Shown piece by piece: positions 1 to 26,268 of a DNA stretch of 26,268 bases. Below the pieces are notes generated by a model. It was not told the DNA's origin and did not search any database. It was given only the letters and a program-made list of their open reading frames with translations. The number at the start of each line of letters is the position of its first letter. Positions within the stretch are counted from its first letter, which is position 1. This DNA is from a virus: the IMG/VR virus record IMGVR_UViG_3300028920_000244, positions 1-26,268 of that record; one strand, given 5' to 3'. The translations under genes and the position numbers were made by a program.

Positions 1-255
1 CTGCCGGGAAATAACGCTGTCATCATCCGGTTCGACAGCCATAACCCGCTGAAACAAATCATCTCTATATTGGTCGGCATTGGTATAGGCATTGGTGTAA
101 TCAACATTATGAAATTCCTGAAATATCTTTGCCGCCTCGACCCTGGCCTTTTCCTCTTCGGGATGGTCACTGTAAACAAATATCTCGTTAAGTTTTTTTT
201 CAGTGCGTCGTGTTGCGAGATCTTGAACAAACTCTGGAGATAAGAGATCACTCAC
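1..255 (-). CDS. N-terminus of an internal virion protein, cut by the window edge
   Basis: An open minus-strand frame of 85 codons begins at a GTG that overlaps the stop of the preceding gene and runs off the left edge. A GGAGGA motif lies about 11 bases upstream of the GTG. The visible protein starts VSDLLSPEFVQDL and is acidic and helical, consistent with a large phage structural protein. By gene order (after gp14- and gp15-like genes) it would correspond to the T7 gp16-type ejected core protein, but no catalytic domain is visible in this fragment, so that identity is inference. The +1 frame is also open but gives an Arg/Pro-rich, unlikely protein. Confidence 0.7.
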   Translation of the reverse strand, partial: MSDLLSPEFVQDLATRRTEKKLNEIFVYSDHPEEEKARVEAAKIFQEFHNVDYTNAYTNADQYRDDLFQRVMAVEPDDDSVISRQ

Positions 256-2312
256 TCTTCTTCATCTCCTCCCTGCATGATGCTTTTCCAGAACTCCTGG
301 CGAGAAACATCAAACTGCGGCAACGGTTTAACGTGGAAATATCCCATATTGTCCCGATACATCCATTCGGACAATCCCTTTTGAACGATATAGTCTTTTT
401 CTGCTTCCGGATTATACCGGGTCCATATTTCCTCTTCTTCTACAGGACTCCATGCCCAGGAAACATAGACCTCTTCTCCTCTTTGTTTATTATGCAGTCT
501 GATAATAGGATTTAATGTCAGATGAGACTGGAACACATCTTTTTGAGGATCAAACTCGACATCTCCCGAATCCCATCCGGAAGGAATTACTTGAGCCGTA
601 ATCAGATCCTTAAGCGCTCTTTCTCGTGAGAGCTGATCGACAGCCACCGTGGTTCTGTAGTTGGCAAGACGATATAAATGTTTTCTGTTTGCCTGCGATA
701 TGCCGGTTATAACGCCAGTCTGCAATGCCGCAAACTGCTTTTCGATCATGGTCAGATTCCCACGGTCAAGTGCACCGATATTTCCTATAAGTTGTCCTCC
801 CCTACCAGCCTTATTGGCACCATACGGAGTACGGAACCATTTCTGATCTTCAGGCTCCATTCCGGGCGTCATAACATAAATGGGATCCGTATATGCTGTC
901 GACGTAACTTCATACGACAGGGTATCAATAATGGTATCAACATACGCCATGAGATCTTCGGGTTTTCGCACCCAATCTTCTTCCGGCAAAACCGTTTTTT
1001 TATCGGCAGACAGCCAGGAATCATCTATCCATGCAGAAACCAGATTTTGAGCATTTGTCAGGACTTCCAGAGGAACTTCTCCTAAACGTTTTTCCAGCTC
1101 TTCATATGCCTCTCTCGCATAATGCGGCCTGCTGTCTTCTGTAAGGTTTAAATCAAGTAAATCTATCAGTCCCTGGACGGTTCCCGAGCCAGGATTTTCT
1201 TTCCACCTTTCAGTAACATATGCAGCTACTCTTTCTTTTGGAGCATTTATTCCGAGCAGTTGTATAACCTCGAGAAGAACCATTTGATCCCATTCATTTT
1301 TCATTCTCGTCTGCTGCGCTGCTGCTTCAGCTTCGAACCACTGATTTATCTGAACATAATCTCTTTCATTTAATTGGTTCCGCATGGCAAATAGCTGTCG
1401 CCGGGTTAACCCTCTGTTTCCCTCTTCATCAAAAGCAAAATATAGTTGTGTCGCTCTTCGATATGCGGCTTCCTGAGATTCCTGTTCTTTTCGCAGATTC
1501 AGCGTTCTTCTGTCTTCTGATTCCGCTTCGAGATTTTCTCCGATAGTCAACCGTTCTGCAGGCGTCAGTTCCGAGTAGTTGGTATAATTGCCGTTTTCAT
1601 CAGTTTCCATTAACGTATCAATGGCAATCTGATATGTTTCTTTTTCTGCTAATTGAAACGATTTGTTTTCGGCATTTTTTACATACATTGCGTGAACCGT
1701 TTCTTCATAAAGATTCTGCGCGGTTCCTTCAGATATCACACCATGCTGAACAGCTCCTCCGAGGCGTAATATTTCTCCATCACTCTCATAGGGATCCCCA
1801 AAAAGATAGGTATACAGCCTATCCAGATCATCTTTTGATCCCGTTCGCCCCGCTTCCTGCTGAAGATACGTGATCATGTCATTCGCATCCTGCAGGCTTG
1901 AGGTAACGCTGGCTTTTATCGTATTAGCATATGCTTCGGTATAAAACTGCTCAAAGAGCACAGTAAACTTTTCCTGTGCCCTGCTCGATTTTAATTGACC
2001 TTCATATTTTTGCTGTGTTTCAGATTTCCATTCTTCGACAAGTTCGTCGTAACTATCGTAATCCCTGTTATGCCGCAGACCACTCTGAAAATCAATATAA
2101 TCCCTTTTTGCCTGCTCTACAGCAAGATTGGCATTTGTTGTCGCATTCAACTCCGCCTGATTTTCCAGAACACTCGCAGTCAGCGTAAAAAACTGCTGCA
2201 TGAGCTGACCAATAGCTCTATCATTTGTTCCTTTCGAACCCATCCTGCGAGGAAGGCTTATCGATGGAGTCCGCCCTGGAGAATATTTAGTAAATCGCGG
2301 TGTTTCAGGCAT
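252..2312 (-). CDS. Large helical internal virion protein (T7 gp15-like position)
   Basis: A 686-residue, highly charged, mostly helical protein rich in Gln, Glu and Ala, without signal peptide or membrane segments. The N-terminal 40 residues are basic and Pro/Ser-rich, and the remainder looks like long helical repeats (for example SELTPAERLTIGENLEAES). Length and position directly after the gp14-like gene match the T7-type internal core protein gp15, part of the ejected channel that carries DNA across the cell envelope. The start ATG follows the previous stop (TAAATG), and its stop overlaps the next gene. The assignment rests on synteny and composition. No catalytic motif is recognisable. 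Confidence 0.7.
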   Translation of the reverse strand: MPETPRFTKYSPGRTPSISLPRRMGSKGTNDRAIGQLMQQFFTLTASVLENQAELNATTNANLAVEQAKRDYIDFQSGLRHNRDYDSYDELVEEWKSETQQKYEGQLKSSRAQEKFTVLFEQFYTEAYANTIKASVTSSLQDANDMITYLQQEAGRTGSKDDLDRLYTYLFGDPYESDGEILRLGGAVQHGVISEGTAQNLYEETVHAMYVKNAENKSFQLAEKETYQIAIDTLMETDENGNYTNYSELTPAERLTIGENLEAESEDRRTLNLRKEQESQEAAYRRATQLYFAFDEEGNRGLTRRQLFAMRNQLNERDYVQINQWFEAEAAAQQTRMKNEWDQMVLLEVIQLLGINAPKERVAAYVTERWKENPGSGTVQGLIDLLDLNLTEDSRPHYAREAYEELEKRLGEVPLEVLTNAQNLVSAWIDDSWLSADKKTVLPEEDWVRKPEDLMAYVDTIIDTLSYEVTSTAYTDPIYVMTPGMEPEDQKWFRTPYGANKAGRGGQLIGNIGALDRGNLTMIEKQFAALQTGVITGISQANRKHLYRLANYRTTVAVDQLSRERALKDLITAQVIPSGWDSGDVEFDPQKDVFQSHLTLNPIIRLHNKQRGEEVYVSWAWSPVEEEEIWTRYNPEAEKDYIVQKGLSEWMYRDNMGYFHVKPLPQFDVSRQEFWKSIMQGGDEEE

Positions 2313-2912
2313 TTAAAAAAACCTCAACCTATATCTGTTCTGTCTCTGAGCCATATATTCTTCATCTTCATCAAAATCAATACCATATTGGCTTCCCTGA
2401 GACTGAATATATTCACGTTTTCCGGCAATCAATCTTCTCTGTGTATTTAATTGCCGCCGAACCTGATTAATTTCTTCTTTTTCTCTTCCGGCCATTATGG
2501 TTGTCAAAGCTGCCCCGGCTTGTCCTGTTGATCCCCCCATTCCGGCGCCCTGAGCATTAACATTAAATTGAGCTGTCTGCCTGTTTGCCTCAGAATCTAT
2601 GTATTTCATTGTTTGTGAAAGATACTCGAGCTGATTTTGGATTTCTTCGTCCTGTATTTCCAGAACTCCATATTCAAAGCCGAGCTGAGATAGTTCTTCT
2701 CCTGTCTGTTTTCGAGTCTCTCTATTTGTTTCAACTGTAGATTTCACCATTTCAAGTATTTGAAAACCGAAAGACAGAATCGACAGCGGCCCTCCGGCCA
2801 TGCCGGCAAGGGAGGTAAGAACAGACGTGAACCTGTTGTCTACACTGGGGGACGCATAATCACCCCCCATACCACTCAAATTCATTGTGTCATAGTTTGG
2901 TACATCACTCAT
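2313..2912 (-). CDS. T7 gp14-like internal core protein
   Basis: A 199-residue protein with a Gly/Ala-rich hydrophobic stretch near residues 34-55 (SLAGMAGGPLSILSFGFQIL), then Gln/Glu-rich helices and a Gly/Ala-rich patch around residues 122-138. This composition (glycine-rich hydrophobic N-terminus plus amphipathic helices) and the position between the gp12-like tail tube gene and the large core gene fit the T7 gp14 family, which is ejected and inserts into the outer envelope. The start ATG overlaps the preceding TAA by one base, with GGAGG about seven bases upstream. The C-terminus ends in a short Arg/Phe-rich tail. Family identity is inferred from context. Confidence 0.65.
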   Translation of the reverse strand: MSDVPNYDTMNLSGMGGDYASPSVDNRFTSVLTSLAGMAGGPLSILSFGFQILEMVKSTVETNRETRKQTGEELSQLGFEYGVLEIQDEEIQNQLEYLSQTMKYIDSEANRQTAQFNVNAQGAGMGGSTGQAGAALTTIMAGREKEEINQVRRQLNTQRRLIAGKREYIQSQGSQYGIDFDEDEEYMAQRQNRYRLRFF

Positions 2913-5254
2913 TATTCAGCCTCCACTAACAATCCCAGGGGAGTAAACGGATATGGTTTTTCCTGAATTATAAATAAGGGCGGATCATAATCCCTGTTTG
3001 ATTCAATCCCGATCTCGACAAATCTCGAGGCAGGTTCACTGATCGGATCGAAATATTGATCCCACGCCACTTCCCGAGCATCACTTAAAGAATATCCAGC
3101 CTTAAACCCAAAACTTTTATACATACTTACAAGGATTGTTATAATCGCCTTATGAAATCCAAACATTATCGGGGTGACAAACGGCTGCAGATACATTGTA
3201 TACGGTAACCCCAGGTAATATTCAGTCGTATACTTCGACAGGGTTATTTCCCCGGATTCCACGGTTTTATTAACTTCCAGAGTTTCTTCATAGACGACAG
3301 TAATGCCTTCACCTTCGAGATAAGATAATCCAGTAATTGTTTTAACCACTTCATCTGCAGTTCCTCCGCTTGTATATACAGAATATCCCGAAGAATTTAT
3401 TTTCATAGCACCATCGGGAGTATTTAAATGAAATGTATCACCAGATTCATCTGAAAGCTGGTATACATTTCCCGCAACCTCTGTCATGTCCCCACCAACA
3501 ATCCTGATAAGATCACCGTTGGCATAGGTTGACCCGCCATCTGTTATTGTAATGACTGCTGGATCCGCTTTAGTTATTCCTGTTATCGCTTTTGATGCTC
3601 CCTCCCATTCAGACCACGAATCGAGCATCCGTGCATCAGAAAAGGTTGTAATAAGATTTTTTGTCAACGTCATTTTTTCAAGTCTATTTACGAGAGAACC
3701 ATTAATTCTTCGTCTGAAAAATCCCCACAGTGTCGTACCGGTTTCACTTGGCAATGCTGAAAGATATATAAGATCGCCACCATTATAAAAATTGATAAAA
3801 AAGTTTCGTTCAGCTTTTAAATCAAAATGAAGTACCCAACAGTTCCCATCATCCGTGACAATAAATGCAGCATGAACCGGTTCATCAATAACAAGCAGCT
3901 GCCTGATCGTTGTGTCTTCAAAAACATCAGATCTCATGCCAGTTATAGGAAGGGTGATAAAATCTTCAACATCATATTGGTACACAATTCCCTGAATTGC
4001 CTTTCTATTTTTCTGTACAAACATCAAAACATTGCCGTAACTTGCCGGCCGTATATCAGCTGACGCAAAAACAGATTTTCCCACAGGAGCAGTTACCGTA
4101 TAATTTGTGATATATCCGCTCTGTCCAAATTGATACACGTTTAAGTCTGTTCCGAAAAAAAGACGGGTTGAACTATAAAGCCACCTGATAGCTCCAAGAC
4201 GTTCCACCGGATTTAATGATATTGCGCTATCATCAAGAACTGTTTCAGCAAGATCTCCGGCTCTTCCCGAAGCAGAAAACCAGAAGTTTTCCTGATTGTA
4301 GTTGTCACCCTGGTCATTCGCAAAAATCAATCTGCCTTCATGCAGACCAACGGTTGAAGGCTTCCAACCGGTAAGATTCGCGGTTGTTGAATTTGCATCA
4401 ATATCTCCGGTCCAGAGACCGATATTATCGTAGATCCACACATAAACAACATCAGGATTTGCCCAGCTGCCGGTATAAGGATTATCACCCCACACAATTT
4501 CATCAATGCGGAATTCGTAAATGGGATCTCCTGTACCATAACTTGAATCAAACCACATTTTTCCATAAAACGCTTCGCTTTTTGTTTGATTTTCGACACC
4601 CATCCATCGGCCTTGAGCGGCATCTCCCACATCAGTATCCAGTTTCCAATATTTTCCCTGGGAAGATGTTATTTGAATTGAAACGCCGACAGAACTTGCA
4701 GAACCATAAACAACCCCTGCACCAAGTTTCGAACTGTTTGCAGCGGTTCGCGGCTCAAACGTATAGGGCTGGCTCGATGTATATTTTGGCATAGCCCAGA
4801 TAAATTCAGCGTAGTTTGCTATCGTCAGGTTTTCAGGATCGGAAACATCGATACACACCGGCTGCGCATTACCGTTAACAACAACGATCTGATCTTGAAC
4901 AACAACCCAATCGATATCCCATATGGATCCACTCCAACCGAGAGAGATACTGTCTTGAATTTCTCCAGTAGAATCTGCAATGTAAAAAATGTTATATGAC
5001 CATGCAATAAGATAATCAGCAGAGTCTTCTTCAAGACGAAGCCATTCAATTCGAGTATTTTGGTTGCCACCATATGTGGGAGTGGAAACATATTGCCAGC
5101 CTTGTCTGCCGGTCGGTCCGGGTTTATTGTGGGCCATCATATTTCCTGAATCTTTCACCGCTCTCCTTAAAAGCGCACTTTGAACATCACCACGATATAT
5201 ATCGTCTATTTGGCCCACAGAAAAATCATGAATGTATTCGTTCGGACTAATCAA
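2912..5254 (-). CDS. Tail tubular protein B (T7 gp12-like), with FCCH-like insert
   Basis: A 780-residue, beta-rich protein. The N-terminus (ISPNEYIHDFSVGQI, then GRQGWQYV) matches the start seen in phage gp12-type nozzle proteins, and aromatic beta strands continue throughout. Around residues 565-640 a Gly/Asp-rich module (ITITDGGSTYANGDLIRI) resembles the E1 FCCH-like domain often annotated in these proteins. The function would be the tail nozzle below the gp11 ring. The start is a TTG overlapping the gp11-like stop (TTGATTAG), supported by GGAGAG six bases upstream; no better ATG lies nearby. Translational coupling with the gp11-like gene is likely. Confidence 0.85.
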   Translation of the reverse strand: MISPNEYIHDFSVGQIDDIYRGDVQSALLRRAVKDSGNMMAHNKPGPTGRQGWQYVSTPTYGGNQNTRIEWLRLEEDSADYLIAWSYNIFYIADSTGEIQDSISLGWSGSIWDIDWVVVQDQIVVVNGNAQPVCIDVSDPENLTIANYAEFIWAMPKYTSSQPYTFEPRTAANSSKLGAGVVYGSASSVGVSIQITSSQGKYWKLDTDVGDAAQGRWMGVENQTKSEAFYGKMWFDSSYGTGDPIYEFRIDEIVWGDNPYTGSWANPDVVYVWIYDNIGLWTGDIDANSTTANLTGWKPSTVGLHEGRLIFANDQGDNYNQENFWFSASGRAGDLAETVLDDSAISLNPVERLGAIRWLYSSTRLFFGTDLNVYQFGQSGYITNYTVTAPVGKSVFASADIRPASYGNVLMFVQKNRKAIQGIVYQYDVEDFITLPITGMRSDVFEDTTIRQLLVIDEPVHAAFIVTDDGNCWVLHFDLKAERNFFINFYNGGDLIYLSALPSETGTTLWGFFRRRINGSLVNRLEKMTLTKNLITTFSDARMLDSWSEWEGASKAITGITKADPAVITITDGGSTYANGDLIRIVGGDMTEVAGNVYQLSDESGDTFHLNTPDGAMKINSSGYSVYTSGGTADEVVKTITGLSYLEGEGITVVYEETLEVNKTVESGEITLSKYTTEYYLGLPYTMYLQPFVTPIMFGFHKAIITILVSMYKSFGFKAGYSLSDAREVAWDQYFDPISEPASRFVEIGIESNRDYDPPLFIIQEKPYPFTPLGLLVEAE

Positions 5255-5867
5255 ACCAGCTCTCCGATTCCATATCAGGTGGTTCGGGCATAACCTGATA
5301 ATCTATGGTTTTGGTGTTGAACATTGCGGCATTGGTTCCCCGGGCCTGATCGAGAGCATTGATAAAGAACCCCCACTGTTCCATTTTTGCATTCTTCCGG
5401 CCTTTCGCCAGAGGCCCCACCAGGAAATAAGACAGAAGAAGAGCCAACGCATGGAGCTCCACCGCAGAGAAGTGATTAAAGGTTGTTACCCGCTTATTGT
5501 AATGCAATGTTATTTGCCCATCGTATTGTATATTGCAGTACAGGCGCCGGGCCTTGACCACGAACTCCGCTTTCGGGTTTTCAAGAATTCTTAAGGGTTT
5601 TACGCAGTAGGGGTCCGCCGGCAGATCATACTCGTAGGTGAACATTTCATCTGCATCGAGGACCATTGGATCATTGTAGGATATTTTCTGATCGTGCCAG
5701 GCTGCCGACCACGAATCCAGCGTCAGAAAGTAATCAAGCGCTTGCGGAAAAAAGAGAGCACAATATTTTTCTTCCTTCGTGGAAGGACTGTCAATATTCG
5801 TAACGTACAGCGTCGAAGCCAGTTCCGCAAGAGCCATATTACATATGGTATTCTTGCTTGTTGCCAC
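5247..5867 (-). CDS. Tail tubular protein A (T7 gp11-like)
   Basis: A 206-residue protein beginning ATSKNTICNMALAELAS, the typical opening of gp11-type head-tail adaptors that ring the portal and hold the nozzle. A central region with LDSWSAAWHDQKI and a helical LHALALLLSYFLVGPLAKG segment (about residues 140-158) also fit this family. The start is GTG immediately after the upstream TAA, with GAGGAA about eight bases before it. The stop overlaps the TTG start of the gp12-like gene. It lies in the expected place between small head-completion-region genes and the nozzle. Confidence 0.85.
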   Translation of the reverse strand: MATSKNTICNMALAELASTLYVTNIDSPSTKEEKYCALFFPQALDYFLTLDSWSAAWHDQKISYNDPMVLDADEMFTYEYDLPADPYCVKPLRILENPKAEFVVKARRLYCNIQYDGQITLHYNKRVTTFNHFSAVELHALALLLSYFLVGPLAKGRKNAKMEQWGFFINALDQARGTNAAMFNTKTIDYQVMPEPPDMESESWFD

Positions 5868-6161
5868 TTACAATTCCTCACCTCGTAATGTCATTACAGG
5901 TAACGACTGCTTTCTTTTCAGGTCATTGACCTTCAAAGCAAGTTCTTTGGTTTTTGGCGCGAAGTGCCGGGGGATCGGGATATGCTCTTTCGAGATACTT
6001 CTCCGGATCGCCTCATCTCCGAAATCCCAGAACTTAAACATATGATAACATCCCTTCGGAGCGATACAGATGAATTCATCGGTATCAGCGCCCTTTGAAT
6101 AGATTTCAGGGAGTTTTTCGTCTGGTCCTATTCGCCAATCTTTGCCGCCTTTTTGAGCCAT
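5868..6161 (-). CDS. Small hypothetical virion-region protein (97 aa)
   Basis: I chose the ATG at 6161 because a perfect GGAGG lies just upstream and the frame directly follows the 53-aa gene stop. A longer frame from 6224 would run through that gene. The protein (starting MAQKGGKDWRIGPDEKLPEI) is charged, with a conserved-looking aromatic core YHMFKFWDFGDEAIRR and a basic C-terminus. No cysteine cluster, membrane segment or known fold is recognised. Its location between capsid and tail adaptor genes suggests a head-tail or accessory virion role, which is inference only. Confidence 0.7.
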   Translation of the reverse strand: MAQKGGKDWRIGPDEKLPEIYSKGADTDEFICIAPKGCYHMFKFWDFGDEAIRRSISKEHIPIPRHFAPKTKELALKVNDLKRKQSLPVMTLRGEEL

Positions 6162-6162
6162 G

Positions 6163-6324
6163 TTATTCCTCCGTCTTAAGTTTTTTCCACCGTTTGGGGA
6201 AGTATTGGTCGCCGAGCTGACCACGGATTGCGTGGTCGCCCTTTTTCCAGAACTGTCTGGCCGCGTAATGATCCTCGAGGCACATCAGTTTTTCACCAAA
6301 AGGATCTGTTTTCTTTTTACTCAT
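6163..6324 (-). CDS. Very small basic hypothetical protein (53 aa)
   Basis: A short frame starting MSKKKTDPFGEKLMCLEDHY and ending RWKKLKTEE. The ATG overlaps the stop of the upstream 81-aa gene by eight bases and is preceded by AGGAG at about eight bases. The stop is one base before the next ATG. The tight packing and good ribosome site support a real gene. The protein is basic with several aromatic residues (HYAARQFWKKGDHAIRGQ). No family is recognised. Confidence 0.7.
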   Translation of the reverse strand: MSKKKTDPFGEKLMCLEDHYAARQFWKKGDHAIRGQLGDQYFPKRWKKLKTEE

Positions 6325-6562
6325 GTCTGACGCTCCTGGCTTTCACCCCGGAGTTTTCGCCGAGTTCAATGAGTACTTTCCCGATCACAGCCATATCGGC
6401 TTTCGTGAGATAGGGAACGAGAATGGCCGTATCGGTAATACGGTCATAAATATTTTGGACCTGAGCCCTTTGTTTTCTGCTGACTTTACCCCCATGGGTA
6501 TCGTTCGCCAGATTATCAAGAGCATTTACCAGGTCAGTCCATGCAGCATGATCTGAAGTCAT
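6317..6562 (-). CDS. Small hypothetical helical protein (81 aa)
   Basis: An 81-residue helical protein starting MTSDHAAWTDLVNALDNLAND. The start has AAGGAG about eight bases upstream. Heptad-like hydrophobic spacing in both halves suggests a helical hairpin. It is encoded between the cement protein and small head-completion-region genes, and its stop overlaps the start of the next gene. No enzymatic motif is visible and function is unknown. Confidence 0.7.
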   Translation of the reverse strand: MTSDHAAWTDLVNALDNLANDTHGGKVSRKQRAQVQNIYDRITDTAILVPYLTKADMAVIGKVLIELGENSGVKARSVRHE

Positions 6563-6583
6563 TATTTTTCTCCTTAGACATGA

Positions 6584-6599
6584 GGGGCCCGGAGGCCCC
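6584..6599 (-). other. GC-rich hairpin between cement and 81-aa genes
   Basis: GGGGCC and GGCCCC (6584-6589 and 6594-6599) form a six-base-pair perfect stem with a four-base loop between the stop of the cement gene and the ribosome site of the next gene. No T-run follows on the minus strand, so it is not a standard intrinsic terminator. It could modulate message stability or give partial attenuation after the highly expressed capsid genes. Confidence 0.5.
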
Positions 6600-6621
6600 C
6601 CAGAATTACCAATTGTGTCCT

Positions 6622-7050
6622 TTACGGACCCACGATTGCGGTCACCGCGAGTGCAGAACAGGTCGCACTGTTAGTAAACCGAATACTGACATACCGAGCA
6701 CATCCCGGAGGGATCTGCGATTTCAGTATGAGACCGGGGCCGCCGGCAGGCTTTCCGTCAATACAGGGGATATCGTTGACATCCGTCGCGGGGAGGACAG
6801 TGTTGACCTCAGCCCACGATGAAGCATCAGCTGAATCCAGAATATTGATTTCCAGCGTTTCAGAACCGGCAGGTTCTACCGTGTCTATCCATACATAGAT
6901 AAACAGCGGAGTACCCATACCCCAATCGTTGTCGGCCGCAAGGTCGAAGTAATCGACGTCCGCTGCAGGATCGTAATCCCCGTTGGTCGTAATCGCCATT
7001 GCTTCGCACAGGATATGCTTTGCATCAATCATCGGTTTCGGTATCATCAT
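6622..7050 (-). CDS. Bbp16-like capsid cement protein
   Basis: A 142-residue, beta-rich, acidic protein directly after the major capsid gene. Features include an N-terminal MIPKPMIDAKHILCEAMAIT segment, a DPAADVDYFDL patch and a C-terminal beta strand ending SALAVTAIVGP. These match my memory of the cement protein of Bordetella phage BPP-1 (Bbp16 family), which clamps capsomers from outside. Two adjacent ATG codons (7050 and 7047) are possible; the AGGAGG is only two bases from the first, so the second may be the used start. It would be a high-copy virion protein. Confidence 0.7.
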   Translation of the reverse strand: MMIPKPMIDAKHILCEAMAITTNGDYDPAADVDYFDLAADNDWGMGTPLFIYVWIDTVEPAGSETLEINILDSADASSWAEVNTVLPATDVNDIPCIDGKPAGGPGLILKSQIPPGCARYVSIRFTNSATCSALAVTAIVGP

Positions 7051-7057
7051 ATCCTCC

Positions 7058-8026
7058 TTAAATAGCCGGTTCGGTGATCAGGGTCTGATCGAACCGTTTG
7101 ACCGGAACTTCTTCGAAAGTCAGCAGCCGGCGTTTACCGAACGCTGTTTCCCAATCGTAACTCACGTTACTCTTGTCCTTCGAAGCGATCTTCATCTGAG
7201 TAAGGATTTTCTTATTCAGATAAATTACCGCACCAGCCCCTTCGTAGGGCATTTCGTCGAGCGCCTCAATTAAGAGATCCTCGTCGAAAATATTGGTGGC
7301 ACCAGCGGTTTCGATCGAACCAACCCGCTGGATGGATGACTGATCATGAGGCACAAACCCTGCCTGGATGATGAAATGAGAAACGTGACACTGATAGGGT
7401 TTGTTGTTTGCGTCCCAGACCATTCTGATTCCCAGGTCCTTATAGGATAAGGAAGTGTTACCACCCTGGGGGTAGATCATGTAACACATTTCAGGACCCC
7501 ACTGTACGATATAAGCGGAGGCACAGTCATTGCCGGTCCCTCCGTTATCCCATACATTGTCCTGGTTGGTCGGGTCCCAGAAGCGGGTGGCCCAACCGTC
7601 GATACCTCGAGGCTCTGTTGCGGTGTTTCCGTACAGAACGCCGGTACCGAAAGTTTTGGTCAAGCCGCGGATAAATGCCATATCTTCCTGAGATCTGACT
7701 CTTTTTTTATCCTTGACTTTTTCGATCAAACGAGTGTCGACAAAGGAGTACGCTTCGAGCATACCGATCCCTTCTTCACCCGGTTTGGCACGTCCGGCAT
7801 AAGTCGTTACACCGGCATTGATCGCTGACCATTCACCTGAAGGCTCTTCTAACCAGGTTGAGTACAGGTGATAGGTATCCATATTGGCCAGTTCCCAGTG
7901 AGCGTCCTCGATGACCGGTGTCTGGGCCATAAGAACGTCGGCAATGGTCATCAGGTTCCCATTCGCTGTACGTTTGGTTATTTCGCCTAGTGTGAGTTTG
8001 TCAAAGCTGAGTTCTGATCCTGCCAT
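7058..8026 (-). CDS. Major capsid protein (BPP-1 type, HK97-like fold)
   Basis: A 322-residue protein lying between scaffold and cement genes. The N-terminal MTIADVLMAQTPVIEDAHWE region, a central YSFVDTRLIEKVKDKKRVRSQ segment and a GIDGWATRFWD motif resemble major capsid proteins of BPP-1-like podoviruses. The mature protein would form the icosahedral shell. The start ATG follows GGAGAG about seven bases upstream. There is only an eight-base gap to the cement gene, whereas the upstream gap to the scaffold gene is 111 bases and contains a hairpin. The fold assignment is from position and family resemblance. Confidence 0.85.
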   Translation of the reverse strand: MAGSELSFDKLTLGEITKRTANGNLMTIADVLMAQTPVIEDAHWELANMDTYHLYSTWLEEPSGEWSAINAGVTTYAGRAKPGEEGIGMLEAYSFVDTRLIEKVKDKKRVRSQEDMAFIRGLTKTFGTGVLYGNTATEPRGIDGWATRFWDPTNQDNVWDNGGTGNDCASAYIVQWGPEMCYMIYPQGGNTSLSYKDLGIRMVWDANNKPYQCHVSHFIIQAGFVPHDQSSIQRVGSIETAGATNIFDEDLLIEALDEMPYEGAGAVIYLNKKILTQMKIASKDKSNVSYDWETAFGKRRLLTFEEVPVKRFDQTLITEPAI

Positions 8027-8081
8027 AAAACTCTCCTAAGTTAGTTTGTCGACTCCCATCAAGGAAATCAGACCCCCCAAT

Positions 8082-8135
8082 TCAGGTTCGGTCCTATTTT
8101 CGGATCAGGTTCGTCTTGAATCGGCAACGCCGATT
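8082..8135 (-). other. Scaffold-capsid intergenic hairpin with direct repeats
   Basis: The gap between scaffold stop and capsid start holds a perfect seven-base-pair hairpin (AATCGGC and GCCGATT, 8119-8125 and 8129-8135) just after the scaffold gene. Two copies of the nonamer TCAGGTTCG (8082-8090, 8105-8113) follow. No T-run follows the hairpin. It may be a processing or stabilising element that sets capsid above scaffold expression, which is an inference. Confidence 0.4.
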
Positions 8136-8137
8136 AT

Positions 8138-8860
8138 CTAATCCATGCCCTCAGAGGCATAGGTTAAGATTCCTTTGCTCTGCGGCTCTTCTCCTCCAAC
8201 GCCGCCTTTCGGAAGTTTGTCTTCCGCAAACTGATCTGCGAATTCCATTAACCATGTCGTGATTTCGTAATCATTGTCAAGGTTAAATTTCTGCAGGAGC
8301 TTCGCACCGGACTTCGGGCCGTAATGTAAGAGAAACTCCCGTAAGCGGGCAGTCTCTTTGGGCAGTTCGTCCTTATATTTGTCATATAACTGCTTCTCGA
8401 GCTCCTGTCTGGCCTTCGCTCGGGACTCGTCCGAGCCTTTCTGCTTTGCCAATTCCCGGGAATTAACGAATTCGGCGATAACTCCGGCCTGTTCCTGGGT
8501 CAATCCGGCCTTAAATGCCGTTTCTTTGAACCCGGTCAGGAGTGATTCGTCGGCAAAAGCGTCCATTTCATGCTCTTTATCGACGATTTTGTAGGCTTCA
8601 ACATCGTCAGGAACGCCCAACGCCCTTCGATATGCCGCAAGATCCTCTTCAGAAGCGTTTTCGTCGGGGATCCGGATCAGGTTTTCCTGTTTTGCCTTGG
8701 CCTGCTCGAGCTGTGTTTTCAGTGTAGTGTGTTCTTCCCGCAATTTTAGGACATCATCCACCACTTCGTTCCAGTTTTCGAACTGATTAACGTATTCGTT
8801 GGTTTTCAGTTCGTCCCTCAGCTGTGTTGCGTGAGGTTTTGGGGTAAAGTCATCCGCCAT
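8138..8860 (-). CDS. Capsid scaffolding protein
   Basis: A 240-residue, acidic, highly helical protein with a predicted coiled coil around residues 38-62 (VLKLREEHTTLKTQLEQAKA) and a further helical region to residue 190. It is Glu/Lys/Gln-rich, lacks cysteine and precedes the major capsid gene, all typical of phage scaffolds. The segment ASEEDLAAYRRALGVPDD resembles a motif common in scaffold proteins of portal-capsid modules. The ATG has AAGGAG about seven bases upstream and overlaps the preceding gene by eleven bases. Confidence 0.8.
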   Translation of the reverse strand: MADDFTPKPHATQLRDELKTNEYVNQFENWNEVVDDVLKLREEHTTLKTQLEQAKAKQENLIRIPDENASEEDLAAYRRALGVPDDVEAYKIVDKEHEMDAFADESLLTGFKETAFKAGLTQEQAGVIAEFVNSRELAKQKGSDESRAKARQELEKQLYDKYKDELPKETARLREFLLHYGPKSGAKLLQKFNLDNDYEITTWLMEFADQFAEDKLPKGGVGGEEPQSKGILTYASEGMD

Positions 8861-9122
8861 GTCTTACTCCTTCCACAAATTGTGCCGCTTTTTGTGGCCG
8901 CATCACATTAGCGACGTATAATAGCTTCTTTGCGAAGTTATTTAAGGCAATATCTTCTTCTGTTTCGGTTAAATCGAAGAAGCCACACTCTTCGAGGAGC
9001 CAGGTAAAGGTCCGGAGGCCCGAAGGGGTGGTAAAAAAGGTATTATGGAAATCATCTTCCCATTCTTTCAAGATTTCGAGAGGCATTCCGGTATATCCGT
9101 CGAGTTCTTCGCTATCAGCCAA
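8850..9122 (-). CDS. Small hypothetical protein between portal and scaffold (90 aa)
   Basis: A 90-residue acidic protein (starting MADSEELDGYTGMPLEILKE). The TTG at 9122 overlaps the portal stop and has GGGAG about seven bases upstream, so I prefer it to the internal ATG 12 codons later. The predicted helices and the aromatic FHNTFFTTPSGLRTFTWLLE segment resemble the small gene often found beside phage portal genes. Function is not known. Translational coupling with the portal gene is likely. Confidence 0.7.
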   Translation of the reverse strand: MADSEELDGYTGMPLEILKEWEDDFHNTFFTTPSGLRTFTWLLEECGFFDLTETEEDIALNNFAKKLLYVANVMRPQKAAQFVEGVRHGG

Positions 9123-10758
9123 CGGGTGCTCCCGGTACCGGCGCCTGATTTGCGTTATTGTACGCCTGTGCCTGCTGCTGTGCCAGCATTGCCTGCCGTT
9201 CTTCCTGCATGATCCGTGCTCTTAGCTGTCTGATTATACGGACTTCATTGTCTTCTTTAACAACCTTGCCGGGAACTGACTGGTAGCGATACAGATGTTT
9301 CATAACCTCGTCTTTATCGAGATAATCAGCTGCCTGATCCATCCCCGGGATGGTCTGCATGAGTTCCCCGGTGACCTGAAGGGTCCGGAGGAGCCCCTGC
9401 TCCTGAAGCATCTGCCGGGCCCGCGGTAAGGGACCGATAAACCGGAGCCGAACACCGACATCCTCCATTTCATCGGGAGCTGTGGGCATTCTTCCGTACC
9501 GATCTGCGATATCATAGGTCCGCTGCAGGACTTCTTTCATATAATTGGTCATGATAATAAGGGTCGGTGATAAGACAGCGACCTGTTCCGACTTCGCTTC
9601 TGCAATTTCGTAGGCGGTTTTCTGTCTGTTCGACTCCATCAGCATGGTGAAAAACCCGACCATATATCTGTCTCGTAAGAGCTGGTCTTTCCGCTCGATG
9701 GTTTTTTCGGTGGGGATCCAGTTGACCCCGGTAACCATCGCTGAAGGAATATGGAGCCGGTCTCTGAAATAATGCATTCCCCGGGGTTTAATGCGGGTCT
9801 TGCCTTTCATCGACTCGTGGACCGCCCAGGGCGGGTCGCCCATAAGTTCGGCCTGGACCATCGAGGTCTTATTCATCTTCGAGGTGTAAATGATATCTGT
9901 TAATGCGTCCATACCGAGCGAGGTGCCCCAGGTATAATCAAAATCGGTTCGCCAGCGCCAGTAGAGGTGCGGGAACGAATCGTAACCGGATATACGAAGG
10001 AGCTTGCCGTCTTTTCCGTTGTCTTCGGAGAGGTAATGAACCGATGCCCACCGTTTTTTCGTTGCCTGAACATACCCCGGCTGCCAGTCCTCACGCTCGT
10101 ATATCGCAACCGTAACTTTCCGTTTATCAAAAGGGTTCTCCTCGAGGGCTTTTTTCATTTCCGGGGTAAAAACATCTTCACCGTACTCTTTCCAGATGTT
10201 TTTGAGGATCATATCCTCTTCGAAGAATTCGACATCCGGGCCCTCTTCCCCGCCCCCGATAGCGATATTATGAGGATGTTTGACTTTGTATTTGAGTTTT
10301 TCCCCGGCATGATCTTCGTCCACCGACAAAGGGACCGTGCCGATGCCGGCGCACATGGAAATAGCTTTTTCCATTTCGGTGTAGAAGTTGGATTTATCCA
10401 GCTCGTAATAGAGGGCCTCTTCGAGGTCATCGAGGAAGATCCGGATTCTCCGTGAGGGAGTATAGCCCGGTTTATAGGCTTCCATTTCCAGCCACCGGGA
10501 TCCGGGATTCATGGAATATCCGAACATACCGGCGGTTAAGAGGTTGTGATAATTCTGGGCTGCACCATCATAACAGTCCTTACCGGTCCTGATATCCGAC
10601 GGTTTATTGAAGCCGTAGACTAAGCCGATCTCGAATTGGGGTAGAAGGTATTTTGCGACGTCGGTCATGAGGTCGAGGTGGTATTTTTTTTCGTCGTCTA
10701 AGGCTTTTTTCCATTGCTGCAGTAAGGTGATTAGTTTCGTGTTATCTTCATTCTTCAT
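9115..10758 (-). CDS. Portal (head-to-tail connector) protein
   Basis: A 547-residue protein of the podovirus connector family (T7 gp8-like). The dodecamer would form the DNA channel at one capsid vertex, binding the terminase during packaging and the gp11-like adaptor afterwards. Recognisable family features are the N-terminal helical WKKALDDEKKYHLDLMTDV segment, GMFGYSMNPGSRWLEME (about residues 78-94), HLYWRWRTDFDYTWGTSLG (about 263-281) and the Gln/Ala-rich C-terminal tail. The length is close to the family norm. It overlaps neighbours on both sides by a few bases, indicating a tightly coupled operon. Confidence 0.9.
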   Translation of the reverse strand: MKNEDNTKLITLLQQWKKALDDEKKYHLDLMTDVAKYLLPQFEIGLVYGFNKPSDIRTGKDCYDGAAQNYHNLLTAGMFGYSMNPGSRWLEMEAYKPGYTPSRRIRIFLDDLEEALYYELDKSNFYTEMEKAISMCAGIGTVPLSVDEDHAGEKLKYKVKHPHNIAIGGGEEGPDVEFFEEDMILKNIWKEYGEDVFTPEMKKALEENPFDKRKVTVAIYEREDWQPGYVQATKKRWASVHYLSEDNGKDGKLLRISGYDSFPHLYWRWRTDFDYTWGTSLGMDALTDIIYTSKMNKTSMVQAELMGDPPWAVHESMKGKTRIKPRGMHYFRDRLHIPSAMVTGVNWIPTEKTIERKDQLLRDRYMVGFFTMLMESNRQKTAYEIAEAKSEQVAVLSPTLIIMTNYMKEVLQRTYDIADRYGRMPTAPDEMEDVGVRLRFIGPLPRARQMLQEQGLLRTLQVTGELMQTIPGMDQAADYLDKDEVMKHLYRYQSVPGKVVKEDNEVRIIRQLRARIMQEERQAMLAQQQAQAYNNANQAPVPGAPVG

Positions 10759-11365
10759 CTTTCACCACAATGAATATTTCACGTTCCGGATCCCAATAAA
10801 CAGGATTTTTCATCAGGACATTCTGGTCGAGCAGGCTCATGCCAAGTTCACGTTTGGCGGGGTTGATAAGATTTAAGTCTTTTGTTTTCTGAACGAGTTT
10901 CCAGGAAGGGTCGACTTTTTCTGCTGTTGTCTGGGTCATGACCCCTTCAGGAGCATCGACCGGCGGGGTGACGCCGGGCTTCATGAACTCTTCCAGAAAT
11001 GATGGGGATACGCTTTCGAGCATCCTGGCGTAGTTCGGATTTTTGGTGAAAAACTCATTGAGTTCTCCCTTGTTGCCTTCCTGAATCGGTTTCTGGTAGA
11101 TGCCTTCGAAGTCGTGACTGATCATTCGAAGTTTCTGTTCATCATCCGGCGGTTTGAGCAAACGTCTGGCGATCTCCGGATCGGTTTCCCGGGTTTCGCC
11201 CTTCCAGCGTTTATATCTGGGTTGGTCGTTTTTTAATACGTCGAACATCTGAACGAACTCCTGCCAGCGTTCGGCCCACCGTTTGTTTCGTTCCTGAAAC
11301 TCCGGTACTCGTTCTGTATTGTATCTGTTGGTTTCGGTTAGGGAAGATAAGAATCCATCTGCCAT
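10748..11365 (-). CDS. First gene of the virion operon, unknown (205 aa)
   Basis: A 205-residue charged protein beginning MADGFLSSLTETNRYNTERV. It is rich in Glu, Lys and aromatic residues in the first half (RWAERWQEFVQMFDVLKN), with a Pro-rich middle (MKPGVTPPVDAPEG). No membrane segment or enzyme motif is visible. It starts 16 bases after a TATACT -10 element and has GGGAGGG as ribosome site. Its stop overlaps the portal start. Virion or assembly function is inferred only from being the promoter-proximal gene of the structural operon. Confidence 0.75.
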   Translation of the reverse strand: MADGFLSSLTETNRYNTERVPEFQERNKRWAERWQEFVQMFDVLKNDQPRYKRWKGETRETDPEIARRLLKPPDDEQKLRMISHDFEGIYQKPIQEGNKGELNEFFTKNPNYARMLESVSPSFLEEFMKPGVTPPVDAPEGVMTQTTAEKVDPSWKLVQKTKDLNLINPAKRELGMSLLDQNVLMKNPVYWDPEREIFIVVKDEE

Positions 11366-11381
11366 AAGCCCTCCCAGGGAA

Positions 11382-11409
11382 AGTATAGCACAAATTCATT
11401 TCAATGCAA
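11382..11409 (-). promoter_or_regulatory. Promoter of the virion operon
   Basis: On the minus strand, TTGCAT (11409-11404), a 16-base spacer and an extended -10 TGCTATACT (hexamer 11387-11382) lie just upstream of the 205-aa gene, giving a leader of roughly ten bases. It is back-to-back with the plus-strand promoter at 11419-11427. Confidence 0.55.
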
Positions 11410-11418
11410 GGGTCATTA

Positions 11419-11427
11419 TGCTATAAT
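11419..11427 (+). promoter_or_regulatory. Extended -10 promoter of the moron-like cassette
   Basis: TGCTATAAT is a perfect extended -10 element (TG at 11419-11420, TATAAT at 11422-11427). No good -35 hexamer is seen 16-18 bases upstream, as is normal for extended -10 promoters. The start point would be near 11434, right at the edge of the palindromic element at 11436-11458. Confidence 0.65.
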
Positions 11428-11435
11428 TATATATG

Positions 11436-11458
11436 AAAAGCGAAACATTTTCGCTTTT
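11436..11458. promoter_or_regulatory. Palindromic operator copy 1 (or 5' UTR hairpin)
   Basis: AAAAGCGAAA and TTTCGCTTTT form a ten-base perfect inverted repeat around a three-base centre. It sits just downstream of the -10 and ends where the ribosome site (AGGAGG, 11459-11464) begins. A 21/23-identical copy lies at 22241-22263 beside the AbrB-like gene. At this position a bound protein would block transcription; as RNA it would form a hairpin flanking the ribosome site. Confidence 0.65.
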
Positions 11459-11468
11459 AGGAGGAAAA

Positions 11469-11645
11469 ATGAACGAAACAAAGACAGTTAAGCTTCGTAT
11501 TCAGAATCATTATGACAGATCACAGATGATCTGCGCCCTGGCAAACGCGGGATATAAGGTCTGGGCAGAGGAAAAAAACTATCCGAATACAGTGAGTACA
11601 GACTATTGGGTATATTTCGAGGTAAATGAAAGTTATGTTGGTTGA
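11469..11645 (+). CDS. Small hypothetical protein, cassette gene 1 (58 aa)
   Basis: A 58-residue soluble protein starting MNETKTVKLRIQNHYDRSQM and rich in aromatic residues (YKVWAEEKNY, TDYWVYFEV). I chose the ATG at 11469 because it has AGGAGG four bases upstream. The in-frame ATG at 11433 falls at the transcription start and would translate the operator palindrome. The pattern of a beta strand, a helix (SQMICALANAGY) and two strands suggests a small alpha/beta fold. No family is recognised. Confidence 0.65.
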   Translation: MNETKTVKLRIQNHYDRSQMICALANAGYKVWAEEKNYPNTVSTDYWVYFEVNESYVG

Positions 11646-11668
11646 ATATTTTTTTTTGGAGAAGATAT

Positions 11669-11890
11669 ATGGGACTGAAAAAAGCATTTACTGATGAACA
11701 GCGGTGGGCGATCTACACGATCAAGATCGGCATGAACCCCGGCTATGGGGATATGAAGCCGTCGGAAAAAGCTCCGTTCGAGGAGCTGGTCGACATGAAA
11801 ATCTTAAAGAGGGGGACAGACAGATATGAAGCTGGGGAACGTTTTACGGAACATCAGAATCTTTCGTACTTTAAGGACTCTGATTCTTAA
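11669..11890 (+). CDS. Small hypothetical protein, cassette gene 2 (73 aa)
   Basis: A 73-residue protein starting MGLKKAFTDEQRWAIYTIKI. The ATG at 11669 has GGAGAAG about eight bases upstream and is preferred to the in-frame 11642 start, which would add a short Phe/Trp-rich stretch. The second half (PFEELVDMKILKRGTDRYE) looks like a helix followed by a beta wing, reminiscent of a short winged-helix, but this is too weak for an assignment. It lies 23 bases after cassette gene 1. Confidence 0.6.
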   Translation: MGLKKAFTDEQRWAIYTIKIGMNPGYGDMKPSEKAPFEELVDMKILKRGTDRYEAGERFTEHQNLSYFKDSDS

Positions 11891-11906
11891 CATAGACAAA
11901 GACAAC

Positions 11907-12212
11907 ATGAAGGCATCAAAAAAGCCTTTATACTTCGGACTCATTCTCTGCTGGGATGAGGTAACCTTAACCCATACGGTTGTCTACCGCAGAACCAAAC
12001 GTGCCGCAACCCGGGCATTAAAACGCTTGAAGCGGTCAGACGAAATACATAGGGGGATTTATCATGAAACGGTATCGGATATATATACGAGGCGTACAGC
12101 TCCGGTGGTTCCTACTCCTGATGCTAACCGGCTGGCTGCTCTCGTCATTCAATATCTTCGCCCCGATTCACGAGCTTGGACACGTTCTGGCGTACCAGCT
12201 CATTGGAATTAG
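11907..12212 (+). CDS. Basic hypothetical protein, cassette gene 3 (101 aa), overlapping
   Basis: The frame gives a basic protein starting MKASKKPLYFGLILCWDEVT. The first 52 residues lie outside any other plus-strand gene and look protein-like (VVYRRTKRAATRALKRLKRS forms a strongly basic helix). The last 49 residues overlap the start of the membrane protein gene in another frame. No convincing ribosome site precedes 11907, and an upstream in-frame ATG at 11826 sits inside gene 2. The N-terminal part is probably real. The exact start and the value of the overlapping tail are uncertain. Confidence 0.45.
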   Translation: MKASKKPLYFGLILCWDEVTLTHTVVYRRTKRAATRALKRLKRSDEIHRGIYHETVSDIYTRRTAPVVPTPDANRLAALVIQYLRPDSRAWTRSGVPAHWN

Positions 12213-12756
12213 GTCGGGGTTTACGTCATGGAGTACAACTGGTTCCTGGCAGATACATCCCTTCGGCCTCGCAGCAGGGTACTTTTTCGAATTGTTTGTA
12301 TGGTTCTTTCTCTCCTTGATCCCAAAACCCTGGTGGAAGCCGTTTGCTATCGGAGTGTTGGTCGATGTGCTCTGGGCCGGACTCATATCGTCGGATATTG
12401 CACGAATAAACAGCCAGCTGGTTACCATTTTCTTTGGGTCAGTCGCCCTTTATTTTATTGCCTATGGTCTTTTTATAACGTGTGTTGGAAATGTGACCAT
12501 AAAAAGCAGGAAAAAGGAGCCTAACGGATGGATACGGTACTTATTCTGGGGAATGGAATCTCGAGACTCCTCTACCACAAAGAAATCCTCGCCTTCGACG
12601 GTGAAATCTGGGGATGCAACTTCATTTTCCTTGAATACGGAGATATCCTTGGGAGAGTTGTCGGACATCGATACGTCATGGACCAGGCAGAACTCTGGAA
12701 GAAATACAAGAACTTTCCCTATGACGTCCACTACCACGAAGAATGGGAAGAGATAA
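12064..12756 (+). CDS. Membrane protein with HELGH zinc-peptidase-like motif
   Basis: A 230-residue protein. Residues 1-150 contain about four hydrophobic segments (roughly 14-32, 67-86, 94-110, 118-142). HELGH at residues 36-40, in the context APIHELGHVLAYQLIG, is the HExxH zinc-binding signature seen in membrane metallopeptidases such as the M50 group. A clear third ligand (NPDG or LDG motif) is not seen, so activity is uncertain. AGGGGG lies about eight bases before the ATG. Residues beyond 154 are Ser/Thr-rich low complexity and are entirely overprinted by the next gene. As a moron product it might act on the host envelope, but that is inference. Confidence 0.6.
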   Translation: MKRYRIYIRGVQLRWFLLLMLTGWLLSSFNIFAPIHELGHVLAYQLIGIRSGFTSWSTTGSWQIHPFGLAAGYFFELFVWFFLSLIPKPWWKPFAIGVLVDVLWAGLISSDIARINSQLVTIFFGSVALYFIAYGLFITCVGNVTIKSRKKEPNGWIRYLFWGMESRDSSTTKKSSPSTVKSGDATSFSLNTEISLGELSDIDTSWTRQNSGRNTRTFPMTSTTTKNGKR

Positions 12757-13052
12757 ACAGAACGATCAGAGGGAACTCCGGAGCGTTCCTTGTTGCCATG
12801 GCGATTGAAGAAGAACGAGAAATTACGTTGTGCGGTATGGATTTCGGCGGACCGGATATTTATTCCCCGAATCAGGAGATTCGCCCGAGCGGGATCCGCC
12901 GCCGGTTTCGGTTAATCGAAAAGATATACGGATCGTATCCAATGAAATTCTGGGGCAAGAAACCGGAAGAACCATTTACGGTCATACCGGGCTATGAAAA
13001 TCTTGTAAAAGACTACTGGCCGGTGGGAAAAATATATGAAGAATCTGGTTGA
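12528..13052 (+). CDS. Rossmann-like protein with GNG motif (sialyltransferase/DUF115-like)
   Basis: A 174-residue soluble protein. The N-terminus MDTVLILGNGISRLLYHKEI followed by WGCNFIFLEYGDILGRVVGH resembles the opening of CST-type sialyltransferases and DUF115-like proteins, in which a GNGPS-type loop is followed by an N-x-F strand. Later motifs are LCGMDFGGPD (about residues 103-112) and PFTVIPGYENL. AAGGAG lies eight bases before the ATG. It overlaps the membrane protein frame by 229 bases. A glycan- or nucleotide-sugar-binding role is plausible but unproven; the protein is short for a full glycosyltransferase. It ends 36 bases before the convergent terL stop. Confidence 0.65.
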   Translation: MDTVLILGNGISRLLYHKEILAFDGEIWGCNFIFLEYGDILGRVVGHRYVMDQAELWKKYKNFPYDVHYHEEWEEINRTIRGNSGAFLVAMAIEEEREITLCGMDFGGPDIYSPNQEIRPSGIRRRFRLIEKIYGSYPMKFWGKKPEEPFTVIPGYENLVKDYWPVGKIYEESG

Positions 13053-13087
13053 TATCCTGTATGCCAGATGCCCTTTTTGGGATGGTT

Positions 13088-14605
13088 TCAGGCAAATGGA
13101 TCGAACTCCTCCTCATCGTGAGTCAGATAGTTTTCAAGAGGCAGACCGAAGTGATCAAACTCCTCCGGAGGAAGAATATTCAAGCTGGGATCCTTTATCC
13201 TCGAAAGACAGTCGAGCATATCGTCATGGCTGGCAAACGGATGTGAAACGTATTCCTCGTTGATAAACACATTCACCAGATCGTTGCGTTCTCCATCCCA
13301 GCTCTGATAAATTACCGGCTTATCCGGAAGAAACAGTTTTCCTTCCCTGAACACCGGGAACAGCCAGTCGATCCGGTTGTTCTTTTTTACCGGCCCGCCC
13401 ATGGGCTCGATCAGAAACCGGTAGTTCTCGTCGTTCATTTTTTCCTCGTAATGCTCGATATCCGACTGCATCCCATATTCTTCATAAAAAACGTGATGCG
13501 GTTCATAGCGGTGATGTAAAGAAAAGAGCATCCGTGTTTTCTGGGCGAGATCCAATTTATCCCGAACGATATCGATAACATACCAGTTCCGGTCAGCACC
13601 GTACCCCATAATCCAGAACACGCAGTAGTCATGCGTACTCTCCCGCTTCTTGGAAGGGTCAACAAAGATAATTCTTTTCAAGCGGTCTATCCGGTTTACG
13701 GTCCAGTAGCGGAGCCAGTCGAGTTCGAACCCGGCCTGCCCGCCCTGCTTCGGGTCAAGGAGGTTCTGACAGGCGGTTACCATGGGAGATTGTTCTCGCA
13801 AGCGTTTCTCCCATTCTTCCCGGGACCACATCACCGGGTTGCCGTAGATCGTCCCATCATCGGTAGCAGGGTAGATCCTGGGTATGGCAGCTCCCCGTTG
13901 TATGACTTCCATGTTCGCGTCATGATGAGCGTAAAAGGTACCCTCGTACCGGCGGGCACCGCCCTCAACACCTAAGGATAAAGAGAGATCCCAGGCATCT
14001 ATGGTCTTCCGGATCATCTGCGGAGAATCGTTCTTATCTGTCTGGATATCGTTATAGATAACCACATCAGCATGCTTACTGGTCGGCTGTCCGTCGATAA
14101 GCCCCCATGCCTCGATGTTATTCGTATTCCGGACCGATTTACACTTGAACACCAGACCATCATCTTCAGACCATTTCGGCGCTTCTGTCTTCGGATGGTC
14201 CCAGAACACGTTCGGCCAGCAGGCCGGCAGTAACGAGTTCATCTCGCAGATCAGTTTGATAACCCTTAAGAAACTTTTGGCAATGGGCCGGTTGAAACTT
14301 AAAATCAGATGCCGCCGCTCAACATCATTAATGAGTCCCTGTATGGTCCCCAGAATCGTTATCAGAGAACTCTTATAATGCTCCCGGGCCCAGAGATCGA
14401 AGTAGCCGTTCTCCGCGGCTTCAACCTCTCTGCAGCGCTCAAAGACAAAATCCCGATCACCGTCCCATCGATCCATGACATAGAGAAACAGAAACCACCG
14501 GTCCTTTTTGCCCAGCTCACGGATAACATCAATAACGCATCCGTCCTCCTGGGCAGCCGTCATCAACGTTTTGTAGTAGCGGTTTACTTCCTCTCGTTTA
14601 GACAT
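13088..14605 (-). CDS. terL: Terminase large subunit
   Basis: A 505-residue packaging motor. From the N-terminus: a helical region, a variant Walker A-like AREHYKSSLIT (about residues 73-83), a Walker B-like VVIYNDIQTD, and the RNase H-like nuclease with IIFVDPSKKRESTHDY, HVFYEEYGMQSDIEHYEE and the final HDDMLDCLSRI acidic motif. It pumps DNA through the portal using ATP and cuts concatemers. I start at ATG 14605 (MSKREEVNRYY), which overlaps the previous stop by eight bases and has GGGAG just upstream. A longer frame from 14647 would extend into the upstream gene. terL is separated from the portal by the plus-strand cassette, an unusual interruption. Confidence 0.92.
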   Translation of the reverse strand: MSKREEVNRYYKTLMTAAQEDGCVIDVIRELGKKDRWFLFLYVMDRWDGDRDFVFERCREVEAAENGYFDLWAREHYKSSLITILGTIQGLINDVERRHLILSFNRPIAKSFLRVIKLICEMNSLLPACWPNVFWDHPKTEAPKWSEDDGLVFKCKSVRNTNNIEAWGLIDGQPTSKHADVVIYNDIQTDKNDSPQMIRKTIDAWDLSLSLGVEGGARRYEGTFYAHHDANMEVIQRGAAIPRIYPATDDGTIYGNPVMWSREEWEKRLREQSPMVTACQNLLDPKQGGQAGFELDWLRYWTVNRIDRLKRIIFVDPSKKRESTHDYCVFWIMGYGADRNWYVIDIVRDKLDLAQKTRMLFSLHHRYEPHHVFYEEYGMQSDIEHYEEKMNDENYRFLIEPMGGPVKKNNRIDWLFPVFREGKLFLPDKPVIYQSWDGERNDLVNVFINEEYVSHPFASHDDMLDCLSRIKDPSLNILPPEEFDHFGLPLENYLTHDEEEFDPFA

Positions 14606-14795
14606 CCCACTCCCAACTGAAAGAAGCCGTCCAGTAAAGCCAGCCAATACAGATAACCAGCCTCCGCCGTAAAACCTCCCTGATATCCTCTTCGATGTTT
14701 ACCATCGAATCCACATAAGAAACTTCACATTCGGGTAGAAGCTGTATCGTGCTTATACACCAAAGTCCGTATCTCCTAAACTCAATTCTTTTCAT
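14598..14795 (-). CDS. Small hypothetical protein before terL (65 aa)
   Basis: A 65-residue protein starting MKRIEFRRYGLWCISTIQLL, with a hydrophobic, Trp-rich C-terminal segment (VICIGWLYWTASFSWEW). The ATG overlaps the preceding TGA (ATGA) and has GGAGGAA immediately upstream. The C-terminal hydrophobic stretch could be a single membrane anchor. No family is recognised. Confidence 0.65.
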   Translation of the reverse strand: MKRIEFRRYGLWCISTIQLLPECEVSYVDSMVNIEEDIREVLRRRLVICIGWLYWTASFSWEWDV

Positions 14796-14950
14796 AATTC
14801 CTCCGGTGTGAAATATTCAGATTTCAGTTCCCCGTCTTCCAGCCAGTACCTGATATGCGTATGTTGACAATCAGGCGTTTCGTTCGGTATCCAATACTGC
14901 GTTAGAAATTCACTCTTCCTCTCTAATGCAGCTCTTATCATATCCTCCAT
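14792..14950 (-). CDS. Very small hypothetical protein (52 aa)
   Basis: A 52-residue acidic protein starting MEDMIRAALERKSEFLTQYW. I chose ATG 14950 because GGAGGGAAG precedes it directly. A longer frame from 14995 lacks a comparable site and would overlap the zinc-ribbon gene further. The start overlaps the zinc-ribbon gene by 41 bases, and the stop forms ATGA with the next start. The compact HTHIRYWLEDGELKSEYF segment suggests a beta hairpin. Function is unknown. Confidence 0.6.
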   Translation of the reverse strand: MEDMIRAALERKSEFLTQYWIPNETPDCQHTHIRYWLEDGELKSEYFTPEEL

Positions 14951-15134
14951 CTTCCCTCCTGTATCCGCATACCGCACATTTATACTTCTGAACAAAATTT
15001 TTCCCTATATAAAAAGACCCCGGCAAGCTTCCTATGTAACTATACCATTGATCAACTCCGCATATCGGGCAGTCTACCCCTTCCTTCAACTCTTCATAGA
15101 TATTTAAATATCCCCTGATTCCCTTATCTGACAT
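14910..15134 (-). CDS. Zinc-ribbon microprotein (74 aa)
   Basis: A 74-residue protein with two cysteine pairs, CPIC (about residues 22-25) and CAVC (about 53-56), spaced as in a zinc ribbon, separated by an aromatic, Gly-rich loop. The C-terminus is charged (RREDGGYDKSCIREEE). AAGGGGG lies a few bases before the ATG. It sits between the terminase-small-like gene and terL. A nucleic-acid or protein-binding role is plausible, but no specific family is recognised. Confidence 0.65.
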   Translation of the reverse strand: MSDKGIRGYLNIYEELKEGVDCPICGVDQWYSYIGSLPGSFYIGKNFVQKYKCAVCGYRREDGGYDKSCIREEE

Positions 15135-15308
15135 ATAACCCCCTTTGTGCTAAGTCTGTTCTGCCCCCTTCCCCATGCTGTCAGTGGGTGGGGGGGTGTC
15201 CTTGCACTCTCGATACCGTTTCCAGTAGAAATCTTCTTGTATGCCAATGAAGGACGCTCTCACGCTTAGTATTGTTATGAACGCATTGCATGGTCTATTC
15301 ACAGGGGA

Positions 15309-15827
15309 TTATTCAACCCCGCTTGTATTGGGTTTGGTTGTGATCTCTTTCATGGTCTTCTTATGGAACTCTGATTGTGGTTGATATGTTATGGTTTGAG
15401 TGTGTTCTTCTTTGCCCTGTTCGATCTTCTCCATCATTAAGGTTACTCGTTCGGTTACTTTCGTGTTCTCTTTTGGTTTAGGGTTGATTGTTTTCGAGTT
15501 GATTCCTTTGTATAAATCATAGAGTTTTGTCTTCTCTATTGTTATTTTACGTGCTTCTGAGAGCTTCTTTTCTTTTATTGCCTGTTTGTAGAGGTTCTCA
15601 AGATCGTTGATTGCTTCGGCGAGAATGGCATCTCTCTCTCTATCCATTTTATCATACATGATGTCTCGAGCCTTTGAACAGTAAATGTCTATCATTCCAT
15701 CCGAGATGTTCCAATCTTCATGCTCTGTTTGGATGAAATGAATGATCTGCTTTCGAGTGTATCGTTGTGCGATAAGGCCGAGAACAATGGTTATACGATA
15801 TTCTAATTCTGCTTTGGTTGCTTTCAT
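15309..15827 (-). CDS. Terminase small subunit-like protein
   Basis: A 172-residue, highly charged, helical protein. The N-terminal third (ELEYRITIVLGLIAQRYTRK, then DGMIDIYCSKARDIM) looks like a helix-turn-helix DNA-binding unit, followed by long helices rich in Lys/Glu and a polar tail with TERVTLMMEKIEQ. This domain order, the size and the position upstream of terL fit a small terminase subunit that would recognise the packaging site. The start lies only six bases from a TATGTT -10, so the message may be leaderless; no ribosome site is seen near the ATG. The assignment is moderately supported. Confidence 0.65.
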   Translation of the reverse strand: MKATKAELEYRITIVLGLIAQRYTRKQIIHFIQTEHEDWNISDGMIDIYCSKARDIMYDKMDRERDAILAEAINDLENLYKQAIKEKKLSEARKITIEKTKLYDLYKGINSKTINPKPKENTKVTERVTLMMEKIEQGKEEHTQTITYQPQSEFHKKTMKEITTKPNTSGVE

Positions 15828-15833
15828 TTTTCT

Positions 15834-15862
15834 AACATATCCTAATATAGGAGCGAATGCAA
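15834..15862 (-). promoter_or_regulatory. Promoter of the terminase operon
   Basis: On the minus strand TTGCAT (15862-15857), a 17-base spacer and TATGTT (15839-15834) precede the terminase-small-like ATG by six bases. The -35 hexamer TTGCAT is identical to that of the virion operon promoter at 11404-11409. It overlaps the outer arm of the nested inverted repeat element. Confidence 0.45.
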
Positions 15863-15919
15863 TGGCTGAACCCTCTTCTCTGCCCCGGGCGAATATGTTC
15901 TTTCTTAGCTATCTGATAT

Positions 15920-15996
15920 GAGAAAAAGCGCCAAGTAATGTGATTATGTTGTTGATTTATAGGATTATATTGCCACATTACTTGTCACATTTTCTC
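15920..15996. repeat. Arm B: 23-base imperfect inverted repeat around AT-rich spacer
   Basis: 15920-15942 and 15974-15996 are complementary at 20 of 23 positions, with a perfect 11-base core CAAGTAATGTG / CACATTACTTG. The 31-base AT-rich spacer carries a direct repeat, GATTATGTTG and GATTATATTG. The half-site centres are 42 bp apart (about four helical turns), so paired protein-binding sites are an alternative to a hairpin. Confidence 0.75.
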
Positions 15997-16016
15997 AATC
16001 TTTACGAACTATCTTA

Positions 16017-16117
16017 CCTTGTCCTTTGCCCCTGATTGTTTGTAATTCGATCAATTCCAATTCAGGAAAGTGAGAATTGGAATTGATCTTTTACAATCAG
16101 GTGCAAGACGGACAAGG
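16017..16117. repeat. Arm C: 101-nt long hairpin with 37 base pairs
   Basis: The arm is built from CCTTGTCC/GGACAAGG (16017-16024, 16110-16117), TTTGC/GCAAG (16025-16029, 16103-16107, one G-U pair), CCTGATTGT/ACAATCAGG (16031-16039, 16093-16101), an asymmetric internal loop, and a perfect 15-base stem GATCAATTCCAATTC (16049-16063) with 16074-16088 closing a ten-base loop (AGGAAAGTGA). No T-run follows, so it is not an ordinary terminator. Confidence 0.8.
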
Positions 16118-16311
16118 GGGAAAGAGAGAATCGACGGTCTGCACCGGGGCAGAGAAGGTGTTTGAGCCGATTGCTTTTCATCTGTCCTCGATTAAGGGAA
16201 TATCCCACGTAGATACCATGGATTTGCTTCACATCTGAAGGCGTTGACGACCTATGAGGATTACCTCTCCTGCCGTATGGTGGGAGCACATTTATCTTAT
16301 GGAGGGCTATT

Positions 16312-16770
16312 ATGGCCGAATTCACAATTGATTCTTTCCTGAGCGACAATGATGTTTGGAATGATCGGATTGACAAGTCCGAACTTCCTGTCATCGAGCC
16401 TGCTGACACCTGGGGCGAAACCGTGAATGATTTACTCAACCGGATCGTCTCAAACTTCAGAACTGGCACTGAGGGTAAGGAGGACAACCGTGCTTTGAAT
16501 GCGAACATCGAGTATGTCTTTGACGTAATCGAACAGGCGCATGATCAAGTCGGGATGTTCAACTTTCTGACAACTGTCGCCGGTAAGCTGAAATCGCTGA
16601 ACATGAAATCCTATGCAAAGCTGACCCCGAAATCCTACAAGGGTGTCAGCCTTGACTCTATTGTCGAATCGTTCGACATGGAAACAGGTTTCAGGTTCGC
16701 CAATCATCCTCTGTCTTTGTTCTCAGCACTTCAGACGAATAAAGACACGATCATCGAGGCCATCAAGTGA
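16312..16770 (+). CDS. Hypothetical protein (152 aa), first gene of unknown two-gene unit
   Basis: A 152-residue acidic protein starting MAEFTIDSFLSDNDVWNDRI. GGAGGG lies about seven bases before the ATG. The protein is helical in the middle (VNDLLNRIVSNFRT, IEYVFDVIEQAHDQVGMFN) and has a Lys-rich region (KLKSLNMKSYAKLTPKSYKG). No cysteine cluster, membrane segment or known motif is seen. It forms a two-gene unit with the next gene (GTGA overlap), follows the structured element 15859-16174 and ends at a strong terminator, so the unit is transcriptionally self-contained. Its promoter is not clear. Confidence 0.75.
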   Translation: MAEFTIDSFLSDNDVWNDRIDKSELPVIEPADTWGETVNDLLNRIVSNFRTGTEGKEDNRALNANIEYVFDVIEQAHDQVGMFNFLTTVAGKLKSLNMKSYAKLTPKSYKGVSLDSIVESFDMETGFRFANHPLSLFSALQTNKDTIIEAIK

Positions 16771-17336
16771 AAAGTGCATCAGATGTTTCTGAACTTCTTG
16801 ATCTTGATGGTTATAAGTCGGAGGCAGGGTTCGTCCCTGCTTCCAATGTCTTATCTTTGGTCGAGCAGGGTTATTGGTTGCGTTGTGATGAGTACACCGC
16901 TAAATTGTGGAATGACGTTCCCATGTTGTTCTACGGTAAGCATCCGATCTCATTCAATCAGCCGATCATCACAGCTATCGGTGACGAATGGTTCATCTGC
17001 CGTAAAGGCAAGCTCAAAAACAAGCGTCTTGATCGACTGCCCTTCGAGAACCTTGAATTCATGTACTTCACGATTTCCGATCCTATGTACAAAGTAACAG
17101 TGTTGCTTGACGACCCTGAATGCTTTGTCACCATTGATGGAAAGTCCGATGAAGAACAGCAGTATTGCAATTGGTTCCTTGAGCGCTATTTCAGCGAGTT
17201 CGAGGAACGGCGGGTTGAACGCTCTGATGGTATATCATGCGATATTCCGGACGAGTATCATCCCTTGCCTGCTGACCCGGTCATTAGATTTGAAACGATC
17301 GTGCATCATCGGCAGGTGCGTGAAATCAGGTTCTAA
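16767..17336 (+). CDS. Hypothetical protein (189 aa), second gene of the unit
   Basis: A 189-residue protein beginning with a GTG that overlaps the previous TGA (GTGA), with GAGG about nine bases upstream. The sequence (starting MKSASDVSELLDLDGYKSEA) is aromatic-rich and mixed alpha/beta, with FNQPIITAIGDEWFICRKG and YKVTVLLDDPECFVTIDGKS as likely beta segments. It does not match any family I recognise. The coupling with the 152-aa gene suggests a joint function, possibly host takeover or defence-related, but nothing in the sequence proves that. Confidence 0.75.
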   Translation: MKSASDVSELLDLDGYKSEAGFVPASNVLSLVEQGYWLRCDEYTAKLWNDVPMLFYGKHPISFNQPIITAIGDEWFICRKGKLKNKRLDRLPFENLEFMYFTISDPMYKVTVLLDDPECFVTIDGKSDEEQQYCNWFLERYFSEFEERRVERSDGISCDIPDEYHPLPADPVIRFETIVHHRQVREIRF

Positions 17337-17340
17337 CGTT

Positions 17341-17374
17341 TCCCGGGGGGTTTCGGCCCCTCGGGATTTTTTTT
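17341..17374 (+). terminator. Strong intrinsic terminator
   Basis: TCCCGGGGGG (17341-17350) pairs with CCCCTCGGGA (17357-17366) in a ten-base-pair stem with one G-U pair and a six-base loop. Eight T residues follow at 17367-17374. It closes the two-gene unit five bases after the stop codon. Confidence 0.92.
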
Positions 17375-17426
17375 AGGCCCAGGTAACTCGGGTCTTTAAA
17401 TATTCATACTTCTCGAAGGAGGGCGA

Positions 17427-17654
17427 ATGTATGATTTAGATTATCCCGATTTTGTCTTTGATTCTATCTATGGCTATGGAGCCAGCGCTGAAATGAGAGG
17501 TAAAGATTATGGAAGAACGAATGACATACACGTTCGCATTGGAAATCGTCGCAAGCAGTTTCTTCGAGTTCCGCCAGACCCATTTGAATTGCACTTTCAA
17601 GGAGTATCAGGAGTTATCGGTCACAGCAGAAAGGTATTTGGAGGATTTGTATGA
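17427..17654 (+). CDS. Small hypothetical protein (75 aa), overlapped gene A
   Basis: A 75-residue frame starting MYDLDYPDFVFDSIYGYGAS with GGAGGG five bases before the ATG. The first 27 residues are unique sequence. From 17509 onward it is overlapped in another frame by the 57-aa gene. The C-terminal half (basic, Pro/Gly/Val-rich) looks less protein-like than the competing frame, so the functional part may be only the N-terminus, or both may be used. No family is recognised. Confidence 0.5.
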   Translation: MYDLDYPDFVFDSIYGYGASAEMRGKDYGRTNDIHVRIGNRRKQFLRVPPDPFELHFQGVSGVIGHSRKVFGGFV

Positions 17655-17682
17655 ACTCGACCAACAGGCTGTCTACGGCTGA
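17509..17682 (+). CDS. Small hypothetical protein (57 aa), overlapped gene B
   Basis: A 57-residue frame starting MEERMTYTFALEIVASSFFE and ending YLEDLYELDQQAVYG. AGAGG lies seven to eight bases before the ATG. Composition is that of a normal acidic, amphipathic-helical protein, better than the overlapping part of gene A. It overlaps gene A by 146 bases and gene C by 32 bases. Function is unknown. Confidence 0.55.
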   Translation: MEERMTYTFALEIVASSFFEFRQTHLNCTFKEYQELSVTAERYLEDLYELDQQAVYG

Positions 17683-17812
17683 ACAATTATTATTTCAGCG
17701 GAATCTCTTTCCTAAGTTTTCAAGGTCATGGCGATACTATGACCACAAATTATCTGCTCTAAGGAGGATAAACTATGAGCGATACAAAAAACAGCGTGCT
17801 TCTCGAAGGTAA
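17651..17812 (+). CDS. Small basic hypothetical protein (53 aa), overlapped gene C
   Basis: A 53-residue frame starting MNSTNRLSTAEQLLFQRNLF and ending in a strongly basic helix (LSALRRINYERYKKQRASRR). GGAGG lies six bases before the ATG, which overlaps the stop of gene A (ATGA). It overlaps the start of ssb by 38 bases and contains the ssb ribosome site. Basic charge suggests nucleic-acid contact. The strong ribosome site is the main support. Confidence 0.55.
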   Translation: MNSTNRLSTAEQLLFQRNLFPKFSRSWRYYDHKLSALRRINYERYKKQRASRR

Positions 17813-18119
17813 TCTCACGAGAGATCCAGAGAGTACGTCTACTCCCACCGGTAAGACCGTCACGAAATGTTCTATCGCAGTTAATGAGGTGTACAGATCG
17901 TCTGATGGCTCACTGAAAGAAACCGTTTCATTCTTCGATATCGATGCATGGAATGGTGTCGGTGAACGGCTCGCTTCTTTTCAGAAGGGTGATGCCGTAC
18001 AATTGGTCGGCAAACTGCGCCAGGATCGTTGGCAGGATGCTGAAAAGAAAAACCGTTCTCGGGTGAAAGTTGTCGTTAATCACGTTAGACAGCCTTCGAT
18101 CATCCCGACAATGGTTTAG
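17775..18119 (+). CDS. ssb: Single-stranded DNA-binding protein
   Basis: A 114-residue OB-fold protein. NSVLLEGNLTRDPE at the N-terminus, then TGKTVTKCSIAVNEVY, VSFFDIDAWNGVGERLASFQ, KGDAVQLVGKLRQDRW and a final strand are the canonical SSB order. It would coat single-stranded DNA in replication and ERF-mediated annealing. It lacks the long linker and acidic C-terminal tip of host SSBs, ending in PSIIPTMV, so it probably does not recruit host partners in the usual way. AAGGAGG lies eight bases before the ATG. Confidence 0.9.
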   Translation: MSDTKNSVLLEGNLTRDPESTSTPTGKTVTKCSIAVNEVYRSSDGSLKETVSFFDIDAWNGVGERLASFQKGDAVQLVGKLRQDRWQDAEKKNRSRVKVVVNHVRQPSIIPTMV

Positions 18120-18135
18120 AACGTGGTAAAGCCAT

Positions 18136-18233
18136 GGCAGAGGGCCTCGAATACTCTGCCTTTTAATCTCTTTTAATAAGAGATCGCCTGTCTCCGGTTA
18201 TAGTGCAATCAGCCGGGGGCAGGCATTTTTTTT
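18136..18233 (+). terminator. Hairpin cluster and intrinsic terminator after ssb
   Basis: Three hairpins follow ssb. GGCAGAG/CTCTGCC is centred near 18148. ATCTCTT/AAGAGAT spans 18166-18184. The terminator stem pairs GCCTGTCTCCGG (18186-18197) with CCGGGGGCAGGC (18213-18224), 12 base pairs with two G-U, followed by eight T residues (18226-18233). The last is a convincing intrinsic terminator. Confidence 0.85.
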
Positions 18234-18310
18234 GTGCCAGTGTATACATGATCTTTATTCTTCAGTGTACTCGTACCAACAGTTTTATCGTATTCTCGAA
18301 GGAGGAAAAG

Positions 18311-18571
18311 ATGGAGTATCAGTATTTTATCACGTCTCTATATACCAATATGTCTGAATGGTTTGATCTTGTTACGGAAAGCCCGTTGTTCAGGCAGGGA
18401 AATAATTTTTATGGATATAAAACTGGAAAGACATTCGGTATGTTCCATGCATTCTTCATGCTTTTGCCGGCCGAAGAGATGGGAAATGAAATGGATGCCC
18501 ATGTTAATTATATCCGGGAAGCATTCTCGGAAATAGCTGAAAAGGTGGAGGGTGGTTATGGATCATATTGA
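18311..18571 (+). CDS. Hypothetical protein (86 aa)
   Basis: An 86-residue protein starting MEYQYFITSLYTNMSEWFDL, with a hydrophobic aromatic stretch in the middle (TFGMFHAFFMLLPAEEMGNE) and an amphipathic C-terminal helix. I chose ATG 18311 because GGAGGAAAAG precedes it directly. An in-frame upstream extension to 18203 would run through the terminator region. The central segment is too short and polar-flanked to be a confident membrane helix. No family is recognised. Confidence 0.65.
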   Translation: MEYQYFITSLYTNMSEWFDLVTESPLFRQGNNFYGYKTGKTFGMFHAFFMLLPAEEMGNEMDAHVNYIREAFSEIAEKVEGGYGSY

Positions 18572-18794
18572 ATACTGGAAACGGTGTATGGAAATGATCG
18601 AGAAATCTATGTCTTACGGCGCGGATCCTACCGATATCGAAGAGAAATTACCTGAAGGAGATCCCGGGGATCCGTTTGAACCTCGTCGGATTATCATTGA
18701 ATTGTATGGCACAACATATAAATGTCATGAAGATGCTATCGATGATTTAAAGGAATATCTTAATGAAGGGTTGTGGCAATGGAGGGAAGAATGA
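18558..18794 (+). CDS. Acidic hypothetical protein (78 aa)
   Basis: A 78-residue acidic protein starting MDHIEYWKRCMEMIEKSMSY. ATG 18558 with GGAGGG six bases upstream is preferred to the GTG at 18552. The segment PFEPRRIIIELYGTTYKCHE followed by DAIDDLKEYLNEGLWQW suggests a strand-helix unit. It overlaps both neighbours by a few bases and is thus part of the early operon. Function is unknown. Confidence 0.65.
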   Translation: MDHIEYWKRCMEMIEKSMSYGADPTDIEEKLPEGDPGDPFEPRRIIIELYGTTYKCHEDAIDDLKEYLNEGLWQWREE

Positions 18795-18976
18795 TGTTTG
18801 AACCGCGGTTTCCTGTCCGGATATATCATGGGCCGGCCAGGCCATGCTTTTTCTGCGGAGATGTTATCTGCGAAGGCATGAGCATCGATGGAGATGATGA
18901 TGAACTGTACCATCTCGACTGCTATGAACAGGTATGTGAGCTCGAACACTACGGGCTTACGAAGGAGGATATATGA
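18791..18976 (+). CDS. Zinc-binding microprotein, CxxC-HxxC (61 aa)
   Basis: A 61-residue protein with CFFC (about residues 19-22) and HLDC (about 42-45), a CxxC...HxxC arrangement like a single treble-clef or LIM/PARP-type zinc finger. The intervening loop is acidic (SIDGDDDELY). The double ATG at 18791 and 18794 has GGAGGG directly upstream; it overlaps the previous stop. It may be a protein-protein adaptor or regulator, and no specific family is assigned. Confidence 0.65.
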   Translation: MMFEPRFPVRIYHGPARPCFFCGDVICEGMSIDGDDDELYHLDCYEQVCELEHYGLTKEDI

Positions 18977-19221
18977 ACAGTCTTAATTCAGTTTTATTCG
19001 AAGGAAGAATGGGTAACAAGTATACCGTTGATGATGAGCTGCGGAGCCAGCTGCAGTCATGGTATGAGAACGATGATGTCCGGGTCCCGGCTATTTTTAA
19101 GGGGAAAATGAAAGACGTTGCTCGGCTGGTTGATAAAGGAGAGTATATCCGTGTGATTGGCCGGCTCAGAAATAAGGGGGAACTGGTCGTCGAGCATATC
19201 GAAACAGGGATACGGAAATGA
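18973..19221 (+). CDS. Short OB-fold protein resembling a second SSB
   Basis: An 82-residue protein whose pattern mirrors the SSB at 17775. NSVLFEGRMGNKYTV corresponds to NSVLLEGNLTRD, VRVPAIFKGKMKDVARL to the DIDAWNGVGERLASF strand-helix, and KGEYIRVIGRLRNKGELVVE to KGDAVQLVGKLRQDRW. It is shorter than the SSB, lacking the middle hairpin (about 30 residues). It could be a diverged duplicate that binds single-stranded nucleic acid or an accessory subunit. The start overlaps the previous stop and has AAGGAGG upstream. The resemblance is from reading, not alignment software. Confidence 0.6.
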   Translation: MNSLNSVLFEGRMGNKYTVDDELRSQLQSWYENDDVRVPAIFKGKMKDVARLVDKGEYIRVIGRLRNKGELVVEHIETGIRK

Positions 19222-19823
19222 AAACGTATGACCCGTATCGAACATTACAGATCACCCAGGGACAGGGCAAAATGGAAGGGATTCCTTCTCTGAATACCAG
19301 CTCGCTGACAAATCCGTTCTGCCAGGATATGTCTGCTCATGAGGGGACGGTCTGCAGCAAATGTTATAGCAGTCGATTACTGCATTTTCGCCGGGCCTTG
19401 AGTAAAAGATGTGACAAGAACGGTATTATCCTCGAGAGCTCTGGAGAGATATGGATCCCGCCGATTAACTCATTGTATTTCAGGTTCCATTCGTTCGGTG
19501 AGTTGATAAATATGGGACATCTTGAGCATCTGCATGATATCTGCCTGGACAATAGAGATACCATGTTCTCTCTCTGGACCAAGCGGGTTGATTTTATCTG
19601 GTATTACCTCGATGAGTTTGCCAAACCGGAAAACCTGGTACTGGTGTACAGTGAAGAGCTGATCAATCCTATCAGTCCGCAGATCCCTCTGGGATTTGAT
19701 CATGTGTATGCCGTGTATGATAAAACATCTCCGGTTGAAATAAATTGTCCGGAAAAATGCATCGATTGTTTACGGTGCTATCAAAAAGAGACGAAAGAAA
19801 TCGTCAGAGCGAGGTTAAAATGA
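19218..19823 (+). CDS. GP88-like phage protein with cysteine clusters
   Basis: A 201-residue protein with two cysteine groups: C35, C46 and C49 (in GTVCSKCYSSRL) and C177, C181, C184, C187 (CPEKCIDCLRC). Between them are RFHSFGEL (residues 89-96) and SLWTKR (118-123). This order (Cys-x-x-Cys-Tyr, then R-hydrophobic-H-x-x-G-E/D, then W/L-x-T-K/R, then a terminal Cys cluster) is what I recall for the GP88 family first seen in mycobacteriophages. The cysteines suggest metal or Fe-S binding. Its biochemical function is not known to me. It overlaps both neighbours by four bases. Confidence 0.55.
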   Translation: MKTYDPYRTLQITQGQGKMEGIPSLNTSSLTNPFCQDMSAHEGTVCSKCYSSRLLHFRRALSKRCDKNGIILESSGEIWIPPINSLYFRFHSFGELINMGHLEHLHDICLDNRDTMFSLWTKRVDFIWYYLDEFAKPENLVLVYSEELINPISPQIPLGFDHVYAVYDKTSPVEINCPEKCIDCLRCYQKETKEIVRARLK

Positions 19824-20071
19824 ATGTAATGATGAAATGCGGACACACGGCCCAGGCAGTAGACAGAGAGGGTAATCCTCATTGTGTTATCTGCTATGGA
19901 ATTCACCCCGGGGCCAGTGTGGTTGAATCACCGCCGAACCTTTCCGGTAGATTTGCTGTTTGTTATATGTGTAAGCAAGAAAAACCTTCAAGCGTAAAAC
20001 TCCCCTTCTTTGAGTACACGCCGGCGAAAGATAAGGACCGGTTCTATTGTGGCTGCAGAGGATGGGACTGA
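19820..20071 (+). CDS. Double zinc-ribbon-like microprotein (83 aa)
   Basis: An 83-residue protein with CGH...CVIC near the N-terminus and CYMCK...FYCGC at the C-terminus, that is, two likely zinc-binding sites. The start ATG at 19820 overlaps the preceding TGA; the ribosome site (CGAGG) is modest, so coupling to the GP88-like gene is likely. A longer in-frame extension to 19745 lies inside that gene and is not needed. It is another of several cysteine-rich small proteins in this operon. Confidence 0.65.
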   Translation: MNVMMKCGHTAQAVDREGNPHCVICYGIHPGASVVESPPNLSGRFAVCYMCKQEKPSSVKLPFFEYTPAKDKDRFYCGCRGWD

Positions 20072-20247
20072 TGAAAATTGATTGTTTTGATATTAAATAT
20101 CTCCATGCTGTTCTTATTGATATCTATAACACTGCGGTCAACATCGAAGATTTTACCTCGGATGTTTCTGATATGGGAGATTGGGCTTATCGAGCTGATG
20201 ATGCATTAAATGAAATTGTTGGTGTTATAGAGGATATTATGGAATGA
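20071..20247 (+). CDS. Small acidic hypothetical protein (58 aa)
   Basis: A 58-residue acidic, helical protein starting MKIDCFDIKYLHAVLIDIYN. Its ATG shares a base with the preceding stop (TGATG) and has GAGG about ten bases upstream. The remainder (DMGDWAYRADDALNEIVGVI) appears as one amphipathic helix. No family is recognised. Confidence 0.6.
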   Translation: MKIDCFDIKYLHAVLIDIYNTAVNIEDFTSDVSDMGDWAYRADDALNEIVGVIEDIME

Positions 20248-20408
20248 ACGCAAAAATAACTGAAGAAGGTAAACTTATTCTGGCCTGTCATCACTCAACA
20301 GAAAAATATGCCGCTCTCTGTTGGGTACATAAATTTATGACAGAACTGCGAGAGTCTGTTCCGAAAGAACATGAGTGGCAATATGAAGAACCAATCCAAG
20401 TTACATAG
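20244..20408 (+). CDS. Small hypothetical protein (54 aa)
   Basis: A 54-residue frame starting MNAKITEEGKLILACHHSTE and ending EHEWQYEEPIQVT. Its ATG overlaps the previous stop (ATGGAATGA), and its end contains the ribosome site (AGGAGG) of the ParB-like gene. The spacing exactly fills the gap between the two neighbours, which supports it. Two adjacent His residues with Cys are notable, but no metal site is evident. Confidence 0.55.
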   Translation: MNAKITEEGKLILACHHSTEKYAALCWVHKFMTELRESVPKEHEWQYEEPIQVT

Positions 20409-20416
20409 GAGGATTT

Positions 20417-22009
20417 ATGGATCCGTACAAAGTCATTGATATCCCTATAAAGGATATCCACCCGGCAAAAGGTAACCGGGACTTCGACGGCATCGAAGTA
20501 AAAGATCTCGCCGAGTCAATTAAAACAGTGGGTCTGATCAATCCGATTCTGGTAGAAAAGAACGGTGATGGATACATCATTGTCGCAGGACACAGACGGT
20601 ACGCCGCCTGTAAGAAACTGAAATGGGATGCAATCCCCGCGTCAATCCTCGAGAATGAAACAGATACCATCCGTGTGGTCGACAACATTCAGAGATCAGA
20701 CATTCACCCGATGGACGAAGCCATTGAACTTGAGAACCTGCTCGAAAAACATGGTGATGTTGCGTCTGTAGCCGCGGCGGTAGGCAAGAGTAAATCGTAT
20801 GTTTACTCACGTCTGCGTCTGGCTAACCTTTGTGAAGGTGCCAGGGATTCATACAAAAACGGATCCTACAGTCACGGGGTCATGACAGAACTCGCTCGGC
20901 TGACTGAAGAACAGCAAAAGAAAATGCTCAATGAACTCAATCATATGTGGAACCCCACACAGAGCGACGTTCAGCGGAAGATTCAGGACATTTTCTTCAT
21001 GAGACTCAGCAACGCTCCCTTTGATATCAAGAATGCCGGGATTGTTCCGGAAGCAGGGAGCTGTATTGACTGCCCGAAAAGAGCCAAGAATAGTGATATG
21101 CTCTTTGAAGACCTGGTATCAACTGATACCTGTACTGATCATGTCTGCTGGAAGAACAAACGAATGAAGAATTACAACCAGCAGCTCCGGGCACTGAAAG
21201 ATTCAGGTGAAGAGTTCCATCTCCTCTCCGATGAGGACTGGAACGTGGCCATTGATAAAATCAAGGCATCGAAATGGACTGAATGTAAAAAGAAAGATGT
21301 CGATGCCAAGAAAGGGTTAATGGCAGCCGGCTATCACAAGGGAAAGATCATGTACTTTCAGGATCTACGGTCCGCAGCTGAGCAGAAGGCCCAGAGTACT
21401 GAAGGTATCAAGAAACAGCGGGAAGCAAACAGGACAACAGAAGACACGAAGTCAGAATACACCGAAGAAACCCGCTGGATCGATCGGGCTGTCAATGAAG
21501 AGCTGAAGACATTCTTCAGTGAACTGAAGGACAAATCGAGGATCGAAAAAGAAGTGATGCTCTCCATGATCACCAGATTCCAGTGGCAGGCCATCATCGA
21601 TTACTTCGAAATCAACTATGAACTTCCCGATGGTCAGTACTTCTCTAATGAAGATCTGCTTCCCATCTATGACTGGCTGAATGTGAACCTCACTCCCGAA
21701 CTGTTTAAGAAAGCAATTCTTGAATTGGGGGTGGAGGATTATATCTCAAGTTCTCATATCCACGGATATGGTGGATATACAGACGAGTGTGAGCTCGCTC
21801 GGGATATGGGTTTCGATCCTGCTGAGGCTGTCATCAGAGGAACTGAAAAAGGCAAGGCTGCTTATGCCGAGTATCAGAAAAAGAAAGAAGCTGATGATGC
21901 CGAAGAAAAAAAGAAACAGCAGAAAGAGAAGGAGCAGAAACATAACGAAGAAATGGCAAAAGGCACCGTCCTGGGTGAACCCCGGGAAGAAATAAATGGT
22001 GACGAATAG
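20417..22009 (+). CDS. ParB/Spo0J-like DNA-binding protein
   Basis: A 530-residue protein. Residues 3-90 form a ParB N-terminal domain (IPIKDIHPAKGNRDFDG; then AGHRRYAACKKL at 57-68, the CTP-binding GxRR-type box). IQRSDIHPMDEA (91-102) and a helix-turn-helix follow (about 114-134, VASVAAAVGKSKSYVYSRLR). A cysteine group (CIDC, CTDHVC) is typical of phage and plasmid versions. The C-terminus is a Lys/Glu-rich coiled coil (about 485-515). It could act in plasmid-like segregation, replication or gene regulation. There is no ParA in the window. AGGAGG lies six bases before the ATG. Confidence 0.85.
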   Translation: MDPYKVIDIPIKDIHPAKGNRDFDGIEVKDLAESIKTVGLINPILVEKNGDGYIIVAGHRRYAACKKLKWDAIPASILENETDTIRVVDNIQRSDIHPMDEAIELENLLEKHGDVASVAAAVGKSKSYVYSRLRLANLCEGARDSYKNGSYSHGVMTELARLTEEQQKKMLNELNHMWNPTQSDVQRKIQDIFFMRLSNAPFDIKNAGIVPEAGSCIDCPKRAKNSDMLFEDLVSTDTCTDHVCWKNKRMKNYNQQLRALKDSGEEFHLLSDEDWNVAIDKIKASKWTECKKKDVDAKKGLMAAGYHKGKIMYFQDLRSAAEQKAQSTEGIKKQREANRTTEDTKSEYTEETRWIDRAVNEELKTFFSELKDKSRIEKEVMLSMITRFQWQAIIDYFEINYELPDGQYFSNEDLLPIYDWLNVNLTPELFKKAILELGVEDYISSSHIHGYGGYTDECELARDMGFDPAEAVIRGTEKGKAAYAEYQKKKEADDAEEKKKQQKEKEQKHNEEMAKGTVLGEPREEINGDE

Positions 22010-22026
22010 AAAAAGTATGTTATAAT
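21999..22026 (+). promoter_or_regulatory. Promoter of the structured RNA gene
   Basis: GTGACG (21999-22004, four of six matches to the -35 consensus), a 16-base spacer and an extended -10 TGTTATAAT (hexamer 22021-22026) lie across the ParB-like stop codon. Transcription would start near 22032, immediately before the structured region and with no plausible reading frame ahead of it. Confidence 0.65.
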
Positions 22027-22030
22027 AAGA

Positions 22031-22240
22031 CACTTACCTCCTTGGTCCGGTTGGGTTTTCACTCCTTTCCCGGCCGGACCACATCCCGCTGCGGCCTGAC
22101 GGCAGGTACCTTTCATTGTGGAAAGGGGAAGCGGTTCGACTCCGTTCAGTGGGAATCCAAATACCTCCATAAGTTTGAGAGGGGGGTTTCCCATAGCCGG
22201 CGTATCAGGACTCCTGTAATACCGGCTCCCCCTCTCTTTT
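22031..22240 (+). ncRNA. Probable new ~210-nt structured RNA with tRNA-like domain
   Basis: Hairpin 1 pairs 22043-22055 with 22069-22081 (13 bp, two G-U). A tRNA-like cloverleaf follows. Its acceptor-like stem is TCCCGCTG (22084-22091) with CAGTGGGA (22147-22154). The D-like arm is CCTG-ACGG-CAGG (22095-22106). The anticodon-like arm is CCTTTC/GAAAGG (22109-22126, six-base loop). The T-arm (22130-22146) has a canonical seven-base TTCGACT loop. The D-loop is too short and no CCA follows directly, so it is not a normal tRNA. The long 3' hairpin (22177-22236) ends in TTTT. An own promoter and terminator support an independent transcript. No known family is recognised. Confidence 0.7.
22177..22240 (+). 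terminator. 3' hairpin/terminator of the structured RNA
   Basis: GAGAGGGGG (22177-22185) pairs with CCCCCTCTC (22228-22236), with G-U extension. Inside, GCCGG/CCGGC (22196-22200, 22222-22226) stacks after a nine-base bulge, and CAGG/CCTG forms a small top stem. TTTT (22237-22240) follows. The stem is far stronger than needed and the T-run is short, so it may also be a functional RNA domain. Confidence 0.65.
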
Positions 22241-22263
22241 AAATGCGAAACAGTTTCGCTTTT
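22241..22263. promoter_or_regulatory. Palindromic operator copy 2
   Basis: GCGAAAC-A-GTTTCGC is a perfect seven-base inverted repeat within a 23-bp block identical at 21 of 23 positions to 11436-11458. It sits 13 bases upstream of the -35 of the AbrB-like gene and directly after the RNA terminator. The position suits an activator or autoregulatory site. Confidence 0.65.
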
Positions 22264-22276
22264 CATATACAAATTA

Positions 22277-22305
22277 TTGACAGATTGCTTTGTTTCATAT
22301 ATAAT
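22277..22305 (+). promoter_or_regulatory. Near-consensus promoter of the recombination operon
   Basis: TTGACA (22277-22282), a 17-base spacer and TATAAT (22300-22305) match the sigma-70 consensus exactly. It drives the AbrB-like gene and probably the downstream erf-nuclease genes. Confidence 0.92.
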
Positions 22306-22323
22306 TTTGTACCAGGAGGCGGT

Positions 22324-22503
22324 ATGAAACAGAGCGTGTTCATCAAGAAACTCTACAAAATCGGCAATGGATATTCAGTCCATATTCCTATCGATTACGT
22401 AAAAGAGTTCGGTGCCGATTCCATTTATACCATGCGGATCGGTATCGACGGATCAATACATTTAAAACCAGAGGAGTTTACATGGACGAGAAAAAAGAAT
22501 TAA
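22324..22503 (+). CDS. AbrB/MazE-like DNA-binding protein (59 aa)
   Basis: A 59-residue protein with a swapped-hairpin (SpoVT/AbrB) pattern: FIKKLYKIGNGYSVHIPIDY, then VKEFGADSIYTMRIGIDGSI and HLKPEE. This is the typical x-K-I-G-N-x-x-x-x-x-I-P core of AbrB and MazE-like transcription factors, which bind palindromic DNA as dimers. I use ATG 22324 (AGGAGG five bases upstream) instead of an upstream in-frame ATG at 22243, which lies in the operator. With the shared operator nearby, it is the best candidate for its regulator. It overlaps the erf gene by 22 bases. Confidence 0.75.
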   Translation: MKQSVFIKKLYKIGNGYSVHIPIDYVKEFGADSIYTMRIGIDGSIHLKPEEFTWTRKKN

Positions 22504-23117
22504 AAGATGTGTTTCAGAAATGGGCATATCTCATGAGCCAGGTGGGGTACGTTCAGAAGGACGAGAAGGTATCCTACGGCAACACCAAGTACAATGCTGT
22601 CACTGAGAGTAAAGTCTTAACCAAGATCAGGCCCTTAATGATAGAGCTTGACCTGATTATGTTTCCCACATCGGGTCACATACACAGCATTCAACCAAGC
22701 CCGAAAGGTACATCTCTCATCACGACCATCGAGATTACCTATCATGTTATTGATACTGTATCAGGTACAATGATGAATATTACTGCGTTCGGTCAGGGTG
22801 CTGATTCCCAGGATAAGGGAGCAGGCAAGGCCATGACCTACGCGGGGAAGTATGCTCTCCTGAAAGGGCTGATGATCGAAACCGGGGATGATCCGGACAA
22901 GACTGCCTCCGCTGAGCTGGATGATTTCAAAGACGATGATCCGTACCAGCCGGGAGATGCCTTCAATGAAAAGGCACAGACTCTTCTCAAGTATGTTGAA
23001 GATAACATAGAGGATCCCAACCAGAGAGCAGAATATACAAATGCACTGAAAGATATTACAGCAACAAAAGACTGGGACCGTCTGAATAAAGCAGATAAAG
23101 TTATCAGGAGTTTATAA
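22482..23117 (+). CDS. erf: ERF-family single-strand annealing protein
   Basis: A 211-residue protein with the ERF core. An N-terminal helix (FQKWAYLMSQVGYVQKDEKV) leads to SYGNTKYNAVTESKVLTKIRP, then beta strands. The signature GQGADSQDKGAGKAMTYAGK (104-123) is followed by YALLKGLMIETGDDPD. ERF proteins anneal complementary single strands in phage recombination and genome circularisation. The C-terminal region is acidic and helical. The gene is coupled to the HNH-type nuclease (stop and start share a base) and lies in an operon with an exonuclease, a classic annealase-nuclease set. Confidence 0.92.
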   Translation: MDEKKELKDVFQKWAYLMSQVGYVQKDEKVSYGNTKYNAVTESKVLTKIRPLMIELDLIMFPTSGHIHSIQPSPKGTSLITTIEITYHVIDTVSGTMMNITAFGQGADSQDKGAGKAMTYAGKYALLKGLMIETGDDPDKTASAELDDFKDDDPYQPGDAFNEKAQTLLKYVEDNIEDPNQRAEYTNALKDITATKDWDRLNKADKVIRSL

Positions 23118-24031
23118 TGGCACATGGTAAAGCAAAGGCGATAGCGGTTGATACGAGCTGGATCTCCGTTCAGTTGGATCCGCATTACCGTGAGCATTTT
23201 CAGGCATTCCTGAAAGATAATTTAAAGAAGCCTCTTTCACTCCTCTTAAGCGTCAAGGGCGAGGTAAATGAATCTCGCCCTGGCGCTTTTACTTTGGTGA
23301 TTACAGATAAGATTAAGGTAACACTCGACCGGCACTATCCTGCGAGAAGTATGCTGCAGCACCGCACGCTTCGCATGATAGAAAAATGGATATACTATGC
23401 AGATGAACATAAGTATCCCAAACGCAATGATGATATCTTCTGGATTCATGAAGGACTTCTCGAGGAGTACGCACCGAAACTCAAGAACCCCGACACCGGT
23501 CTGGAAAAACCGAAGCGGTCCTCCGATCTCACCACAGCAGAGATGGCCTGGGTTATCAATGGTGCTCTTACTACTCTCGCTTCTAAAGAGATACCGAACT
23601 CCATCAGACATTCTATTGACTCTGACATGGCAGACCTCTGGGATGAAATGTACAAGTGGCGGTACTCGCATAAAGATGATCCATTTTCTGATAAGTATCA
23701 CACCTGGGATGAATATCGGGAAGCACATCCCGTCTGCGAATTCTCCCGCAAGCACGGTACAACCGGGGATCCTCTGGTACGGAGTCACATCATATCTGCC
23801 GGAGCTGATGGAACGCTGTATGAAGAGCCATGGAACTGGATACATTGCCTTCAATCCATCCATCAGAGACAGCACACTGAAGGATGGGCAGCTGTACTCG
23901 AGTCGTTTCCCCACATGAAAGAAAAGATCCAGAGAGCAAAAGAAAAAGGTAAGCACAAAGGAGTCCCGGAATGGCAACTACCTACTTTAGATTCAAGTCA
24001 GAAGAAATCGTCCCAGTATCCGATGTTTTAG
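23117..24031 (+). CDS. HNHc-type phage nuclease (DUF968/HNHc_6-like)
   Basis: A 304-residue protein. The C-terminal part has CEFSRKHGTTGDPLVRSHII (C207, H224), then EPWNWIHCLQSIHQRQHTEG (C244, H249, H253), consistent with a zinc-supported HNH endonuclease of the phage recombination type. The N-terminal 200 residues contain a basic region (DRHYPARSMLQHRTLRMIEK) and a YPKRNDDIFWIHEGLLEEYA segment of uncertain role. It probably trims or nicks DNA during recombination or replication with ERF. The end overlaps the exonuclease gene by 61 bases, an unusually long overlap for this operon. Confidence 0.7.
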   Translation: MAHGKAKAIAVDTSWISVQLDPHYREHFQAFLKDNLKKPLSLLLSVKGEVNESRPGAFTLVITDKIKVTLDRHYPARSMLQHRTLRMIEKWIYYADEHKYPKRNDDIFWIHEGLLEEYAPKLKNPDTGLEKPKRSSDLTTAEMAWVINGALTTLASKEIPNSIRHSIDSDMADLWDEMYKWRYSHKDDPFSDKYHTWDEYREAHPVCEFSRKHGTTGDPLVRSHIISAGADGTLYEEPWNWIHCLQSIHQRQHTEGWAAVLESFPHMKEKIQRAKEKGKHKGVPEWQLPTLDSSQKKSSQYPMF

Positions 24032-24885
24032 CAGATCCCTTACAGTATCCGGAGTTCCCTCCGTATTACTATCTATGGGCCGCAGACCAGAGAGAACTGG
24101 ACGGTCACTATCACATTACAGATCTACTTCTAGGTACCCGGGAAGCATTCCTCAAGTATACAGCCGACAGGATAATAGATCTTGATTCAGCTGCACCTAT
24201 GCTGGCAGGATCCTTCAAGCACGGCGCCCTTGACCGCATGGAAAACCCCTTCGAACCGAACATCGTCTTCAAGACAGAACATTCGGTTGAGTACAAAGGG
24301 ATCCAGGGCAGGATCGATGCCTTTTATATCGATTACAATAAAAAGATTCTTGTCATCGATGATATGAAAACAGGCGGTGCGTTTTCCTATAAGAAATACA
24401 TGGGCATTGTCAATGAGTCCGTGCCTGTTGTCGATGAGATGGGTGACCCGGTCCTGTATAAGTCAGGAGCCCGCAAAGGACTGCAAAAATATAAAACGGA
24501 GACCCGGCTCGATCCATCCAAGGCTGATACATTCGAGTACGATGTCCAGGTCTCATTCTATTATTACGCTTTGGTAGAAAAAGACCCCAAGCTGAAGCAC
24601 TTCACTAAACAGTTATGGATCCACTTCATGCTGAGAGATGGAGGGCTGGCTGCGGTACAGTCACAAGGCGTAAAGTCTCATAACTTCCGTGAACCGGTAA
24701 CCCTGATGGACCAGAGGCTCCTCGATCACTACATCTTAAACCAGAAAGAGATGCTGGATCATGCTCTGAAGTCAGGCAACTGTCCACCGATCTGTCCTGA
24801 TACCTGGGATAAAAAAAAATGCCAATTTAAATACTGCAACGTCGTAGACGTTTGTCAAAAAATACAAGCATTGGAGGAGTCATGA
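23971..24885 (+). CDS. Cas4/RecB-like PD-(D/E)XK exonuclease with Fe-S cysteines
   Basis: A 304-residue nuclease. The core is GRIDAFYID (D116), ILVIDDMKTGG (D130/D131, K133) and DVQVSFYYYAL (QxxxY, Q193-Y198), which are motifs II, III and the QxxxY box of RecB/Cas4-type exonucleases. Cysteines C271, C275, C284, C289 and C295 near the C-terminus resemble an iron-sulfur cluster site of AddB/Cas4 relatives. It would resect DNA ends to feed SSB and ERF. AAAGGAG lies a few bases before the ATG. It overlaps both neighbours. Confidence 0.85.
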   Translation: MATTYFRFKSEEIVPVSDVLADPLQYPEFPPYYYLWAADQRELDGHYHITDLLLGTREAFLKYTADRIIDLDSAAPMLAGSFKHGALDRMENPFEPNIVFKTEHSVEYKGIQGRIDAFYIDYNKKILVIDDMKTGGAFSYKKYMGIVNESVPVVDEMGDPVLYKSGARKGLQKYKTETRLDPSKADTFEYDVQVSFYYYALVEKDPKLKHFTKQLWIHFMLRDGGLAAVQSQGVKSHNFREPVTLMDQRLLDHYILNQKEMLDHALKSGNCPPICPDTWDKKKCQFKYCNVVDVCQKIQALEES

Positions 24886-24980
24886 TAGAGTTTTTATCAA
24901 AACCGGTAGAGGTCCCAACTTGGCAACTCATTGTGTTCGTGTGTATCACTGTATATTTCATATTCAGGAGGACTAAATGA
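24882..24980 (+). CDS. Tiny single-pass membrane protein (32 aa)
   Basis: A 32-residue frame starting MIEFLSKPVEVP, followed by a hydrophobic segment WQLIVFVCITVYFIF (about residues 14-28) and a basic end RRTK, a typical inner-membrane anchor with cytoplasmic C-terminus. GGAGGAG lies three bases before the ATG, which overlaps the exonuclease stop (ATGA); its own stop overlaps the next start (ATGA). The stop-start overlaps on both sides strongly support translation. Function is unknown. Confidence 0.7.
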   Translation: MIEFLSKPVEVPTWQLIVFVCITVYFIFRRTK

Positions 24981-25627
24981 AAGAGGTAATTGAATTCAAC
25001 ACCGTTGCTGAGAAACTGAACAAACTGCATGGTCAGGTAGGAGCAGCCATGAAGTCAACGATTCCCATGGTCTTAGAGATGGGAGAAACATTATTGAGTG
25101 TGAAGGAATCTCTTCCTCATGGAGAGTTTGGTTCGTGGGTTGAAGAGAATCTGTTTTTTTCGCTCAAGACAGCTCAGAATTATATGAGTGTATATCGGAA
25201 GCGGGAGCTGGTCGAAGCTGCAGGCGCAGACCTGGTATCGCAGGCATATGCAGCGATCAAACCGCCGAGGGAACCGGAGGAGAAAGAAGAGATCGATGTC
25301 TCTATCGATCCGGATCACCTCACTCCACCGCCCGAGTATGATTACTGGCCGGTGTTGTCTCAGGTTGTTGAGGTTATGGATAGAGCATATCAGATCCTTT
25401 CATCTCAGCGGACCACTGATACTCCGGAAGGATTGTATAATCTTATCGGGAATCTCTATGAAATGACCTGCCGGCTCGCTGCATGGGAACCACAGGCATT
25501 GACCGAGTGTGATGCCTGTGAAGGAGCGGGGTTTACACTGGTTCAGAATAACGGCAAACCAGTTGAAGAAAGATGTCCCATTTGCATCAACGGCAAGTGC
25601 GGACCATATAAGGAGAGCCAGTTTTGA
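24977..25627 (+). CDS. DUF3102-like protein with C-terminal zinc ribbon
   Basis: A 216-residue protein. Residues about 8-75 (LSVKESLPHGEFGSWVEENL, then FSLKTAQNYMSVY) match the DUF3102 pattern found in phage and mobile-element proteins. A Pro/Glu-rich linker (95-120) follows, then a helical middle and a C-terminal CDACEGAG...CPIC...C motif (C178, C181, C200, C203, C208) like a DnaJ-type zinc ribbon. The GAG after CDACE is typical of CxxCxGxG fingers. Function is not established; DNA or protein binding is likely. AGGAGG lies six bases before the ATG. Confidence 0.75.
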   Translation: MKEVIEFNTVAEKLNKLHGQVGAAMKSTIPMVLEMGETLLSVKESLPHGEFGSWVEENLFFSLKTAQNYMSVYRKRELVEAAGADLVSQAYAAIKPPREPEEKEEIDVSIDPDHLTPPPEYDYWPVLSQVVEVMDRAYQILSSQRTTDTPEGLYNLIGNLYEMTCRLAAWEPQALTECDACEGAGFTLVQNNGKPVEERCPICINGKCGPYKESQF

Positions 25628-25908
25628 CCCTGAATGAATTTATGTATATGACAGATCTTAAATTATTTTTTGGTGTCAGCATTAACCAGAAGTTTTATGT
25701 TCATTTTCAATATAATTCGTATTCTCTTGATGAACACGAAGGGTGTCTTATTAAAGGAACATCAGGCAGGGGCGATACAGTATTGCAGGCATTGGAAGAT
25801 TATTTAAACAAGGTCTGCGGAAAGGATCTCTGGTATTGTGCAGGACTTAAGAATGAGAAAAAATTTAAAGTCCCAAAGGAGATAAAGATACATGGAATAC
25901 GGGTTTGA
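25624..25908 (+). CDS. Hypothetical protein (94 aa), TTG start
   Basis: A 94-residue protein starting at a TTG overlapping the previous stop (TTGA), with AAGGAG about nine bases upstream. In-frame ATG codons 6 and 8 codons later lack a site. The sequence (MTLNEFMYMTDLKLFFGVSI, then YVHFQYNSYSLDEHEG) is aromatic-rich. The region GTSGRGDTVLQALEDYLNKV resembles a helix with a Gly loop, and the C-terminal KKFKVPKEIKIHGIRV looks like a basic beta hairpin. It overlaps the next start. No family is recognised. Confidence 0.65.
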   Translation: MTLNEFMYMTDLKLFFGVSINQKFYVHFQYNSYSLDEHEGCLIKGTSGRGDTVLQALEDYLNKVCGKDLWYCAGLKNEKKFKVPKEIKIHGIRV

Positions 25909-26268
25909 TGTTGAGGTTGCTACACGCTATGGTGTCACCGCGGCAGTATTGCTGAAGAACATCGGATACTGGATTGCAAAAAATCTGAATAACAGAAAAC
26001 ATTTTCATGAGAATCGCTACTGGACCTACAATTCCTATAAAGCATTTGGCAAGCTCTATCCTTTCTGGACCCCGAAACAGATACGAACTGCTCTCGATAA
26101 GCTGGTCGAAGAGGAAGTACTGATTAAAGGGAACTTCAATGTGAAGGGATATGATAAGACAAACTGGTATACCATCGTCGATGATTGGGTGATCGACAAG
26201 TGCGTAGCACCCCTTTGCCCTGCAGGGCAATACCATGTGCCCGAGGGGGCAAGTGGAGATGCCCCCGA
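25892..26268 (+). CDS. Replication-initiation/primosome-type protein, cut by the window edge
   Basis: An open frame of 125 codons runs to the right edge from ATG 25892, with GGAG about nine bases upstream. The N-terminal domain (MEYGFDVEVATRYGVTAAVL, GYWIAKNLNNRKHFHENRYW, then YPFWTPKQIRTALDKLVEEE and DKTNWYTIVDDWVID) has the winged-helix pattern seen in phage replisome organisers and DnaD-like or primosome proteins. It then enters a Pro/Gly/Cys-rich linker (CVAPLCPAGQYHVPEG). It is a candidate replication initiator at the end of this operon. The rest is outside the window. Confidence 0.75.
   Translation, partial: MEYGFDVEVATRYGVTAAVLLKNIGYWIAKNLNNRKHFHENRYWTYNSYKAFGKLYPFWTPKQIRTALDKLVEEEVLIKGNFNVKGYDKTNWYTIVDDWVIDKCVAPLCPAGQYHVPEGASGDAP

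Follow-up and report, generated by a model that had tools for sequence, protein, structure and literature searches.

Among described systems, the packaging RNA of phage phi29 (pRNA, RF00044) is a three-way junction tied to packaging genes (PMC12670572). The element described here was found in a window of viral DNA, by which we mean the whole stretch of 26,268 nucleotides that was analyzed, and resembles phi29 pRNA in being a noncoding three-way junction of a phage beside packaging genes; it differs in its much longer helices and in having no interlocking loops. A second comparison is offered by phage epsilon15, which has an annotated RNase III processing site (2720-2819) upstream of its head genes. 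The RNase III hairpins of epsilon15 and the window element both place long double-stranded stems before morphogenesis genes, and the portals of the two phages are related. However, the epsilon15 site folds little better than its shuffles (z -1.2) and is located after the terminase genes, whereas the window element is located before them. Phages also contain the large structured noncoding elements GOLLD and ROOL, which are composed of many short conserved helices, whereas the window element is composed of three long simple ones and has no Rfam match. To our knowledge, few structured RNAs besides the phi29-type pRNA have been linked to the packaging or late operons of phages, and our search of the open-access literature turned up no previous description of an element like this one.

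The record is a 26-kb fragment of a virus, and the phage is podovirus-like. The minus strand carries the genes for a GP7-type capsid protein (7058-8026), the portal (9115-10758; PF12236) and the large terminase subunit (13088-14647; phrog_38, E 7e-35; PF17289, E 2e-5); for portal and capsid, the identities among the matches listed are 22-31%. A 172-aa minus-strand ORF (15309-15827) is probably the small terminase subunit, as suggested by its position and by a predicted N-terminal helical domain with long helices. The structural matches of its single-sequence AlphaFold model (pLDDT 68) include the small terminase of phage G20C, with a Z-score of 6.2 over 105 residues, which is not decisive. An early-type region on the plus strand encodes an SSB, a ParB-like protein, an Erf-type annealing protein and a GP88-type protein. 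The first gene of the divergent plus-strand unit is a 152-aa ORF of unassigned function (16312-16770), immediately preceded by the Shine-Dalgarno sequence GGAGG, and its structure model was too poor to use. This unit (16312-18119) is ended by a rho-independent terminator (18185-18236, plus strand; GCCTGTCTCCGG...CCGGGGGCAGGC followed by T8) right after the SSB gene (17775-18119), and the terminator region (18110-18310) folds at a z-score of -4.8.

Several other features of the window were observed. Between the terminase and the portal-proximal genes, a block of ORFs (11433-13052) is inserted on the plus strand, opposite to the head operon; epsilon15 also carries an ORF of reversed orientation at the matching place. 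The GP88-type protein (19218-19823) is 45% identical to that of virus vir526, which is assigned to Methanomicrobiales, and vir555, another virus with this assignment, matches the portal and capsid of the window; these matches are a possible hint of an anaerobic host or habitat. A tRNA-like call by ARAGORN (22084-22155) has a defective anticodon and is probably spurious.

The element occupies the position claimed for it in the earlier note, the divergent junction beside the terminase operon, where it lies between the late (terminase/head) minus-strand operon and the plus-strand unit. It is separated by 31 nt from the small-terminase-like ORF, whose ATG is at 15827 on the minus strand. The only long ORF that reaches into it (16062-16508, minus strand) is antisense to the gene at 16312 and is probably a shadow ORF.

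The element spans 15859-16174 (~316 nt) and is built from three nested inverted repeats, P1, P2 and P3, in which 83 of the 91 in-register positions across all helices form Watson-Crick pairs. All three arms of the three-way junction proposed in the earlier note were recovered. As read on the plus strand, the 5' arm of the outer stem P1 (15859-15888) consists of GCAAT followed by GGCTGAACCCTCTTCTCTGCCCCGG, and it pairs with the 3' arm at 16144-16174. The perfect core of P1 comprises 14 bp (15875-15888/16144-16157); it is extended by 15864-15867/16165-16168 and then, beyond a 1-nt bulge at 16169, by 15859-15863/16170-16174. Within P1, the P2 hairpin (arm B) is formed by 15919-15942 and 15974-15997 and encloses an AT-rich loop of 31 nt; 21 of 24 positions are paired by our recount, where 20 of 23 had been reported. 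The P3 hairpin (arm C; 16017-16117, 101 nt) has its 5' side at 16017-16063 and its 3' side at 16074-16117, with blocks of 8, 4, 9 and 15 bp and internal loops of 1x3, 1x1 and 9x4. The last block is a perfect terminal stem (16049-16063/16074-16088) closed by a 10-nt loop (16064-16073). The long hairpin and its perfect stem were thus as first described, whereas the number of base pairs was corrected from 37 to 36.

The folding energy of this region was far below that of shuffled sequence on both strands, as the proposed fold had implied. In particular, RNA folding of 15840-16195 gave -141.1 kcal/mol (z -9.2) on the plus strand and -133.8 kcal/mol (z -12.2) on the minus strand, and folding of 15855-16180 as single-stranded DNA gave a z-score of -10.7. 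A composition regression over 1300 windows of 330 nt gave the background of the window itself; relative to it, the element stood at -7.4 sd and the next-best place at -4.1 sd. The three arms of the element were the only inverted repeats in the window with a score of at least 14; among 182 other phage loci (1.90 Mb), 76 such repeats were found, and no nested triple was present even at a score of at least 13. Chance complementarity had been called very unlikely, and on the fold statistics and the 1.90-Mb comparison, a chance origin of the element is excluded. A scan of 71 divergent intergenic regions ranked the window element and one member of the aquatic-phage group described below as the most structured. 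The leader of the plus-strand unit (16180-16311) folds about like shuffled sequence (z -0.9). Additionally, a short hairpin next to the element (15840-15852; TCCTA-ATA-TAGGA) contains AGGA, a possible ribosome site for the small terminase gene on the minus strand; this hairpin was not significant by shuffling.

Relatives of the element were sought by comparing its DNA with 50,697 phage and 72,556 plasmid records, and by looking for the exact P1 core at variable spacing in 2.9 million viral contigs and 84,980 genomes. These searches detect exact or close matches, and none of the four collections yielded a homologue; nor did the exact, spaced P1 core recur in the viral contigs or genomes. With TerL, the ORF 16312 product, the major capsid protein (MCP) and the portal as queries, no close relatives were found in the collections searched. 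Alignment-based scans with GP88, MCP and TerL returned only distant phages, and no locus in the gene-by-gene comparison had more than three genes in common with the window. Among the junctions scanned, those of phages with a window-like portal or capsid, which were few, had no comparable element. In Rfam, no family reached its gathering cut-off, and only chance matches to miRNA hairpins were seen far below it. The claim that neither coding sequence nor a known RNA explains the element therefore holds: nothing is evidently encoded, and no Rfam family matches.

A structured element at an equivalent place was found in other phages. In 31 loci of aquatic phages, a conserved structured element precedes the terminase/structural operon on the strand of that operon, and in most of them the neighboring gene points away from it. 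These loci came from the TerL scan, except for L047 and L048, which came from the GP88 scan, and their terminases are 22-29% identical to that of the window over the RNase H domain. Examples are L177 (650-868 or, within it, 658-829), L161 (7238-7365), L124 (4755-4900), L133 (1632-1755), L107 (3408-3623) and L047 (5803-5935, minus strand), and the element is present in 25 other loci. Its size is mostly 110-220 nt. A GGGG run is found on its 5' side, an outer stem surrounds two or three hairpins, and the conserved 3' part reads GGGTACGG...TATATC...CCCATTCT..AATTTTTT. An inner loop bears CCCC and may form a pseudoknot with the GGGG run.

The outer stem of the aquatic-phage element covaries strongly. 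The sequences of its arms vary between phages while their complementarity is kept, and single columns show up to five pair types. RNAalifold returned no pairs from a MAFFT alignment because the 5' arms had been misplaced by MAFFT, and an arm-swap permutation test was used instead. Cognate arms paired with a mean of -19.2 kcal/mol compared with -12.8 kcal/mol for swapped arms, and none of 20,000 permutations reached the cognate mean. L047, L171, L184 and L118 rank low in this advantage, perhaps because their 5' arms were misplaced or have been lost. The mismatches (eight G-U and six A-C) are close in number, so that the data demonstrate pairing and fit RNA and DNA alike. The element in L177 folds at a z-score of -9.1. 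The element region of six of these loci, five of them verified by alignment, had no Rfam match, and one member had no match in the 50,697 phage records. The aquatic-phage element is possibly a new phage RNA family. Two further intergenic regions are strongly structured, L079 (7592-7756; z -6.4) and L085 (8788-9029; z -7.0), and in each a terminator-like hairpin lies within a larger stem.

Upon comparison, the window element and the aquatic-phage element were found to be similar in layout, with an outer stem enclosing hairpins, and in place: each sits at the junction that precedes the terminase operon and shares the strand of that operon. In contrast, there is no sequence similarity between them, the window element is larger (316 nt compared with mostly 110-220 nt), and both the GGGG 5' side and the GGGTACGG...CCCATTCT..AATTTTTT 3' part are missing from the window. 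The best hit of the aquatic-phage profile in the window had an E-value of 0.25 at 13064-13028, and none fell in the element. By sequence, the window element thus lies outside the aquatic-phage group; it appears to be an analogue in place and layout, and we do not claim homology.

The reading that we prefer is that the element is a structured RNA before the late operon, read with it on the minus strand, and that it forms the 5' leader of the terminase mRNA or is released from this transcript by processing as a noncoding RNA; we put the probability of this reading at roughly one half. Whereas fold and position are observed, the function of the element is unproven, and we infer that it is transcribed, on the minus strand and as the first part of the late operon. 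The 31-nt gap that separates the small-terminase-like ORF from the element is too short for a promoter and a ribosome site, which suggests that the late transcript starts inside or beyond the element. A late promoter would lie in 16175-16311, between the element and the plus-strand unit, or within the element, and the transcript would begin with the three-way junction. The helices of P3 (36 bp) and P2 (21 bp) may then shield the 5' end of the transcript or, alternatively, be cleaved by an RNase that acts on double strands, for example RNase III, and such shielding or cutting would set the stability or yield of the terminase mRNA. A released junction could possibly act in trans, and any packaging role is speculative. 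A sigma-70 promoter scan revealed no convincing promoter, which counts only a little against this reading. Also counting against it are the absence of homologues in the collections searched and the lack of a comparable element in the few scanned junctions of phages with a window-like portal or capsid.

Several observations are consistent with this RNA. The minus strand, which is that of the terminase operon, gives the larger fold z-score (-12.2 compared with -9.2). Read on the minus strand, the mismatches within helices are four A.G, one U.U and one G.U, and on the plus strand they are four C.U, one A.A and one C.A; those on the minus strand are mostly of kinds tolerated in RNA, which is suggestive of a minus-strand RNA, although the numbers are small. 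The G-U and A-C mismatches (one each) do not discriminate between RNA and DNA. We also counted the unequal internal loops of P3 (9x4 and 1x3) for RNA, as they are unlike a plain DNA palindrome. The covarying element at the equivalent junction of phages with distantly related terminases lends indirect support, by analogy only. Of the three readings offered in the earlier note, a structured RNA, a replication origin and a packaging site, it is the structured RNA that this junction element of aquatic phages indirectly supports.

A DNA-level site is the main alternative and a strong one, if less probable than a structured RNA. Here, the inverted repeats would serve as a replication origin or a pac/cos-type site, with an initiator or the neighboring small terminase recognizing them as a duplex or as extruded hairpins. 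The repeats are equally strong in DNA folding (z -10.7), and the balance of G-U and A-C mismatches is also compatible with DNA. pac sites are often located in or near the small terminase gene, and the small-terminase-like gene is 31 nt away. The minimum of the cumulative GC skew falls at 15.5-16 kb, although this turn is equally explained by the switch of coding strand between the divergent genes. However, neither iterons nor other repeats were found near the element, the whole window contains no DnaA-box-like site (at most one mismatch), and unequal internal loops are untypical of protein-binding palindromes.

It is improbable that the element is a fold-back mobile (MITE-like) element or its remnant, or an orphan retron msr-msd RNA in which P1 would be a1/a2 and P3 the msd. 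Terminal inverted repeats do surround hairpins, and a TTAGC just inside the P1 side on the plus strand bears what we take to be a weak resemblance to a motif in some retron RNAs. The ends show no evident target-site duplication, however, and no copy was found in phages, in plasmids or elsewhere in the window, where the one extra match is that of P3 to its own reverse complement. The 26-kb record, a fragment, contains neither a reverse transcriptase (RVT_1; controls were positive) nor a Y1 transposase of the IS200/IS605 type. A retron noncoding RNA, an IS200/IS605-type element and a MITE are disfavored on these grounds. A packaging RNA working like phi29 pRNA on the packaging motor, which the three-way junction and the close terminase genes on the same strand might suggest, is very improbable and is not supported, as the element is much larger than phi29 pRNA and has long helices, its loops are not complementary and so do not interlock (the longest match between the P2 and P3 loops is 3 nt, AAA/TTT), RF00044 did not match at its gathering score or in a direct search run without a positive control, and TerL is of another type (PF17289/phrog_38 instead of gp16). 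PF05894 (gp16-type ATPase) had no match in the fragmentary record in a scan in which no control matched.

Returning to the structured RNA, it is conceivable but rather unlikely that structured RNAs at the head of late operons form a class defined by place and layout across several tailed-phage lineages, of which the window and aquatic-phage elements would be independent members serving late-gene control or packaging. The present comparison adds a strong, undescribed structured element before the terminase genes of one phage and a covarying, non-Rfam element at the equivalent place in others. Together, the two provide concrete sequences with which roles in transcription, processing and packaging may be tested.

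Follow-up and report, generated by a model that had tools for sequence, protein, structure and literature searches.

A predicted phage non-coding RNA gene with a tRNA-like core and exposed anti-Shine-Dalgarno-like segments

What kind of gene, if any, fills the 210 nt between a phage parB gene and the promoter of the next operon, a stretch that resembles a tRNA? The window (the whole 26,268-nt stretch of DNA analyzed) is a 26.3-kb viral record whose portal and capsid are those of an epsilon15/BPP-1-like podovirus. The collections hold no close relative of this phage (best capsid ≤38%), and no integrase is present among the window proteins scanned. The initial annotation proposed a stand-alone RNA gene at this site, and the layout bears it out: the unit starts with a promoter of its own, and the perfect promoter downstream is a separate one. 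In order, the unit contains an extended -10 promoter, a 13-bp hairpin, a compact cloverleaf, a G+C-rich 3' hairpin and TTTT, with a presumed start near 22031; the promoter element, both hairpins and the cloverleaf arms all lie where they had been placed (Table 1). Very probably the locus is a genuine gene for a non-coding RNA whose core derives from a tRNA or mimics one. The existence of the RNA is well supported; its mechanism is not.

Table 1. Positions of the features in the window and of related cloverleaves in other viral contigs
Feature	Position	Strand	Basis or remark
ParB-like protein gene (parB)	20417..22009	+	PF02195, PF17762, PHROGs; directly upstream of the RNA unit
Predicted promoter: weak -35 GTGACG (21999), 16-nt spacer, extended -10 TGTTATAAT (22018-22026)	21999..22026	+	Consensus match, 10/12 with TG
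ACCUCCUU, identical to 8 nt of the 16S rRNA 3' end	22036..22043	+	22037-22042 unpaired
5' hairpin, 13 bp, 13-nt loop UUUUCACUCCUUU	22043..22081	+	Fold; 12 pairs at probability about 1
CUCCUUUC in the 5'-hairpin loop, one base into the stem; equals 8 nt of the 16S 3' end	from 22062	+	
tRNA-like cloverleaf with 3-nt variable region	22084..22154	+	ARAGORN, fold, shuffles, covariance model R2
Acceptor-like stem, 8 bp	22084-22091/22147-22154	+	Fold, near-certain pairs
D-like arm GCCUG-ACGG-CAGGU, 5 bp, loop ACGG	22094..22107	+	Minimum-energy fold
Anticodon-like arm, 6 bp, 6-nt loop AUUGUG (or 5 bp, 8-nt loop)	22109..22126	+	Sequence, fold
T-arm AGCGG-UUCGACU-CCGUU, 5 bp	22130..22146	+	Sequence, fold
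ACCUCC, unpaired	22163..22168	+	
3' hairpin: 9-bp outer stem and inner GCCGG stem (22177-22236), then TTTT	22177..22240	+	Fold
Perfect consensus promoter TTGACA-17-TATAAT of the downstream operon	22277..22305	+	Consensus scan
Cloverleaf, 7-bp acceptor, D-arm GCUG-CCGGU-CAGC, T-arm	L156:10986-11079	+	No ARAGORN or Rfam call
tRNA-like elements sharing TGCGGTCAGGGT and GTTTTCAGCGGTTCGACTCCGTT	L157:2582-2665; L166:147-230; L162:842-933; L164:5997-6088	-; +; +; +	
127-nt tRNA-like element with GGGGGU/ACCCCC closing stem	L152:1181-1307	+	Fills the gap between two co-directional genes; also L154, L158
Very compact cloverleaf, 8-bp acceptor, 3-bp anticodon-like arm	L149:871-933	-	Strong hairpin directly after

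The 3' hairpin with its TTTT is likely an intrinsic terminator. The TTTT tail is short and weak for a terminator, and a scan for short-loop terminators does not detect the hairpin at 22177. An ORF runs across the unit (22042-22242), with a TTG start, 66 aa and no Shine-Dalgarno sequence. The downstream operon, a small protein gene followed by erf, is set apart from the RNA unit by its own promoter. The small protein (22324-22503) had been called AbrB, a name that finds no Pfam or PHROG support. An inverted repeat, GCTTTGTTTCATA/TATGAAACAGAGC, surrounds the -10 and the start codon of this operon (window 22287-22335), and GCGAAACAGTTTCGC lies upstream of the repeat at 22245-22259; it is possible that the repeat and GCGAAACAGTTTCGC are operator sites for a regulator of this operon.

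The 210-nt RNA has a folding energy of -88.6 kcal/mol, compared with -69.7 ± 4.6 kcal/mol for its shuffles (z -4.1, 0 of 200 shuffles as good). The minus strand folds almost equally well (-88.3 kcal/mol); the strand is therefore assigned from the promoter, the terminator and the T-loop, and not from the fold alone. Most pairs in the 5' hairpin, the cloverleaf and the 3' hairpin have probabilities above 0.85, with about 0.7 for the T-arm and about 0.5 for a long-range ACUUA/UAAGU closure. Two details of the cloverleaf held only in part. The four-base D-loop is found in the minimum-energy fold (ACGG), whereas ARAGORN draws a D-arm with a 3-bp stem, GCC/GGU, and an 8-nt loop, UGACGGCA, with a GG pair. 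A CCA is indeed missing directly next to the acceptor, but one occurs at 22157-22159, 1-2 nt off the discriminator position. A DNA-level origin of replication is a further possible reading of the locus, but it leaves the T-arm, the promoter and the terminator unexplained.

The tRNA-like domain itself is well above chance, in agreement with the initial annotation. ARAGORN calls a tRNA-??? at 22084-22155, without an assignable anticodon and given as tRNA-?(Gln|Thr). The same program makes no call in 100 shuffled windows and three calls in 600 further ones, and when the local 300 nt are shuffled 5000 times it again makes none. The exact cloverleaf geometry has a single match in the window and none in 21 Mb of shuffles. 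A covariance model, R2, was built from the window cloverleaf alone and run on 365 kb of viral loci that were fetched with a looser GTTCGANTC pattern and not chosen for the exact T-arm. Its best matches there are the positions of genuine tRNAs, with tRNA-Thr in L146 at 23.8 bits (E 0.0014), a tRNA-Val at 19.4 bits, and tRNA-Leu elsewhere. Over 1.1 Mb of related phage loci, R2 matches only the window element itself.

The Rfam families give a different picture. RF00005 has no match at its gathering score in the whole window, and none at E values up to 10 in 86 nt or in the record. At the curated cut-offs Rfam gives no match of any family, the tRNA, tRNA-Sec and tmRNA models included, and no tRNA family matches the element at relaxed thresholds. 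As a control, the Rfam tRNA model scores a phage tRNA-Glu at 59.7 bits and a phage tRNA without an assignable anticodon at 46 bits. Since these models are blind to the element with the control at 59.7 bits, it is not a standard decoding tRNA; and since R2 retrieves genuine tRNAs and RF00005 misses the element, it is tRNA-like but outside the tRNA family. The best, non-significant Rfam match is LhrC, at 20.2 bits (E 1.1) with a family cut-off of 110 bits. The cloverleaf does have a T-arm of the form UUCRANY, both by ARAGORN and in the folds, but it has no anticodon loop of 7 nt with U33, and no anticodon can be assigned; the loop is 6 (or 8) nt long. An ordinary tRNA, which would have overturned the RNA gene as first described, is therefore rejected: ARAGORN assigns no anticodon, RF00005 has no match, and there is no 7-nt anticodon loop.

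The geometry does resemble that of some unusual tRNAs, a point that the initial annotation missed together with the exposed anti-Shine-Dalgarno-like segments described below. Bacterial tRNA-Sec has an 8/5 acceptor branch, which the element shares with its 8-bp acceptor and 5-bp T-stem, as well as a 4-nt D-loop. It differs from tRNA-Sec in its D-stem of 5 rather than 6 bp, and a tRNA-Sec is rejected on the 3-nt variable region in place of a long arm, the missing UCA, and the missing Rfam tRNA-Sec match. The 6-bp anticodon stem, the 3-nt variable region and the small D-loop are features of tRNA-Pyl by its published definition, and are also found in mitochondrial tRNA-Ser(UCN) (PMC7609411). In both of these tRNAs the anticodon works and sits in a normal loop, in contrast to the 6-nt loop of the window element, and tRNA-Pyl is without the G18 G19 and T-psi-C motifs that the window element keeps. 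A tRNA-Pyl is also rejected, since there is no CUA (the loop is AUUGUG) and no G1:C72/G73; the first pair is U-A (or C-G), and position 73 is A.

It is conceivable, given these likenesses to tRNA-Sec (which extend to the 4-nt D-loop; PMC7609411), tRNA-Pyl and mitochondrial tRNA-Ser(UCN), that the element is a working but unusual tRNA, with a compact body and a 6-nt loop that would read UGU or UUG. This is improbable, as the element lacks a 7-nt anticodon loop, a CUA or UCA anticodon, a long variable arm and an adjacent CCA, and the standard code reads the window genes normally. Like the window RNA, a tmRNA has a tRNA-like acceptor and T-arm within a longer RNA, but the window RNA has no mRNA-like tag frame and its element has a D-stem. 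A tmRNA is rejected: ARAGORN finds none, no frame encodes a tag, and there is no Rfam match at cut-off (cyano_tmRNA reaches only 7.9 bits).

The acceptor stem, the T-loop and the elbow bases of the D-loop and T-loop are intact, and all four arms are fully paired. This state bears on two further explanations. The element may be the relic of a captured tRNA gene that has lost decoding and is drifting, with no role beyond perhaps terminating parB transcription. An anticodon loop of the wrong length, the missing RF00005 match and an ARAGORN call without an amino acid fit such a relic, as do the recurrence of unorthodox tRNA-like cloverleaves in other phage contigs and the lack of a homologue showing conservation. 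Drift, however, would usually break pairs, and the dedicated promoter and terminator are still present, so that a relic seems somewhat unlikely. The same intact acceptor, T-arm and D/T elbow, next to an altered anticodon arm, could instead belong to a tRNA mimic or decoy that would bind RNase P, the CCA-adding enzyme, EF-Tu or synthetases, or absorb tRNA-cutting defence nucleases. In its favor, phage tRNAs with changed anticodon loops have been proposed to evade host anticodon nucleases (PMC10264068). A decoy for such nucleases would be expected to retain a recognisable anticodon loop, and CCA is not directly next to the element; a decoy is thus a rather unlikely reading.

Alongside the layout, the fold and the tRNA-likeness, the computation reveals three non-overlapping sites in the RNA that are like the 16S rRNA tail, two of them 8 nt long, with nearly all bases unpaired. 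Shuffles reach three sites in 20 of 5000 cases and two 8-mers in 9 of 5000, in a test that is post hoc (chosen after seeing the sequence) and concerns a C-rich RNA. Elsewhere in the window, three such sites never fall within one 210-nt stretch. Duplex energies show that the segments are complementary to the Shine-Dalgarno sequences of many genes of the window phage. The longest match is CCUCCAUAAG at the ACCUCC site, where 10 nt are fully complementary to the ribosome-binding site of the gene at 16312; by our estimate a match of 10 bp is expected about once in ten such searches, and is within chance.

Listeria LhrC and the Staphylococcus Rsa RNAs are C-rich, with exposed UCC-rich loops complementary to Shine-Dalgarno sequences. 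The window RNA shares this feature of C-rich regulatory RNAs in its unpaired UCC-rich segments (by the same post hoc test), but LhrC and the Rsa RNAs are without a tRNA-like domain. The B. cereus tRNA-Other is a tRNA-like element inside a larger regulatory RNA (PMC3399842); like the window element it is non-translational and part of a longer RNA for which an action on mRNAs is proposed. Unlike the window element, it is chromosomal, next to an island, and has a Trp anticodon (PMC3399842). The passages of that paper used here do not describe an anti-Shine-Dalgarno hairpin or a private terminator for tRNA-Other; the window RNA has candidates for both.

By analogy with tRNA-Other and with the C-rich LhrC and Rsa RNAs, our tentative preference is for a phage non-coding riboregulator, in which the cloverleaf may serve as scaffold and processing handle and exposed CCUCC segments may pair with Shine-Dalgarno sequences. 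For its transcription, processing, targets and repression we infer the following course. Transcription would start at the unit's own extended -10 promoter, with a probable further contribution from parB read-through, and would yield an RNA of about 210 nt that ends at the 3' hairpin. Its core would be a compact tRNA-derived cloverleaf that has kept the acceptor stem and the D-loop/T-loop elbow and lost a decoding anticodon loop. The cloverleaf would act as a processing handle, cut by RNase P at about 22083/22084 and trimmed near 22155 by RNase Z or exonucleases. The exposed ACCUCCUU, CACUCCUUU and ACCUCC would be anti-Shine-Dalgarno segments that pair with phage or host ribosome-binding sites, and this pairing would dampen translation of phage or host mRNAs. 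If the RNA is made and works, the phage has re-used a tRNA body as scaffold for an anti-Shine-Dalgarno regulator.

Searches for homologues of the whole RNA find none in IMG/VR (pattern scans), in phage or plasmid records, or in 50 related viral records; hence there is no covariation and no proof of selection. An exact 20-mer has no match in IMG/VR, and DNA searches of phage and plasmid collections give nothing relevant. The protein searches, with ParB, Erf, terminase, a capsid alignment and the HNH protein in IMG/VR and with terminase and Erf in GTDB genomes, return distant relatives only (capsid ≤38%; Erf 45% over a short stretch, otherwise ≤38%), none of them carrying the RNA. Homologues had been anticipated upstream of other AbrB-erf loci, but none occurs in nine viral contigs that carry Erf or in one MAG contig; the intergenic DNA ahead of other erf genes is also free of cloverleaves. 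Several candidate matches are rejected. The 51 IMG/VR matches to an anti-Shine-Dalgarno-flanked T-arm pattern are chance or ordinary tRNAs, and a 26-nt direct repeat of the 3' half of the T-arm inside the hnh gene has a length expected by chance. Model R1 matches L024 at 22.5 bits, but the site is an intergenic hairpin that has a similar loop and no cloverleaf. This long hairpin (L024:8874-8961, plus strand), whose loop TTTTTTCTCCTTTC is like that of the window 5' hairpin, lies directly before a ribosome-binding site.

The cloverleaf type, as distinct from the whole RNA, has possible counterparts in other phages. An IMG/VR scan with the 17-nt T-arm, whose identity is thus the search criterion, gives 22 contigs. 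The hits are ordinary tRNAs, a tmRNA in L163, and several cloverleaves left without annotation by both ARAGORN and Rfam. The latter occur in unrelated phages (L149, L150, L152/L154/L158, L156/L169, L157/L166 and L162/L164) and have no match in phage GenBank records. Acceptor closure is better than chance in L149, L156 and L157 (p 0.006-0.025), marginal in L150 and L152, and absent in L162. A D-arm motif, UG(N)CGG(N)CA (TG(N)CGG(N)CA in DNA), is common to the window element, L156, L157 and L162; it was defined after seeing the sequences, though independently of the T-arm search pattern. L156 is the best R2 match, above all true tRNAs in the set, at 31.2 bits (E 4.5e-6), of which about 14 bits come from the selected T-arm. 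The L156/L169 cloverleaf resembles the window element in its D-arm motif CUG-NCGG-CAG and T-arm. It differs in its long anticodon-like arm (in L156 a 7-bp stem with a loop of about 30 nt), in lying directly behind an HNH gene, and in having no visible private promoter or terminator. None of the other cloverleaves has the 5' hairpin or the private terminator of the window unit.

The elements of L152, L156, L157, L162, L164 and L169 each fit tightly between co-directional genes. This lends some appeal to a cis-acting processing element that would stand at the parB operon's 3' end as a bacterial version of mitochondrial t-elements, with a cut by RNase P/Z that would separate mRNAs. The window cloverleaf does lie 75 nt after parB, in the same direction and with no other terminator between. 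A pure processing site would not need its own promoter and terminator, and the downstream genes have their own perfect promoter, which makes this reading very unlikely for the window unit. It is possible, though on the unlikely side, that phages carry an unannotated class of compact tRNA-derived cloverleaves with an acceptor, a minimal elbow (motif UG-(N)CGG(N)-CA) and free-form, non-decoding anticodon arms, acting as processing or scaffold modules in operons and, here, as the core of an anti-Shine-Dalgarno riboregulator. Such non-decoding elements are missed by annotation, as here, where Rfam gives nothing and ARAGORN only tRNA-???. If the class is real, the short D-arm motif with the T-arm is a handle for finding more of these RNAs, and it would bear on the old question of what purpose odd, apparently useless phage tRNA-like genes have.

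The surroundings of these elements vary. The L156 element begins 4 nt after the HNH-like gene, and L169 has the same element with a different upstream flank. The L157 element ends 1-2 nt ahead of the start codon of a putative small terminase gene, and the L162 element lies about 20 nt before a gene slightly upstream of the terminase genes.
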